Source: Kineosporia sp. NBRC 101731
GTDB taxonomy: Bacteria > Actinomycetota > Actinomycetes > Actinomycetales > Kineosporiaceae
DNA: 64,000 nucleotides
Direction of reading: 5' to 3'
NCBI RefSeq assembly: GCF_030269305.1
Contig: NZ_BSTC01000005.1
Span: 248,001 to 312,000, forward strand
Positions 1 through 64,000 of this stretch are shown in pieces; within the stretch, counting starts at the first letter, position 1; each line of letters begins with the position of its first letter. The position numbers and the translations under genes are program-made. Below the pieces are notes generated by a model. That model worked only from the letters and a program-made list of their open reading frames with translations. It did not search any database and had not been told where the DNA came from.

Positions 1-94
1 GCAGTGTCCCCACGTGGTCACGGAATTTCCCGGGGTCGAGGGCTGATTCGGCTCTGCGGATGCGCAAGAGGGTTCCGGCTCCCACACTCTCCAC

Positions 95-1087
95 GTGCCG
101 TCACCTGGGAACGCCTGCCCGAAACGCATGGAATTCGGGCCCTGCGGAGGCGTTCACACCGATCTGACCTGCGAGATGGCCGATCATCCGTGCCCCTTCG
201 CGGTGGCCGGCGAGGTGATCTCCTGGCCCGGGCCCCCGGTACCCGGCCGATCCACGCTGAACACCACGAAACCCCTCGTCCTCACCGATTTCACCGTGCG
301 TCCCTACGACGTGCGGGCGGTGGCCGAGGTCGGCGCGATCCTGCACGGTTCGTGCGACGGGGTGCTGGTGGGCGAGCACCACAACCGCCCCGACTTCCCA
401 CCCACCCTGATGGCGAAGCTGCTCGCCGATGCCGACCTGCGCCCCTGGATCACCCTGACCTGCCGCGACCGCAACCGGGTGGTGCTGGAACAGGAGCTCG
501 CGGGCCTGGCCGCCGCCGGCGCGGCCGGGGTGCTCTGCGTGACCGGCGACGGACGCGGCCACGACGTGCGGCCCGACGTCACCCAGGTCTTCGACATCGA
601 CAGCACCCGGCTGGCCGCGCTCGCCGCCACCACCGGTCTGCACGTCGCCGTGGCCGAATCGCCCGATGCTCCGCCGATCACGCTGCGTCCCGGGCGTCTT
701 CGGGAGAAGCAGCGTGCCGGGGCGCAGGTCTGCCTGCTGAACCACGTGGTCTCGCCGGCCCGGGTGTCGTCATTTGTGGACGACGCCCGCACCGCTGGTG
801 CGACTCTCCCGGTGGTCGCGGGAGTGGCCGTCTACACCGACGAACGTTCGGCGCAGGCTCTCAGCCTGCCCGGTCTGGGGTTGGATCCGGTTGCGGTACA
901 GCGGGTTCTGAGCGCACCGGACCCGGTCGCGGCGGGGATCGCGGCCGCGGTGGAGGAGGCGCGGGCGTTACTGGCGGTGGACGGGGTGGTCGGGGTGAAC
1001 CTGTCCGGGCTGGCCACGGCGCGGGGAGACGTGGCGGGTGCGCGGATCAAGGCGGCGGTGGGGGATGCGCTTCGGGCTGAGTTCTAG
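95..1087 (+). CDS. Methylenetetrahydrofolate reductase-like protein with MTHFR C-terminal-type cysteine motif
   Basis: The first 35 residues hold a cysteine-rich motif (CPKRMEFGPCGG at 8-19, CEMADHPCPF at 26-35) typical of the small MTHFR C-terminal domain (Pfam MTHFR_C), which in that family may hold a metal or a cluster. The rest, about residues 48-325, reads as a TIM-barrel of the MetF type. Here the cysteine domain lies N-terminal to the barrel. The role in one-carbon metabolism is inferred and no substrate can be named. The start is GTG at 95, because an in-frame stop at 44-46 excludes earlier starts other than the few codons between. The TAG stop lies inside the dispersed repeat at 1079-1116, so the last residues are contributed by that element. 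Confidence 0.75.
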   Translation: MPSPGNACPKRMEFGPCGGVHTDLTCEMADHPCPFAVAGEVISWPGPPVPGRSTLNTTKPLVLTDFTVRPYDVRAVAEVGAILHGSCDGVLVGEHHNRPDFPPTLMAKLLADADLRPWITLTCRDRNRVVLEQELAGLAAAGAAGVLCVTGDGRGHDVRPDVTQVFDIDSTRLAALAATTGLHVAVAESPDAPPITLRPGRLREKQRAGAQVCLLNHVVSPARVSSFVDDARTAGATLPVVAGVAVYTDERSAQALSLPGLGLDPVAVQRVLSAPDPVAAGIAAAVEEARALLAVDGVVGVNLSGLATARGDVAGARIKAAVGDALRAEF

Positions 1088-1116
1088 AACTCTGGGGAGA
1101 TTTTGCATGATCACGA
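1079..1116 (+). repeat. Dispersed repeat, solo forward copy
   Basis: A 38-nt copy of the element that is also found at 11756-11839 and 57679-57789. It contains the palindrome GTTCTAGAAC, a GGGGAGA run, then ATG six bases further on (ATGATCACG). In this copy the TAG inside the palindrome ends the upstream gene, and the GGGGAGA plus ATG looks like the ribosome-binding site and start of the next gene. It has no inverted partner nearby, unlike the other two loci. Confidence 0.85.
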
Positions 1117-1910
1117 ACGGTCTTTTTTGGGGGGTTGACGGCATGGGTGGTGACGGGGGGTCGGCGATGGAGGCCGAGTTCGGGGTTCAGGCCCTGTGGA
1201 CGGCCGAGGCCGTGCGTGAACTCGGCCCGGAGTATGCGATTCCGGCGGCCTGCAAGGGCAGTGCGAGTCCGGCGATGCTCCGGTGGCTCGGGCAGGTGTG
1301 CGGGCTGCGGGAGAACGACGTGCTGGCGGACGTCGGGGGCGGTCTGGGCGGGCCCGCCGCCTTCGCGGCGCGGGAGTACCGGGTGCGGCCGATCGTGCTG
1401 GAGCCGATGGTCGAGGCGTGCCGGGCGGCGCGGTCGCTGTTCGGCGTGCCGGCTCTGAGCGTTCTCGGCGACCGGCTGCCCCTGGCCGACGGTTGCGCCG
1501 ACGCCGTGTGGTGCCTGGGGGTTCTGTGCACGACGCCGGACAAGCCCGCGCTGCTGGAGGAGATCGCGCGGGTGCTGAAGCCCGGTGCCGGCCTGGGGAT
1601 GCTGGTGTTCACCGCGGACGAGCCGCGGCCGGCCGGAGCCCCCGAGGGTAACGAGTTCCCTTGCGAGGACGAGCTTCCCGGGTTGCTGGAGAAGCACGGA
1701 CTGGAGGTCGCCGCGGTGGTCGCCGGGGAAGGTTTGCAGGATCACGGACAGGGGTGGACGCGGTGGGCGGCCGAGGTCTCCGCGCTCGTCGGGCGGCGGC
1801 ACGCCGGGGATCCGCGGCTGGACGAGGCCCGGGAGCAGGAGCGGCGGATCGGGGAGCTGATCGCGGACGGCACCGTGCGCGCGAGACTGCTCGGTGCCGT
1901 CCGGAGATGA
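1107..1910 (+). CDS. SAM-dependent methyltransferase
   Basis: A class I methyltransferase of about 267 residues. The glycine-rich SAM-binding loop (DVGGGLGGPAAF) is near residue 74, an acidic ribose-contact position follows in VLEPM, and LEEIARVLKPGAGLGML near residues 150-170 is the usual post-motif stretch. The substrate is unknown. The start is uncertain: ATG 1107 has a good Shine-Dalgarno (GGGGAGA) but both belong to a dispersed repeat. ATG 1143 or ATG 1167, each behind G-rich runs, would start closer to the conserved EAEFGVQALW segment. It lies 19 bases after the MTHFR-like gene on the same strand and may be cotranscribed with it. Confidence 0.75.
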   Translation: MITNGLFWGVDGMGGDGGSAMEAEFGVQALWTAEAVRELGPEYAIPAACKGSASPAMLRWLGQVCGLRENDVLADVGGGLGGPAAFAAREYRVRPIVLEPMVEACRAARSLFGVPALSVLGDRLPLADGCADAVWCLGVLCTTPDKPALLEEIARVLKPGAGLGMLVFTADEPRPAGAPEGNEFPCEDELPGLLEKHGLEVAAVVAGEGLQDHGQGWTRWAAEVSALVGRRHAGDPRLDEAREQERRIGELIADGTVRARLLGAVRR

Positions 1911-1916
1911 CGCGAC

Positions 1917-2030
1917 CGGCTTGGTCCATGACTTGGTCGGCTTGGTCCATGACTTGGTCGGCCCGGCTACGCCTCGGTCGGCCTGGTCATGGATGAGCTG
2001 ACCTGGCCATGGATCGGCCGGTTCGGCCAG
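1917..2030 (+). repeat. Degenerate 21-bp tandem repeat in a 3' intergenic region
   Basis: Two identical 21-bp units (CGGCTTGGTCCATGACTTGGT, 1917-1937 and 1938-1958, written here as one unit) are followed by about three diverged copies that alternate CATGGA and TCCATG. The array fills the space between the end of the methyltransferase and the convergent oxidoreductase. Its inverted CATGGA/TCCATG parts could fold and act as a transcription terminator, which is inference. Confidence 0.7.
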
Positions 2031-2033
2031 GGC

Positions 2034-3020
2034 TCAGCCGGCCTGGCCCATGACCTCGGCGGTCAGCTCGACCGAGCGCAGGCGGGCCGTGGTGTCCTGG
2101 TGTCCGAAGGCCACGATCAGTTCGTCGGCGTCGGCGTGCTTCTGGAACTGCTCGAGGTAGTCCTTGACCTCGGCGGGGGTGCCGACGGCCGAGTACTTCA
2201 CCATTTCCTCGAGGTGCACGGCCTCGCCCGAGTCGACGATCTGCTCGGCCTCCGCCTCGGTCAGCGAGCGGCCGCGGCCGTAGAGCAGGCCGACCCGCTG
2301 GATCTTGGCCTGACGCAGGGCCTTCTGGGCCGCCTCGGTGGTCTCGTCGGCGAACACGTTCAGCGCGGCGATCACATGCGGGGCGGCGAGGTCTTCGGAG
2401 GGCTTGAACTCGCGGCGGTAGACCTCGACGGCCTGGTGCAGCGCGGTGGGCGCGAAGTGCGAGGCGAAGGCGTAGGGCAGGCCGAGCGCGGCGGCGAGCT
2501 GGGCGCCGAACAGCGAGGAGCCGAGGATGAACAGCGGCACGTTCGTGCCCTTGCCCGGGACGGCCTGCACGCCCCGCACGCGGGACTCGCCCTTCAGGAA
2601 GCCCTTCAGCTCGACCACGTCGGTCGGGAAGTTCTCGGCGGTGGCCGGGTCGCGGCGCAGCGCGTAGGTGGTGGCCTGGTCGGAGCCGGGCGCGCGGCCC
2701 AGGCCCAGCTCGATCCGGCCCGGGTGGATCTCGGCCAGGGTGCCGAACTGCTCGGCGATGACCAGCGGGGAGTGGTTGGGCAGCATGACGCCGCCGGAGC
2801 CCAGCTTGATCGTCTTCGTGTGGGCGGCCACGTGGGCGATGAGCACGCTGGTGGCCGACGAGGCGATCGCGGCCATGTTGTGGTGCTCGGCGTACCAGAC
2901 CCGCTGGTAGCCGGTCCTCTCCGCGGTCTGCGCCAGGGCGACGCTCGCGGCGATGGCCTGGGAAGGACTCTGGCCCTTCGCCACGGGAGCCAGGTCGAGG
3001 ATCGACAGGGGTGTGGCCAC
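2034..3020 (-). CDS. LLM-class flavin-dependent oxidoreductase (luciferase-like)
   Basis: A 328-residue protein of the bacterial luciferase-like family. The opening [20 protein letters not shown], the segment RVWYAEHHN and the stretch [20 protein letters not shown] are the family's usual N-terminal signatures. Further matching parts are LGLGRAPG and [13 protein letters not shown]. Such enzymes use reduced FMN or F420, and which cofactor or substrate applies here cannot be told. GTG 3020 is chosen as start because GAAGGG lies about nine bases upstream and the family begins at this point; the longer open frame reaches 3140. It is divergent from the methyltransferase at 3206 and convergent with the gene at 1107. 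Confidence 0.85.
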
Positions 3021-3205
3021 GGTTGCATGCCCTTCGTTACGGGAGTTTCTTCCACCAGGTGCCAACCCCGGCCGGCGAAGGAGTAGTCCCGATCCGGCGG
3101 ATGTGTTTGACGGTGATCGATCACTCACGCCGGTGGCCATGGGCAGCTCCAGGTAGCTCTACAGGAAGCCACCGATACCATCGACGGACCGGACGAAGGA
3201 GACAA

Positions 3206-3829
3206 ATGCAGCCCGGATTTGCTGCAGACGCCGCCACGGCCGCCTACTACGACGCCCGGGCCGGTGAGTACGACGACTGGTACACCGGCGAGGGCCGGTT
3301 CGCGTCGCGCGACCGGCCGGGCTGGAACGACGAGGTGAATCGCCTGGTCGCCCTGGTGTCGTCGCTACCGCCTGTCCGCACGCTGGACATTGCCTGCGGC
3401 AGTGGCTTTCTCACCCGGCACCTGACCGGCCTGGTGGTCGCCCTGGACCAGAGCCCGGCGATGGTGGCCCTGGCCCAGTCGCGGCTGCCCGGTGGGGTGT
3501 CGATGACCGGCGACGCGCTCGACCTGCCGTTCGCCGCGGGCGCCTTCGACCGTGTCCTCACCGGGCACTTCTACGGGCACCTGCCGGAGGGCGAGCGGGA
3601 GACCTTCCTGGCCCAGGCCCGGCGGGTGGCACCCGAGCTGATCGTGATCGACACCGCCCGCCGCCCGGGCGTGCCCGAGGCCCGCACCGAGGAGCGCGTG
3701 CTCAACGACGGCTCGAAGCACCAGGTGTACAAGCGGTTCCTGGCCCCGGAGCAGCTGGCCGGGGAGATCGGTGGCGAGGTGCTGCTGGCCGGCACCTGGT
3801 TCGTGGTGGTGAGGGCCGTGTTCACCTGA
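3206..3829 (+). CDS. SAM-dependent methyltransferase
   Basis: A 207-residue class I methyltransferase. YYDARAGEYDDWY near the N-terminus is common in small-molecule and quinone-type methyltransferases. TLDIACGSGFLTRHL is the SAM-binding motif I, VVALDQSP carries the acidic ribose contact, and GDALDLPFAAGAFDRVL is the post-II region. The function beyond methyl transfer is not predictable. The start ATG 3206 is supported by AAGGAG seven bases upstream. It converges on the sensor kinase, with only a short repeat array between the stop codons. Confidence 0.85.
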   Translation: MQPGFAADAATAAYYDARAGEYDDWYTGEGRFASRDRPGWNDEVNRLVALVSSLPPVRTLDIACGSGFLTRHLTGLVVALDQSPAMVALAQSRLPGGVSMTGDALDLPFAAGAFDRVLTGHFYGHLPEGERETFLAQARRVAPELIVIDTARRPGVPEARTEERVLNDGSKHQVYKRFLAPEQLAGEIGGEVLLAGTWFVVVRAVFT

Positions 3830-3834
3830 GCAGT

Positions 3835-3875
3835 TGACGTCAGGGGTGACGTCAGGAGTGACGTCAGGGGTGACG
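3835..3875 (+). repeat. 12-bp tandem repeat of TGACGTCAGGRG
   Basis: Three 12-bp units (3835-3846, 3847-3858, 3859-3870) plus five bases of a fourth. Each unit carries the 8-bp palindrome TGACGTCA. The array lies between two convergent genes, and its last unit includes the stop codon of the sensor kinase. Confidence 0.9.
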
Positions 3876-6800
3876 CACCGGCACCCCGCCGAGGGCCTCG
3901 ACGAGATCCTCGGCCCGCACCGGCTTGGACAGGTACCCGTCCATCCCGGCCTGGGCACAGGCGTCCCGGTCTTCCTTGGTCACGCTCGCGGTCATCGCGA
4001 TGATCGTCGGCTGGCGGTCGGGCGGGATCTGCGAGCGGATCGTGCGCGTGGCCTCCAGGCCGTCCATCACCGGCATGTGCATGTCCATCAGCACCACGTC
4101 GTAGTCGATCTCCCCGACGGCCTCCACGGCCTCCGCGCCGTTGGACGAGATCTCCACGGTGTGACCGAGTTTGGCCAGCATCAGCTTGCCGACCTTCTGG
4201 TTGATCTCGTTGTCCTCGACCAGCAGGATGCGCAGCTTGCCGGCGTCGGTAGGGGTCGGGCGCGGCGCTGTCGCACCGGACGTCGAGGTCGGGGTGGTGG
4301 GCCGGTCACCGGGGGGAGAGGGCTGGGGGATCTGACCGGCCCGGGCCCCGGCCGGATTCGGCCCGGGCTTCATCTGGTCGAGAGGGTCGAGAGGGTCGGG
4401 AGTGTCGGGTGTGTCGGGAGCATCGGCCGGGCCGGGTACCAGCGCCTGCCCCACCACCTCGGCCAGGGCGGCGCTGCGCACCGGTTTGGTCAGGATGGAT
4501 GCGAAGATCTTTTCGTGGGTGCGGTCCCGCCGTCCGATGCTCGACAGCAGCACCAGCGGCAGGTCCTTGCCGCCGGGCAGCTGACGCAGGGCGAGGGCGA
4601 GCTGTACGCCGTCCATCACCGGCATCGCGTAGTCGAGGATCACCAGGTCGAACTGCACCCCGCTGCCGATCAGGGCGAGCGCCGTCAGGGGAGAGGCACT
4701 GTCCTGGCAGGCCATGCCGTAGCCCTCCAGCTGGAGCCGGAGAATGCGGCGGTTGGTGTCGTTGTCGTCGACGATCAGCACGTGGCGCCCGGCCACGATC
4801 GCCGGGGGTCGCTTGCGCAGGGTCTGGGGCCCGCTGAAGCGGCCCAGGGCCACGCTGAAGGTGAACTGCGACCCGACACCCACCTCACTGGTGACTGTCA
4901 GCCGTCCGTCCATCGCCTCGACGATCGCCTTGCTGATGGCCAGGCCCAGTCCGGTGCCGCCGTAGACCCGCGTCGTCGACGCGTCCACCTGACTGAACGA
5001 CTTGAACAGACGTCCCATATTGGCCCGGGAGATACCGATCCCCGTGTCGGCCACGGTGAACCGCAGGCGCAACGGTGAGCCCGGCTCGTCCGGTTCGTCC
5101 GGTTCGTCGCTGCCCTCCAGTTCGACCCGCAGCAGCACGTCGCCCTGGGTGGTGAACTTGATCGCGTTGCCGACCAGGTTCGTCATCACCTGGCGCAGGC
5201 GGGTGACGTCACCGACCACCACGCCGGGGCAGTCGTCGTCCACGTGCGAGACCAGGTCGATGTCCTTCACCGATCCGGCGAACTGGGCGACGGCTCCCTC
5301 GACGCACTCGCGCAGCTCGAACGGGTGCTCCTCGAGCTCCAGGTCGCCGGACTCGATCTTGGAGAAGTCGAGGATGTCGTTGATGATCGCGAGCAGCTGG
5401 TCACCGCTGCTGCGCACGGTGTGCAGCAGCTCCCGCTGCTCGTCGTTGAGAGGTGTCTCCAGCAGCAGTCCGGTCATCCCGATCACGGCGTTCATCGGGG
5501 TGCGGATCTCGTGGCTCATGGTGGCCAGGAACGCGGACTTGGCCTTGGTGGCGTTCACCGCGGCGTCGCGGGCCTGCGTCATCGCCTCCATCGCCGCGGT
5601 CTTCTCGGCCTCGGCCCGGCGCCGCTCGGTCACGTCCAGCGCCACCGTGCAGATCGCGTTGGTCTCGCCGGACTCGTCCTGCAGCGGGACCCGCACGGTC
5701 TCGAAGTAGTGCCGCCCGTCGGCCAGGTCGGCGATCTCGTCGACGTGCACCGGGCCCTGCAACGCCCGTAGGTCGTTGGTCCGCCAGCGGCCGGCCAGCC
5801 GGGGGTCGAGTGTGTCGTCGGTGGTGCCCACCATGTCTTCCTGGGTGACCCCGAAGGCCTCCTCGAACGCCCGGTTGATCATCAGGTAGCGGCCCTGGAG
5901 GTCTTTCACGTTGATGATCGACTGGTTGTTCTGGATCACCGCGCGCAGCATGTGACTCTGCGTGTCGCGTTCCTTCTCGGCCTCGACCCGGGCGGTGACG
6001 TCGGTGGCCACGCCGATGTAGCCGTTGATCTCGGTCGGGTCGCCGTCGTGCATCGGCACCATCGACACGGTGACCAGACGGCGGGTGCCGTCCTTGGCGA
6101 TGTAGGTACGCGGGCGCATCAGGGCCGGGTGCCCGGCGTGGTCGATGAACATGGAAAGACCGAACGGCACCCCGATCTCGGCCGCGATCAGTTCCATCTC
6201 CTCCGGGTCGTGCCAGGTCAGGCCCTTCTGGGTGCCGATCACCTCGGCGGCCGTGTACCCGAGCATCCGCTCGGCGCCACGGTTCCACATGGTGATGTGG
6301 CCGGTCGTGTCGATCGCGATGAACGCGTGCTCGGTGGCGTCGAGCACCTGGGCGAACAGGTCACGGGCCCGGCGCAGCTCGCGCTCGGTGTGACGTAGTT
6401 CGGTGATGTCCTGCACCGTGCCGACGATCCGTACGCTGCCGTCGTCCCGGGCGGGTTCCCGCCGTCCCCGGCCCAGGACGATGCGTACCTGTCCGTCGGG
6501 GCGCACGATGCGGTACTCGATCTCCTCCGCGTCGCCGTTCCGGATTCGCTCGGTGGCCTGCCGCACCCGGTCGCGGTCGTCGGGGTGGTTGAAGGCACGG
6601 GCCTGCTCGATCGACGGGACGGTGGTCGCCGGATCGGCGCCGAACACCCGGAAGAGCTGCGGGGACCACCACGAGGTGCCGGCGGTCAGGTCGACCGACC
6701 AGCTGCCGAGCTCGGCGATCTCCTGGGCCTCCTCCAGCTGGTTCCCCCGCCGGATCGCCTCGGCCGTGGCGGCGCTGAGAGCGTGCTGGACGACCATCTT

Positions 6801-7832
6801 CTGGGTGACGTCGCGTCCCACCACCATCATCTCGGTGACCGCGCCGCCGGCGTCCTGGATCGGCAGCATCGTCACCTCGATCTGCCGGTAGGTGTGGTCG
6901 CCCTGGTGCAGCAGACGCGTGGTGAAGTCGCGGCGCTGCCCGGCGTTCACGTCCGCCAGGGCCTGCTGCACCGACTCCAGTTCACCCGGGTGCACCAGCG
7001 TGCGCATGATGTCGGAGTCGGCCATCGCGGTCTCCGGATTCATCCCGAGCACGGCGTGCAGGGCGTGCGACGCGTACCGCACGTGCCCCTGCGGGGAGAG
7101 CCGGGCGATCACGTCGGGCGAGCTCTCCACCAGCATCCGGTACCGGCGCTCGGACTCGGCGACCTGGCCGATCAGCCGCTGCCGCTCGGCCAGCTCCTGC
7201 TCCCGCTCGAACAGGGTGCGGCGCAGGGTGAGCTGGGCCATCACCTGGTCGGCCAGCACGCGCAGCAGGTCCAGCTGGTCGGGTGTGAGCCGACGGGGCT
7301 CGTAGTCGATCACGCACAGGGTGCCGAGGATCTCGCCGGTGGGCGTCTCCAGCGGGAAACCGGCGTAGAAGCGAATGTCCGGCGCTCCCGTGACGAGGGG
7401 GTTCTCGGCGAAACGGGGGTCGGTCGAGGCGTCGTTGACGATCACCGGCCGGCCCTCGCGCACCACGTGGTCGCACAGCGCGGTGCGCCGGTCGCCCTCG
7501 CGGTTGGTCATGCCGACCGCGGCCTTGAACCACTGGCGGTGCTCGTCGATCAGCGTGATCGTCGAGCTGGGGGTGCGGGCGATCGACGACGCGACCTTGA
7601 CCAGCGCGTCGAAGCCGGGTTCGGGGTCGGTGTCGAGCACGCGGTAGGTGTCCAGCTCGGCCAGCCGCCGGGTCTCGGCCGGATCGGCCGGATCAGCCGG
7701 GCCGGCCGGGTCTGAGTCGTCCGCGGGGTACTCGCTCACGGTCTGCCTATCGGCTGTCCAGGGCCCGCGCTGGACCGTGTCGGCCCGGGTTGCACCGGTC
7801 GGAACCGGGCCTGTCGCGACCTCGTTGGACAC
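3864..7832 (-). CDS. Hybrid sensor histidine kinase (GAF, multiple PAS, HisKA, HATPase, two receivers)
   Basis: A 1322-residue kinase. The order is GAF (about 57-215), four PAS/PAC modules (about 228-345, 365-475, 485-620, 625-745), a HisKA dimerisation domain with phospho-acceptor His774 in SHEIRTPMNAVIGM, an HATPase domain (about 880-1005; NLVGNAIKF, DTGIGI, GGTGLGLAI), then two receiver domains with Asp1067 (LDYAMPVMDG) and Asp1250 (MDMHMPVMDG). There is no membrane segment, so sensing is probably cytoplasmic. Proline-rich linkers with short repeats (PADPADPAE near the N-terminus, DEPDEPDEP inside the ATPase region, APDTPDTPDP between the receivers) are unusual. The start could be GTG 7832 or GTG 7739; neither has a strong ribosome-binding site. 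No transcriptional response regulator is adjacent. Confidence 0.92.
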   Translation of the reverse strand: MSNEVATGPVPTGATRADTVQRGPWTADRQTVSEYPADDSDPAGPADPADPAETRRLAELDTYRVLDTDPEPGFDALVKVASSIARTPSSTITLIDEHRQWFKAAVGMTNREGDRRTALCDHVVREGRPVIVNDASTDPRFAENPLVTGAPDIRFYAGFPLETPTGEILGTLCVIDYEPRRLTPDQLDLLRVLADQVMAQLTLRRTLFEREQELAERQRLIGQVAESERRYRMLVESSPDVIARLSPQGHVRYASHALHAVLGMNPETAMADSDIMRTLVHPGELESVQQALADVNAGQRRDFTTRLLHQGDHTYRQIEVTMLPIQDAGGAVTEMMVVGRDVTQKMVVQHALSAATAEAIRRGNQLEEAQEIAELGSWSVDLTAGTSWWSPQLFRVFGADPATTVPSIEQARAFNHPDDRDRVRQATERIRNGDAEEIEYRIVRPDGQVRIVLGRGRREPARDDGSVRIVGTVQDITELRHTERELRRARDLFAQVLDATEHAFIAIDTTGHITMWNRGAERMLGYTAAEVIGTQKGLTWHDPEEMELIAAEIGVPFGLSMFIDHAGHPALMRPRTYIAKDGTRRLVTVSMVPMHDGDPTEINGYIGVATDVTARVEAEKERDTQSHMLRAVIQNNQSIINVKDLQGRYLMINRAFEEAFGVTQEDMVGTTDDTLDPRLAGRWRTNDLRALQGPVHVDEIADLADGRHYFETVRVPLQDESGETNAICTVALDVTERRRAEAEKTAAMEAMTQARDAAVNATKAKSAFLATMSHEIRTPMNAVIGMTGLLLETPLNDEQRELLHTVRSSGDQLLAIINDILDFSKIESGDLELEEHPFELRECVEGAVAQFAGSVKDIDLVSHVDDDCPGVVVGDVTRLRQVMTNLVGNAIKFTTQGDVLLRVELEGSDEPDEPDEPGSPLRLRFTVADTGIGISRANMGRLFKSFSQVDASTTRVYGGTGLGLAISKAIVEAMDGRLTVTSEVGVGSQFTFSVALGRFSGPQTLRKRPPAIVAGRHVLIVDDNDTNRRILRLQLEGYGMACQDSASPLTALALIGSGVQFDLVILDYAMPVMDGVQLALALRQLPGGKDLPLVLLSSIGRRDRTHEKIFASILTKPVRSAALAEVVGQALVPGPADAPDTPDTPDPLDPLDQMKPGPNPAGARAGQIPQPSPPGDRPTTPTSTSGATAPRPTPTDAGKLRILLVEDNEINQKVGKLMLAKLGHTVEISSNGAEAVEAVGEIDYDVVLMDMHMPVMDGLEATRTIRSQIPPDRQPTIIAMTASVTKEDRDACAQAGMDGYLSKPVRAEDLVEALGGVPVRHP

Positions 7833-7859
7833 GGAAAGTTCACATCTGGGGAGGCACGT

Positions 7860-8330
7860 GTGGTTTCGAAGCAGTCCGTCGTGGCCCGGTCACTGGTGGT
7901 GCTCCCGCTCGCAGCCCTGTTGCTGGCTGGGTGCGGCGAGGACACCGACGCCCGGATCGAGCAGCTGAACGACTCGGCCAACAGCCTGAACGACGGCGCT
8001 CAGCAGCTCGAGGACGCCACGGAGAACCTCGATCTGGATCAGGCCGAGGAGAACCTCCGCAATGCCGCCGAGAACCTCGGTGAAGCCGGTCAGGCCAAGG
8101 CCGCCTGCTCTGCCGTCAGCACGGTGGTGGGCACCAGCGAGGGCGATGGCACCAAGGCCGCGACCGCGCGGCTCGCAGCCACGGTCTCCACCATCTTCGC
8201 CACGGTGGGTGACGAATCAGGAACAGATCTAGACCTCGACGCAATGCTGCAGGAGACCTGCCCCGCCGTCCATGAGCAGGCCCTCGGCCTGATCGAGCGA
8301 GACAGCCTGAACGAGTTGTACAGCAACTGA
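7860..8330 (+). CDS. Small lipoprotein
   Basis: A 156-residue protein with a type II signal peptide: a basic start, a hydrophobic stretch and the lipobox LLAGC, which predicts lipid attachment at Cys22 and a location on the outer face of the membrane. The mature part begins with a helical, Asn/Glu/Asp-rich segment with coiled-coil character (residues about 28-70), followed by a domain with two cysteines (ACSAV and ETCPAV). I do not recognise a family. The start GTG 7860 follows GGGGAGG with good spacing. It is divergent from the sensor kinase by 27 bases. Two related reading frames follow, one decayed and one intact. Confidence 0.75.
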   Translation: MVSKQSVVARSLVVLPLAALLLAGCGEDTDARIEQLNDSANSLNDGAQQLEDATENLDLDQAEENLRNAAENLGEAGQAKAACSAVSTVVGTSEGDGTKAATARLAATVSTIFATVGDESGTDLDLDAMLQETCPAVHEQALGLIERDSLNELYSN

Positions 8331-8431
8331 AATGTCACACTGAGTTACCTGTGGTGTCCTGGGGCAACGGTGGAGGGCTGATGAGGGCAAGGCCACGCCC
8401 GGAGTGTCTGTGAGAAATATCGGCGTTCCTG

Positions 8432-8746
8432 GTGGATGTGAGCGAAGATGCGCTGGATGGGCTTAGTGGGAATCTTGAGAACGCAGCAAAGGGTGAGATT
8501 GGCGGGGTAGCCTGCTGGGCGGCTGAGGGTGTGCTCGCCGGGGTCGAAGGCGACCTGGAGCGACGTACGACGTCAACTCTCACCATGTCGTTGAGTTACA
8601 TGGTCTCGATATCGGTAGTGGATCCACGCTGGTCGAGGCCGACCGGGTCGACCTGGGCCGCACAACGGCCCGGATCGTGCCGGCGTGCACCAGGACCGTT
8701 CGAGACCACCGGGCTGAACAGCCTGAATGATCTTCCGGAGAGCTGA
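8432..8746 (+). pseudogene. Possible decayed paralogue of the neighbouring small lipoprotein
   Basis: The open frame begins at GTG 8432 and its first third (NLENAAKGEIGGVACWAAEG and EGD) aligns by eye with the mature part of the preceding lipoprotein (NLRNAA, ACSAV, EGD). After about position 8565 another frame (two bases on) reads more naturally and carries a second cysteine segment (ARIVPACTRTV), while the original frame ends in NSLNDLPES, close to the DSLNELYSN end of the upstream gene. There is no signal peptide. I infer a duplicated lipoprotein gene that lost its 5' end and gained a frameshift. It could also be a short real gene, and confidence is low. Confidence 0.35.
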
Positions 8747-8748
8747 TC

Positions 8749-9210
8749 GTGTTACGTGGTGTACGCAAGACGGTGTTGGTCCTGGCCGCGGCCCCGCTGG
8801 TGGGTCTCGTGCTGGCCGGATGTGGTGGAAGCAGTGGTGACGAGAGCAAGTCGGCTGCGACCACGACGACGGACGCGGTCAACACCGCGACCGACGTGCC
8901 CACGGCCACGACGTCGGGTCAGCGGTTCGACATCACGGCCGTGATGGTGTGCGACGCCGTGCAGTCGGCGCTGGACTCCGCCGGGGAGCTGAGCTCGGAG
9001 CCCGAGCAGCGCGCGAAAGACCAGGTGCAGTTCCAGAAAGACCTGGTGACCAGTCTGGAGACGGCGTTCCGCGGCTCCAAGACGCCCCGCGCGACGATCA
9101 CGACCGTCAAGGTGGACAAGCTGATGGACTCCGGCTGCCCGGGTCTGCGGGTCAAGGCCCTGACGACCGCCAAGATGAGCACCATGGCGATGCTGAAAGA
9201 CGTGAAGTAG
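8749..9210 (+). CDS. Small lipoprotein
   Basis: A 153-residue protein with a clear lipobox (VLAGC, Cys25) after a hydrophobic stretch, then a Ser/Thr/Ala-rich linker (about residues 28-60) and a compact domain containing two cysteines (MVCDAV and SGCPGL) that may pair. No family is recognised, but the cysteine layout resembles the lipoprotein at 7860-8330. GTG 8749 is preceded by GGAGAG. The start lies two bases after the stop of the decayed frame upstream. A strong terminator follows at 9257-9291. Confidence 0.75.
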   Translation: MLRGVRKTVLVLAAAPLVGLVLAGCGGSSGDESKSAATTTTDAVNTATDVPTATTSGQRFDITAVMVCDAVQSALDSAGELSSEPEQRAKDQVQFQKDLVTSLETAFRGSKTPRATITTVKVDKLMDSGCPGLRVKALTTAKMSTMAMLKDVK

Positions 9211-9256
9211 CCCGACGTGGCCTGAAGTGGTCGCGGCCCGGCAGATCCCGTGACGC

Positions 9257-9291
9257 AAGAGCGCGCAGACCCGGTGGGCCTGCGCGCTCTT
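9257..9291 (+). terminator. Bidirectional hairpin terminator
   Basis: A 12-bp perfect stem, AAGAGCGCGCAG (9257-9268) paired with CTGCGCGCTCTT (9280-9291), with an 11-nt loop, sits between the convergent lipoprotein and acyltransferase genes. There is no long T-run, as is usual in actinobacterial terminators. Confidence 0.8.
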
Positions 9292-9307
9292 GGTGGTGTT
9301 CCGGGTG

Positions 9308-10594
9308 TCAGACCGACACGGGCTCCCGCACCACCGGCTCGGGGGCGGGCTTCGGCTTCTTCTTCGGCTGCCACGCCGTCTCGATGTAGCGGTGCCCGAT
9401 CTCGGCCAGGCTGATCGCCCCGATCATGCCCACGACGATGATGACCGCGGCCACCTTCGGCGCCTCCGGGTTCAGGCCGCGCAGCTCCAGCACCAGCTTC
9501 ACGCTCATCAGGACCGGGCCGTGCAGCGCGTAGATGGCGAACGAGCGGCTGCCCAGCCACTGCACGACCGGTGTGTTCAGCAGCCACTTCGCCGGGCCGC
9601 CGGAGGGCAGGGCCAGGCTGACCACCAGAACCGGCGCCAGCAGCATCATCGGCAGGAACCGGAACTCCCGCACGAAACCGCGCTCCCAGCAGGCCAGCAC
9701 GAGCAGGAGCAGGGAGATGACGCCGACCGGGGCGGCCCAGCGCACAGACTGTGTCGCGCCGGTCTCGGGGGAGGCGATGGTGCGACGCCGCATGAACAGC
9801 AGGTACAGCTCGTAGGTCACCATGCCGGCGCCGAGCCCGGCCAGGCCCCGGCCGAACGCCACGGTGCCCACGCTGTTCTCGGTGCTGGGCAGGGTCCAGG
9901 CCAGTACGACCATGCCGGCCAGGAAGGCGGAGGGGCCCACCAGGCGGCGGTAGTAGGCCGTGGGCATGAATGCCACCACGGCCACGATCAGGATGTTCAC
10001 CCACAGCTCGACCGACAGCGACCAGGCCGCGGCGTACCCGGAGAACTGCGGGCCGAGGATGCCCTGCACCAGCACGAGACTTGACGCCCAGGCCCGCAGG
10101 TTGCTGTCGGCGTGGTGGAAGGCGCCCCGCTCCGGCGTGTGGAAGATGCCGAACTGCTGGCACAGCGCGAGCACCGTCACGCCCAGCAGGGCGATGGCCC
10201 AGCCGGTCAGGTGCAGCGGCATGAAGCGGCGTACCCGCAGCTCGGCGAAGCGCAGGAAGTCCTCACGGTGGCGGGTGCGCAGCATGGTGCGCGCCATCAC
10301 GAAACCACTGAGCACGAAGAACAGGTCCACCATCAGGTAGCCACCGGTGATCAGCCGGTCGAGCGAGTCCGGGATGCCGATGTCCCGGAACTCACGCCGT
10401 AGGTGGAAGACCACCACCACGATCGCGGCCAGGCCTCTCAGGCCGTCCAGAGCGGTGAAACGTCTGGGAATGGCCGGGGCCGATGTCGTTCCACCGATAG
10501 GGCTTTCCGGCACCCCCGATTCCAGTGGTGCCTCCGGGATCGGAGGCTGGGTGCGGTCGATCCTGTCCGACGAGATGTCGGAGACGGTCATCAT
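9308..10594 (-). CDS. Acyltransferase family 3 membrane protein
   Basis: A 428-residue integral membrane O-acyltransferase of the acyltransferase-3 (OafA/YrhL-like) family. The start of the domain FTALDGLRGLAAIVVVVFH, with its conserved His, and GGYLMVDLFFVLSGFVMA are diagnostic. About ten hydrophobic segments follow. Members transfer acetyl or other acyl groups to sugars, peptidoglycan, antibiotics or lipids; the acceptor here is unknown. About 45 hydrophilic residues precede the first membrane segment and a Lys/Pro-rich tail follows the last. ATG 10594 has GAAAGG upstream. Spacing to the WYL regulator upstream on the same strand is 139 bases. Confidence 0.88.
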   Translation of the reverse strand: MMTVSDISSDRIDRTQPPIPEAPLESGVPESPIGGTTSAPAIPRRFTALDGLRGLAAIVVVVFHLRREFRDIGIPDSLDRLITGGYLMVDLFFVLSGFVMARTMLRTRHREDFLRFAELRVRRFMPLHLTGWAIALLGVTVLALCQQFGIFHTPERGAFHHADSNLRAWASSLVLVQGILGPQFSGYAAAWSLSVELWVNILIVAVVAFMPTAYYRRLVGPSAFLAGMVVLAWTLPSTENSVGTVAFGRGLAGLGAGMVTYELYLLFMRRRTIASPETGATQSVRWAAPVGVISLLLLVLACWERGFVREFRFLPMMLLAPVLVVSLALPSGGPAKWLLNTPVVQWLGSRSFAIYALHGPVLMSVKLVLELRGLNPEAPKVAAVIIVVGMIGAISLAEIGHRYIETAWQPKKKPKPAPEPVVREPVSV

Positions 10595-10733
10595 CAGCCT
10601 TTCACCGGGTCATGCCAACAAGCATGGAATGTTAGGTGAAGGCTATGAGGCTTGTGGGTAGATCTGTGCATCAGTTGAGAAAAGGGGCAACGATTTCACA
10701 TCCCCCTAACGGAAAACCGCACCGTGTAAGGGA

Positions 10734-11696
10734 TCAGTCACCCGCAGCTCGCTGAAAACGCTGTGCGAGGCGAGATACCGCGGTCGTCAGCTCCGGTGGG
10801 CCGAGCACTTCGAAGTCGGCCCCGATGAGCCCGAGCCACGGTGCCATCGCCTCGGGGTCGGAGCCGCCGATCGTCACCACGCAGCGGTCGTCGCCGTCCG
10901 CCTCCACCGATTCCGCCGCGGTACCCAGCCGCTCACTGATCGTGGTGGCCGGCGCGAACACCCGCAGACACGCGGTGACCGCCCACGGTACCGACCGCGT
11001 CCTCTGCTTGACGAAGGCCGCCGCATCGCCACCGGGAACCTCGCGGCCGGTGAACCGGGCACCCACCGCGATCGGGTCGCTCAGGCGGTCGGCGCGGAAG
11101 GTGCGCCAGTCGTCGCGGTCGAGGTCCCAGGCCACCAGGTACCAGCGCCGGCCCCAGCTGACCAGGCGATGCGGCTCGACGGCCCGTTGCGACGTCACCC
11201 CCGCGTGGTCGGCGTAGGTGAAGCGCACCCGCTCATGGTCCCGGCAGGCCGAGGCCAGCAGCGACAGCGCGGCCGGGTCGGCCACCGGGCCCGGTGCCGA
11301 CCCGGCACCCGGCGCGACCCGCACGGTGAAGGCGGTCAGCGCGTCCACCCGCCGCCCCAGCCGGGCCGGCAGAACCCGCTGGAGCTTCATCAGGGCGCGC
11401 AGTGCACTCTCCTCGAGCCCGGCTCCCGTGGCCGTGCGCAGGCTGAGCGCGATGGCGACGGCCTCGTCGTCCTCCAGCAGCAGGGGAGGGAGGGAGGCGC
11501 CGGCCCCGAGCCGGTACCCGCCCACCGAGCCCCGGGTCGCGTTGACCGGGTAACCGAGGGAGCGCAGCCGCTCCACGTCGTGCCGGATCGTGCGGGTGCT
11601 CACGCCCAGTCGCTCGGCCAGCTCCGGTCCCGACCACTCGCGGGGCGTCTGCAGCAACGACAGCAACGTGAGCAGGCGCTTGGAGGTCTCGGCCAT
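10734..11696 (-). CDS. WYL-domain transcriptional regulator (DeoR-like HTH)
   Basis: A 320-residue regulator. The N-terminal helix-turn-helix (residues about 3-60, RLLTLLSLLQTPREWSGPEL and GVSTRTIRHDVERL) is of the HTH_11/DeoR type, followed by a middle region and a WYL domain (about 145-220, with RFTYADHAG, EPHRL and RRWYLVAWD). WYL domains usually sense nucleic acid or nucleotide ligands in stress and defence settings; the targets here are unknown. ATG 11696 is taken as start because the HTH begins there, whereas the open frame runs on into the dispersed repeat at 11756. The neighbours give no hint of a regulon. Confidence 0.85.
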   Translation of the reverse strand: MAETSKRLLTLLSLLQTPREWSGPELAERLGVSTRTIRHDVERLRSLGYPVNATRGSVGGYRLGAGASLPPLLLEDDEAVAIALSLRTATGAGLEESALRALMKLQRVLPARLGRRVDALTAFTVRVAPGAGSAPGPVADPAALSLLASACRDHERVRFTYADHAGVTSQRAVEPHRLVSWGRRWYLVAWDLDRDDWRTFRADRLSDPIAVGARFTGREVPGGDAAAFVKQRTRSVPWAVTACLRVFAPATTISERLGTAAESVEADGDDRCVVTIGGSDPEAMAPWLGLIGADFEVLGPPELTTAVSRLAQRFQRAAGD

Positions 11697-11755
11697 ACCG
11701 TCAGCGTGACACGGCAAGCGGAACGATCCGTTCCTGATGCAGCTCCCCTCACTTC

Positions 11756-11839
11756 CGTGATCATGCAAAACCTCCCCGGCGTTCTAGAACTGTGCGGCGA
11801 GGAGTTCTAGAACTCTGGGGAGGTTTTGCATGATCACGA
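11756..11839. repeat. Dispersed repeat, head-to-head inverted pair
   Basis: A reverse copy (11756-11791) and a forward copy (11802-11839) of the element seen at 1079 and 57753 face each other across about 10 bases. Together they form a palindrome with arms of about 36 bases and only a few mismatches. Each copy holds GTTCTAGAAC, GGGGAGG and the ATGATCACG end. The pair lies in the divergent region between the WYL regulator and the Eis-like gene. Confidence 0.9.
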
Positions 11840-11952
11840 CAGGTTGCTCGGGGGACGCCGGGGCTCGGCGGAGGGGGCGGTTCTCCTGGGCTTCGGTGGG
11901 CAACCGGGTGGGTCGCCGGGAGTAACGGTGATCACCGGGCTAGCGTCGGGTT

Positions 11953-13164
11953 GTGGAACACGAGATCAGGGTGCTCACCGACGCGCAGGAGATCGGCCGG
12001 TCGCTGGAGGTGTTCCTGACCGCGATGGTCGGGCTGCCGCGGGCGGACGCGGAGAAGCAGCACACGTTCATGGAGCCCGGGCGCACGGTCGGGGCCTACC
12101 TGCCCGGGGAGCGGCTGGTCGGCACGGCCAGTTCGTTCACCAGCTGGATGATCGTGCCCGGCGGCCGGAAGGTGCCGCAGGCCGCGGTCACCGACGTCGG
12201 TGTGCTGCCCACCCACACCCGGCGCGGCCTGGCCAGTGCCCTGGTGCGGAACCAGCTGGAACAGTGCCTGGCCCGGGGCGAGATCCTGGCCAGTCTGCGG
12301 GCCAGCGAGGCCACGATCTACGAGCGCTGGGGTTTCGGCATCGCCAGCGCCGTGGCCGCGGTGGATATCACCGTGCCCCGGGCGCAGTTCCGGGTCGGCG
12401 TGCCCCAGGGCGGTGACGTGCGCCTGATCGACCTGCGCGAGCGCGCCGACCAGGACCTGCTGGCCCGGATCTACGCCGGCGCCAACTGGGTCGGGGCCAT
12501 CGACCGGTCGAGCTACTGGTGGCGTGCCAAGGCTCACATGCGTCAGCTGAGCCAGGAGCACGTTTATGCCGTCGTGCACGGTATCCCCGGTCACGAAGAC
12601 GGTTTCGCGATCTACAAGCCCGAGGACACGACCGCCTGGTTCCGCTCGAAAGACCGCGGCATCGTGGTCGGCGACTTCGTGGCCAGCACCTCACGCGCGC
12701 ACTTCGGGCTGATGCGGTACCTGCTGTCGATCGACCTGCTGCAGCGGGTGGTGCTCGACCCGATGCCGGTGGATCACTCGCTGGAGAAGCTGCTCACCGA
12801 CGAGCGGGCCGTGAACACCCACTCCGTGCGCGACGAGACCTGGCTGCGGCTGGTCGACGTGCAGGCGGCTCTGCGCGCCCGCACCTACCGGGCCCCGGGC
12901 GAGGCCGTGCTGGAGGTGCGTGACGCGTTGCTGCGTGAGAACACCGGCCGCTACCTGGTTTCCGCCGACGGCGTGGCCCGCACCGACCGGCGGCCGGACA
13001 TCACGCTCGACGTGTCCCAGCTGGCCTGCACCTACCTGGGCGGCACCTGCTTCTGGCAGCTGGCCCAGGCCGGTCGCATCGCCGTGCACGACGACGAGGG
13101 TCTGACCCGTGCAGACCACCTGTTCGGCCTGAGGCGGGCCCCCTTCAGCGGCACGATGTTCTGA
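11953..13164 (+). CDS. Eis-family GNAT N-acetyltransferase
   Basis: A 403-residue protein, the length expected for the Eis family (tandem GNAT folds plus an SCP-like C-terminal domain). VTDVGVLPTHTRRGLASALV is the acetyl-CoA binding motif, ATIYERWGFGIA carries the tyrosine expected as general acid, and the chain ends in Phe, whose carboxylate serves catalysis in studied Eis enzymes. Family members acetylate amines of aminoglycosides and of lysines in peptides and proteins; the natural substrate here is unknown. The start is GTG 11953 with no strong ribosome-binding site visible. The gene stands alone between a regulator and hutH. Confidence 0.88.
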   Translation: MEHEIRVLTDAQEIGRSLEVFLTAMVGLPRADAEKQHTFMEPGRTVGAYLPGERLVGTASSFTSWMIVPGGRKVPQAAVTDVGVLPTHTRRGLASALVRNQLEQCLARGEILASLRASEATIYERWGFGIASAVAAVDITVPRAQFRVGVPQGGDVRLIDLRERADQDLLARIYAGANWVGAIDRSSYWWRAKAHMRQLSQEHVYAVVHGIPGHEDGFAIYKPEDTTAWFRSKDRGIVVGDFVASTSRAHFGLMRYLLSIDLLQRVVLDPMPVDHSLEKLLTDERAVNTHSVRDETWLRLVDVQAALRARTYRAPGEAVLEVRDALLRENTGRYLVSADGVARTDRRPDITLDVSQLACTYLGGTCFWQLAQAGRIAVHDDEGLTRADHLFGLRRAPFSGTMF

Positions 13165-13190
13165 AAGCCCCCCCCAAAACCGAACAAGAA

Positions 13191-13219
13191 AGGGTGAGGC
13201 TCACCCCCACCCTCACCCT
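13191..13219 (+). terminator. Hairpin terminator between convergent genes
   Basis: AGGGTGAGG (13191-13199) pairs with CCTCACCCT (13211-13219) across an 11-nt loop. It lies between the Eis-like gene and hutH, which converge. Confidence 0.65.
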
Positions 13220-13224
13220 CGTCC

Positions 13225-14814
13225 TCAATGCAGCCCGGGCACCGCTCCCCGAGCCGCCTCGAGTACCGCACCCGAGCGAATCGCCGCGCTCACCCAGCCG
13301 ATCTCGGGAGCCAGGAAGCGGTCCGGCCCGGGCCCCTCGACCCCGGTGCGCAGCAGGTCACGCACGGCGCCGGTGCCCCGCGCGGGCTGAAGGGGCGCCC
13401 GGAGGTCCAGCGATCGGGCCGCGGTCATCAACTCGATCGCCAGCACGTCGCGCAGGCCGTCCACGGCCTTACGCAGTTTACGGGCGGCGTGCCAGCCCAT
13501 CGAGACGTGGTCCTCCTGCATGGCCGAGGACGGGATCGAGTCCACCGAGGCCGGGGCCGCCAGTCTCTTCAGCTCCGACACGATCCCGGCCGCGGTGTAC
13601 TGCGCGATCATCAGACCCGAGTCCACGCCCGGGGTCTGGGCCAGGAACGGGGGCAGGCCGTCGTTGCGCCTGGCGTCCAGGTGCCGGTCGGTGCGGCGCT
13701 CGCTCATGCTGGCCAGGTCGGCGACCGCGATCGCGAGGAAGTCCAGGGCGTAGGCCACCGGGGCGCCGTGGAAGTTGCCGTTGGACTCGACCCGGCCGTC
13801 GTGCGTCACCACCGGGTTGTCGATGGCCGAGGTGAGTTCGCGCAGGGCCACCAGCCGGGCGTGTTCCAGGGTGTCGCGCACTGCGCCGTGCACCTGCGGG
13901 GCGCAGCGCAGTGAGTACGCATCTTGCACGCGGGTGCACTCCGGGCCCCGATGGCTGTCGATGATCGGCGAATCCTCGAGCAGGGCGCGAAGGTTCGCTG
14001 CCGAGGACTGCTGGCCCGGGTGCGGGCGCAGCCGGGCCAGGTCGGCGGCGAACACCGCGTCGGTGCCCATCAGTGCCTCGACGCTCATGGCCGCGGACAG
14101 GTCGGCCACGGTGACCAGCCCGGTCAGGTCGTGCAGGGCCAGCACCAGCATGCCGAGCATCCCGTCGGTGCCGTTGATCAGTGCCAGGCCCTCCTTCTCG
14201 ACCAGGTGCAGCGGCTCGATGCCCGCCACCGCCATGGCCTGCCCGGCGGTCATGGTGTTGCCGTCCGCGTCGGTCACCGGTCCCTCGCCCATCAGTGCCA
14301 GCGCGCAGTGGGCCAGAGGAGCGAGATCACCCGAGCAGCCCAGCGATCCGTACTCGTGCACGACCGGGGTGATCTGCGCGTTGAGCAAAGCGGCGTAGGT
14401 CTGGGCGGTCTCCGGGCGCACGCCGGTACGGCCCGTCGCCATGGTGGACAGGCGCTGCAGCATGAGCGCACGCACCACCTCGGTCTCCACCGCCGGGCCG
14501 GCGCCCGCCGCGTGTGAGCGGATCAGGCCCGCCTGCAACTGGGCGCGGGCCTCGAGGGGGATGAAGGTCGTGGCCAGTGCGCCGAAGCCGGTCGAGATGC
14601 CGTAGTGCGGCTCGGCGTCCTCGGCCAGCGCCGCGATCACGGCGCGGGACTGGGTGATCGCCGTCAGTGCGGTCGGGCTGATCTCGATCCGGGCACCGTG
14701 GCGGGCGACGGCGACGACGTCGTCCATCGTCAGCGGGCCGATGCCCAGCTCGACCGGTGCACGGGTTTCTGGGGCAGGGATAGTCGTCACGGCGTGATTC
14801 GACCGCGTCGCCAT
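13225..14814 (-). CDS. hutH: Histidine ammonia-lyase (MIO-dependent), with Cys-Ser-Gly triad
   Basis: A 529-residue member of the MIO aromatic amino acid lyase family, which removes ammonia from histidine to give urocanate. YGISTGFGALA and LIRSHAAGAG carry the tyrosine and the Ser-His pair typical of histidine-specific enzymes rather than the Phe-Leu or His-Leu of PAL/TAL. SELKRLAAPASVDSIP and SSAMQEDHVSMG match the C-terminal half, including the expected active-site Glu. The cofactor triad, normally Ala-Ser-Gly, is Cys160-Ser161-Gly162 here. No other hut genes are nearby. The start ATG 14814 lacks a clear ribosome-binding site; the GTG eight codons on is an alternative. Direct repeats lie just upstream at 14832-14867. 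Confidence 0.9.
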   Translation of the reverse strand: MATRSNHAVTTIPAPETRAPVELGIGPLTMDDVVAVARHGARIEISPTALTAITQSRAVIAALAEDAEPHYGISTGFGALATTFIPLEARAQLQAGLIRSHAAGAGPAVETEVVRALMLQRLSTMATGRTGVRPETAQTYAALLNAQITPVVHEYGSLGCSGDLAPLAHCALALMGEGPVTDADGNTMTAGQAMAVAGIEPLHLVEKEGLALINGTDGMLGMLVLALHDLTGLVTVADLSAAMSVEALMGTDAVFAADLARLRPHPGQQSSAANLRALLEDSPIIDSHRGPECTRVQDAYSLRCAPQVHGAVRDTLEHARLVALRELTSAIDNPVVTHDGRVESNGNFHGAPVAYALDFLAIAVADLASMSERRTDRHLDARRNDGLPPFLAQTPGVDSGLMIAQYTAAGIVSELKRLAAPASVDSIPSSAMQEDHVSMGWHAARKLRKAVDGLRDVLAIELMTAARSLDLRAPLQPARGTGAVRDLLRTGVEGPGPDRFLAPEIGWVSAAIRSGAVLEAARGAVPGLH

Positions 14815-14831
14815 CTTCGGGGCAAGTTCTG

Positions 14832-14867
14832 TGCTTGTCCGACGGCTTGTCTGACTGCTTGCCTGGC
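14832..14867 (-). promoter_or_regulatory. Three 12-bp direct repeats upstream of hutH
   Basis: TGCTTGTCCGAC, GGCTTGTCTGAC and TGCTTGCCTGGC (plus-strand reading) follow one another without gaps, 17 to 53 bases upstream of the hutH start and about 100 bases upstream of the divergent gene at 14964. They look like a cluster of regulator-binding sites or a short tandem duplication. The regulator is unknown. Confidence 0.4.
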
Positions 14868-14963
14868 GGGGCCAGTGTGATCCCTGAGATATCCGCTGTT
14901 CGGTGAATCGGGCTCCGGCGATTCGGGCTCCGCACCCTCGTCGATAGGTGACATTCTGTTGTC

Positions 14964-15668
14964 ATGTTGTGGCTGAGAGTGAGCGACGGGTGTGGTGGAC
15001 TCCGGTCGGCGACGGCTCTGGCCGCCGCCGGCGCAGGGCTGATCTTCGGTTCGGCGGGAACGGCTTTCGCTGATTCCGGGGCCGAGGTGGTGGGCGTCAG
15101 TCCTCCTCGCGAGGTGGTGAAGTTCGCGCCCTACGCCGTGTCGGTCACGTTCAGTACGGACCTGCAGGGGGCGGGTGCCTCGATGAGCATCCACGCGAGC
15201 ACCGGTGAGGTCGGCGTGGGCAAGGTCTCGACCAGCTCGAGGACGCTGCGACGCTCGGTCGTGACGGGTGCTCCCAACGGGGCCTACACGGTCGACTGGT
15301 CGGCGGTGGCGGAGAACGGCGACAAGCTCTCGGGTCGTTTCCGTTTCACGGCGGGGCATCCCAACAACGACCCCCTGATCCCGGGTCGGCCGGTGCCGGA
15401 GGTGACGGTCTCGTCCCCGGCCGGGCCGGTGGTTCCCTCCCCGTCGGTCAAGGACCCGTGGCGCAGCGACGGCGACGTGACGGCCGCACCGGTGCTGGAT
15501 CGCCCCGACCCGCCGGCGAACGGCGATGTCTCGTACGGGTTCCCGCTGACCGCGCTGGGGCTGGGGGCGTTGCTGGTCATCGCGGCCGGCCTGGTCAGCC
15601 GCCGGCACCCGCAGACCGGCCACGAGCGGCTGACCATCCAGACCCGTAACGGCGTCTACTCGGCCTGA
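14964..15668 (+). CDS. CopC-like secreted, membrane-anchored protein lacking copper ligands
   Basis: A 234-residue protein with a signal peptide (cleavage near AFA, residue about 36), a CopC-type beta-sandwich domain (about 40-130; VGVSPPREVVKFAPYAVSVT, GAPNGAYTVDWSAV) and a C-terminal membrane segment (about 190-212) with a short basic tail. CopC proteins bind periplasmic copper through an N-terminal His and a DGH motif. Here the mature N-terminus starts Asp-Ser-Gly and the DGH position reads NGD, so both usual ligands are missing. The fold probably serves another extracellular role. It ends in a 13-base overlap with the convergent gene. Confidence 0.75.
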   Translation: MLWLRVSDGCGGLRSATALAAAGAGLIFGSAGTAFADSGAEVVGVSPPREVVKFAPYAVSVTFSTDLQGAGASMSIHASTGEVGVGKVSTSSRTLRRSVVTGAPNGAYTVDWSAVAENGDKLSGRFRFTAGHPNNDPLIPGRPVPEVTVSSPAGPVVPSPSVKDPWRSDGDVTAAPVLDRPDPPANGDVSYGFPLTALGLGALLVIAAGLVSRRHPQTGHERLTIQTRNGVYSA

Positions 15669-16858
15669 TCCGGCGCGTTCTCCGGCTGCTCCTTCCGTCC
15701 CGCTCGCCGGGGCAGGGGGAGCAGTTTCAGTTCGGCGGGGATCCGGTCCAGGTCGATCGTCCGGCCGCTGCGTGAGACCTTTGTGTGGGTGCCGGTTTCG
15801 GTTCCGTCGTCGGTTTCGGTTTCGGTTTTCGGATGATGGACGCCGGTCACGGCGGCCGCGGTCGGCCCGGCTTGGGTGGAACGCGGGTCGGGCGGGGCCG
15901 TCGTGGTTCCGCCGGATTCCCGATCGCCGTCTGCGCCCGGCTGATCGTGGCTGTCCGGTCGAGAGACGTCGGCCCCGGCCGGCGCGATGACGCGCACGTC
16001 CACCACGGAGGACTTCCCGGCGGAGGCGGACCGGTCCTGGTTCCCGGCGGTGTCGGCTCGTGCGGGGGTCGCGCCGGTGTCGGGTCGCGCCGGGGGCGCG
16101 GCGGGATCGGGTCGCGCCGGGGTCGTGGCGGCCCGGCGTCGCGGTAGGCGGCCCAGGGCGTCGAGCGCCCGGGTGAGCGGGGAGTGCGGGGCGCGGATCA
16201 GGGTGGCGACCAGCCAGGCCGAGAGCAGGTACACGGGCAGCAGATAGACCGCGGTGAGCACGTCGGTCCGGACGCCGCAGAGGATCAGGCCGGTGAGGGC
16301 GAGCAGGGGTGCGCTGCGGGACGTGCGGATCCGGTCGGCGCGTGAGGGACCGTGGGCCGGGAAGGCCAGCGACCCGGTGTTCGCCCGCAACCAGTACACC
16401 GTCAGGGTTCCGGTGCCGATCCCGGCGAGGGCCCTTCCCGCGGCGGTCAGCCCGATCGGCATCCAGGGGGCCGCCGTGACCGGATCGTTCACGGTCAGCA
16501 GGGCCGCACCGCTGAGCAGGGACAGGCCGCCCAGCAGAGGCGTCACCCCGAGATGCCAGAACCGGCGGCGGCCCGGCGGACGGTGCCAGGCCAGGGTGAC
16601 GCCGCAGAGCACGAGCAAGAGGTCGAGGGCGACGCTGCAGCCGCTGGGCACGGGCCCGGTGAGGCCGGTCAGGGGGCCCGTCCCGCCCACGACCGCGAAC
16701 GGTGCGGCGGTCAGGGCCAGGCCGGTCAGGGCCGGCAGCAGGGGCGCCCGGGATTGGCTGGTTCCTGGCGAAAAAGGCTCTGCTCCTCCCGCTTCGCTGC
16801 CTTCGGGAGAAGATGTGGCCTTGGCCGGTGCGGGTTCGGGGCGGGTCGCGGCGCTCAT
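15656..16858 (-). CDS. Polytopic membrane protein with long disordered C-terminal tail
   Basis: About 400 residues. A hydrophilic N-terminus of about 35 residues precedes roughly six hydrophobic segments (for example CSVALDLLLVLCGVTLAW and TAVYLLPVYLLSAWLVATLI). The last 150 residues are rich in Ala, Pro, Asp and Thr and look disordered, with a basic end (PRRAGRKEQPE). I do not recognise a family. ATG 16858 is chosen because it precedes the membrane part directly, and the upstream open frame has the biased look of an unused frame. It converges with the CopC-like gene (13-base overlap) and is divergent from the membrane protein at 17085. Confidence 0.6.
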   Translation of the reverse strand: MSAATRPEPAPAKATSSPEGSEAGGAEPFSPGTSQSRAPLLPALTGLALTAAPFAVVGGTGPLTGLTGPVPSGCSVALDLLLVLCGVTLAWHRPPGRRRFWHLGVTPLLGGLSLLSGAALLTVNDPVTAAPWMPIGLTAAGRALAGIGTGTLTVYWLRANTGSLAFPAHGPSRADRIRTSRSAPLLALTGLILCGVRTDVLTAVYLLPVYLLSAWLVATLIRAPHSPLTRALDALGRLPRRRAATTPARPDPAAPPARPDTGATPARADTAGNQDRSASAGKSSVVDVRVIAPAGADVSRPDSHDQPGADGDRESGGTTTAPPDPRSTQAGPTAAAVTGVHHPKTETETDDGTETGTHTKVSRSGRTIDLDRIPAELKLLPLPRRAGRKEQPENAPDQAE

Positions 16859-17084
16859 CGGTGACGTAGGCCCTTTCGGCAGGAACGGATGCCAGCGGAG
16901 CCTAAAGATCAACGCGCTGTGATCGGTGATTACCCAGGGTGGACACGAAGTCGGATTCGGATATCGGCCGTTCGACTCAGCCGTCCATGGCCTTCCTGTC
17001 CCTGGCGTCGCGTCCGTAAGCCTGTGTTGCTCTTGACCCAGACCTGAGCCGGGATTGTCGGTAGCGCCGGTTAGGGTTTGCCCC

Positions 17085-17711
17085 ATGACCCCGGCGCGCG
17101 GTGCGATCCGGCTGGCCCGGTCGGCGATGTTCTCGCTGACCGCCGTCAGCCTGGCTGTCGCTGCCCACGCCGCCGGCGGCGAGCGGGTCAGTCTGCCCGT
17201 GGCCGTGCTCTGTGTCCCGGCCGTCATGCTCGTGGTCAACCTGCTCGCGGCCCGGCGCCGCGGGGCGGTCTCGCTGGTGCTGGGTCTGGGCGTCACCCAG
17301 ATCGTGCTGCACGTAGCGCTGATGGCCGCGATCATGTCCGACGGCTGCCGCATGGCCGGGCGCCACCTGTCCTCCCACGTCACGGGCTACGGGGCTGCGT
17401 CGCTCACGACCTGCGACTCGGCCATGGCCGGCCACCAGGCCTCCGACATGTTCGCCATGTCGCCGCGCATGTTCACGGCCCACACCGTCGCCGTTCTGCT
17501 GCTGGCCCTTTTGCTGGCGCGGGGCGAGGCCGTGGTCTGGGCCCTGACGGGCAACCTGAGCCACCGTCTGGCGCTGCCCCGGGTCGTGACGCCACCCCCG
17601 GCGGTGCGCCCCCTCCCCGTGCTGCTCCGTGAGGCCCTGCTGCCGCTGGCCGATGTGCCGCGCCGCAGCGTGCGCCGGCGCGGGCCACCCGCCCGGTCAC
17701 TCGTCTTCTGA
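17085..17711 (+). CDS. Membrane protein with Met/His-rich loop in a copper-type cluster
   Basis: A 208-residue protein with four to five hydrophobic segments. Between the third and fourth lies a loop and helix start with several His and Met residues (GRHLSSHVTGY, MAGHQASDMFAMSPRMFTAH), the kind of residues that bind copper. The C-terminus is basic. I do not know a family name, but similar proteins occur beside CopC and YcnI genes in actinobacteria, so a link to copper handling is inferred from context. A TTGACC hexamer at 17033-17038 may belong to its promoter. ATG 17085 has only a weak ribosome-binding site. Confidence 0.65.
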   Translation: MTPARGAIRLARSAMFSLTAVSLAVAAHAAGGERVSLPVAVLCVPAVMLVVNLLAARRRGAVSLVLGLGVTQIVLHVALMAAIMSDGCRMAGRHLSSHVTGYGAASLTTCDSAMAGHQASDMFAMSPRMFTAHTVAVLLLALLLARGEAVVWALTGNLSHRLALPRVVTPPPAVRPLPVLLREALLPLADVPRRSVRRRGPPARSLVF

Positions 17712-17958
17712 AGAGCCCCCGTCCAGACCGGAGGGGCACCTTGCGGTGGCACCGTCCGACGGTGTCGGCCGGTCCTTGGGTAGTGGCGGGCAACCGGGCT
17801 GTGGCAGGGAACCGGGCATTACCGGGGAACATCGGTGCGGCTCGGTCGCACTGATCTTCCCCGGTCACGCGCGAAGCCCTTTCGATCTCGCGCGAGGTCG
17901 CCCAGGCAGGCCCGAGGCGGCCTAGTGCGGGGACCACGAAGATTGGCCACCGCACTAC

Positions 17959-18021
17959 GTCATGCGTGAAGCGGTCTCGGTCATGCGTGAGGCAGCCTCG
18001 GTCATGCGTGAGGCGGTCTCG
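17959..18021 (+). repeat. 21-bp tandem repeat, three copies
   Basis: Units 17959-17979, 17980-18000 and 18001-18021 differ at only a few positions. Read in the open frame they give heptapeptides of the type MREAVSV. Confidence 0.9.
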
Positions 18022-18096
18022 GTCACGGAAGTGCCGGCGCAGGTCCGCCGGGTGTACCCGGCGGCCTCCTCGCTCGTGATCCTGCGACCCCCGGTT

Positions 18097-18150
18097 CTTC
18101 TGCCGGACGGTGCTCCCCTGCCCGACGGTGCTCTTCTGCCGGACGGTGCT
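18097..18150 (+). repeat. 18-bp tandem repeat, three copies
   Basis: Units 18097-18114, 18115-18132 and 18133-18150. The first and third are identical. Read in the open frame they give hexapeptides of the type LLPDGA. Confidence 0.9.
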
Positions 18151-18339
18151 CCCGATCCTGGGGAGCACCCTTTCCCGGCCTTTCCCGGAACAGGGACGAG
18201 GCCGAGGGGCCGGATGCCGTTCCGGAAGACGAGTTCAGTTACCGACCAAGATTTCCCGACCGGAGATGTCCCTGGCGCCTGGGCGCCGGAGTCTGCGCGT
18301 CGTCCATCATTCGCTGCTTTCCAGAAAGATTCTGAACAC

Positions 18340-19131
18340 ATGTCGCAGTCACGCATCCCCCTGGCCGTCCGGGCCGGAGCCGCTCTTCTCGCCGCTGCCA
18401 CGATCAGCGTCGCCGGTGCGGCCGTCGCTCAGGCCCACGTGCGGGTCACGCCGGACAGCACCGCCGAGGGCGGCTACTCGCGGCTGACCTTCCGGGTGCC
18501 GAACGAGTCGGACACCGCGGGCACCACCTCGGTCGAGGTCAGCCTGCCCACGGACACGCCGTTCACCTCGGTGATGACCAAGCCGGTGCCGGGCTGGAAG
18601 GCCGAGGTCACCCAGGAGGATCTGCCGAAGCCCGTCGATCTGGACGGTACGACGGTGACCAAGGCCGCGAGCACGGTCACCTGGACCGCCGACAAGGGAA
18701 CAGCGATCAACCCGGGCGAGTACCAGGAGTTCTCGATCTCGGTGGGTCCGCTGCCGAAGGAAGGCACCACGATCGGCCTGCCGGTGAAGCAGACCTACTC
18801 CGACGGCAAGGTCTCGGACTGGAGCGAGCCGGCCGTCGAGGGTGAGGAAGAGCCGGAGAGCCCGATGCCGTCGTTCGAGGTCACCGCGGCCGAGGCGGAC
18901 GACCACCACGGCACCACCGCTGCCGCTGAATCCGCAGCCGACACCACCGAGCACACCACGGACGAGAGCAGCTCCGACTCCGCCGCCCGCTGGCTGGGCG
19001 CCGGTGGCCTGGCCGTCGGTGTGATCGGGCTGCTGCTGGCGGCTCTCGCCTGGCGCCGGGTGGCCACCCTGACCGCCGCCGGCTCGACCAACACGACCGG
19101 CTCGACCGGCAAGACCGGGAGCTCGGTGTGA
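18340..19131 (+). CDS. YcnI-family (DUF1775) copper-associated membrane-anchored protein
   Basis: A 263-residue protein. A signal peptide ends at AQA, so the mature protein starts with His (HVRVTPDS), the residue that binds copper in YcnI proteins. The DUF1775 domain (about 33-165) has the usual tryptophans (VPGWKAEV, VTWTADKG, DWSEPAVEG). A Glu/His/Thr-rich linker with a DDHH motif and one membrane segment (about 218-240) follow. It overlaps the CopC gene downstream by four bases, so the two are cotranscribed and translationally coupled. ATG 18340 was chosen because the signal peptide begins there; only a weak GAAAG precedes it. A role in extracellular copper delivery is inferred from family and neighbours. 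Confidence 0.88.
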   Translation: MSQSRIPLAVRAGAALLAAATISVAGAAVAQAHVRVTPDSTAEGGYSRLTFRVPNESDTAGTTSVEVSLPTDTPFTSVMTKPVPGWKAEVTQEDLPKPVDLDGTTVTKAASTVTWTADKGTAINPGEYQEFSISVGPLPKEGTTIGLPVKQTYSDGKVSDWSEPAVEGEEEPESPMPSFEVTAAEADDHHGTTAAAESAADTTEHTTDESSSDSAARWLGAGGLAVGVIGLLLAALAWRRVATLTAAGSTNTTGSTGKTGSSV

Positions 19132-19850
19132 CGATCCGGAACGGCGGTACCGGCCCGGTGCCGGACGGCCGGGCCGATCGCGGGGCACCCGATGGCCAAC
19201 CGGCCGCGTCGGGCCCGGCCGGACAGGTAGTGGGCATCTCCTCGCCGTGGCGGTTCCTTCCGCAACGGACTCCGGGAAAACGGTTCGCCGCCGTGCTGGC
19301 CCTGGTGCTCTCCGGTCTCGTGCTCGGGGCGGGCCCGGCCCTGGCCCACGACCAGCTCGACGAGACCAACCCGGCCGACGGCTCGACCGTTCAGACCGTG
19401 CCCGACGAGATCGTTCTGGACTTCAGCGCCACGCCGCTGGCGCTCGGTTCGGCGGTCCGGGTCGTCGGGCCGGGCGGTGACATCACCAGCGGCAAGCCGA
19501 AGGTGGTGGACAACCGGGTCACGCAGGAGGTCTCGGCGGGACGGCCCGCCGGTGACTACACCGTGCAGTGGCGGGTGACCTCGTCCGACGGTCACCCGAT
19601 TTCCGGCGAGTTCGGTTTCACCGCGCGCAAGGGCGACGAGGTGTCGACCGCGTCACCCGAGCCGTCGTCCGCCGCGACCGGGACGGAGGCGGCGGCCCCC
19701 GGAACCACCGTTGCCACAGCGGCGACCGAGACCGAGGACGGCGGCACCTCACCGGTCCTCATCATCACGCTGCTCGTGCTGGCGCTCGTGGTGATCGGCG
19801 CGGTGGCGTACCTGTTCGTGCTCGCGCCGAAACGCTCGAGAGAGAACTGA
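19128..19850 (+). CDS. CopC domain copper-binding protein, membrane-anchored
   Basis: A 240-residue protein with an unusually long N-terminal leader (about 50 residues before the hydrophobic signal core at 52-70). Cleavage after ALA would expose His as mature residue 1 (HDQLDETNPADG), and the DGH motif (SSDGHPISGEF) supplies the second copper ligand. Both CopC ligands are therefore present, in contrast to the paralogue at 14964. A Thr/Ala/Glu linker and a C-terminal membrane helix (about 207-230) anchor it. The GTG start overlaps the YcnI stop (GTGA). It probably receives or stores copper at the cell surface together with the YcnI protein. Confidence 0.88.
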   Translation: MTIRNGGTGPVPDGRADRGAPDGQPAASGPAGQVVGISSPWRFLPQRTPGKRFAAVLALVLSGLVLGAGPALAHDQLDETNPADGSTVQTVPDEIVLDFSATPLALGSAVRVVGPGGDITSGKPKVVDNRVTQEVSAGRPAGDYTVQWRVTSSDGHPISGEFGFTARKGDEVSTASPEPSSAATGTEAAAPGTTVATAATETEDGGTSPVLIITLLVLALVVIGAVAYLFVLAPKRSREN

Positions 19851-19858
19851 TTCCACCC

Positions 19859-19890
19859 CTGATGCGGTGCCCGCGGGGGCACCGCATCAG
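19859..19890 (+). terminator. Strong bidirectional hairpin terminator
   Basis: A 13-bp perfect stem, CTGATGCGGTGCC (19859-19871) with GGCACCGCATCAG (19878-19890), and a 6-nt loop. It sits between convergent genes, and its right arm contains the stop codon of the OmpA-domain gene. Confidence 0.85.
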
Positions 19891-21224
19891 GGCGGGGCGA
19901 GAGGTAGCACCACGATCACGCGCCGGTTCAGCCGCCGGCCGGCCTCGGTCGAGTTGTCGGCGCGGGCGCTGGTCTCGCCGAAACCCTGCACCAGCAGCTT
20001 CACGTCGACACCCCGGAGCTCACGGCTCAGCGCGGTGGCCACGGCGCTCGCCCGCCGGCGGGACAGGTCCAGGTTCAGCTGATCACTACCGATGCTGTCG
20101 GTGTACCCGTTGACCTGGATCCGGCCCCGCACCCCGGTCTCGCGGATCTGGGCGGCCAGCTGTTCCAGGCGGCCGTGGGCCCGTGGCGAGAGCCGGAAGG
20201 AGCCGGAGGGGAAGAGCACGTCGGACAGGAACGTGATCTCCTGACCCTCCTGAACGGTCGGCGGTACGCCCGGATCCGGCGATGACACCACCGGGGCCGG
20301 GCGGTCCCGTATCTGCCGGCCGCCCGGATCCGTGACGCTGTCGGCCGCCTTCAAGGCGCCGTCCGACGCCGGTGGCCGCTCTCGCGCGGGAGCGAGCACG
20401 ACCAGCCCGACCCAGCCCACCACGAGCACGGCGGCGAGAGCCATCAGCCCACCGGCCAGCGCGTTACGGTGCAGCGCCCACCAGAGGGCACCTCGGCCCA
20501 TCGGTCTGGGCCGGCCCGGAGCGCTGGGCTCCGGATCGGGCCGGAAGGGCTCGATCAGCGGGGCGGGCGGGGTCTGCAGCACCCGCAGGCCCCGGTCGTC
20601 ACGGGAGCGCGCGAGGGTGACCAGGGCGCTGGCGGCCCCCTCGGCGGAGGCGGTGCCCTGCGGATCGGACAGCGCCGCCCAGTCCAGCCACACCGTGAGA
20701 CTGCTGATCAGCCCGTCGGGTTCGAGGACGGCGACCACCCGCAGGGGCACCCGGAGTTCCTCGAGACCGGACGGGGGAGCGGTCGTCCGCCCGCCCGGCC
20801 GGACCCGCTGGTGCACGACGACCACAGCCTCCTCGGTCACCTCGCCGGAAGAGACGAAGCGCCGCGACGGGGTCCAGGACAGCTCCTGGATCATCAGCCG
20901 CACATCCCGGGCGGCCCGGTCCAGATCGTCGCGGCCCCGCACGACGATGTCACCCTCGCGCCGGGGCACGCGCAACCGGCCGTCGAGGGTGAAGCAGAGG
21001 ACGAAGTCGCCGGGATCGCGCCGGAGGATCGCGTCGCGCACCGTCTCCAGAGGGTCGGGCCCGTGGAGCGCGAAGCCGGGCCCAGGGGACCCGTGATCGC
21101 GAGGCGGCGCCTCGTTCACCGGGGCGAACGGCTGATGGGTGCGGGCACGCTCCGCAGACTGCCCGTAACCGTACGCAGTGCGCAAGGGGGCTAATACCTG
21201 ATGGAGGCCAGAGATCGTGTGCAT
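19887..21224 (-). CDS. OmpA-family domain protein with one membrane helix
   Basis: The C-terminal 115 residues form an OmpA peptidoglycan-binding domain (LFPSGSFRLSPRAHGRLEQL, GRIQVNGYTDSIGSDQLN, LDLSRRRASAVATAL, NRRVIVVLPL). One membrane segment (NALAGGLMALAAVLVVGWVG, about residues 252-275) separates it from a cytoplasmic N-terminal region of some 240 residues that I do not recognise (contains FVLCFTLDGRLRVPR and VVVVHQRVRPGG). It may link a cytoplasmic activity to the cell wall. ATG 21224 lies inside the inverted repeat at 21213-21259, so a later start such as GTG 21119 is quite possible. Confidence 0.8.
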   Translation of the reverse strand: MHTISGLHQVLAPLRTAYGYGQSAERARTHQPFAPVNEAPPRDHGSPGPGFALHGPDPLETVRDAILRRDPGDFVLCFTLDGRLRVPRREGDIVVRGRDDLDRAARDVRLMIQELSWTPSRRFVSSGEVTEEAVVVVHQRVRPGGRTTAPPSGLEELRVPLRVVAVLEPDGLISSLTVWLDWAALSDPQGTASAEGAASALVTLARSRDDRGLRVLQTPPAPLIEPFRPDPEPSAPGRPRPMGRGALWWALHRNALAGGLMALAAVLVVGWVGLVVLAPARERPPASDGALKAADSVTDPGGRQIRDRPAPVVSSPDPGVPPTVQEGQEITFLSDVLFPSGSFRLSPRAHGRLEQLAAQIRETGVRGRIQVNGYTDSIGSDQLNLDLSRRRASAVATALSRELRGVDVKLLVQGFGETSARADNSTEAGRRLNRRVIVVLPLAPP

Positions 21225-21259
21225 TCCTTGCGGCCGGAGCGCAAGGAATGCACACGATC
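21213..21259. repeat. 20-bp perfect inverted repeat
   Basis: GATCGTGTGCATTCCTTGCG (21213-21232) and its exact reverse complement (21240-21259) flank a 7-nt loop. It lies between glgP and the OmpA-domain gene, which run in the same direction, so it may end glgP transcription. A diverged relative is at 56736-56782. Confidence 0.9.
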
Positions 21260-21278
21260 GTCCCGACCGGTGCTCTCC

Positions 21279-23870
21279 TCAGGCGTTGGTGACCAGCCCC
21301 AGTTCGGCCGGGGCCACCAGGCCCTCGTGCTTCGGCAGCACCCGCACGGTGTAGCCGAACGGGCCGGTGCGGCGCAGTTTCAGGCGGCCCTCGAAGACAT
21401 GCCGGCCGTCGGCCGGATCATTGTCAGCGGGGCCGGAGTACAGCAGGTCCTGCACGACGAAGTCGGTGATCCGGTCTTCCGGGGAGACCCGGCCGTGCAC
21501 CACCTGCACCTCGACGTCGTCGGCCGTCAGCCCGTCCAGGGAGATCACGGCCCGCACGCTCATCTCGTCGCCGACCTGCGGCGAGTCGGACAGCCCGGAG
21601 GAGTCGACGTGCTCGACCCGCACCCCGGGCCAGGACGCGCGCACCCGGCTCTTGAACGCGGCCAGGTCACGGGCCCGTTCGGGGGTGGTGGCCCGGCCGG
21701 CGTTCGCGGCGGGCAGGTAGAGCTGGCGCACGTAGTCGGCCACCATCCGGCTGGCGAGCACCTTCGGCCCGAGCGAGGAGAAGGTGTGCCGCACCATCGA
21801 CAGCCAGCGCTGGGGCAGACCTTCGGCGTCGCGGTCGTAGAAGCGCGGCGCCACCTCGTTCTCGAGCAGGTCGTAGAGGCCCGCGGCTTCGAGGTCGTCA
21901 CGGTAGTTAGGGTCTTCCACCCCGTCGGCGGTCGGGATGGCCCAGCCGTTCTCCCCGTCGAACCACTCGTCCCACCAGCCGTCGAGCACCGAAAGGTTGA
22001 GCCCTCCGTTGAGGGCCGACTTCATACCGCTGGTGCCGCAGGCCTCGAAGGGACGCAGCGGGTTGTTCAGCCAGACGTCGCAGCCCGGGTACAACGACTG
22101 GGCCATCGCGATGTCGTAGTTGGGCAGGAAGACGATGCGGTGCCGTACCTCGGCCTCGTCGGCGAAGCGCACCATCTGCTGGATCAGCCGCTTGCCGGTC
22201 TCGTCGGCCGGGTGCGACTTGCCCGCGATCACCAGCTGCACGGGGCGCTCCGGGTGCAGCAGCAGGCGCTTCAGGCGCTCGGGGTCGCGCAGCATCAGGG
22301 TGAGCCGCTTGTAGGTGGGCACCCGGCGGGCGAAACCGACCGTGAGCACGTCCGGATCGAGAATGCCGTCGATCCAGTGCAGCTCGGCGTTGCTGGCGCC
22401 GCGCTTGAGCCAGGAGGCGCGCACCCGCTGCCGGGCCTCGGTGACCAGGTCGGCGCGCAGGTCACGGCGGGTGGCCCAGAGCTGCGCGTCGGGGACCTTG
22501 GCGATCTCCTCCCAGGCCCGGGCCTCGGTGCGGATCTGCGGGCCGATGTGCTTCTCGGCCAGCTCGATCATCCGGTGGTCGACCCAGGTGGGCGCGTGCA
22601 CCCCGTTGGTGATCGAGGTGATCGGCACCTCGGGCGGGTCGAAGCCCGGCCACAGACCGTCGAACATCTCCCGGCTGACCACGCCGTGCAACTGCGAGAC
22701 GCCGTTGGCGCGCTGGGCCAGGCGCAGGCCCATCACTGCCATGTTGAACACGGAGGGGTCGCCGCCCTCGTAACTCTCCGCACCGATCGCCAGGACGCGC
22801 TCGACGTCCAGACCGGGAAGACCGGCCTCCGGCCCGAAGTGGCTCATGATCAGTTCACGGGCGAACCGGTCGATGCCCGCCGGCACCGGCGTGTGGGTGG
22901 TGAAGACGGTCGCGGAGCGAACGCTCTCGAGCGCCTCGTCGAAGCTCAGGCCGGTGCCGACCAGCTCGCTGATCCGCTCCAGGCCGAGGAACCCGGCGTG
23001 GCCCTCGTTCGTGTGGTAGACCTCCGGCGCCGGGGCACCGGACAGCCGGCTCCACAGCCGGAGGGCGCGCACGCCGCCGACCCCGAGCAGGATCTCCTGG
23101 TGCAGTCGGTGTTCGGGGGTGCCGCCGTAGAGCCGGTCGGTGACGGCCCGGGCCGCCTCGTCGTTCGCCTCGTGGTCGGAGTCGAGCAGCAGCAGGGGGA
23201 CGCGTCCTACCTGCGCCTTCCACACGTGCGCGACCAGGGGACGCCCGCCGGCCAGGGTCACGGTGACCTCGGCGGGCGAGCCGTCGGGCTCGCGCAGCAG
23301 GGAGATCGGCAGCTCGTGCGGGTCGAGCACCGGGTAGTCCTCGTGCTGCCAGCCGTCGCGGGTGAGTGACTGCTCGAAGTATCCGCGCTGGTAGAGCAGG
23401 CCGACCCCGACGATCGGCACCCCGAGGTCGCTGGCCGACTTCAGGTGGTCACCGGCCAGGATGCCCAGGCCGCCGGAGTACTGCGGCAGGACCGCGGTGA
23501 TGCCGAACTCCGGAGAGAAGTAGGCGATGGACCGGGGCGCCGGCTCACGGTTCTCGGCCGCGAGCTCCTGGGCGAGCGTCTGGTACCAGCGCGGCTCGGT
23601 GAGGTAGGTGTGCAGGACATCGGAGGCCTCCCGCACCCGGGCGACGAACTCCTCGTCGGCGGCGAGCGCCTGGAGCTCCTCCGGGGAGAACGACCCGAGC
23701 ATCGCCACCGGATCGCGGCGCGCTGCTTCCCAGCGGGCCGGGCTCAGCGACGCGAAGAGTTCGAGGGTGGGCTGGTGCCATGACCATCGGAGGTTGCTCG
23801 CGAGCTCGGCCAGGGGCGCGAGCGGCTCGGGCAGGACGGTCCGGACAGTGAATCTGCGGATCGCTCTCAC
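21279..23870 (-). CDS. glgP: Alpha-glucan (glycogen) phosphorylase with DUF3417 N-terminus
   Basis: An 863-residue phosphorylase of the bacterial/archaeal short type that releases glucose 1-phosphate from alpha-1,4-glucan. The N-terminal DUF3417 part (LASNLRWSWHQPTLELFASL) precedes the glycosyltransferase body: YFSPEFGITAVLPQYSGGLG, EVYHTNEGHAGFLGLERI, TNGVHAPTWVDHRM, and the pyridoxal phosphate lysine in GTSGMKSALNGGLNL (Lys near residue 615). The start is GTG 23870 with a poor ribosome-binding site. It is divergent from glgE, and the shared 427-base region carries an inverted CTTGC/GCAAG motif that may co-regulate both. Confidence 0.92.
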   Translation of the reverse strand: MRAIRRFTVRTVLPEPLAPLAELASNLRWSWHQPTLELFASLSPARWEAARRDPVAMLGSFSPEELQALAADEEFVARVREASDVLHTYLTEPRWYQTLAQELAAENREPAPRSIAYFSPEFGITAVLPQYSGGLGILAGDHLKSASDLGVPIVGVGLLYQRGYFEQSLTRDGWQHEDYPVLDPHELPISLLREPDGSPAEVTVTLAGGRPLVAHVWKAQVGRVPLLLLDSDHEANDEAARAVTDRLYGGTPEHRLHQEILLGVGGVRALRLWSRLSGAPAPEVYHTNEGHAGFLGLERISELVGTGLSFDEALESVRSATVFTTHTPVPAGIDRFARELIMSHFGPEAGLPGLDVERVLAIGAESYEGGDPSVFNMAVMGLRLAQRANGVSQLHGVVSREMFDGLWPGFDPPEVPITSITNGVHAPTWVDHRMIELAEKHIGPQIRTEARAWEEIAKVPDAQLWATRRDLRADLVTEARQRVRASWLKRGASNAELHWIDGILDPDVLTVGFARRVPTYKRLTLMLRDPERLKRLLLHPERPVQLVIAGKSHPADETGKRLIQQMVRFADEAEVRHRIVFLPNYDIAMAQSLYPGCDVWLNNPLRPFEACGTSGMKSALNGGLNLSVLDGWWDEWFDGENGWAIPTADGVEDPNYRDDLEAAGLYDLLENEVAPRFYDRDAEGLPQRWLSMVRHTFSSLGPKVLASRMVADYVRQLYLPAANAGRATTPERARDLAAFKSRVRASWPGVRVEHVDSSGLSDSPQVGDEMSVRAVISLDGLTADDVEVQVVHGRVSPEDRITDFVVQDLLYSGPADNDPADGRHVFEGRLKLRRTGPFGYTVRVLPKHEGLVAPAELGLVTNA

Positions 23871-24297
23871 CGGGCCAACCCTAGGTCATCCGGGCTCCGG
23901 TGCGCGGCCATCAGTGTGAACCTCTTGCACAACTCGCAAGAAGTTTCGGTCCGGGCGTGCCGATAGGTTCTGAAGCACCGCAGTGATCACCCTGAAACTA
24001 CCGTCTGGTTGGATCTGGGCCAGGGGCTGTCGTGGCGCGACCATGGTTCGTGGTGGTGGCCCGACGGTCACCGGAGCTTCCGGCCCGCCGGTGGTTCATC
24101 CCGTCTTTCGATGGCGTACCAGTGAACTGATGGGTACGGCTCGGGTCAAGGGGCGCGGTGGAAATGCGGGAACCCCCCGCCATGGTCGAGTCTGGTACGC
24201 AGCAGGCCTTGTTTCTTGTTTGTCGGAAGTTGTTCAGAAGAGGCGGGGGGCCGGCCGTCGAGATGGCGCCTCGCCGGGAAGGTCGTCGGGAGCGTCC
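23871..24297. other. Divergent glgP/glgE control region
   Basis: A 427-base gap without a convincing gene, although a frame is open through most of it. It holds the inverted repeat at 23923-23941. No certain promoter hexamers stand out; TTGCAC at 23926-23931 overlaps the inverted repeat. Confidence 0.6.
23923..23941. promoter_or_regulatory. Candidate LacI/MalR-type operator
   Basis: TCTTGC and GCAAGA are separated by seven bases. CTTGC/GCAAG half-sites are known from LacI-family regulators of maltose genes in Streptomyces, and the site sits between two alpha-glucan genes. The assignment is inference from pattern and place. Confidence 0.4.
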
Positions 24298-26484
24298 ATG
24301 AGCCTCCACAGTGGCTTTGATCAGATCGGCCGCACTTCGGGTGTCGCGGGAACGGGTAAACCTATGGAGACACGAGCGAGCACGACTCCTGACTACAACG
24401 GCAAGGACGCCGCGCTCCCCGCGAGCGTCGCCCCCTACCTCGCCGAGGGCAAGGGGGAGAACGCGCCGGTGGTCCTCGGGCGTCCGGGCATCGGCCGCAT
24501 CCCCGTCACCGGGGTGACCCCGCATGTCGACGGCGGTCGCTGGCCGGCCAAGGCCGTGGCCGGTGAGACGATCGCGGTGAGCGCCACGGTGTTCCGCGAG
24601 GGCCACGACGCCGTCGCCGCGACCGCCGTCCTCATCGATCCCGAGGGCAGACGCCACAGCGAGGTCCGGATGACTCCCGGTGCTCCCGGGACCGACCGTT
24701 ACCACGCCACTTTCACGCCCGACCGGATCGGGATGTGGTCGTACGTGGTGGAGGGCTGGAGCGACCCGTACGGCACCTGGGAACACGACGCCGTGATCAA
24801 GATCGGCTCGGGCGTCGACGTCGAGCTGATGCTCGAGGAGGGTGCCCGGCTGATGGAGCGCGCGGTCAAGGAGACCAAGCAGCGCCGCAAGCCGATGCTC
24901 AACCTGTCCGAGGCCGCGGCGGTGCTGCGCAACAGCAACCGTTCCGTCTCCGAGCGCCTGGCCGCCGGCCTGTCGGTGCAGGTGAAGGGCGCCCTGGCGG
25001 AGAGCCCGCTGCGTGACCTGGTTTCGCCCTCGCCGGTGTTGCGCCTGGAGGTGCAGCGCGAACGGGCGCTCTACTCCACCTGGTACGAGCTCTTCCCCCG
25101 CTCCGAGGGGGCCCGGCTGGACGAGAACGGGCGCTGGATCTCCGGCACGTTCCGGCAGGCCGAGGAACGTCTGCACGCCGCTGCGGCGATGGGCTTCGAC
25201 ATCGTCTACCTGCCGCCGATCCACCCGGTCGGCCGGGTCAACCGCAAGGGCCCCAACAACACGCTGACACCGGGTGAGACCGACCCGGGCTCTCCCTGGG
25301 CCATCGGCTCGGACGAGGGCGGCCACGACGCGGTCCACCCCGATCTGGGCACGCTCGACGACTTCGACCACTTCGTCAGCACGGCCACGGCGCTGGGTCT
25401 GGAGATCGCGCTGGACCTGGCGCTGCAGTGTGCGCCCGACCACCCCTGGGCCAAGGAACACCCGGAGTGGTTCACCACGCGCGCCGACGGCACCATCGCC
25501 TACGCCGAGAACCCGCCGAAGAAGTACCAGGACATCTACCCGATCAACTTCGACAACGACCCGGCCGGGCTCGGCGCCGAGGTGCTGCGGGTGGTACGGC
25601 ACTGGATCGGTCACGGCGTGAAGGTGTTCCGGGTGGACAACCCGCACACCAAGCCGGTGTCGTTCTGGGAGTGGCTGATCCGCTCGGTGAACGCCGAGCA
25701 CCCGGAGGTGCTCTTCCTGGCCGAGGCCTTCACCCGGCCCGCCATGATGCAGACCCTGGGCAAGGTCGGTTTCCACCAGTCGTACACGTACTTCACCTGG
25801 CGGAACACCAAGGAAGAGATCACCGAGTACATCACCGAGCTCACGGGCTCAAGTGCGGACTACATGCGGCCGAACTTCTGGCCAAACACACCTGACATCC
25901 TTCACGACTTCCTGCAGAACGCGGGGCCCTCGGCCTTCAAGCTACGGGCCGTGCTGGCAGCCACCCTCTCGCCGAGCTGGGGTATGTACTCCGGCTACGA
26001 ACTGTGTGAGGGCGCTCCCCTGCCGGGCCGTGAGGAGTATCTGGACAGCGAGAAGTTCCAGTACCGCCCGCGGGACTGGAAGAGCTATGAGGCGGGCGGC
26101 GCCAACCACGGCCGCTCGATCGCGCCGTACATCACGCGGCTGAACGACATCAGGCGTCACCACAAGGCACTGCAGCGCCTGCGCAACACCGTGTTCCACG
26201 ACGTCGACGACGAGCAGATCATCTGTTACTCGCGGCGTCTGGAGTCGAGGGAGACGGCCGGTGGCCCCGAGGACGTGCTCATCGTCGTCGTCAACCTCGA
26301 TCCGCACGCCACCCGAGAGACGATCGTGCACCTGAACATGCCCGCCCTGGGCCTGGACTGGTTCGACGGGTTCATCGTCGAAGACCTGATCACCGGTACG
26401 ACCTACCCGTGGCAGGAGCACAACTTCGTCAGTCTCGACCCCTACTTCCAGCCCGCCCACGTCCTCCACGTCAGGAGGCTCTGA
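24298..26484 (+). CDS. glgE: Alpha-1,4-glucan:maltose-1-phosphate maltosyltransferase
   Basis: A 728-residue GH13 enzyme that transfers maltose from maltose 1-phosphate to alpha-glucan. An N-terminal all-beta domain (about 60-190; [39 protein letters not shown]) precedes the GH13 barrel with [25 protein letters not shown], catalytic nucleophile Asp in [10 protein letters not shown] (about 447) and the acid Glu in FLAEAFTRP (about 475). These are GlgE-specific signatures. ATG 24298 follows GGGAG. ATG 24364 is an alternative that would remove 22 non-conserved residues. The next gene, treS, begins two bases after its stop. Confidence 0.93.
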
Positions 26485-26485
26485 G

Positions 26486-28257
<1,772 letters not shown>

Positions 28258-28261
<4 letters not shown>

Positions 28262-29799
28262 ACGAGCCGGGCGGTCCGTCGACGGGAGCCGTCGACGTGG
28301 CCGGCCTGCTGGCCAGCTGGTTGCCCCGGCAGCGCTGGTTCTCGGCCGGTCACGGCGGGGTGACCCTGTCGCCGGCGGGCCAGATCATGCTGGTCCCGCC
28401 GGTGCCGCAGCCGTCGCACGTCGAGCCCGCGACCGGGGAGTTCGCACTCCCCACCGCGGTGCTCGCACCCCAGGCGGCCATCGACCGCAAGGTCGGCATC
28501 GTCGTGCACCTGATCAGCGCGCTGCCGGCCGGCCAGTCGGCCACCGGCAGTTCGACGGCGACCGGGGCCGCCACCTACCAGGTTCCGCTGACCTACCGCA
28601 GCGAGCCGGTGCCCGACCTGGCCCACGCGCTGCTCGGTGAGCTGCGCACGCCCGACGGGCCGCGGTACGTCTACGACGCGCCGCACGACCCGGACTTCGT
28701 CTCCGCCTGGACCGAGCTGATCGCCGGTTCGGGAGAGGCGATGTCGCAGGCCGGCACCCCGCGCAGCCGGGTGCGGGGTGTGCGTCGCGCCGGTGAGGCC
28801 CCGCCGGATCCGCACCGGGCCGCGAAGGTGCTCTCGGGGGAGCAGTCGAACACCTCGATCATCGTCGGCGCAGACGGCTCGGACGGCTCGGAACCGGTGA
28901 TGATCAAGCTGTTCCGGGTGCTGCAGCCCGGCCGTAACCCCGACGTGGTGGTGCCCGGTGCCCTGGCCCGGGCCGGCAACGAGCGGGTGCCGCGGCTGGT
29001 CGGCTGGGTCGAGGGCGAGTGGGTGCAGCCCGGCGGTCAGCCGGCCTGGGGACACCTGTCCGCGGCGGCCGAGTTCGTCGCCGGCAGTGCCGACGGCTGG
29101 CGCGTCGCCACCAGTGCCGTCACCAACGGGGAGACCTTCGCGGGTCTCTCGTCCCAGCTGGGCGCCGCCACCGCGGCCGTGCACGCGGCGCTCGCGGCGG
29201 CCCTGCCGACCCGGCCCAGTACCCCGGCCACGCTCTCGGCGCTGGCCGAGCACCTGCACCAGCGTCTGAACTGGGCGCTGGGGGCGGCCCCGGCCCTGGC
29301 CGAGTACGCCGACGCGGCCAGGGACGTGATCGATCAGGTGAGCGGCCTGAGCGAGGCCCCCGACCTGCAGATCGTGCACGGTGACCTGCACCTGGGCCAG
29401 GCCCTGTACTCCGAGAGCCGGGGGTGGGTGCTGCTCGACTTCGAGGGCGAACCGTTGCGGCCCCTGGCCGAGCGTGGTGACCCCGATCTGGCCCTGCGCG
29501 ACGTCGCGGGCATGCTGCGCTCGTTCGACTACGCCGCCCGGCACTCGGTCCTCGGGCTCGCGGACGACGACCCGCGTTCGCTGGCCGCGTCCACCTGGGC
29601 CGGCGAGTGCCGCGAGGCCTATCTCAACGGGTACGCCACCGAGGCGGGCCGTGACCCGCGCCAGGACGGTGCGCTGCTGCGGGCCCTGGAACTCGACAAG
29701 GCCCTGTACGAAGTGGTTTACGAGACCCGGCACCGCCCGGGCTGGGTCGAGGTCCCGCTGCGGGCGGTCGGGCGTCTGCTGTCCCGCGTCCACCGCTGA
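28258..29799 (+). CDS. mak: Maltokinase
   Basis: A 513-residue kinase of the aminoglycoside-phosphotransferase fold that makes maltose 1-phosphate from maltose and ATP, giving GlgE its substrate. [18 protein letters not shown] opens the maltokinase cap domain. [15 protein letters not shown] lies in the N-lobe. [14 protein letters not shown] holds the catalytic Asp (about 375), and [20 protein letters not shown] is the metal-binding region. The ATG overlaps the treS stop by four bases. A strong hairpin terminator follows. No branching enzyme gene (glgB) follows, though it often does in this operon. Confidence 0.93.
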
Positions 29800-29826
29800 C
29801 TTCCGCACGATCTCAGAGATGAGGGG

Positions 29827-29860
29827 CACCCATGGTGGACGTCCGCGTCCACCATGGGTG
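29827..29860 (+). terminator. 14-bp hairpin terminator
   Basis: CACCCATGGTGGAC (29827-29840) pairs with GTCCACCATGGGTG (29847-29860) over a 6-nt loop, between convergent maltokinase and ABC transporter genes. The arm core CCATGGTGGACG recurs in the palindrome at 61007-61052. Confidence 0.88.
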
Positions 29861-29865
29861 TCTTC

Positions 29866-30879
29866 TCAGGAGTTGTCGAGGGGGAGACCGGGCGGATTGA
29901 TCTCGGACTTCTCGACGGCCTCGTTCTGGAGGTTGTAGGCCTTCAGCCAGGCGTCGTACTGGCCGTTCTCGATCAGATAGTTGATGGCCGCGGCGACCGG
30001 CTCGTTCAGGCCGCTGCCCTTCTTCGAGGTGGCCGCGATCAGACCCTGCAGCGACTCGCCGGCGCCCGAGTAGGTGCCCGCGCTGCGGGTCGGGGTGCTG
30101 CCCGCGGCGCCGCGGGCAATGGCGTACTGGATACCGGGGTTCGGGCCGAAATAGGCGTCGATCTTGCCCGAGGCCAGGGCCAGCGCGCTGCCGTTGTGGT
30201 CGGTGTAGTACTTCACCTCGAGCTTCTTGCCCTCGGCCTCGAGCTTCTTCTTCCACTCCAGCAGGATCTTCTCCTGGTTGGTGCCCGCGCCGACGGAGAC
30301 GGTCAGGCCGGCCAGGTTCTGGTAGTCACCGTCGAAGTTCCAGGTGCTGTCCTTGTTCACCTCCCAGCCGAGCTCGTCCTTGCGGTAGGAGGCGAAGTCA
30401 TACTTGGCCTTGCGTTCCTCGGTGTCGGTGATGTTGGAGAAACCGACGTCGTTGCGGCCGCTGTCGATCCCGACGAAGAGGTTCTCCCAGGTCACGTTGG
30501 AGACCTTGGGGGTGAGCCCGAGCGTGGCGGCGACCAGCCGGCCCAGGTCGGGCTCGGCGCCGGTGATCGTCTTGGCGTCGGTGCCGGTGAACGCCAGCGG
30601 GGGGAAACCCGAGGGCAGCGAGCCGACGCCGATCACCAGTTCACCGCTGTCCAGGATCTTCTGGGGCAGCTGGGAGCGGATGTCGCTCTGTACCGGCACA
30701 TCGATCGTGGTCTCGGTGTACGGGTCGCCGGTGGCCACCGCGATCTTCACCTTCGAGGTGCCGCTCGTGGCGGCCGGGGCACTGTCGGCGTCCGCGTCGC
30801 CGCCGCAGGCCGTCAGTGTGGTGGTAACGCTCAGCGCCAGGGCGGCCGTGAAGAGGGCACGGCGTCGGGGGGTGGACAT
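29866..30879 (-). CDS. ABC transporter substrate-binding lipoprotein (amino acid type)
   Basis: A 337-residue lipoprotein of the SBP_bac_3 family. A lipobox (LTACGG, Cys25) ends the signal peptide. The mature part has the bilobed binding-protein pattern: GELVIGVGSLPSGFPPLAF, EPDLGRLVAATLGL, VGFSNITDTEERKAKYDFAS, LAGLTVSVGAGTNQEKIL, GKIDAYFGPNPG. It should deliver a polar amino acid or relative to the permease encoded upstream. The cysteine-rich leader in front of the operon suggests cystine or another sulfur compound, which is inference. ATG 30879 follows GAGGAG. It is the last gene of the transporter operon, 46 bases after the ATPase gene. Confidence 0.9.
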   Translation of the reverse strand: MSTPRRRALFTAALALSVTTTLTACGGDADADSAPAATSGTSKVKIAVATGDPYTETTIDVPVQSDIRSQLPQKILDSGELVIGVGSLPSGFPPLAFTGTDAKTITGAEPDLGRLVAATLGLTPKVSNVTWENLFVGIDSGRNDVGFSNITDTEERKAKYDFASYRKDELGWEVNKDSTWNFDGDYQNLAGLTVSVGAGTNQEKILLEWKKKLEAEGKKLEVKYYTDHNGSALALASGKIDAYFGPNPGIQYAIARGAAGSTPTRSAGTYSGAGESLQGLIAATSKKGSGLNEPVAAAINYLIENGQYDAWLKAYNLQNEAVEKSEINPPGLPLDNS

Positions 30880-30925
30880 GGTTCTCCTCGGGAAATGGTT
30901 CTGGTGTGGGGAATGTGGGGGGGAG

Positions 30926-31684
30926 TTACAAGACCTTGCCGAGGAACTCGCGGGTGCGAGGATGCTGCGGTTTGTCGATCACCTCGGCGGCCGGGCCGTG
31001 CTCGACCAGGCGCCCTCCGTCGAGGAAGAAGACCAGGTCGGCCACCTCCCGGGCGAAGCCGATCTCGTGCGTGACGATGACGAGAGTCGTTCCGGTGCGG
31101 GCCAGTTCCTTGATCACGGCAAGCACCTCACCGACCAGCTCGGGGTCGAGGGCCGAGGTCGGCTCGTCGAACAGGATGAGCTCGGGTTCCAGGGCCAGGG
31201 CCCGGGCGATCGCCGCCCGCTGCTGCTGCCCGCCGGAGAGCTGACGAGGGTAGGCGTGCGCCTTCTCGGCGATGCCCACCTTCTCCAGGAGTTCGAGGGC
31301 TCTCTTCTCCGGCGTGGGACGCCGGTGTGCACGAGGTGCCTCGGTCACGTTCTCCAGGATGGTCAGGTGCGGGAACAGGTTGAAGTTCTGGAAGACGAAA
31401 CCGATGCGCGAGCGTTGCTGCCGGATCGCCCGGTCGCCGAGTTCGTGCAGCCGGCCACGGTGTTCGCGCACACCGATGAGTTCACCCAGCACCTTGACAT
31501 AGCCGAGGTCGAGCTGGTCGAGGTGGTTGATGGTGCGCAGCAGCGTGGACTTCCCGGCGCCGGAGGGCCCGATGACGGCAGCCACCTGCCCGGCCCGGAT
31601 GTCGAGGTCGATGCCGTCGAGCACTCGGTGGGTGCCGAACGACTTCGTGGCGCCGCGGATCTCGACGGCTGTCTTCTCGCTCAT
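30926..31684 (-). CDS. Amino acid ABC transporter ATP-binding protein
   Basis: A 252-residue ATPase of the polar amino acid uptake type (GlnQ-like). The Walker A GPSGAGKST, the Q-loop in FVFQNFNLFPHLTILENV, the signature LSGGQQQR, the Walker B LILFDEPTSALDPE and the switch His in IVTHEIGFAREV are complete. Its ATG overlaps the permease stop by four bases, so permease and ATPase are translationally coupled. Confidence 0.95.
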   Translation of the reverse strand: MSEKTAVEIRGATKSFGTHRVLDGIDLDIRAGQVAAVIGPSGAGKSTLLRTINHLDQLDLGYVKVLGELIGVREHRGRLHELGDRAIRQQRSRIGFVFQNFNLFPHLTILENVTEAPRAHRRPTPEKRALELLEKVGIAEKAHAYPRQLSGGQQQRAAIARALALEPELILFDEPTSALDPELVGEVLAVIKELARTGTTLVIVTHEIGFAREVADLVFFLDGGRLVEHGPAAEVIDKPQHPRTREFLGKVL

Positions 31685-32631
31685 GCGAACCTCTTCCGGG
31701 TGATGGTGCGCAGCCGCTGGAAGGGCGTCGGGGGCACCGTGCGCTGTGAACCGCGGGCGTAGTGGCGCTCCACGTAGTACTGCACCACCGAGAGCACGCT
31801 GGTGAGGATCACGTACCAGACCGTGGCCACCAGCAGCAGCGGCACGATGTCACCGGGGAAGGTGGCGCCCAGCGTCTGCACGGTGCCGAACAGGTCGAGC
31901 AGTGACACGTAGGAGACCAGCGAGCTGGCCTTGATCAGGCCGACGAGCTGGTTCACGTAGGCCGGTACGATCGCGCGCTGCGCCTGAGGGAGCACGATCC
32001 GGCGGAACTGCCGGGCCCGGCTCAGCCCCAGGGCGTTCGCCGCCTCGTGCTGCCCCTGGTCGACCGAGGCCAGACCGGCGCGCACCACCTCGGCCGCGTA
32101 CGCCGCCTCGTTGAGACTCAGCCCGATGATGCCGATCACCGTGTAGCCGAGCAGGTCGGTGGTGTCGACGTCGGAGAACGACGGGCCGAACGGGATGCCG
32201 ATGCTCAGCTGGGGGTAGAGGGCGGAGAAGTTGAACAGGAACAGCAGCAGCACGATCAGCGGGACGGCGCGGAAGATCCAGATGTAGGTCCAGCTCACGG
32301 CCTGCAGCAGGGCGATGCCCGAGAGCCGCATCAGGGCCAGCACCACGCCGCCGAGCAGCCCGAGCACCGCGCTCCAGACCGCTACCTCCAGTGTCAGCAG
32401 CAGGCCGTCGAGGACGGACGGCTGCGTGAACCAGAAGCGGAATCGGTCCCACTGGTAGAAGGGGTTGCTGATCAGACCGTGTACGACCTGGGCCGTGACG
32501 ACCAGGACCACGGCGGTCGCGACCCAGCGCCAGGGGTGCCGGGACCGGACGACGGGTCGGCTGATCAGGAGGTCGTCGGGAGGTGGGGTGTCAACCTGCA
32601 GGCGGGGTACGACGGAGGAATCGGCGCTCAC
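31681..32631 (-). CDS. Amino acid ABC transporter permease
   Basis: A 316-residue permease of the HisMQ type. An N-terminal tail of about 30 residues precedes a first membrane helix (WVATAVVLVVTAQVVHGLI), and the conserved inner-membrane domain follows, with the EAA coupling loop in AANALGLSRARQFRRIVLPQ. The start GTG 32631 is set by AAGGAG seven to eight bases upstream. The promoter at 32880-32908 and the cysteine-rich leader at 32726-32812 lie ahead of it. A CCTCC stretch in the leader's last codons could pair with this AAGGAG. Confidence 0.92.
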   Translation of the reverse strand: MSADSSVVPRLQVDTPPPDDLLISRPVVRSRHPWRWVATAVVLVVTAQVVHGLISNPFYQWDRFRFWFTQPSVLDGLLLTLEVAVWSAVLGLLGGVVLALMRLSGIALLQAVSWTYIWIFRAVPLIVLLLFLFNFSALYPQLSIGIPFGPSFSDVDTTDLLGYTVIGIIGLSLNEAAYAAEVVRAGLASVDQGQHEAANALGLSRARQFRRIVLPQAQRAIVPAYVNQLVGLIKASSLVSYVSLLDLFGTVQTLGATFPGDIVPLLLVATVWYVILTSVLSVVQYYVERHYARGSQRTVPPTPFQRLRTITRKRFA

Positions 32632-32725
32632 GGGAACGTCTCCTTGGGGGATGCGGGCATGATGGCGCGCACCGTGCGTGAAGCATGAAAAGTGTTGCAG
32701 AGCAGTCAGAAGTGCTGAGGGTCAG

Positions 32726-32812
32726 TCAGATCCGACAACAGGAGGCGCGACGGGCGGGCGCGGGGGCGACGTGCTGGGTGCGGCACAGGGCATGGCGGAG
32801 CTGACAGTTCAC
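32726..32812 (-). CDS. Short cysteine-rich leader peptide (candidate cysteine attenuator)
   Basis: A 28-codon frame starting at GTG 32812, six bases after GAGAGGG. It contains four cysteines (positions 3, 10, 25 and 26), a CRTQHV segment and an end Ser-Cys-Cys-Arg-Ile-stop. Short leader peptides with CRT/RRHV-like segments and cysteines near the end are common upstream of sulfur-related genes in Streptomyces and mycobacteria, where translation of the Cys codons controls the downstream genes. It begins about 60 bases after a consensus promoter and ends 94 bases before the permease start. Function is inferred; no family search could be made. Confidence 0.65.
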   Translation of the reverse strand: MNCQLRHALCRTQHVAPAPARRASCCRI

Positions 32813-32879
32813 GGCTCGCCCTCTCTGTGACCGGTGCGTCGACGGTGACTCCCGGGTGCGGTGAATCACTCTGCGAAGC

Positions 32880-32908
32880 AAGCTAAAACGCCCATTACCT
32901 TTTGTCAA
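32880..32908 (-). promoter_or_regulatory. Sigma-70-type promoter for the leader and ABC transporter operon
   Basis: On the minus strand TTGACA (32903-32908) and TAGCTT (32880-32885) are separated by exactly 17 bases, in an unusually AT-rich stretch. The -35 box is a perfect consensus. The expected transcript start is near 32873, about 60 bases ahead of the leader peptide. Confidence 0.7.
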
Positions 32909-32962
32909 CCAAATCGGTGATGATTGGGTTCGGAACAGGACGGGTCTTCGGAGGTGGACGCA

Positions 32963-34127
32963 GTGGGAACGGCGACGAGGGGTGATCGGCGCGACGCGGA
33001 CGTGATCGTGGTCGGCGGTGGTGCGATGGGGTCGGCTGCGGCCTGGCAACTGGCCGGGCGAGGGCTCGACGTGTTGCTGCTGGAACGGTTCGAACTCGGT
33101 CACACGCAGGGGGCTTCGCACGGGGCGTCGCGCATCTTCCGGTTGTCCTACCCCGACCCGCTACACATCGGGCTGGCGCGGCGGGCGGGGGAGTTTGTGG
33201 CGGGAGCTCGAGGGTGAGTCGGGTGCGTCGCTGCTGACTGTCACCGGCGGCGTCGACCACGGCGGTTCGCCCGATCTGGACCGGCTGCACGCCGGGCTGC
33301 AGGCCGAGGGGGTGGAGAGTCATTGGCTGGACGCCGCGGAGGCCGAGGTGCGCTGGCCCGGCCTCCGGGTCGACAGCCGCGCGCTGTACCACCCGGGCAG
33401 CGGCCGGCTGCACGCCGACCACGCCGTCGCCGCGCTGCAGTCCGCGGCGGGTGAGCGGGGGGCGGTGGTGCTGCACCGCACCCGGGTCCAGCGGATCCGG
33501 GTGGTCGACGACGGATGCGTCGAGGTCGAGACCGAACCCGACCGGCTTCCTCTGCGGGCCCGCCGGGTCGTGGTGGCGGCGGGGGCCTGGACCGAGCACC
33601 TGCTGGCCGGGCTGGTGCCCCTGCCCCGGCTGCGGGTGACGCAGGAGCAGCCGGCGCACTTCGTACCGGTCGCCGGGGAGGCCGGTTGGCCCAGCTTCGT
33701 GCACCGGATAGCCCCGGATGCGAACAATTTTCAGAAGTTCCACAGCGGGATCTACGGTCTGGCCACTCCCGGCGAAGGGGTCAAGGTCGGCTTTCACGGC
33801 GTCGGGCCGCGGGTCGACCCGGACCGCCGTGACTTCCGCCCCCGCCCCGAACTGGCGGCCGCGCTGGAGGAGTACGTGCGCACCTGGCTGCCCGGTCTCG
33901 ATGCCTCGACCGCCGCACCGATCAGCTGCACCTACACCACGACCCCGGACGAGACGTTCGTGCTGGACCGGCGCGGCCCGATCGTCGTGGCCGCCGGATT
34001 CTCCGGGCACGGCTTCAAGTTCGTCCCCGAGATCGGCCGCATCCTGGCCGATCTCGCGGTCGACGGAAAACGTCCCGACCCGCTCTTCGCCCTCGACCGT
34101 CCCCGCCGGGCGCCGCAGCCGGCCTGA
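32963..34127 (+). pseudogene. Sarcosine/N-methyltryptophan oxidase-like flavoenzyme gene with a frameshift
   Basis: The first 78 codons (start GTG 32963 after GGAGG) encode the FAD-binding start of the monomeric sarcosine oxidase family (VIVVGGGAMGSAAAWQLAGR, HGASRIFRLSYPDP) and stop at 33217. The rest continues in another frame from ELEGESGASLL to the end at 34127. It includes SCTYTTTPDETFVLDRRG, with the cysteine that holds FAD covalently in this family, and GFSGHGFKFVPEIG. Removing one T from the TTT at 33194-33196 restores GELWRELEGE and a full-length protein. Either the gene is freshly broken or the sequence has an error there. A GNAT gene follows on the same strand. Confidence 0.85.
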
Positions 34128-34236
34128 CCTCGTCCACCGACCCCGAACCAGTCCCGAACCAGTCCCGAGCCGGTCCAGAGCCGGCCCCGAGTCGGCACTG
34201 GTTCCCACCGAGCCCACACCTGATCGAAAGGACCCG
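34128..34236 (+). repeat. Short 11-bp tandem repeats between two genes
   Basis: Within this 109-base gap the unit CCCGAACCAGT occurs twice exactly and is followed by three diverged copies (GAGCCGGTCC type), roughly 34143-34196. No gene is present. Confidence 0.6.
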
Positions 34237-35079
34237 ATGACCACCGTCCAGCCCGCCCCCGCATCCGGGGACCCCGCATCCGGGGACCCCACCTCGGGTG
34301 GCCCCTCTGGTGGCTCTGCGCACCCGCTCACCCCGGGCGTCCCTGCGCTGACCGGAACGCCGCGCGCCCATGGTGACCACGACGTCCACCCGCTCGACAA
34401 CCCGGCGTGGGCCTCGCTCACCGGCCCGCACACCCACTTCGCCGAATCGGTCGGGCGGGCACGCCGCTACCCGCGCGACGTGTCACCCTTCGTGGCCGTG
34501 CCGAACGTGTCGACGGTGCCGGACCCCGAGATCTGGCGTGACCTCGCGGAACTGGCCGGGCCGGGACAGATCGTGGCGTTGTCGGGCAGCCCGGCGCTCG
34601 CCGGGACGCTGCCGGCCGGCTGGGAGATCGCGATGCAGGGCGAGGGGGTACAGCTGGTGGCGACGGACGATCTGGTCACCGCTCCCGACGAGGAGGCGGT
34701 CCGGCTCGGGGAGGCCGACGTGGCCGAGATGCTCGACCTGGTCGCCCGCACCCGCCCGGGCCCCTTCGAGCCCCGCACGTATCAGTTGGGCACCTATCTG
34801 GGCATCCGGCGCGGCGGTGCGCTCGTGGCGATGGCGGGGGAGCGGCTGCATCCACCGGGCTGGAGGGAGATCAGCGCGGTCTGCACCGATCCGGCCTATC
34901 GTGGGCAGGGCCTGGGCACCCGGCTGGTGAAGGCCGTCGCGCACGGCATCCGCGAACGCGGCGAGACCCCGCTCATGCATGCCGCCGCCTCGAACGAGAA
35001 TGCCATCCGGCTGTACCTTTCGCTGGGTTTCGCCCGGCGGCGCAGGACCGGGTTCTTCGGGTTCCGGACGCCGCGGTAG
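34237..35079 (+). CDS. GNAT family N-acetyltransferase (FR47-like)
   Basis: A 280-residue protein. The first 45 residues are Pro/Ser/Gly-rich with a duplicated ASGDP unit and look disordered. The C-terminal half is a GNAT domain: VAMAGERLHPPGWREISAVC, the acetyl-CoA loop AYRGQGLGTRLVKAV, and NENAIRLYLSLGFARRR, which is close to FR47-like proteins that acetylate glycine-like or amino acid amines. The substrate is unknown. ATG 34237 follows AAAGGA. It lies downstream of the frameshifted flavoenzyme gene and may have been cotranscribed with it. Confidence 0.85.
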   Translation: MTTVQPAPASGDPASGDPTSGGPSGGSAHPLTPGVPALTGTPRAHGDHDVHPLDNPAWASLTGPHTHFAESVGRARRYPRDVSPFVAVPNVSTVPDPEIWRDLAELAGPGQIVALSGSPALAGTLPAGWEIAMQGEGVQLVATDDLVTAPDEEAVRLGEADVAEMLDLVARTRPGPFEPRTYQLGTYLGIRRGGALVAMAGERLHPPGWREISAVCTDPAYRGQGLGTRLVKAVAHGIRERGETPLMHAAASNENAIRLYLSLGFARRRRTGFFGFRTPR

Positions 35080-35121
35080 GGCCGGGCTCAAGGTGGCGGG
35101 GCAGGACGACGATCGGCAACG

Positions 35122-36471
35122 GTGTCGACTCGGCGGTGGCGCCTGACCAGGCGGGTGTTCGTCGATCTGGGGTTGTGGATGAGTGCCTTCGGGCTGCTCG
35201 TCGGACTGGTCTTCCCACCGGTTCTCGTTCTGATGGGCGTGCCGTCCGGGGTCGCTTTCCACTGGTCGTTCCAGGCCCTGTGCGTGGGGGCGGGACTGCT
35301 CGTCGGCGGGGTGAACTATCTCCTGGCCCGGGCGGTGGTGGGCAGCCGTATGCGTGCGCTGGCCCGGGGGATGGACCTCACCGGACGCCATCTGGCGGTG
35401 GCCACCGACACCGGCGTCACCGGTCTGGGGGACCGGGAACGGTGGACGCTGCCGGTGGACTCGGAGGACGAGCTCGGCACGGTGGCGATCGCCTACAACG
35501 ACCTGGTCGCCGAGGTGCTCCGGTTCCAGTCGGTGGCGAGGGCCATTGCTTCGGTCAGTGCTGCGGCCGTCGCGGCCGGACGGGCCTGCGCCCCGGAACG
35601 GGTCGCCGGGGCCGTGCTGGACGCCCTTCTGGAGGCGACCGCGGCCGATTCCGGGGCGATCGTGCGCGAAGACGCCTCCGGGCTGCAGGTTCTCAGTGCG
35701 CGGGACTGCGATCCGCTGCAATTGGTCGCGGCCGGCCCGGGGGCCCGTCGTCACCGTGCCTCCTTCTCCATCGGCGATGCGCCCGGGCTGCTCGTGGTCG
35801 AGACCTCGCAGAGCGATGACGAGGGACTGGAACGCATCGTCGAACTGGTGGCCGACCTGCTCGCCATGACTCTGTACACCGCCGACCTGCAGGCGGACCT
35901 GCGCCGCCAGGCCGGGGCGGACGAGCTCACCGGCCTGTCCAACCGGCGTGAGGGTCTGAGCCGACTGCGCCAGGCCCTTGAGCACGCCCGTGGTACCGGC
36001 ACCCCCATCGGTGTGCTGATGATCGATGCCGACCACTTCAAGGCCGTGAACGACACCTATGGCCATCTCGTGGGCGACGAGGTGCTGCGGCACCTGGCCA
36101 CGACCATCCGCTCGGTGCTGCGCCCACCCGATCTGCTCTGCCGCTACGGCGGTGAGGAGCTGCTCATGGTGCTCCCCGGGGCCGAGGTCTCGGTGGTCGC
36201 GGCGATGGCCGAGCGGGTCCGGTCGACGGTGGCGGCCTCCCCGTGGCTCCTGTCCGACTCCGACGGAGCGGACGGGGTTCCGGTCCGGCTCACCGTCAGC
36301 GTCGGAGGGGCCGGTGTCCACGGCCCGGACATCATGTCGGTGGAGGCGGCCCAGCACCAGCTCCTGAACCGCGCCGACGCCGCGCTCTACACCGCCAAAC
36401 GGCTCGGGCGTGACCACGTGACCATGGCCGATGCCGTTGGCGTTCCGGGGGTCGGCCGCCTTCCTTCGTAA
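35122..36471 (+). CDS. Diguanylate cyclase (GGDEF) with membrane and GAF-like input
   Basis: A 449-residue membrane protein. Two hydrophobic segments (about 10-35 and 48-75) and a HAMP-like linker precede a GAF-like region (about 150-255) and a GGDEF domain (about 268-435). The active-site motif reads RYGGEEL (GGEE near 344), an accepted active variant. An inhibitory site RPPD lies five residues ahead of it, so product feedback by cyclic di-GMP is expected. DELTGLSNRREG and DADHFKAVNDTYGHLVGDEV are intact. The GTG 35122 start lacks a strong ribosome-binding site. It is the only cyclic di-GMP gene in view. Confidence 0.9.
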   Translation: MSTRRWRLTRRVFVDLGLWMSAFGLLVGLVFPPVLVLMGVPSGVAFHWSFQALCVGAGLLVGGVNYLLARAVVGSRMRALARGMDLTGRHLAVATDTGVTGLGDRERWTLPVDSEDELGTVAIAYNDLVAEVLRFQSVARAIASVSAAAVAAGRACAPERVAGAVLDALLEATAADSGAIVREDASGLQVLSARDCDPLQLVAAGPGARRHRASFSIGDAPGLLVVETSQSDDEGLERIVELVADLLAMTLYTADLQADLRRQAGADELTGLSNRREGLSRLRQALEHARGTGTPIGVLMIDADHFKAVNDTYGHLVGDEVLRHLATTIRSVLRPPDLLCRYGGEELLMVLPGAEVSVVAAMAERVRSTVAASPWLLSDSDGADGVPVRLTVSVGGAGVHGPDIMSVEAAQHQLLNRADAALYTAKRLGRDHVTMADAVGVPGVGRLPS

Positions 36472-36513
36472 TCGTGCGAACCTCGCCCGGGGCGGTGGGG
36501 GCGTCTCCCTGAC

Positions 36514-36695
36514 ATGTCCTACGAGTCCGGCCCCGCGATCAACGTGGTGGACGCACTCGACGAGGAGGCAAGCGGGCCGTGGGCTTCAGGCCCTCCGACG
36601 GCAGGCCCGTCCCCGCGGAACTCGAGTCCCGGTTCCGGCCCACTCGGCAGAAGCCGAAAGTGGGGCCGGCGCCATGCGCGGCTCGTACGTCGTGA
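36514..36695 (+). pseudogene. Possible frameshifted short gene fragment
   Basis: From ATG 36514 a short frame gives ESGPAINVVDALDEEASG. Past about 36565 a second frame looks more like protein (RAVGFRPSDGRPVPAELESR, then FRPTRQKPKVGP) and ends at 36695. I do not recognise a family. It sits next to the AbiEi-like gene and the truncated cheR, so it could be debris from the same rearrangement. Confidence 0.25.
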
Positions 36696-36738
36696 TCAAG
36701 GGTGAGTACGAGCCGGTGGAGGACCGGAGGGCGGATCC

Positions 36739-37317
36739 ATGTCGGACGAGAGAGACGAGCTCTGGCGCGTCGCGGCCGGGCAGCGCGGGTACTTCACCGC
36801 AGCGCAGGCCATCACGGTCGACTACTCCCACCAGGCGCAGTATTTCCATGCCCAGCGCGGAAACTGGATTCGGGTGGGCCGGGCGCTGTACCGATTGCGG
36901 GAGTTCGATGATCTACCGGCAGAACCGGGTGATCACCTCGTCCGTTGGTTCCTGTGGAGCAAGGAGCGTGCCGTGGTGTCCCACGCCACCGCTCTGTCGG
37001 TGCATGATCTCGGTATCGCCAATCCTGACCGGATTCACCTGACCGTCCCCCCGGGCTTCCGTCAGAAGGATGCGGCCCTGATTCTGCACCGAGGAGAACT
37101 CGAGTCAGGTCAGGTCCAGCAGCACAACGGGTTCCTGGTGACGACCCCGATGCGTGCCGTTGCCGAGACCGCAGCGGCTGGCGCTGACCAAGACGTCATC
37201 GACAGTGCCGTCGCCGAGCTCCTGGACCGTGGTCTGGCGACGCGCCGTCAGCTGCTGAAAGAGGCGTCGGAACTCGGCCCGGCATCGGAACTCGCCGTTC
37301 AGAGGGCTTTCTCGTGA
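36739..37317 (+). CDS. AbiEi-like antitoxin/regulator, without a toxin partner
   Basis: A 192-residue protein. The N-terminal winged-helix part (LWRVAAGQRGYFTAAQAITV, NWIRVGRALYRLREF) and the following segment (VVSHATALSVHDLGIANPDR, IHLTVPPGFRQK, TTPMRAVAETAAAGAD) match the AbiEi antitoxin domain of type IV toxin-antitoxin systems. The toxin AbiEii, a nucleotidyltransferase, usually follows with an overlap, but here the downstream DNA is the cut end of an opposite-strand cheR gene. The GC content by eye is lower than in the neighbours, which suggests transfer. ATG 36739 follows a GGAGG-containing stretch (GGAGGGCGGATCC). It could act alone as a DNA-binding repressor. Confidence 0.75.
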   Translation: MSDERDELWRVAAGQRGYFTAAQAITVDYSHQAQYFHAQRGNWIRVGRALYRLREFDDLPAEPGDHLVRWFLWSKERAVVSHATALSVHDLGIANPDRIHLTVPPGFRQKDAALILHRGELESGQVQQHNGFLVTTPMRAVAETAAAGADQDVIDSAVAELLDRGLATRRQLLKEASELGPASELAVQRAFS

Positions 37318-37324
37318 ACCAGAG

Positions 37325-37635
37325 ATATCGTGACTGTCGAACTGATAGTCCTCCCGCAGGAAATACGTCTCGTTCACGGTCAGGGCGTTGACGAGTTTCT
37401 GATCCAGGGTTCTGTCGCCCAGTCGCAGGGCCGAGAAAGAGACCGAGAAATCGGCTGTCCCATGGTCGGCCATCATGGCCTGGACCCGCTTGTCGACGAA
37501 GTACCTCTTGCTGAAGGAGAACTGAATGCCGGTACGTCGATAAATGTATTCGCGCAGCCGGTCGAAATCAGAATCGCGTAGTCGCGTCCCGGACGTACCC
37601 GGTCCGGCGCTCGTGGCCTCGGTGGGAATCACCAC
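37325..37635 (-). pseudogene. cheR chemotaxis methyltransferase, 3' part missing
   Basis: From GTG 37635 the frame encodes a CheR N-terminal domain (SDFDRLREYIYRRTGIQF, ALRLGDRTLDQKLVNAL) and the beginning of the catalytic domain (TVNETYFLREDYQFD). At about 37335 similarity stops and the frame runs on for 70 codons as plain antisense of the AbiEi-like gene. The SAM-binding part is therefore lost and the product cannot methylate receptors. Its start overlaps the stop of the HEAT-repeat gene, and that gene follows the CheB-type receiver, so it was once part of a chemosensory operon. Confidence 0.8.
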
Positions 37636-38105
37636 GCCTCTCCCTCGAGCATCATGGCCGCCTGATCCACCGAGAAGGCGATGAAAGGATCTGCCGGAAA
37701 GCGGGTCCGGGCGGCGTACAGGACCGGCAGGCAGCCCGGTCCCTCCAGCGCCGCCAACTCTCCGATCGCCGCTGCCACCACGCGCTGATTCGTATCTTCA
37801 CGAACCAGTTCGCCCAGCCACTGCGACACCTGGGTGGTGCGCAGACACGAGAGCACCATCACGGTCAAGATCCGGATGTCCGGGTCAGGATCGTGCAGCA
37901 GCTGGGGGATGCGGCGGGCTGTGGCCGTGGTGGTCCGCGACAGCACCTCGACCACCGCCATCCGGAACCCGGCATCATCGCTGGACAAGTGGTGTATCAG
38001 GCTCTCGACGACCTCATCCACGTCATACCGGGCCAGGTGGGAGAAGATCGCGTCACGGACGGTCTGATCAGGTTCCACCGCGACCCTGGCCACGAGTGCG
38101 CACAC
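37629..38105 (-). CDS. HEAT-repeat protein in a chemosensory remnant
   Basis: About 158 residues of alpha-helical HEAT-type repeats (DQTVRDAIFSHLARYDVDEV, SLIHHLSSDDAGFRMAVVEVL, RRIPQLLHDPDPDIRILTVM). The frame is open further upstream, but there it overlaps the receiver gene, which clearly uses another frame. GTG 38105 or GTG 38093 are the possible starts, both without a ribosome-binding site. The end of the receiver frame (FDRDEQQLIIVLLVN) itself looks like the first helix of this HEAT domain, so a one-base frameshift may have split a receiver-HEAT fusion. The 3' end overlaps the truncated cheR start. Confidence 0.65.
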   Translation of the reverse strand: MCALVARVAVEPDQTVRDAIFSHLARYDVDEVVESLIHHLSSDDAGFRMAVVEVLSRTTTATARRIPQLLHDPDPDIRILTVMVLSCLRTTQVSQWLGELVREDTNQRVVAAAIGELAALEGPGCLPVLYAARTRFPADPFIAFSVDQAAMMLEGEAW

Positions 38106-38634
38106 CGTTGACGAGCAGGACGATGATGAGCTGCTGTTCGTCGCGGTCGAATCGCTCCAGACCCAGGCGGATGCGTAGAGGGCTCTCCTGCTGTTCCCGC
38201 TGGCGCTGCAACCGCTCACGCAGCCCGCCCACGCGACGTACCGGGGCCCGTGAGGCGGCCCGTACCTTGGCCACCAACTCCGCGCGCACCGTGTCGATGT
38301 CGAGGGAGACCGTGCCGCCGGGCTTGGGTACGTAGTCAACGGCACCCAGTTCCAGCGCCTCGAAGGTGACCTGCGCATCGGCGGAGGTGAGTGAACTGAC
38401 CATCACCACCGGCAGCGGATGATCGGTCATCAATCGGGCCAGGCAGGTGATCCCGTCCATCTCGGGCATGTTCACGTCGAGGGTGACCACGTCGGGCGGG
38501 TTCGCAGCCACCTGGTCCAGCGCGTCAAGGCCGTTGCGGGCGGTGGTCACCTCGCACCCGGCCTCGACCAGCATCTCCTTGAGGGCTCTGCGCATCAGTG
38601 CCGAATCGTCCACCACCAAGACCCGGATCGGCAT
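38068..38634 (-). CDS. CheB-type receiver domain protein without the methylesterase domain
   Basis: Residues 1-130 are a receiver domain of the CheB class: VLVVDDSALMRRALKEML, phospho-acceptor Asp in VVTLDVNMPEMDG (about 55), VVMVSSLT and the GAVDYVPKPGG segment typical of CheB. The catalytic methylesterase domain, which should follow a linker, is missing. Instead there is an Arg/Gln-rich linker and a helix (FDRDEQQLIIVLLVN) before the stop. ATG 38634 has only a weak GAGAGG upstream. With cheR also damaged, receptor methylation control in this operon is probably dead, though a stand-alone receiver could still signal. Confidence 0.75.
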   Translation of the reverse strand: MPIRVLVVDDSALMRRALKEMLVEAGCEVTTARNGLDALDQVAANPPDVVTLDVNMPEMDGITCLARLMTDHPLPVVMVSSLTSADAQVTFEALELGAVDYVPKPGGTVSLDIDTVRAELVAKVRAASRAPVRRVGGLRERLQRQREQQESPLRIRLGLERFDRDEQQLIIVLLVNGVRTRGQGRGGT

Positions 38635-38747
38635 CGGTACCGCGACCTCTCGCTCGAGTCGGATGCCGGCCCCGGCATGCCCTCCTGTTCACTCGGGCCC
38701 GATGTACTCGATCTTGAGGTGAGGGCGGACTCAAGATCCGCGGCCGG

Positions 38748-40889
38748 TCACCGGGCCACGTACAACCTGACGGAGTCGGGGGAGGGCTCGATCTCGGTGG
38801 CCGGGGGCAGGAGGGTGGTGCTGCCCGGCGCCGGGGGACGGGGTTCGGCGCTGTCCCAGAGCAATTCGTAGGAACTGAGGGGCGAGACGTCGGGCAGGAT
38901 CACGGTGGGCGGCAGCGCGGCGCCGGCGATGACGAGCAGCAGGGAACCGGTGCTCCCGCCGGTGCCGACGGAGGTGGAGGGCTCGGCGAAGAGCACCTGA
39001 AGCATGCGGCGCTGGGCGTCTCCCCAGTGCGCCATGGTCATCTCGGTACCGTCCTCGGCGAACCAGGCCACGTCCCGCAGGCCGCTGGGCCCGGGTTCGC
39101 CGGTGAAGAAACGGGAGGGGTGCACGGCACCGAACCGCTGGCGCAGTGAGACGAGGTGACGCGTGGTGGCGAGCAGGTCGTCCTGCCAGGGCTCGAGGTC
39201 CCAGTCCAGCCAGGAGACCGGGCTGTCCTGCGAGTACGGGTTGTTGTTGCCGTTCTGGCTGCGGCCGAACTCGTCACCGGCCACGAGCATGGGCACCCCG
39301 GCGGAGAAGAGCAGCGTGGCGAGCATGTTCCGGATGTTGCGGCGGCGGGCGGTGAGGACCGCCAGGTCGTCGGTCGGGCCCTCGACGCCGTGGTTCCAGC
39401 TGTGGTTGTTGTCGGTGCCGTCGCGGTTGTCCTCGCCGTTGTCCTGGTTGTGCTTGACGTTGTAGGCGGTCAGGTCGGCCAGCGTGAAACCGTCGTGCGC
39501 CGAGATGAAGTTGACCGAGGCCCCCGGACCGCGCGAGGCATCGAAGGTGTCGGCCGATCCGGCGATGCGGGTGCCGAGATCGCGCAGCCCGCCGGAGGTC
39601 TCGCCGTTCGCGACCCGGGCGCCGGAGGTCAGCCAGAAGTCCCGCACGTCGTCGCGGTAGCGGTCGTTCCACTCGGCGAACGGCGGTGGGAACTGCCCGG
39701 TGCGCCAGCCGTCGGGGCCGAGGTCCCAGGGCTCGGCGATCAGCTTGGCCCCGGCGAGCACCGGATCGACGCGCATGGCCACGAGCATGGGGTGGTCGGC
39801 GTGGTACTCGTTGCGGCCCCGGGCGAGCGTGGGGGCCAGGTCGAACCGGAACCCGTCGATGTCCATCTCCTGCACCCAGTACCGCAGGGAGTCGAGCACC
39901 AGCTGCACCACCCGGGCCTGGGTGGAGTCGAGACTGTTGCCGCATCCGGTGAAGTCGATGTCCCGCCCGTCACCGTCGAGCCGGTAGTAGGTGGCGGCGT
40001 CGAGCCCGCGGAACGACAGCGTCGGGCCCACCACCCCGGCCTCGCAGGTGTGGTTGTAGACGACGTCGAGCAGTACCTCGAGCCCGGCCTCGTGCAGGGT
40101 CTGCACCATCTGCCGGAACTCCGTGACGACCGCCACCGGGTCGTCCGCCGCCGCGTAGGCCGGGTTCGGCGCGAAGAACCCGAGCGTGTTGTAGCCCCAG
40201 TAGTTCGTCAGGCCCCGGGCCTCGAGATGCCCCTCGGACTGGCTGACGTGCACGGGCAGCAGTTCCAGCGCGGTCACGCCGAGACCGGTCAGGTACTCGA
40301 TCGTCGCCGGGTGGGCCAGTCCGGCGTAGGTGCCGCGCAACCCCTCGGGCACCCCGGGCAGGTTCTTCGTCAGCCCGCGCACGTGCGTCTCGTAGATCAC
40401 CGTCCGGGCCCACGGCGTGTGCGGTTTCGTCGACGGGCCCGGCGGCGAGGCCGGCAGGACCACGCCGTGGGCGGCGTAAGGCATCGAGTCGCGGTGGTCG
40501 ATCGCGCGCGGGTTGCCCTTCAGCTCGGCGTCCACCGGGTGACCGAAGAGCTCGGGGCGCAGTCCGTGTTCCGGTGGCACGACCGCCCGTGCGTACGGGT
40601 CGAGCAGTAGCTTGGCCGGGTTGTGCCGGTGCCCGCCGCGCGGGTCCCAGGGGCCGTGCACGCGGAGCCCGTAGCGCTGACCGGGCTGCACGTCGGGGAC
40701 GAAGCCGTGCCAGATGCCGTAGGTCAGGTTCGGCAGATCGATCCGCCGTTCGCTCCAGCGCCCGGCATCGGCCGGATCGGGGTCGAGCAGGCAGAGCTGG
40801 ACCCGGTCGGCGTGGGCGGCCATCACCGCCACGTCGACGCCCTGGTCGCGGGGGTGGACGCCGAGCGGATACGGAAGAGACCTGGCCAC
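38748..40889 (-). CDS. glgX: Glycogen debranching enzyme GlgX
   Basis: A 713-residue GH13 debranching enzyme. A CBM48-type N-terminal domain (YPLGVHPRDQGVDVAVMAA, RYGLRVHGPWDPRGGHRHNP) leads into the barrel with YETHVRGLTK, LLDVVYNHTCE, the catalytic Asp in DGFRFDLAPTL, the Glu in LIAEPWDLGPDGW and SAHDGFTLADL. The Asn-rich GRSQNGNNNPYSQD and DLEPW parts are typical. It cuts alpha-1,6 branches left by glycogen phosphorylase. GTG 40889 fits the family start; a longer open frame upstream has no support. It stands away from the glgE operon and glgP, with which it shares the pathway. Confidence 0.92.
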   Translation of the reverse strand: MARSLPYPLGVHPRDQGVDVAVMAAHADRVQLCLLDPDPADAGRWSERRIDLPNLTYGIWHGFVPDVQPGQRYGLRVHGPWDPRGGHRHNPAKLLLDPYARAVVPPEHGLRPELFGHPVDAELKGNPRAIDHRDSMPYAAHGVVLPASPPGPSTKPHTPWARTVIYETHVRGLTKNLPGVPEGLRGTYAGLAHPATIEYLTGLGVTALELLPVHVSQSEGHLEARGLTNYWGYNTLGFFAPNPAYAAADDPVAVVTEFRQMVQTLHEAGLEVLLDVVYNHTCEAGVVGPTLSFRGLDAATYYRLDGDGRDIDFTGCGNSLDSTQARVVQLVLDSLRYWVQEMDIDGFRFDLAPTLARGRNEYHADHPMLVAMRVDPVLAGAKLIAEPWDLGPDGWRTGQFPPPFAEWNDRYRDDVRDFWLTSGARVANGETSGGLRDLGTRIAGSADTFDASRGPGASVNFISAHDGFTLADLTAYNVKHNQDNGEDNRDGTDNNHSWNHGVEGPTDDLAVLTARRRNIRNMLATLLFSAGVPMLVAGDEFGRSQNGNNNPYSQDSPVSWLDWDLEPWQDDLLATTRHLVSLRQRFGAVHPSRFFTGEPGPSGLRDVAWFAEDGTEMTMAHWGDAQRRMLQVLFAEPSTSVGTGGSTGSLLLVIAGAALPPTVILPDVSPLSSYELLWDSAEPRPPAPGSTTLLPPATEIEPSPDSVRLYVAR

Positions 40890-41022
40890 TGACTCAGTGT
40901 GCCGGAATCCTCGCTCCGGGGGCTGGTCCAGGGCCGGTCGGAGGCGGGTCGAGCGCGCTCCGGTGACGGGGAAGGGGACGAATGCATCGCTCGTCCGGGT
41001 GCCTGGACTAGGCTCTGGGACC

Positions 41023-41487
41023 ATGACGGATCCCACCTCCCTGCCCTCGTTCCCGCCTCCGCCGGACGAGCACCCGCTGCGCGGCAAGGTGCTGGACGCC
41101 ATGATCGACGAGGGCCACCAGCCCCGGATCGACGAGGACGGCGATGTCGCCATCTCGATCCAGGAGCAGATGCTGTTCGTGCGTACTCTCGACACCCAGC
41201 CGCCGATGATGCGTGTCTTCGGCCAGTGGCTGCTCGACGACTCGATGGCCGGTGACGAGCTCACCCGGCTGCGGGCCGCCAACGCCGTCACCAGCGCGCT
41301 GAACCTGGTCAAGGTCACGGTGAACGCCGACCGGCTGGCCGTCGCCGTCGACCTGATCGTCTCCGACGGTGTCGACCTCGGCCCCCTGCTCAGCGCCACC
41401 CTCGAGGCCGTGCTCGGTTCCGTGCGCACCTGGCACCAGACCGTCACCCAGCTGATCGAGAACACCAACGAGCCCGACGAGGCCTGA
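41023..41487 (+). CDS. YbjN-domain protein
   Basis: A 154-residue acidic protein with a YbjN fold (about residues 20-145), related in structure to type III secretion chaperones. HPLRGKVLDAMIDEGHQPRI, EDGDVAISIQEQMLFVRTLD and RLRAANAVTSALNLVKVTVN follow the usual pattern. The function in actinobacteria is not established. ATG 41023 is preceded by GGGA. It is divergent from glgX with 133 bases between, and a hairpin terminator follows at 41567-41598. Confidence 0.75.
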   Translation: MTDPTSLPSFPPPPDEHPLRGKVLDAMIDEGHQPRIDEDGDVAISIQEQMLFVRTLDTQPPMMRVFGQWLLDDSMAGDELTRLRAANAVTSALNLVKVTVNADRLAVAVDLIVSDGVDLGPLLSATLEAVLGSVRTWHQTVTQLIENTNEPDEA

Positions 41488-41566
41488 GCCTTTCCTCTCC
41501 GGGGCGATCGGGCGGCGGGCCTGCGTCGGGCCGCCACCCGGGGGAGCCGGATGGAGGACGAGGCTG

Positions 41567-41598
41567 CCGGCGGACGCGCGCCCGCGGGCGTCCGCCGG
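41567..41598 (+). terminator. 11-bp hairpin terminator
   Basis: CCGGCGGACGC (41567-41577) pairs with GCGTCCGCCGG (41588-41598) over a 10-nt loop in the 259-base gap between the YbjN gene and the enoyl-CoA hydratase gene. Nothing else was recognised in that gap. Confidence 0.7.
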
Positions 41599-41746
41599 TC
41601 GGTCCCCCTACGCTCCGGTGAGGCATCTCCTCGGGCGCCGGATGTGGGGTGGCCGATAGGCTCGGGGGTTTCCGGGCACCGACCGCACCGAGTAGACAGA
41701 CCGGGCAACCACTTGAGCAGCAGAACACCTGAGAGGGAGTGCTGAC

Positions 41747-42526
41747 GTGGCAGAGCTCGTGCGCCTCGATGTGGAGGACTCGATCGGCACCATCCGCCTG
41801 ATGCGGCCGACGATGAATGCCCTGAACGCCTATATGACCGAGGGCATCCGGGGCGCGGCCGAGGAGGCCTCGTCCCGCGCCGACATCGCCGCGGTGGTCG
41901 TGTACGGCGGCGAGAACGTCTTCGCCGCCGGTGCCGACATCAAAGAGATGCAGTCGATGGACTACACCGATGCCTTCGTGCGCGGTGCCCGGTTGCAGAA
42001 GGCGTTCGACGCGGTGGCCGCGATTCCCAAGCCCACCGTCGCCGCCGTCACCGGATACGCGCTCGGTGGTGGCTGCGAACTGGCTCTGGCCTGCGACTTC
42101 CGGGTCGCCGCAGACGATGCGCAGTTCGGCCAGCCGGAAATTCTGCTCGGCCTGATCCCCGGCGCCGGCGGCACCCAGCGTCTGCCGCGCCTGATCGGCC
42201 CGGCCCGGGCGAAGGACATCATCTTCAGCGGCCGTTTCGTCGATGCCGCCGAGGCCCTGGCCATCGGCCTGGTCGACGAGGTGGTACCCGCCCCGGAGGT
42301 CTACGCCGCCGCCCGTCGGCGGGTACAACCGTACGTCGGCGGTGCCGGCGTCGCGCTGCGCGCCGCCAAGGAAGCCATCGACCGGGGTCTGGAGACCGAC
42401 CTGGCCACCGGTCAGGAGATCGAGCGAGGGCTGTTCTCCGGCCTGTTCGCGACCAAGGACCACGCCCTGGGTATCGCCTCGTTCATCGAGAACGGCCCGG
42501 GCAAGGCAAAATTCGAAGGACGTTGA
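41747..42526 (+). CDS. Enoyl-CoA hydratase/isomerase
   Basis: A 259-residue crotonase-family enzyme. The oxyanion-hole segments GGENVFAAGADIKEM and GYALGGGCELALACDFRVAA are present, and both catalytic glutamates are in place (GGGCELAL and GQPEILLGLIPGAGG), so hydratase activity on fatty acyl-CoA esters is likely. GTG 41747 follows GAGGGAG. Its stop overlaps the ATG of the following methyltransferase by one base (TGATG). The electron transfer flavoprotein genes 3.7 kb downstream fit a beta-oxidation context. Confidence 0.92.
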   Translation: MAELVRLDVEDSIGTIRLMRPTMNALNAYMTEGIRGAAEEASSRADIAAVVVYGGENVFAAGADIKEMQSMDYTDAFVRGARLQKAFDAVAAIPKPTVAAVTGYALGGGCELALACDFRVAADDAQFGQPEILLGLIPGAGGTQRLPRLIGPARAKDIIFSGRFVDAAEALAIGLVDEVVPAPEVYAAARRRVQPYVGGAGVALRAAKEAIDRGLETDLATGQEIERGLFSGLFATKDHALGIASFIENGPGKAKFEGR

Positions 42527-44550
42527 TGAGCGACGAGACGGCGACCGGCCCCATCCCCGACGACGCGAAGGCGTCCGCGGCGGTGAACAGTCCGACGGAG
42601 CGGGCGGCCGGTTCCGTCTCGTCCGCGCGGCAAGACCCAGCGGGGGGCAGAACCGAGGGCGGGCCGGGGGACCAGGCTCCCCGCCCCTCGAAGAACCCGG
42701 TGCGTAAGCCGCGGGCCGCCAAGACCGCGGCGCCGACCGGTGACGGGGGCAAGCAGACCGCGGCCCGCAAGCCCACGTCCAAGCGCGCCCCCGCGAAGAA
42801 GACCGCACCCCGCAAAGCCACGCCCAGTGTTGCCGGACCGGTTGCCGGGTCGCCTGCGGTGCCGGTGGCGGAGGTGCCTGCGGTGCCGGTGGCTGACATG
42901 CCCGCGGTGCCGGTGGCTGAGGTGCCTGCGGTGCCGGTGGCCGAGGTGCCCGTGGTGCCCGTGGCTGACACGCCTGCGGCCCCGGTGGCTCCCACGTCCG
43001 AGGTTCCGGACCAGGTGCTGGCCGAGGCGGCCAGTGCCGAAGTCCGGCGGACCCAGCCGGAAACCCTCGGTTCGGATGGCGAAAAGGCCTCGGGGAAGGT
43101 AACTCCGGCAGCTGTGGAGTCGCAGCCGCCGGCCACCGGCGAACCGGTCGCACCGTTCACCGACCCCCTGATCAAGCCGGGCACCGACCGTTCCGCAGCG
43201 GCCCGGCCGGCGGCCCCCGCAGCCCCCACGACCTCCCCGGTCGAGCCCGCGACCCGGACCGGCACGGCCGATGGTGAGAACCTCGCACCGTCGCTGCCCG
43301 GAACGGGCCTGACCGGCGGGGCTGCGAGCGGCGAGACCGTGACCGGGGCGGGTGTTTCGGTGCAGCCGGTGGCTGCCGAGCCGACGCCGGGTTTGCCGTC
43401 TGCCGGTCCGGCGATGCCCGCCACCTTCACCCCTGATGAATCGGTGGAGCAGGAAGTGGCGGTGCCGGTTTCTTCCACGCCGAAGACCCCCACCCCGAAG
43501 GTACCTAACCCGAAGACCTCGAACCTGACACCGGCGTCTTCGCCCACTTCTGACGAGAGTTCCGCCGAGGAGCCGGGGCCCGCGTCCTCTGCTGGAAAGA
43601 CCGGCCCCACACCGGAGCCGGCCGGGGAAACAGCCTCGTCAACCGGCTTCTCCCCCACCGAGAAGACCAACCCGCCCACGATGTCTGCCGCGGTTCCCGC
43701 CGTCTCCGCGAAGGTGACCCCGCAGGAGGCGCCGGTTGCCTCGTCCACCATGGGTGGGGGTACCCGGCCCGGCGCCAAGGGAGCCCAGGGGGCGGGGTAT
43801 GCCCGCGACCGGTTCTCGGCACTGGTGGGTGCGCGGGTGCAGCGCCGCGAGAAGCAGCCGTACGGCGATGCTCTCGAGGTGGGAGCAGGGTCGACGTTCG
43901 GGTTCTCGCTCGGCCTGCTGCAGTCGGGGGTGGTGAGTCGGCTGTCGATCAGTGACCTGGCCACGTCCGCGCTCGCGGCGGCGGGGCGTCGCGCCGAACA
44001 GCTGGGCCTGCGCATCGAGAACGAGGAGCTGGCCGACCCGGAGATGCTGCCCTTCGACGACGACAGCTTCGACCTGGTGGTGGCGCATGCCCTGCTGCAC
44101 CGTCGGATGGACCCGGCGAGCACCCTGACCGAGATGCTGCGGGTGCTGCGGCCGGGCGGACGGTTCGTGATCACGGGCGAGTCGACACGGCTCAAGGACT
44201 GGGCCTCGCGAGGGTTCGCGCGGGAACAGGGCAGCGTGGGCCGGGTCGGCATGTCACGGGCCGGTAAGGCCCGCACCCTCCTGCCCGAACGGCTGCGCAC
44301 GCTGACGGGGGCCCCGGACGCGTCCCCGACCGTCCCTGACCGGCTCGAGGCCGTCGCGGCCCAGGCCGGGGCGAAAGACGTGCGGGTGCGTCCCGAGGAG
44401 CTGCTCGCCACCGTGCTGCCGTATCCGGGGGCCGAACCGGGGCAGGCGGTGATCCGCTCGCGCGAGCGGCTGGCCGGGCTGGACCGCAAGCTCTCCCAGG
44501 TACTGCCGGTCACGGCCTTCCCGACGGTGGGGCTCACCGGCACCCGCTGA
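42526..44550 (+). CDS. Methyltransferase with long histone H1-like and repeat-rich N-terminal tail
   Basis: A 674-residue protein. The C-terminal part (about 430-600) is a class I SAM methyltransferase: GDALEVGAGSTFGFSLGLL, DPEMLPFDDDSFDLVVAHAL, EMLRVLRPGGRFVITGE. The first 400 or so residues are low-complexity: a Lys/Ala/Pro-rich basic stretch (about 55-100, with KRAPAKKTAPRKATPS) that resembles histone H1-like tails, then an octapeptide repeat of the VPAVPVAE type (about 104-160), then acidic Pro/Thr/Ser-rich sequence. The basic tail may bind DNA or RNA; the substrate is unknown. ATG 42526 follows AAGGA and overlaps the hydratase stop. A hairpin at 44667-44695 follows. Confidence 0.8.
   Translation: MSDETATGPIPDDAKASAAVNSPTERAAGSVSSARQDPAGGRTEGGPGDQAPRPSKNPVRKPRAAKTAAPTGDGGKQTAARKPTSKRAPAKKTAPRKATPSVAGPVAGSPAVPVAEVPAVPVADMPAVPVAEVPAVPVAEVPVVPVADTPAAPVAPTSEVPDQVLAEAASAEVRRTQPETLGSDGEKASGKVTPAAVESQPPATGEPVAPFTDPLIKPGTDRSAAARPAAPAAPTTSPVEPATRTGTADGENLAPSLPGTGLTGGAASGETVTGAGVSVQPVAAEPTPGLPSAGPAMPATFTPDESVEQEVAVPVSSTPKTPTPKVPNPKTSNLTPASSPTSDESSAEEPGPASSAGKTGPTPEPAGETASSTGFSPTEKTNPPTMSAAVPAVSAKVTPQEAPVASSTMGGGTRPGAKGAQGAGYARDRFSALVGARVQRREKQPYGDALEVGAGSTFGFSLGLLQSGVVSRLSISDLATSALAAAGRRAEQLGLRIENEELADPEMLPFDDDSFDLVVAHALLHRRMDPASTLTEMLRVLRPGGRFVITGESTRLKDWASRGFAREQGSVGRVGMSRAGKARTLLPERLRTLTGAPDASPTVPDRLEAVAAQAGAKDVRVRPEELLATVLPYPGAEPGQAVIRSRERLAGLDRKLSQVLPVTAFPTVGLTGTR
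42847..43002 (+). repeat. Coding tandem repeat, 24-bp unit (VPAVPVAE-type)
   Basis: About six imperfect units of 24 bases (for example GTGCCTGCGGTGCCGGTGGC followed by an acidic codon) lie in the methyltransferase tail region. Unit length is a multiple of three, so copy number can vary without breaking the frame. Confidence 0.75.
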
Positions 44551-44666
44551 GGCTGACGGATCAGAGTCGGTCCGGTGGATGATCGCCGGCTGCGAGGGCG
44601 GGACGTGTCTACCGCTCACGGCCTGAACCACCTGATCTACCTGATCCGTAGGACAGGCTCCAGGTC

Positions 44667-44695
44667 ACGCCCGGCGGCGGCTCAACGCCGGGCGT
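44667..44695 (+). terminator. 10-bp hairpin terminator
   Basis: ACGCCCGGCG (44667-44676) pairs with CGCCGGGCGT (44686-44695) over a 9-nt loop between the methyltransferase and the next gene. Confidence 0.65.
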
Positions 44696-44716
44696 CGACC
44701 TGCCGACACCCCAGAC

Positions 44717-45976
44717 GTGAGCCAGCGCCCTGCGGACAGTCCCGGGAACGACCAGCCGAGCGACCCGGTCCAGTCGGTCCAGTCGGTCCAGTCGGTCCAG
44801 TCGGTCCCGTCGGCCCCGTCGGCGCAGCCGGTGAGAAGCCTGGTCATGCCGGTGCGCCCGGGACAGATCCCGCCGAGTGTGCTGCGGGCCGACGGTCCTC
44901 CGCCGGAGGTGCTGCGGCAGTGGAGTGACGCCCTGTCGGCGGCGGGCCTGTACAGCGAGGCGCTCGACGTGCACCCGGCGCTCGAGCGGGCGGACGTGGT
45001 GCGCCTGGCGGAACTGGCCGTGCTGGCCGGGATCCATACCCAGGCCCAGGAACTGCTGCGGGAGCTGAACGAGGCCGAGAGCGAGCGCAGCCGCCGCAAC
45101 GGCACGGTGCTCGGGCCGGACCGCCCGGCTCCGCCCAGCCCCTGGCTCGATCTGCTGGCCCGGGTGGCGGAACTGCTCGCCGGCACGGGCGACCTGGCGG
45201 CGGTCGATGCCGCGGCGAGCAAGGTGCAGCCCTCGGCGGGGATGGACTGGATCGTCGCGCTGGCCGCGGTCTCGGTGGGCGACCTGCTGGCGGCGGCGCC
45301 GCTGGCCCGGGCGGCCCGCCAGGGCGGCTGCCGGGACCTGCGGATGCTGACGATCGCCGCGGCTGACGAGGCGCGTCAGGGTCAGTACGCCCAGGCGCTC
45401 GCCCTCACCGCCCAGGCGCAGTGCATCGCTCTTCCCGACGAGGACCCGGCCGCGCTCACGGTGCACGTGCTGCAGCGCTGCGGCTTCGCCGACGCCGCCC
45501 GGGCCCTGGCGCTGGCCGGGGTGGGGGACTCCTCCCTGTCACCGGCTTCGCGGGCCGACTGGAAGGCTGCCGCGGCCTCCACCGGCGCGGGCGGGCTGGG
45601 CCTGCTGCGGGAGCGGGTGAAGGCGCACGGCCACCGGTCGCGGCGCCGCGCCGAGCGCAAGGCCCGGGAGGCCGAGGCGATCGCGTCGTACGACCTGACC
45701 TGCCGCTGCTACGCCTCCGGCGGCTGGATCGGCCCGTCGCGGCACTTCTACCTGCAGCATCACCTGCACGAGCTGCTGCCCGTCCCGGTCGCCGGCCTGG
45801 ACGCCCGGCTGATGATCTGCCGCGCCACCAGCCTGACCTTCCTCGACCTGGTGGCCCGGGAGATCACGTTGCCCGTGCCGTCCACGCCGCCAAGTACCGT
45901 TCTCACCTCCGGTACGGACGAGGAGCGCCCCACCCCGGGCATGGGTGTCAGCCTGGGACTGGCCCTGCCCGCCTAG
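44717..45976 (+). CDS. Uncharacterised helical-repeat protein with conserved C-terminal domain
   Basis: A 419-residue soluble protein I do not recognise. After a short tail containing a VQS tripeptide repeat (residues about 17-30), residues 60-300 are Ala/Leu-rich helices in TPR-like pairs (ALSAAGLYSEALDVHPAL, LARAARQGGCRDLRMLTIAA, GQYAQALALTAQAQCIAL). A basic helix (HGHRSRRRAERKAREAEA) leads to a distinct C-terminal segment (TCRCYASGGWIGPSRHFYLQ, then HHLHELLPVPVAG). The two cysteines and three histidines there could hold a metal, which is a guess. GTG 44717 was taken as start. It precedes etfB by 240 bases. Confidence 0.65.
   Translation: MSQRPADSPGNDQPSDPVQSVQSVQSVQSVPSAPSAQPVRSLVMPVRPGQIPPSVLRADGPPPEVLRQWSDALSAAGLYSEALDVHPALERADVVRLAELAVLAGIHTQAQELLRELNEAESERSRRNGTVLGPDRPAPPSPWLDLLARVAELLAGTGDLAAVDAAASKVQPSAGMDWIVALAAVSVGDLLAAAPLARAARQGGCRDLRMLTIAAADEARQGQYAQALALTAQAQCIALPDEDPAALTVHVLQRCGFADAARALALAGVGDSSLSPASRADWKAAAASTGAGGLGLLRERVKAHGHRSRRRAERKAREAEAIASYDLTCRCYASGGWIGPSRHFYLQHHLHELLPVPVAGLDARLMICRATSLTFLDLVAREITLPVPSTPPSTVLTSGTDEERPTPGMGVSLGLALPA
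44767..44820 (+). repeat. 9-bp tandem repeat (GGTCCAGTC), six units
   Basis: Four exact copies of GGTCCAGTC (44767-44802) are followed by two diverged copies. They encode the VQS repeat of the gene at 44717. Confidence 0.9.
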
Positions 45977-46216
45977 GCGAATAAAGGCACAATCGGGTGA
46001 GTTAATTCACAGGCCCCTGGTCAGAGTGGCCGTCCGGCCTGGGTAGCGTGGGGGATCAGCGCTCCAGGGGTGCTCCCGGGCGCTCCAGGGGTGGCCCTCC
46101 CGGCCCCGGATGAGAAACTTGTTCCGGGTCATTCCAGGTAAGCGGTCGCTCAGGTCGCGGAAGCCACCTCCTGGCCGGTTGTCCCCAGAAGCTACGCAAA
46201 GAGTCGAGAGGCGCTC
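45977..46216 (+). other. 240-base region ahead of etfB
   Basis: No gene is seen. It starts with an AT-richer stretch, then a direct repeat of GCGCTCCAGGGGTG at about 46060 and 46079. TTGTTC in the later part could be a -35 element of the etfBA promoter, but no matching -10 is convincing. Confidence 0.4.
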
Positions 46217-46996
46217 ATGAACATCGTGGTGTGTGTGAAGTACGTACCGGACGCCCAGGCGGACCGGACATTCTCGCCGGACGACAACACCACGGACCGC
46301 GAAAACGTCGACGGCCTGCTCTCCGAGCTCGACGAGTACCCCGTCGAGGAGGCGCTCAAGCTCGCCGACGCCACCGACGGCAAGGTCATCGTGCTCACGG
46401 TCGGCCCGGAAGACGCGACCGACGCGGCCCGCAAGGCGCTGCAGATGGGCGCGCACGAGGCGGTCCACGTCCAGGACGACGCGATCCACGGCTCGGACGC
46501 CCTGGCCACGTCCAAGGTGCTGGCCGCGGCCATCGCCAAGCTCGAGTACGACCTGATCCTCACCGGCATGGCCTCCACCGACGGCTCGATGGGCGTCGTG
46601 CCCGCCATGCTCGCGGAGCGTCTCGGCCTGCCCCAGATCACGCTGGCCAGCGAGCTCACGATCGAGGGCGGCAAGGCCGTCATCCGCCGCGACAACGACG
46701 CCAGCACCGAGATCATCGAGGCATCGCTGCCGGCCGTGGTCAGCGTCACCGACCAGATCAACGAGCCGCGCTACCCCTCGTTCAAGGGGATCATGGCCGC
46801 GAAGAAGAAGCCGCTGCAGACCTGGTCGCTCGAAGACCTCGGCCTGAGCGCCGACGAGGTGGGCTCGGCCGCCGCCTGGACCACGGTCACGTCGGTCGCC
46901 GAGCGCCCGGCCCGCACCGCCGGGCAGGTCGTCACCGACGAGGGCGACGGCGGCGCGAAGCTCGTCGAGTTCCTCGCCGGCGCCAAGCTGGTCTGA
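46217..46996 (+). CDS. etfB: Electron transfer flavoprotein beta subunit
   Basis: A 259-residue EtfB. MNIVVCVKYVPDAQADRTFS opens the fold, the AMP-binding region follows (VLTVGPEDATDAARKALQMG), and LTGMASTDGSMGVVPAMLAE and RYPSFKGIMAAKKKPLQTW are signature segments. With EtfA it carries electrons from acyl-CoA dehydrogenases to the membrane. ATG 46217 follows GAGAGG. etfA begins 37 bases after its stop. Confidence 0.95.
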   Translation: MNIVVCVKYVPDAQADRTFSPDDNTTDRENVDGLLSELDEYPVEEALKLADATDGKVIVLTVGPEDATDAARKALQMGAHEAVHVQDDAIHGSDALATSKVLAAAIAKLEYDLILTGMASTDGSMGVVPAMLAERLGLPQITLASELTIEGGKAVIRRDNDASTEIIEASLPAVVSVTDQINEPRYPSFKGIMAAKKKPLQTWSLEDLGLSADEVGSAAAWTTVTSVAERPARTAGQVVTDEGDGGAKLVEFLAGAKLV

Positions 46997-47033
46997 CCCC
47001 CTCTTCCCCCCACTGAACTGAAGGACCGATTCG

Positions 47034-48005
47034 ATGTCCCAGGTACTCGTGCTGGTCGACCACGTCGACGGCGCCGTCCGTAAGACCACCACCGAACTGC
47101 TCACCATCGCCGCGCGTCTGGGCGAGCCCGCCGCCGTCTTCATCGGCCAGGGATACGACAACGCCTCCGCCACGCTCGCCGAGTACGGCGCGCAGACCGT
47201 CTACCGGGTCGAGGGCGAGGGCATCGAGGACTACCTCGTGGCGCCCAAGGCCGAGGCGCTCGCCGCGGTCGTTCAGCAGGCGTCCCAGGCCGGTGCCCCG
47301 GCTGCCGTGCTGCTCGCCAGCTCCGGCGAGAACAAGGAGATCGCCGGGCGTCTGGCTGTGAAGCTCGACTCCGGCCTGATCACCGACGCCGTCGACGTGC
47401 AGCAGGGCGCTGACGGCCCCCTCACCACGCAGTCGGTGTTCGCCGCCGCGTTCACCGTCACCGCCTCGGTGACGAAGGGTGTCCCGGTCATCACGGTGAA
47501 GCCGAACTCGGCCGAGCCGATCGCGGTCGCCGGGGTCGCGCCCGAGGTCGTCACCGTCCCCGTCACGGTCTCCGACCTGGCCCGGGCCGCGAAGATCACC
47601 GAGCGCCGCCCGAAGGAGAAGAGCGGGCGTCCCGAGCTCACCGAGGCCGCGGTCGTGGTTTCCGGCGGCCGGGGCACCAACGGTGACTTCTCCCCGGTCG
47701 AGAGCTTCGCCGACGCCCTCGGCGGTGCCGTGGGCGCCTCCCGCGCCGCGGTCGACGCCGGCTGGTACCCGCACAGCAGTCAGGTCGGCCAGACCGGTAA
47801 GCAGGTCTCCCCGACGCTCTACGTGGCGAGCGGCATCTCCGGCGCGATCCAGCACCGGGCCGGCATGCAGACCTCGAAGACGATCGTCGCCGTCAACAAG
47901 GACCCGGAGGCGCCGATCTTCGAGCTCGTCGACTTCGGCGTGGTCGGAGACCTGTTCACGGTGCTGCCGCAGGCCACCGAAGAGGTGCTCAAGCGCAAGG
48001 GCTGA
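47034..48005 (+). CDS. etfA: Electron transfer flavoprotein alpha subunit
   Basis: A 323-residue EtfA. The N-terminal half pairs with EtfB. The C-terminal FAD-binding domain shows [60 protein letters not shown] and [20 protein letters not shown], all standard. ATG 47034 follows AAGGA. A strong hairpin terminator comes straight after the stop, so the etf pair is one unit separate from the cysteine desulfurase gene. Confidence 0.96.
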
Positions 48006-48013
48006 CAACTGAC

Positions 48014-48040
48014 GCCGGGGCGGTGACGAACCGCCCCGGC
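48014..48040 (+). terminator. 11-bp hairpin terminator after etfA
   Basis: GCCGGGGCGGT (48014-48024) pairs with ACCGCCCCGGC (48030-48040) over a 5-nt loop, nine bases after the etfA stop. Confidence 0.85.
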
Positions 48041-48074
48041 CCGGTCCGCGCACGCAGTGCCTACACTCGACTCC

Positions 48075-49307
48075 GTGACTGCTTATCTCGACCACGCGGC
48101 GACCACGCCGATGCTGCCCGCAGCGGTGGCGGCCATGGTCGAGGAGATGGCGTCCACCGGCAACGCCTCGTCCCTGCACTCCTCCGGGCGCCGGGCCCGC
48201 CGGGTGGTCGAGGAGGCCCGCGAGCAGTTCGGCGCGGCGCTCGGCGCCAGTCCCAGTGAGGTGATCTTCACCTCCGGCGGCACCGAGGCCGACAATCTGG
48301 CGGTCAAGGGCCTGTTCTGGGCCCGGCGCGCTCTCGACGGCCACCGGCGCACGATCGTGGCCACCCCGATCGAGCACCACGCCGTACTCGACCCCCTCGA
48401 GTGGCTGGTCACCCACGAGGGCGCCGAGATTCTCTGGGCCCCGGTCGATCACGCGGGTCGCGTGGATCTCGACGGCCTCTCACAGCTTTTGGACGCGCAT
48501 CACGACGCGGTCGGCCTGGTCACCGTCATGTGGGCGAACAACGAGGTGGGCACCGTCCAGCCGATCCCGCAGATCGCGGAACTGGCCCACCGGTACGGCA
48601 TCCCGGTCCACACCGACGCGATCCAGGCGGTCGGGCACCTCCCGGTCGACTTCGCCGGCAGCGGCGCCGACTGCCTCAGCGTGAGCGGGCACAAGCTGGG
48701 CGGCCCCGTCTCGGCCGGCGCCCTGCTGGCCCGGCGCGGGCTCGACCTGGTGCCCGGACTGCACGGTGGCGGGCAGGAACGCGGCATCCGCTCCGGCACC
48801 CTCGACGTCCCCGCGCTGAAGGCGTTCGCCGTCGCGACCATCCAGGCCGTGCAGACCCAGCCCGCCGAGGCCGCGCGCATCGCGGCCCTGCGCGACGACC
48901 TGGTGCGGGCGGTCTGGAAGGCCGTGCCCGACGCCGTGCTGAACGGCCCGGTGCCCGACGGCCTGGCCGGACTCGGCCCGGCCCTGGCCCCCGAAGGCCC
49001 CTTCGACCGCCTCCCCGGCAACGCCCACTTCACCTTCCCGGGCTGCGAGGGCGACTCCCTGCTCTACCTGCTCGACGCCCGCGGCGTGGAATGTTCCACC
49101 GGTTCGGCCTGCCAGGCGGGAGTACCGCAGCCCAGTCATGTGTTGCTGGCCATGGGCGTGCCCGAGGCCACGGCCCGGGGTGCGCTGCGCTTCAGCCTGG
49201 GCCACACCTCCACCGCCGCCGACGTGGCGGAGCTGGCCGAGGCGATCGGCCCCGTGGTCGACCGCGCCCGGGGCGCGGGCCTGAGTTCCGGTTTGTCGAA
49301 GGGGTAG
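48075..49307 (+). CDS. Cysteine desulfurase (NifS/IscS family)
   Basis: A 410-residue pyridoxal-phosphate enzyme. [53 protein letters not shown], the cofactor lysine in [16 protein letters not shown] and the active cysteine in [16 protein letters not shown] are all there. It takes sulfur from cysteine for tRNA thiolation and perhaps Fe-S clusters. The tRNA thiolase gene mnmA starts five bases after its stop, so it is the likely sulfur donor. GTG 48075 is preferred since homologues start close to the AYLDHAATT block; GTG 48057 is possible. No ribosome-binding site is visible, and a leaderless transcript may explain that. Confidence 0.92.
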
Positions 49308-49312
49308 CACTG

Positions 49313-50419
49313 ATGCGAGTACTGGCTGCGATGAGCGGCGGGGTCGACTCCGCCGTGGCCGCGGCGCGCGCCGTCGACGCCGGGCACGAGGTCGTCGGCG
49401 TGCACCTGGCGCTGGCCCGCAACCCGCAGACCCTGCGGGCCGGCGCTCGCGGGTGCTGCACGATCGAAGACGCCGGGGATGCCCGCCGGGTCGCCGACAT
49501 CCTCGGGATCCCTTTCTACGTCTGGGATCTGGCCGAGCGTTTCCAGGAAGACGTGATCGACGACTTCGTCGCCGAGTACAAGGTCGGCCGCACGCCCAAC
49601 CCGTGCGTGCGCTGCAACCAGAAGATCAAGTTCGCCGCCCTGCTCGACAAGGCCGTGGCCCTCGGGTTCGATGCCGTCAGCACCGGGCACTACGCGCAGA
49701 TGATCGACGGCCCGCACGGCCCGGAGCTGCACCGCGCGCTCGACATGGGCAAGGACCAGTCGTACGTGCTGGCCGTGCTCCCGCCCGACCGCCTGGCCCG
49801 GTCGCTGTTCCCGCTCGGCGACACGCTCAAGGACGACGTGCGCCGCGAGGCCGCCGAGCGCGGTCTGCGCGTCGCCAGCAAGCCCGACAGCCACGACATC
49901 TGCTTCATCTCCGACGGCGACACCCAGGGCTTCCTGGCCAAGCGGCTGGGTGCCCAACCCGGTCCGATCGTCGGTACCGACGGTCAGCAGCTCGGAGAGC
50001 ACTCCGGGGCCTACGGTTTCACCGTCGGGCAGCGCCGCGGGCTCTCGATCGGGACGCCCGCCGCCGACGGCAGGCCACGGTACGTGCTGAGCATCGAGCC
50101 GGTGTCGAACACGGTGGTCGTGGGGTCGGCCGAAGAGCTCCAGGTGAACGGCATCAGCGGGGCCGAGGCCACCTGGTGCGCGCCCGTGCCCGACCTCGGT
50201 GAGCCGGTGTCGGTCCAGGTCCGGGCGCACGGACGTGCGGTGCCCGCGCGCGTGCTCTCGTACGGCCCGGCGGCGGGGGAGGGTGCTGTGCAGACCCTTC
50301 CGGCCACGCTCGAGGTGGCCCTCGACGAGCCGATCAACGGCGTCGCCACCGGCCAGACCCTCGTGCTGTACCGGGGCACCCAGGTGATCGGGTCGTCCAC
50401 CATCAGCGCGACCAGCTGA
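49313..50419 (+). CDS. mnmA: tRNA-specific 2-thiouridylase
   Basis: A 368-residue MnmA that thiolates U34 of Lys, Glu and Gln tRNAs. The PP-loop [13 protein letters not shown] binds ATP. The two catalytic cysteines lie in [12 protein letters not shown] and [39 protein letters not shown] and [14 protein letters not shown] complete the family pattern. ATG 49313 follows AAGGGG, which overlaps the desulfurase end, so the pair is co-translated. The perfect 60-bp palindrome lies 220 bases downstream. Confidence 0.95.
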
Positions 50420-50461
50420 AGCCCTGACCCGACCGACTCCATCGAATCAACCGAACCGGCC

Positions 50462-50522
50462 CGACCGGCTCGACCGGCTCGACCGGCCCGACTGGCTCGA
50501 CCGGCCCGACCGGCCCGACCGG
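50462..50522 (+). repeat. 9-bp tandem repeat (CGACCGGCY)
   Basis: About seven units of CGACCGGCT or CGACCGGCC, one with a single change (CGACTGGCT), 42 bases after the mnmA stop. Confidence 0.9.
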
Positions 50523-50638
50523 AGCGGGACGCTCGGTCATGTCGCGTGCAGCGGAGGCGCTCGGGCAGAAGACCTTTCGCGCGCGTTCCAGCAGTCTTGG
50601 AACGTCGTCAGCATCGCGGGGCCATGGCCAAAGAGCCC

Positions 50639-50698
50639 TGCGCGTTGTGTACACCTGGTACATCCGGTACCGGATGTACCAGGTGTACACAACGCGCA
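50639..50698. repeat. Perfect 60-bp palindrome
   Basis: Every base from 50639 to 50668 pairs with its partner from 50698 back to 50669, with no loop and no mismatch. The centre is CCGGTACCGG, and the outer arms contain GTGTACAC and TGGTACATCC. The base composition is clearly less GC-rich than the flanks. It could be a very strong terminator of the mnmA unit, a protein-binding site or a trace of a mobile element. Confidence 0.97.
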
Positions 50699-50843
50699 TG
50701 ATCCGGGGACTCCATGGTCCTACGCGCAGGAGCCGGTCCGGTCGCCGAATCCTCGCGAGAAACCATCACCGCGGCTGCCGATACACGGCTGCCGGGACAA
50801 GACCGCTGTCACGGAGCCCGCCAGGTCTGGGGGTTACAGGTCC

Positions 50844-51026
50844 GGGGCTGCCCGGTCGGGGGGGCTGCCCGGTCGGAGGGCTGCCGGGTCGGAGGGCTGC
50901 CGGGTCGGGAGGGGTGCCAGGGTGAGGGCTGCCCGGTCGGAGGGCTGCCGGGTCGAGGACTGCCAGGTCGGGAGGCTGCCAGGGCGAGGGCTGCTCGGTC
51001 GGGGGGTTGCTCGGTCGAGGGCTGCC
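50844..51026 (+). repeat. G-rich tandem array, about 11 units of 15-17 bp
   Basis: The unit is close to GGGCTGCCSGGTCGGAG. Copies vary in the CCGG/CCAG/CTCG positions and in G-run length, giving many GG to GGGGGG runs on the plus strand. Confidence 0.9.
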
Positions 51027-51173
51027 TTCGCCCTGTCGGCCGGTCCCGGTTGTCCCCACCACCCCGGTTCCGTGAGGGGCGGCCCGCACCGTCGTGGTGC
51101 GCGTCCTCCATCGGGCTTGTGGGCGCCTGCATCATCGGCCGTGAAACCCGCCCGGTTCGAGCACCTATGCTCG

Positions 51174-52337
51174 ATGGTCGTGTGTCATCTCCCCGAGGGA
51201 CTGAGTCGTGCGCGGGCGTTGCGCGACGTGCTGCTCGCCCTGGCACTGATCGTCTTCGCGTTCGCGACCGGTGGCACGTTCGCCGTGGTGCTGGGAGCCG
51301 TGAACCGGGACCGGCCCGACGACCTTCTGTCGGTGGTTCTGTTACTGGCGCAGTGCCTTCCGCTGATCGTGCGGCGGACCCGGCCGGATCTCGCGCTGGG
51401 CGTGATCGGCCTGGCCTGGGGCGTTTACCAACTGATGGGGTATGAGGGCAGTAGCGCCGGGCTGGCCCTCTACATCGTCCTCTACAGCGCGGGCGCCCAC
51501 CTGACGCGCAGACGCTGGCAGACCGCCGCCGGGGCGACGTTCGGTTACCTGGTGCTCGCTGTGACCCTGCACCGTACCCCGTACCACGAGACACCGCTCA
51601 GTTACGTGACGTTCGCGCCTGTGCTCGTGCTGTTCTGGATGATCGGTGAGGGAGTTCGCGCCCGGACCCGGGCCGAGGCGGCGCGCCGGGCGGCCCAGAA
51701 ACGCGAGGCGGTGGCGCAGGAACGGGCCCACATCGCGCGGGAACTGCACGACGTGGTCACGCATCACGTCACGGCGATGGTGGTGCAGGCCGAAGCCCTG
51801 CCCTACCTGCTGCCGGGTAACCCCGACAAGGTCCGCGACGGGCTCGGAACCATCAGCGCCACCGGGCGTTCCGCGATGACCGACCTGCGTGAACTGCTCG
51901 ACGTGCTGCACGACCCGGGCACCTCCACCGACCAGGAACGCACCCCGGCCCGCGAGTCCCTCGAGGTCCTGGTCGAGCGCGCCCGCGCCGCCGGGCAGGA
52001 TGTCACGTTCGCCGAGCACGGCGACCCCGCCCCGATCCCCACCGGCCTGGGTCTGGCCCTGCAGCGCGTGGTGCAGGAATCCCTGACGAACGCCCTGAAA
52101 CACGCCCCGGGCCGCACCACCGCGGTGACCCTGACCCATGGTGAGGACGAACTCGACGTCGCCGTGGTCACGTCCGGCGGGGCCACGACCCCCCGCCGCC
52201 CCTGGGCCCGTTCCGGGCGCGGCATCAACGGTATGCGCGACCGCGTGGCCGCTTTCGGCGGTGAACTGACGGTGGGACAGGAGCCGGGCGGCGGTTTCGC
52301 GGTGCGGGCGAAGTTGCCGCGCCGGCCGGCTGCCTGA
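51174..52337 (+). CDS. Membrane-bound sensor histidine kinase (HisKA_3 type)
   Basis: A 387-residue kinase of the NarL/DesK-like class common in actinobacteria. Four to five membrane segments fill residues 15-160. HIARELHDVVTHHVTAMVVQ holds the phospho-acceptor His (about 191). RVVQESLTNALKHAPGR is the N-box and GRGINGMRDRVAAFGGEL the G-box of the ATPase domain. The usual LuxR-type response regulator gene is absent on both sides, so its partner must be elsewhere. ATG 51174 is chosen ahead of the first hydrophobic segment; the ribosome-binding site is weak. The signal is unknown. Confidence 0.9.
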   Translation: MVVCHLPEGLSRARALRDVLLALALIVFAFATGGTFAVVLGAVNRDRPDDLLSVVLLLAQCLPLIVRRTRPDLALGVIGLAWGVYQLMGYEGSSAGLALYIVLYSAGAHLTRRRWQTAAGATFGYLVLAVTLHRTPYHETPLSYVTFAPVLVLFWMIGEGVRARTRAEAARRAAQKREAVAQERAHIARELHDVVTHHVTAMVVQAEALPYLLPGNPDKVRDGLGTISATGRSAMTDLRELLDVLHDPGTSTDQERTPARESLEVLVERARAAGQDVTFAEHGDPAPIPTGLGLALQRVVQESLTNALKHAPGRTTAVTLTHGEDELDVAVVTSGGATTPRRPWARSGRGINGMRDRVAAFGGELTVGQEPGGGFAVRAKLPRRPAA

Positions 52338-52353
52338 GAGACCAGGCACCTGG

Positions 52354-53133
52354 TCACGGCGCCGCGGGCGGCTCCATCAGCCAGAGCCGGTTGCCGTCGG
52401 GATCCTTGATCGCGGCCATCCGCCCGAACGGGCTGTCGAAGTCGCGGCCGGTGATCCGGCCGCCGGTGCTCTCGACGAACTCCAGGGCCTCGGTGATGCT
52501 GCGGACCTGGAAGTACGCGAGCCAGTAGGGGGACGCGTCGTCCTCACCCATCATCGGGCCGATACCGCCCAGGGGCCATTCCTCGTCCGGATGCGAGTAG
52601 GTCTGGTAGGTGTCGCCCGCGCCCATCTCCGGCGGTAGCGGTGCGTTGTCGAAACCGAAGATCCGGCGGTAGAACTCGCGGGCGGCGGTCGGATCGGACG
52701 AGCGCAGGTCGTCCCAGACGAAGGCGCCGGCGTCGCGCACGTGGCCGCTGCCGATGGCATCGCCCGCCTGCCAGAGCCCGAACGGTGCCCCGGCCGGGTC
52801 GCAGGCCACCGCCCGATGTCCGCGGGTACCCGCGCTGCGGGGCGGCAGCAGGATCTGCCCGCCGTGCGCCACCACGGCCTCGGCGGTCGCCCGCAGATCG
52901 TCCGCGGCGAAGTGGATCAGCCAGCCGGTGGGCGCGTCCTCGTGGATCTCGGTGATCCCGGCCGCCTCGGCGCCGTCCACCGTCGCGATCACCAGGGAGT
53001 GCTCCGAGGGCGACCGCTCGAACGACCACCCCAGCAACGGCCCGTAGAACGCCCGGGCATCGTCGACGTCCACCGCCGAGAGCTCGGTCCAGCAGGGTGT
53101 TCCCGCGCGCCAGCGTTCGGTCCGGATGGCCAC
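52354..53133 (-). CDS. VOC-superfamily protein, two glyoxalase-like domains
   Basis: A 259-residue protein with two tandem vicinal-oxygen-chelate modules (about 8-123 and 133-255). Each shows the paired pattern (WTELSAVDVDDARAFYGPLL and WDDLRSSDPTAAREFYRRIF; ACDPAGAPFGLWQ and IKDPDGNRLWLM). Relatives include hydrolases and proteins that bind antibiotics, and the function is open. The start is GTG 53133 after GGAG. It converges with the histidine kinase, 16 bases apart, and is divergent from the methionine synthase gene. Confidence 0.85.
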   Translation of the reverse strand: MAIRTERWRAGTPCWTELSAVDVDDARAFYGPLLGWSFERSPSEHSLVIATVDGAEAAGITEIHEDAPTGWLIHFAADDLRATAEAVVAHGGQILLPPRSAGTRGHRAVACDPAGAPFGLWQAGDAIGSGHVRDAGAFVWDDLRSSDPTAAREFYRRIFGFDNAPLPPEMGAGDTYQTYSHPDEEWPLGGIGPMMGEDDASPYWLAYFQVRSITEALEFVESTGGRITGRDFDSPFGRMAAIKDPDGNRLWLMEPPAAP

Positions 53134-53287
53134 GTGCGTCTCCAGTTCCGTCGTGGTGCGGCGCTCGGGTGAGGAGCGCCGGCCGTCTACAAGATCTCGC
53201 GGACAGTAGCCGCGTGATCACCGTACTGGGTGGCGGCCCGCAACCGGGGCTGACGCAGTGGGTCGTTCGGCGCCGTAGGCTCGCAGG

Positions 53288-54367
53288 GTGTCGACCCCCA
53301 CTGACAACCTTCATCTTCCCGACCCGGCCGATGCCTCCGGCGCCTCTGGTGAGGATGCGGTCGTGATCGGCCCGGGCGCGGCCACCGGCATCGGTTCGTG
53401 GCCGGGCACCGACGTCCTGGACACCATGCGCGTGGTCTTCGGCGAGCTCGGCGATCCGCCGGCGATCCCGCACCTGCCCGAACTGCCCGCGCGGGGGCCG
53501 GGCGCGGACATGATCGGACGGGGCGCCGGTCTGCTCGTCGACCTGCCCGTCGACCTTCAGCCGTCCGGGTGGCGCCTGGTCGACCACCCCGGCCGCGACC
53601 ACAGCCGCACCCGGTCGTGGTTGCGGCAGGACCTGGACGTGCTCGCGGAGGTCGCCGACGGGTACGAGGGCCTGCTGAAGGTTCAGGTCACCGGCCCGTG
53701 GACGCTCGCGGCGAACCTGTGGTTGCCGCGCCTGGAGCGCGTGGTGGTGGACAAGGGGGCCTGTCGCGACGTGATCGAGTCCTTGGCCGAGGGCGTCCGA
53801 CAGCATCTCCAGGAGGTGCAGCGGCTGGTGCCGAAGGCCCGGCTGGTGCTGCAGGTCGACGAACCCTCCGTACAGTCCGTGCTGGAGGGTTCGCTGCCCA
53901 CGGCCAGTGGCTTCGGGCGGCTGCGGGCGGTTGACGGGCCGGTCGTGATCGAAGGGCTGCGGACGGTGCTGGAGGCGGCGACCGCGGCCGGTGCGGTGCG
54001 TACCGTGCTGCACTGCTGTGCCTCGAAACCGCCGGTGGAGGTGCTGATCCGGTCGGGCGCGTCGGCACTGTCGCTGGACGTGTCGCAGCTGGGTACCCAG
54101 CGCTGGGAGCAGGTGGCCGAGGCCACCGAGAACGGTCTGGGGCTGTGGGCGGGAGTCGTGCCGACGGCCTCCGGTCTGAAGCCCGCGGCCGTGGCCGACG
54201 CGGTCTGGAACCCGTGGCGCCGGCTCGGGCTGGATCCGAAGTCCGTCGCGGACGTCGTTCTCACCCCGGTCTGTGGGCTCGCCGGATCTTCTCCCCAGCA
54301 GGCTCGCTCGGCGCTGAAGGTGGCGCGTGAGGCGGCGCGCATCCTGAGTGAGAAGGCGTACGAGTAG
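53288..54367 (+). CDS. Cobalamin-independent methionine synthase-like protein (single catalytic domain)
   Basis: A 359-residue protein that matches only the C-terminal catalytic half of MetE. ATGIGSWPGTDV opens the barrel, LKVQVTGPWTLAANLWL and LVLQVDEPSV are typical, and the zinc ligands are present (His and Cys in VLHCCASKP, Cys in TPVCGLAGSS). Short forms like this lie next to ligA in mycobacteria, and their methyl donor is not settled. The GTG 53288 start has a weak AGG. It lies directly upstream of ligA on the same strand, in the conserved actinobacterial order. Confidence 0.85.
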   Translation: MSTPTDNLHLPDPADASGASGEDAVVIGPGAATGIGSWPGTDVLDTMRVVFGELGDPPAIPHLPELPARGPGADMIGRGAGLLVDLPVDLQPSGWRLVDHPGRDHSRTRSWLRQDLDVLAEVADGYEGLLKVQVTGPWTLAANLWLPRLERVVVDKGACRDVIESLAEGVRQHLQEVQRLVPKARLVLQVDEPSVQSVLEGSLPTASGFGRLRAVDGPVVIEGLRTVLEAATAAGAVRTVLHCCASKPPVEVLIRSGASALSLDVSQLGTQRWEQVAEATENGLGLWAGVVPTASGLKPAAVADAVWNPWRRLGLDPKSVADVVLTPVCGLAGSSPQQARSALKVAREAARILSEKAYE

Positions 54368-54394
54368 CCGGCCCTCCGATGTCGGGCGGGTTGA

Positions 54395-56695
<2,301 letters not shown>

Positions 56696-56735
56696 CCCGC
56701 TGCGGTCCGGCCCTACGCATCGTGCCGACCCCGCG

Positions 56736-56782
56736 CATCGTGTGCATTCCTCGCGCCCCGGCCGCAACGACTGCACACGATG
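56736..56782. repeat. Imperfect inverted repeat related to 21213-21259
   Basis: CATCGTGTGCA (56736-56746) pairs exactly with TGCACACGATG (56772-56782), with a partly paired inner region. The left arm, ATCGTGTGCATTCCTCGCG, differs from the arm at 21214 by one base. It lies between convergent ligA and the next gene and probably ends transcription from both sides. Confidence 0.8.
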
Positions 56783-56787
56783 ACTTC

Positions 56788-57579
56788 TCAGACCCAGCTG
56801 GTGACCGCCGACAAGACCTGGCGCACGGTGGTGGCGACCGGCCGGATCAGGGTCTCGTTCACCTGGCGGGCTTCGGCGGCGACTCCCCGGCCGATCGAGC
56901 GGGCCAGGGCGGCGATCGCCCGGCCGAAGGGGGCGACGACGTTCTGCCAGATCCAGCGGGTCGCCAGGCCGAGGGGGCGCAGGGTGTAGCGGTAGGCGAG
57001 GTGCAGCAGCCATCCGGCGCCGCGCCGGCCGGGACGCAGGAAGTACACGTAAAGGCTTCTGATCAGCCAGGTTACGGGTTTTACCACGAGTAGGTGGAGA
57101 GCTCGTCCGATCGCGACGAAGACCGGCGTCAGGAGCTCGGCCAGCCGGGTCACCATCCACTGGAGCCCGTGCGCCGCCGGCGCGATCAGGTAGTTCCGGA
57201 CGAAGCCCAGCACCGGGACGACGACCACGTGCCAGATGAAGCGGCCCGGCACGACGACCAGGTACCGGATGAGGAAGAGCGCCGGAACGACCAGCAGGTG
57301 GCGGCCGAGGAAGAGCCCCGGGACGACCAGCAGGTAGCGGCCGATGAAGCATGCCGGGACGACCACTAAGTAGCGCCAGAGAAAGAGCACCGGCACCAGG
57401 ACCAGCTTGTCGAACAGCCAGACCGCGGGCCGGAGTACGTAGTCGGCGAACAGCCTGCCGGCCACCCGGAGCAGCTCCCACGCCAGGCGGAACGGCAGCA
57501 CGACGATGATGGCCAGCACCCGCACCGGCCACGGCACGGTGGGGTCGGGGGAGTAGGTGCGGTGTCCGGGCTCGCTCAC
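56788..57579 (-). CDS. Membrane-associated protein built of 12-residue hydrophobic repeats
   Basis: A 263-residue protein I cannot assign. From about residue 60 it has four near-identical 12-residue units of the form F-hydrophobic-x-Arg-Tyr/His-Leu-Val/Leu-Val-Val-Pro-x-x (for example FLWRYLVVVPAC, FIGRYLLVVPGL), then two looser ones, then similar but irregular segments with Arg, Trp and Pro down to the C-terminus. The spacing of Arg and Pro suggests short in-plane or hairpin helices at the membrane rather than normal spanning helices. GTG 57579 is taken as start; the open frame extends to 57747 without support. It converges with ligA. Confidence 0.7.
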   Translation of the reverse strand: MSEPGHRTYSPDPTVPWPVRVLAIIVVLPFRLAWELLRVAGRLFADYVLRPAVWLFDKLVLVPVLFLWRYLVVVPACFIGRYLLVVPGLFLGRHLLVVPALFLIRYLVVVPGRFIWHVVVVPVLGFVRNYLIAPAAHGLQWMVTRLAELLTPVFVAIGRALHLLVVKPVTWLIRSLYVYFLRPGRRGAGWLLHLAYRYTLRPLGLATRWIWQNVVAPFGRAIAALARSIGRGVAAEARQVNETLIRPVATTVRQVLSAVTSWV

Positions 57580-57678
57580 GGCCCAGGGACGACACCGCGG
57601 CCCAGCTTGTTGCACGTCGCCGGTCCGGAGCGGGTTGCGGGGAGACTGCTGAACAAGACATTCGCCGGCCCCTTCGTT

Positions 57679-57789
57679 CGTGATCATGCGATCCCCCAGC
57701 CCTCGGCCGGGAGGTGCCCCACTTCTCCGGTGTTCCAGAACTTCCACGCCCAGAGTTCTAGAACTCTGGGGAGGTTTTGCATGATCACG
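57679..57789. repeat. Dispersed repeat, inverted pair with one interrupted arm
   Basis: The forward copy (57753-57789) is intact and matches the copies at 1079 and 11802. The reverse copy starts correctly (CGTGATCATGC, 57679-57689) but is then interrupted by about 30 unrelated bases before a diverged remainder (CTTCTCCGGTGTTCCAGAAC). The pair lies between two divergent genes. Confidence 0.8.
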
Positions 57790-57877
57790 GAAGAAGTTGG
57801 GGGGATTACGTGAGGGTCAGGGGGCGAGTGCGGTGAACGGACTGGGCGGATCGGGGGCGGCGTGGTGGGATTCACGG

Positions 57878-59530
57878 ATGGACGCTGACGTCATCGTGGT
57901 GGGGGCCGGGCTGGCTGGGCTGGTAGCGACGGCCGAGCTGGTGGACGCGGGACGGCGGGTGATCCTCGTCGACCAGGAGAGCGACCAGAACGTGGGGGGT
58001 CAGGCGCACTGGTCGTTCGGCGGGCTGTTCCTCGTGGACTCGCCGGAGCAGCGCCGGATGAAGATCAGGGACTCGCACGAGCTGGCCTGGCAGGACTGGC
58101 AGGACACCGCCGGGTTCGACCGCGACGAGGACCACTGGCCGCGGCGCTGGGCGGAGGCCTACGTCGACTTCGCCGCGGGGGAGAAACGGTCGTGGCTGAG
58201 TCAGCGGGGCCTGAAGTGGTTCCCGCTGGTGGGCTGGCCCGAGCGCGGTGAGGGCCGGCCCGGCGGGATCGGCAACACCGTGCCGCGGTTCCACATCACC
58301 TGGGGCACGGGGCCAGGCGTGGTGGAGCCGTTCGAGCGCCGCGTGCGCGAGGCCGTGGCCCTGGGCCAGGTGACACTGGCGTTGCGGCACCGGGTGGACG
58401 ATCTGGTCGTCCGTGACGGTGCGGTCACCGGGGTCGCGGGGCAGCGACTGGAGGCGGACCGGCGTCCCCGGGGTGTGAACGGAAATCACCGGGAGATGGG
58501 TGAATTCAGTTTCAGTGCGGAGGCGGTGATCGTGACCTCCGGCGGTATCGGAGGCAGTCACGACCGGGTGCGGGAGGCATGGCCGCAGCGACTGGGCACC
58601 GCCCCGTCCACCATGGTCACCGGTGTCCCCGCGCACGTGGACGGCCGGATGATCCCGATCACGCAGCGCGCGGGCGGCTGCGTGATCAACCCGGACCGGA
58701 TGTGGCACTACACCGAGGGCCTGCACAACTGGGACGAGGTCTGGCCCGGCCACGGCATCCGGATCCTGCCCGGTCCCTCGTCGCTGTGGCTGGACGCGAC
58801 CGGCCACCGGCTGCCGGCCCACCTGTACCCGGGCGCCGACACCCTGGGAACGCTGGAGTACCTGCGCACCACGGGCCACGACCACAGCTGGTTCGTGCTG
58901 AACCAGAAGATCGTGGAGAAGGAGTTCACGCTGAGCGGTTCCGAACAGAACCCGGATCTCACCGGGAAGTCGGTGCGGCAGCTGCTGCAGCGGGTGAAGC
59001 CCGGGCCGACCCGGCCGGTGCAGGACTTCCTCGACAACGGCAAGGACTTCGTCATCGCCGACAACCTGCCGGACCTGGTGCGGGCGATGAACGAGACCAC
59101 CCCGCAGCCGCTGCTGGACCTGGCCGACGTCGAGGCCGCAGTGCTGGAGCGCGACCGGCAGATCGTCGACCCCTCGTCCACCGACGACCAGATCCTCGCC
59201 ATCCGCGACCTGCGCAGTTACTTCGGCTACCGGCTGCTACGGACGGCGGGCGAGCGGCGGCTGCTCGATCCGACGGCGGGCCCGCTGATCGCGGTGCGGC
59301 TGAGCGTATTGACCCGCAAAACCCTGGGTGGCCTGCAGACCGATCTCGGCTCCCGGGTGCTGACCGAGGCCGGCGAACCGGTGCCCGGCCTGTACGCGGC
59401 GGGCGAGTGCGCCGGGTTCGGCGGCGGCGGGATGCACGGATATCGCGCTCTGGAAGGAACTTTCCTGGGCGGGTGCATCTTCAGCGGGAGAACAGCGGGG
59501 CGATCAGCAGCCGAGGCAACCCGCGCCTAA
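57878..59530 (+). CDS. FAD-binding dehydrogenase (KstD/fumarate reductase flavoprotein superfamily)
   Basis: A 550-residue flavoprotein. The N-terminal dinucleotide fold (DVIVVGAGLAGLVATAELVD) with an acidic residue in ILVDQESDQNVGGQA, an internal VIVTSGGIGG, and the C-terminal FAD loop (GLYAAGECAGFGGGGMHGYR, then LEGTFLGGCIFSGR) place it in the FAD_binding_2 family that includes 3-ketosteroid dehydrogenases. The substrate is unknown. ATG 57878 starts right at the fold; upstream GTG codons are possible. The dispersed repeat lies 90 bases upstream. Confidence 0.88.
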   Translation: MDADVIVVGAGLAGLVATAELVDAGRRVILVDQESDQNVGGQAHWSFGGLFLVDSPEQRRMKIRDSHELAWQDWQDTAGFDRDEDHWPRRWAEAYVDFAAGEKRSWLSQRGLKWFPLVGWPERGEGRPGGIGNTVPRFHITWGTGPGVVEPFERRVREAVALGQVTLALRHRVDDLVVRDGAVTGVAGQRLEADRRPRGVNGNHREMGEFSFSAEAVIVTSGGIGGSHDRVREAWPQRLGTAPSTMVTGVPAHVDGRMIPITQRAGGCVINPDRMWHYTEGLHNWDEVWPGHGIRILPGPSSLWLDATGHRLPAHLYPGADTLGTLEYLRTTGHDHSWFVLNQKIVEKEFTLSGSEQNPDLTGKSVRQLLQRVKPGPTRPVQDFLDNGKDFVIADNLPDLVRAMNETTPQPLLDLADVEAAVLERDRQIVDPSSTDDQILAIRDLRSYFGYRLLRTAGERRLLDPTAGPLIAVRLSVLTRKTLGGLQTDLGSRVLTEAGEPVPGLYAAGECAGFGGGGMHGYRALEGTFLGGCIFSGRTAGRSAAEATRA

Positions 59531-59594
59531 AACCTCACGGAGGGGTTGGTCGGGGGTTTACCGCGTCGTATCGCGGTTGATGCAGGATGTGGGC

Positions 59595-60998
59595 ATGGCC
59601 GTCAGTCTGCGACCGGGACCCCCGCTGCGCTTCATCACCCCTTCGATGACCCCTGCCCTGCGCCGTTACATCGACAACGAGGCGAGCAGCGCAGCCGTCC
59701 TGCTGGTCGCGAGTCTGGTGGCTCTGCTGTGGGTGAACTCGCCGTGGGGCGAGAGTTATCACCACCTGTGGGAACTGCCGGTGCGGATGTCCTTGGGCGA
59801 CGGGGTGTTCGAGCTCGACCTGCATCACTTCGTCAACGACGCCGCGATGGCCGTGTTCTTCATGGTGGTCGGGCTGGAGGTGGCGCGCGAGACCACGGCC
59901 GGTGAGCTGAGCGACCGCCGGGTGATGAGCGTGCCCGCCATCGGCGCGGTCGGCGGTCTGACCGTGCCGATCGTGATCTACCTGATCATCAACGGCGTGT
60001 TCGGTGACGGTGGCGAGGCGATGCAGGGCTGGGGCATCGTGATGTCCACCGACACGGCGTTCGTGCTCGGTGTGCTGGCCCTGTTCGGCCCGCGCTGCCC
60101 CGACCGGCTGCGGATGTTCCTGCTGGCTCTGGCCGTGGTCGACGACATCGGCGCGATCACCGTGATGGCGATCTTCTACTCCGAGGAGATCCGGATCGGG
60201 CCGCTCCTGGTGATGATCGCGATCGTCGGGCTCTTCGTCGCGCTGCGCTGGGTCGGCTACTGGAAGCTCACGCCGTACGTCTTCCTCACCGTGGCCCTGT
60301 GGTTCGCCGCCTACGCCTGCGGGGTGCACCCCACGCTGGCCGGCGTGCTCGCCGGTCTCCTGATCCCCGCGTCCACCCCCCAGAGCCGTGGCCGGGAGCT
60401 GGTCATCTTCGGCCGGGCCCTGATCGAGAACCCCTCGGCCGACGGCGTGCGGCTGGCGAACCTCGCGGCCAACTCCACCGTCTCGGCCAACGAGCGCCTG
60501 CAGAGCTGGCTGCACCCCTGGTCGGCGTTCGCCATCATCCCGGCGTTCGGCCTGGCCAACGCCGGGGTCGAGCTCAGCGCCGAGACCCTGAACGCGGCCC
60601 TGACCTCCACCGTCACCATCGGCGTGGCCGTCAGCCTGCTCGTCGGCAACGGGGTCGGGATCACCCTGTTCGCCATCGCGGCCCTGCGCAGCGGTGTGGG
60701 CGTGCTGCCCGGCGGGGTGCGCTACAGCCACCTGTTCGGCGCGGCGCTGCTGGCCGGGATCGGGTTCACCATCTCGCTGTTCATCACCGACCTGGCCTTC
60801 ACCGACCAGCTCCTGCGCGACGAGGCGAAGATCGGCATCCTGGTCGGCTCGCTGGTCTCCGCCGTGGTCGGGGCCTGGGTGCTGCGGGTCATGGGTGAGC
60901 GCATGCCGCTGTGCTCACCCGCCGGCGACACCGCGCCGCCGCAACTGCCGCCGCTGCCCTGGACCGCCCCCGGCTTCCCCGCGCCCTTCCCGAGGTGA
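59595..60998 (+). CDS. nhaA: Na+/H+ antiporter NhaA
   Basis: A 467-residue membrane antiporter with about twelve helices. The ion-binding aspartate pair is in LAVVDDIGAITVMAI (Asp183, Asp184), and AMAVFFMVVGLEVARE, GVHPTLAGVLAGLLIP and GIGFTISLFITDLAF are family signatures. It exchanges sodium for protons across the membrane. ATG 59595 has AGGA at a good distance; TTG 59577 and ATG 59580 are upstream alternatives. In several actinobacteria NhaA carries a thioredoxin-fold domain at its end, and here a DsbA-like protein is encoded next door on the other strand. Confidence 0.93.
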   Translation: MAVSLRPGPPLRFITPSMTPALRRYIDNEASSAAVLLVASLVALLWVNSPWGESYHHLWELPVRMSLGDGVFELDLHHFVNDAAMAVFFMVVGLEVARETTAGELSDRRVMSVPAIGAVGGLTVPIVIYLIINGVFGDGGEAMQGWGIVMSTDTAFVLGVLALFGPRCPDRLRMFLLALAVVDDIGAITVMAIFYSEEIRIGPLLVMIAIVGLFVALRWVGYWKLTPYVFLTVALWFAAYACGVHPTLAGVLAGLLIPASTPQSRGRELVIFGRALIENPSADGVRLANLAANSTVSANERLQSWLHPWSAFAIIPAFGLANAGVELSAETLNAALTSTVTIGVAVSLLVGNGVGITLFAIAALRSGVGVLPGGVRYSHLFGAALLAGIGFTISLFITDLAFTDQLLRDEAKIGILVGSLVSAVVGAWVLRVMGERMPLCSPAGDTAPPQLPPLPWTAPGFPAPFPR

Positions 60999-61006
60999 CC
61001 ACCGAT

Positions 61007-61052
61007 CACCATGGTGGACGCCCACCCGCGCGGGTGGGCGTCCACCATGGTG
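61007..61052. terminator. Perfect 46-bp palindrome, probable bidirectional terminator
   Basis: All 23 base pairs from 61007/61052 to the centre CCCGCGCGGG match. It extends to 61004-61055 with one mismatch. It lies between the convergent nhaA and DsbA-like genes. The outer arm CCATGGTGGACG is shared with the hairpin at 29827-29860. Confidence 0.9.
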
Positions 61053-61053
61053 G

Positions 61054-61710
61054 TCACCCCCGACCGAACCGGCGCCGCCGCGCCGGAGCCGAGTTACCGA
61101 GTGCCGCGCGCCGCAGCGACGGGACGTCGACGACCCCCTGATAGGGCGCACCGTCGATGAACAGGGTCGGCGTGCCGACGACCCCGCTCGCGATGCCCGC
61201 CGCGTAGTCGGCCTGCACCAGTGGGGCGAACTCCTGGGCCTTCTCGCCCGCCGCCCGGTCCGGATCGGCGCCGACGAACTCGGCGTAGAGCCGCAGGTCG
61301 CCGTCGGTGAGCCGGGTCTGGTTCTTGAACAGCTTGTGGTGCATCTTCCAGAACACCTCCGACCCGCCCGTGACCTCGGCCGACTCCGCGGCCAGGGCGG
61401 CGGTGAGGGCGAAGGGATGGGTCTCGAAGAGCGGGAAGTTCTGGAAGACCAGCCGGATCCGCCCGTCCGACGACTCGACCAGCTCGTGCAGCGCGGGAGC
61501 CGCCCCGGCGCAGTACGGGCACTCGTAGTCACCGAACTCGACGATGCAGATCTCGGCGTCGGGATTGCCGAAGACATGACGGGCCCGCGCGGTGACGGCT
61601 TCGGCGGTGGTGTCCATCTCGCGGGGCCGGACGGCGTTGAAGGGCTCGAGCTCGGGTGTGCCCTCGTCGGTGGGCACTGGGGTGCTGGTGGAATCCACGT
61701 CCTGGGACAC
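61054..61710 (-). CDS. DsbA-family thioredoxin-fold protein
   Basis: A 218-residue protein. After about 50 polar residues comes a thioredoxin fold with the redox pair Cys64-Pro-Tyr-Cys67 (EFGDYECPYCAGAAPAL), a helical insertion (HPFALTAALAAESAEV), and the cis-proline region GVVGTPTLFIDGAPYQGV. No signal peptide is visible, so it is probably cytoplasmic, unlike classical DsbA. Dithiol oxidoreductase activity is likely; partners are unknown. GTG 61710 follows GGAGG. It is convergent with nhaA. Confidence 0.88.
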   Translation of the reverse strand: MSQDVDSTSTPVPTDEGTPELEPFNAVRPREMDTTAEAVTARARHVFGNPDAEICIVEFGDYECPYCAGAAPALHELVESSDGRIRLVFQNFPLFETHPFALTAALAAESAEVTGGSEVFWKMHHKLFKNQTRLTDGDLRLYAEFVGADPDRAAGEKAQEFAPLVQADYAAGIASGVVGTPTLFIDGAPYQGVVDVPSLRRAALGNSAPARRRRFGRG

Positions 61711-61936
61711 GGGACGACCTCCGGAAGCAGGGCGGGCGGGGACCGGCTGACGTAGCCGGACCCGGGGCCACCAGATTACGTAGATGAAACAGCCGCCGCA
61801 GGCGAGCGGCGCATGGCCTGGGTGATCGTGACCGTAGGATGTTCACCGGTGTAGGACGACACTAGGAAGGTTGTCTGATGCACCCGAATTCTTTGAAGTA
61901 GTTGCACTGTCACCGACTGCAAGGGAGATGCTCCTC

Positions 61937-62233
61937 ATGCCCGCCATCTCGCGCGATGAGGTGGCCCACCTCGCCGGACTGGCCCGGATCGAGATGAGTC
62001 CCGACGAACTGGACCGGATGGCCGGTCAGCTCGACGTGATCCTCGGTGCCGTCGCCCAGGTCCGTGAGGTGGCCGGGGACGACGTGCCCGCCACGTCGCA
62101 CCCCATGCCACTCGTCAACGTGACCCGCCCGGACGTGCCGCGCCCCGGCCTGTCCGCGGAGCAGGCACTCGCGGGAGCCCCGGCACAGCAGGAGCAGCGC
62201 TTCCGTGTGCCCCGCATTCTTGAGGAGGACTGA
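61937..62233 (+). CDS. gatC: Aspartyl/glutamyl-tRNA amidotransferase subunit C
   Basis: A 98-residue GatC, the small subunit that holds GatA and GatB together. [20 protein letters not shown] at the start and [15 protein letters not shown] with FRVPRIL at the end are standard. ATG 61937 has GGGAGATG upstream and gives the normal family length; the open frame from 61871 would add 22 non-conserved residues. Its stop overlaps the gatA start by one base (TGATG). Confidence 0.94.
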
Positions 62234-63774
62234 TGAGCGAGCTCACCCGCCGCACCGCCGCCGACCTGGCACAGCTGCTGTCCTCCGGTGAGGTCTCCGC
62301 CGTCGAGGTGACCCAGGCGCACCTCGACCGGATCACCGAGGTGGACGCCGGCGTCCACTCGTTCCTGCACGTCGCCACCGAGTCGGCGCTCGCCGACGCG
62401 GCCGCCGTCGACGCCGCCCGCGCCGCCGGTGAGAACCTCGGCCCGCTGGCCGGGGTGCCCATCGCGGTCAAGGACGTGATGACCACGCAGGGCCTGCCCA
62501 CCACGGCGGGCTCGAAGATGCTCGAGGGCTGGGTGCCGCCGTACGACGCGACCGTCGTTCGCAAGCTGCGCGAGTCCCGGTTGGTCATGCTCGGCAAGAC
62601 CAACATGGACGAGTTCGCGATGGGCTCCTCCACCGAGCACTCGGCCTACGGCCCGACCCGTAACCCGTGGGACCTGAACCGGATCCCGGGTGGTTCCGGG
62701 GGCGGCTCGGCCGCCGCGCTGGCCGCCTTCGAGGCGCCGCTGGCGACCGGTACCGACACCGGTGGCTCCATTCGGCAGCCCGCCAGCGTCACCGGCACGG
62801 TCGGCGTGAAGCCGACCTACGGCGCGGTCTCGCGCTACGGCCTGATCGCCATGGCCTCCAGCCTCGACCAGGGTGGCCCGTGCGCCCGCACCGTGCTCGA
62901 CGCGGCCCTGTTGCACGAGGTGATGGCCGGGCACGACCCGCTCGACTCGACCAGTCTCACCGACGGTTACCCGGATGTCGTGGCCGCTGCCCGCGCCGGC
63001 GCGAAAGACGGTATCGCCGGGCTGAAGATCGGCGTCATCCGCGAACTGCACGGCGGTGAGGGCGGTTACCAGGCCGGTGTGCTGGCCCGCTTCGACGAGT
63101 CGCTGGCGCTGCTGACCAAGGCCGGCGCCGAGATCGTAGAGGTCTCCTGCCCGAGCTTCACCGCGGCCCTGCCCGCGTACTACCTGATCATGCCGAGCGA
63201 GGCCAGCAGCAACCTGGCCAAGTTCGACGCCATGCGGTACGGCCTGCGCGTCGGCCCGCAGGGCGTGGAGGGACCGAGCGCCGAGCAGGTCATGGCCGCC
63301 ACCCGCGCCGCCGGTTTCGGCGACGAGGTGAAGCGCCGCATCATCCTCGGTACCTACGCGCTCTCGTCCGGTTACTACGACGCCTACTACGGTTCGGCGC
63401 AGAAGGTGCGCACGCTCATCCAGCGTGACTTCGCCGCCGCGTTCGCCCAGGCCGACGTGCTGGTCAGCCCGACCGCGCCGACCACGGCGTTCGCGCTGGG
63501 CGCCAAGCTCGACGACCCGCTGTCGATGTATCTGCAAGACGTGGCCACCATCCCGGCCAACCTGGCCGGGATCCCCGGCATGTCGCTGCCCTCCGGCCTG
63601 GCCGACGAAGACGGGCTGCCTGCCGGTATTCAGCTCCTGGCCCCGGCCCAGGCCGACGACCGGCTCTACCGGGTCGGCGCGGCGCTGGAGTCCCTGCTGG
63701 TCGAGAGCTGGGGCGGCCAGATCCTGGACAAGGCCCCCGTGCTCGACGCCAAGACCCTGGAGGCGATCCGATGA
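62233..63774 (+). CDS. gatA: Aspartyl/glutamyl-tRNA amidotransferase subunit A
   Basis: A 513-residue amidase-signature enzyme that releases ammonia from glutamine for transamidation of mischarged tRNA. The catalytic Lys is in [20 protein letters not shown], and the cis-Ser and nucleophile Ser are in [19 protein letters not shown] and [33 protein letters not shown] and [19 protein letters not shown] are GatA-specific. The start overlaps gatC by one base and the stop overlaps gatB by four, a tightly coupled operon. Confidence 0.96.
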
Positions 63775-64000
63775 CCTCGCTCAGCCAGTTCGCCGAGGTG
63801 CTCGACTACGACGAGGCCCTGGCGACGTTCGACCCGGTGCTCGGCCTCGAGGTACACGTCGAGCTGAACACGAACACGAAGATGTTCTGCGGCTGCTCCA
63901 CCGAGTTCGGCGCCGAGCCGAACACCCAGGTGTGCCCGGTCTGCCTGGGCCTGCCCGGCGCGCTGCCGGTGCTCAACCAGATCGGCCTGGAGTCGGCGAT
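63771..64000 (+). CDS. gatB: Aspartyl/glutamyl-tRNA amidotransferase subunit B, 5' part
   Basis: The first 76 codons of gatB run off the window end. [20 protein letters not shown] and the following [15 protein letters not shown] carry the family's opening and its zinc-binding cysteines. GatB is the kinase subunit that activates the Glu or Asp on the tRNA. The ATG overlaps the gatA stop (ATGA). Confidence 0.95.

Follow-up and report, generated by a model that had tools for sequence, protein, structure and literature searches.

Cysteine-rich upstream open reading frames (uORFs) are described as governing cysteine genes in mycobacteria (PMC13236596, PMC9094748, PMC4633059). For the cysteine genes of M. 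smegmatis, the reported mechanism is translation attenuation through these uORFs (PMC13236596). In NCBIfam, a group of actinobacterial peptides is represented by NF042934, a 'putative leader peptide' of the type cis_reg_atten with a curated cut-off of 27 bits. Of 296 genomes in the class, 199 have a match to this model at E<=0.001 and 177 a match above cut-off; none of 14 control genomes has either. Bacillus subtilis is described as regaining cysteine from S-modified cysteines by means of an acetyltransferase and an FMN monooxygenase (PMC12757645).

Here, we analysed a short frame with four cysteine codons that lies ahead of an ABC transporter operon of Kineosporia sp. NBRC 101731, within a stretch of 64,000 nucleotides (the window). 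Judged by its sequence, conservation and gene context, this frame very probably acts as a ribosome-read cysteine sensor, i.e. a leader-peptide attenuator, for the downstream permease/ATPase/binding-protein operon. The cysteine-sensing principle is well supported by the sequence comparisons below, and we infer that the operon is induced at low cysteine. The earlier note on this DNA had proposed that an amino-acid-type ABC operon is preceded by a genuine leader with Cys codons. This proposal holds: the place of the frame and its Cys codons are conserved, and low cysteine is the reported signal for leaders of this class. A literature search returned no paper on this Kineosporia operon among the matches listed.

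The leader frame and its signals

The promoter, the leader with a Shine-Dalgarno (SD) sequence, the four Cys codons with an adjacent pair and the operon on the same strand, all claimed in the earlier note, were confirmed in the sequence (Table 1). The frame translates as VNCQLRHALCRTQHVAPAPARRASCCRI, followed by the stop codon.

Table 1. Features of the leader and operon region; positions refer to the window.
Feature	Positions	Strand	Remarks
-35 box TTGACA	32903..32908	-	33-bp promoter element in 4/6 genus genomes
-10 box TAGCTT	32880..32885	-	17-nt spacer from TTGACA
SD-like GAGAGGG of leader frame	32819..32825	-	6 nt before GTG start
Cys leader peptide frame	32726..32812	-	28 codons, 4 Cys, end Cys-Cys-Arg-Ile-stop; kept in 4/6 genus genomes
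CTCCT, candidate anti-SD	32740..32744	-	Leader Ala-Ser codons and first base of Cys codon; window and K. mesophila
Spacer, leader stop to permease start	32632..32725	-	C-rich, G-poor
AGGAG, SD of permease gene	32640..32644	-	Sequence
Amino-acid-type ABC permease, 316 aa	31681..32631	-	Best NCBIfam match is a cystine permease model, below cut-off
ABC ATPase	30926..31684	-	Overlaps permease; best NCBIfam match TcyN (L-cystine), below cut-off
Solute-binding lipoprotein, SBP_bac_3	29866..30879	-	Domain search
GNAT acetyltransferase	34237..35079	+	Relatives near transporter in 61/80 loci (best 80 of 553)

Frames with four Cys codons are not rare by themselves; they make up 27 of the 338 frames of 15-60 codons in the GC-rich window when each is counted from its first ATG or GTG. 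If at least four Cys codons and a Cys-Cys pair within the last five codons are demanded together, four of 1094 start-to-stop frames of this length remain, every ATG and GTG start being counted. These four share three distinct stops, and an SD-like motif precedes the leader at 32812-32726 alone.

Because TTGACA-17-TAGCTT is positioned at 32908-32880, the transcript would be expected to start near 32874. From this start, the leader would have a 5' UTR of about 60 nt (62 nt in folding). A simple promoter scan reported no promoter in the region 32500-33100, TAGCTT falling short of the rule of the scan. The 33-bp promoter element, searched as a pattern with N positions and up to three mismatches, gave a single match in each of four of the six genus genomes and none for a reversed control. 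At the other end, 94 nt separate the leader stop from the permease GTG (32631). The spacer contains 41% C and 17% G, the last 12 nt ahead of the permease start being excluded.

An imperfect inverted repeat abuts the -35 box (32908-32918, minus strand) and is also present in loci L035, L036, L004 and L005. It reads ACCGA-T-TTGGT in the window and ACCAA-T-TTGGT in K. rhizophila, and may serve as an operator at which a protein regulator works alongside the leader. Divergent from the leader lies a sarcosine/amine-oxidase-like FAD gene (32924-34127, plus strand), which is broken across two frames near 33190-33217. The same gene is a single frame in K. mesophila (L035). The split reflects either gene decay or an assembly error.

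A diverged member of an actinobacterial leader family

The leader peptide of K. rhizophila carries the core HVDL...SALCR, which is found across actinobacteria. We searched for this core, as [VI]DL..V.S(A)LC, in 80 named relatives of the permease, selected by permease similarity alone; these are the best 80 among the 553 candidates that were confirmed. An upstream frame with the core was present within 900 nt in 69/80 loci; these relatives are mostly Streptomyces and not independent of each other, and the core pattern itself demands one Cys. Over all six frames of the same best 80 of 553 loci, 73 core matches were counted. At least two Cys codons from the core to the stop were found in 56 of the 69 core-bearing loci from this set, and 59 of the 69 have a Cys within the last five codons. 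The core was not found within 900 nt in the other 11/80 (best 80 of 553), among them K. mesophila with its diverged leader. In a set of 30 loci that includes 25 distant permeases (L006-L030, 38-50% identical), K. rhizophila alone was core-positive; the core leader therefore goes with this permease orthologue group.

The HVDL..SALC core is absent from the leaders of the source genome, K. mesophila and the Kineosporia genome G004. The source-genome peptide has no NCBIfam match at E<=1 and no Pfam match at E<=0.01, and the K. mesophila and G004 peptides match no family. NF042934 scores 29.2 bits for the orthologous leader of Pseudonocardia (L086) and 13.6 bits for that of K. rhizophila. The source-genome leader sits ahead of the same operon, in the place occupied by core leaders in 69/80 relatives (best 80 of 553) and in K. 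rhizophila. Because the K. rhizophila core recurs in this way before the orthologous permease, the source-genome leader is, as judged from place and sequence, a diverged member of the known actinobacterial Cys leaders (NF042934; mycobacterial polycysteine uORFs).

Conservation within Kineosporia

The comparison within the genus covered six genomes, the source genome counted in. A Cys-ended leader precedes the permease in four of them: the source genome, K. mesophila, K. rhizophila and G004. Among named relatives, K. mesophila, whose permease is 93% identical, and K. rhizophila are the nearest. Their leaders read MNCQLRHALCRSPHVAPAPARRASCCRI and MLPAARVPLCRRLHVDLVLVGSALCRI, respectively, and that of G004 reads MHSAPICDPPCPRQPVVLELCRN. 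The stretch LCRRLHVDLVLVGSALCRI of K. rhizophila aligns by eye with LCRTQHVAPAPARRASCCRI of the source genome. G003 retains TTGACA-17-TAGCTT and the permease of the operon, and has no leader frame there. G005 has no close permease orthologue (best 44%). The permease start region of G003 (L004) has CTG, compared with GTG in its relatives.

Between the source genome and K. mesophila, the leader frame differs by seven base changes and no indels. Two changes are synonymous in Cys codons, one is synonymous in an Arg codon, one exchanges GTG and ATG at the start, and three alter two residues. The earlier note had expected the Cys codons and the short frame to persist in close relatives, and this is what we found, with all four Cys kept in K. 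mesophila and a Cys-ended frame in 4/6 genomes. In frame, codons and gene context, the locus shows a short frame that precedes sulfur genes and has conserved Cys codons close to its end.

The loss of the peptide core in the source genome and of the whole frame in G003 could also be taken to mean that the frame is open by chance, has no part in regulation in this species and is left over from an ancestral Cys leader. We consider this very improbable, as K. mesophila retains the SD and a start codon together with all four Cys and the terminal Cys-Cys, while two other residues changed without an indel, and Cys-ended frames are likewise kept in K. rhizophila and G004. On the sequences compared, what sets this lineage apart is that its leader no longer has the peptide core and still has the cysteines.

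If a leader without the core still works, the core is dispensable for cysteine sensing. It is conceivable, although we think it unlikely, that the lineage of the source genome and K. mesophila shed the core, kept Cys near the end and gained the Cys-Cys end together with the anti-SD, so that coupling may have moved to SD release. If true, this switch from the ancestral coupling would be a natural experiment on attenuator evolution. Kineosporia offers a comparison set of orthologous operons in which the leader is canonical, core-less or lost.

Sister leaders in the same genomes

The source genome encodes a further leader that exceeds the NF042934 cut-off. It ends in TYVDLLRTASATCR and precedes the gene for a NirA-like nitrite/sulfite reductase. 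Below cut-off, we found a 22.1-bit leader ahead of a luciferase-like FMN monooxygenase, ending in WVDLLRVSSACC, and a 14.8-bit leader, HIDLLRVCADLCQIPTR, ahead of a family-5 binding protein. The search at E<=10 that returned these also matches 10/14 control genomes, none over cut-off, so that the below-cut-off leaders rest on their peptide and place. By these features, both are likely genuine. K. mesophila has a 26.2-bit leader ahead of a MetQ-like lipoprotein (L121). Given the sister leaders in the same genome, the source-genome leader belongs to a group of several Cys leaders, as is the case in mycobacteria.

Some features of these loci deserve mention. Upstream of the family-5 ABC Cys leader, L130, L135 and L124 have the stretch CATTGTCTATCTTGTCTATATGCATTGACC in common, which resembles a promoter combined with a repeated operator. 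The leader that precedes the FMN monooxygenase in L123 begins 30 nt past the end of a TTGACA and may, because of this short distance, be leaderless. Of the leaders in L123, L122, L128 and L127, three end in Cys-Cys-stop.

The metNIQ leader of S. lividans was published as the metL peptide MSTTSDRTPATEATTTPGARCMCRRMCAF, which contains three Cys (PMC8079986, Table 4). Because of these three Cys and the K. mesophila Cys leader before a MetQ-like gene, metL may be a cysteine leader rather than a methionine/threonine leader.

The transporter and its substrate

No transporter subunit reaches an NCBIfam cystine cut-off. For the binding protein, a cystine model is the second match overall and the best among binding-protein models, again below cut-off; the overall top match is a kinase model with the same domain. 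A search of solved structures with the binding protein returned general amino-acid-binding proteins and their relatives alone, and we rejected an assignment of the substrate from solved binding proteins on this ground.

Counting genes in flanks of up to 4 kb, which misses genes farther away, a binding protein is found near the transporter in 77/80 and an ATPase in 78/80 of the loci (best 80 of 553). In the same best 80 of 553, a GNAT acetyltransferase is linked in 61/80 and an FMN monooxygenase in 64/80, mostly on the strand of the operon. The FAD amine-oxidase of the source genome occurs in 4/80 (best 80 of 553). Against the NtaA/DmoA model, the monooxygenase query scores 266.9 (cut-off 279.7) and the neighbour gene 410.8.

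The linkage to GNAT and FMN monooxygenase genes in relatives favours cystine or S-modified cysteine as the substrate, which we regard as somewhat better than an even guess on the sequence data. A sulfur amino acid had been predicted as substrate in the earlier note; this is supported by the linked genes and by the cystine models being the best, though below cut-off. The leader itself helps to name the transporter. The 69/80 core-bearing loci (best 80 of 553) tie it, often with acetyltransferase and monooxygenase genes, to sulfur supply.

How the leader may act on the operon

In the proposed mechanism, a ribosome would initiate at 32812 and translate the Cys codons. A shortage of Cys-tRNA would make it pause at Cys-Cys just ahead of the stop, and this pause would lead to more permease, ATPase and binding protein. 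These products would then import cystine or S-modified cysteine as a sulfur source. The coupling step would be either the release of the permease SD, which is possible in this lineage, or an averted early termination of transcription.

For the first scenario, the CTCCT of the leader would pair with the permease AGGAG, and pausing of a ribosome at Cys-Cys would free the SD (translation attenuation). We see this as a tentative possibility. When the full 5' region was folded, AGGAG and CTCCT (32744-32740) were predicted to pair with a probability of ~0.45. Binding to the ribosome binding site (RBS) as strong as that of the source-genome leader end was reached by 11/217 control 30-mers (18/217 for the K. 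mesophila end). In RNA folded from the leader start, opening the SD is predicted to cost 5.6 kcal/mol, and 3.1 kcal/mol with a ribosome footprint at Cys-Cys. This drop of 2.5 kcal/mol is reached by 3/200 synonymous leaders, so the pairing uses unusual codons. In RNA that starts 30 nt later, the drop is 3.0 kcal/mol, reached by 2/200 synonymous leaders. An SD-unmasking model has also been put forward for M. smegmatis Cys genes (PMC13236596).

However, once the 62-nt 5' UTR is included, no SD release is predicted (3.2 to 3.3, a gain of -0.1 kcal/mol), and 119/200 synonymous leaders equal it. K. mesophila is near-identical across the pairing region and does not provide independent support. Across relatives, SD release was folded for 16 of 72 leader loci. 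The gains were 2.5 kcal/mol for the source genome, 1.4 for K. mesophila and 1.2 for K. rhizophila, whereas the other 13 loci gained at most 0.6, with several losing. In 71 loci, a leader's duplex with its own RBS was not stronger than swapped pairs, 97/100 swap sets being at least equal. Among the sister-leader loci of the genus, 10 of 14 could be scored; none of them gained more than 0.8 kcal/mol, the largest gain being 0.7. On the basis of the folded relatives, swapped pairs and sister leaders, we rejected SD release as a family-wide rule. Of the coupling by CCTCC and AGGAG suggested in the earlier note, the predicted pairing and its oddity against synonymous recodings stand, while the release is lost with the 5' UTR and is unseen outside the genus. 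Given these mixed folding results, SD coupling is possible in this lineage and unproven.

The alternative is cysteine-dependent transcription attenuation, probably of a Rho type, which we consider rather unlikely. Here, a normal stop at the leader would expose a bare, C-rich spacer and the transcript would end early, which a paused ribosome would prevent. In line with this, C exceeds G in 71/71 spacers (mean excess 0.19) and in 12/12 spacers behind other Kineosporia Cys leaders. The excess in the source-genome spacer, 0.24, is matched ahead of 3/43 long ORFs of the window, and a simple scan of 32500-33100 returned no intrinsic-terminator-like site. Yet a C excess is also common in 310 regions that precede other ORFs at these loci (mean 0.07, sd 0.17), 27% of which reach the spacer mean, and the smallest spacer excess is 0.05. 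Because the values of control regions overlap with those of the spacers, we do not accept that the C-rich spacer proves control by Rho.

A classical attenuator with an intrinsic terminator was rejected, as the simple scan of 32500-33100 found no terminator-like site. A riboswitch was rejected as well: Rfam gives two matches in 32500-33000, both far below the gathering score. A globally unusual RNA fold was sought and not found (z = 0.44). The consensus structure of 20 of 65 suitable relatives contains 25 pairs, three of them with any two-sided change, and shows no covariation support.

Comparison with known systems

Taken together, we propose that cysteine-leader control extends to an amino-acid-type ABC operon in Kineosporia. 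With the NF042934 family, the leader shares its place ahead of the same permease and a Cys-ended short frame. It differs from the family in that the source-genome and K. mesophila peptides lack HVDL..SALC, end in Cys-Cys-Arg-Ile and match no model.

The S-modified-cysteine clusters of B. subtilis also include an ABC transporter, but they are governed by a protein regulator, compared with a leader peptide in Kineosporia. As in the relatives of the Kineosporia operon, the scm/yxe, ytn and yha clusters are described as holding acetyltransferase and FMN monooxygenase genes together (PMC12757645). In the source genome, by contrast, an FAD amine-oxidase gene rather than an FMN monooxygenase gene adjoins the GNAT gene.

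In the Rhodobacterales cysS uORF motif uORFC-8-2, a cysteine-related gene is likewise preceded by a uORF with tandem Cys codons (PMC8632094). As described there, this motif comes with an intrinsic terminator and differs in target and phylum, whereas no terminator was found at the Kineosporia leader by the simple scan. The mycobacterial uORFs before cysA2/Msmeg_5788 and nirA/Msmeg_4527 (PMC4633059; NF042936 Ms4527A) resemble the Kineosporia leader in having Cys near the stop and in preceding sulfur genes, including nirA. These uORFs are described as leaderless (PMC4633059), whereas the Kineosporia leader has an SD and would have a 5' UTR of the length given above. Unlike the mycobacterial uORFs (PMC4633059), it targets an amino-acid-type ABC transporter.
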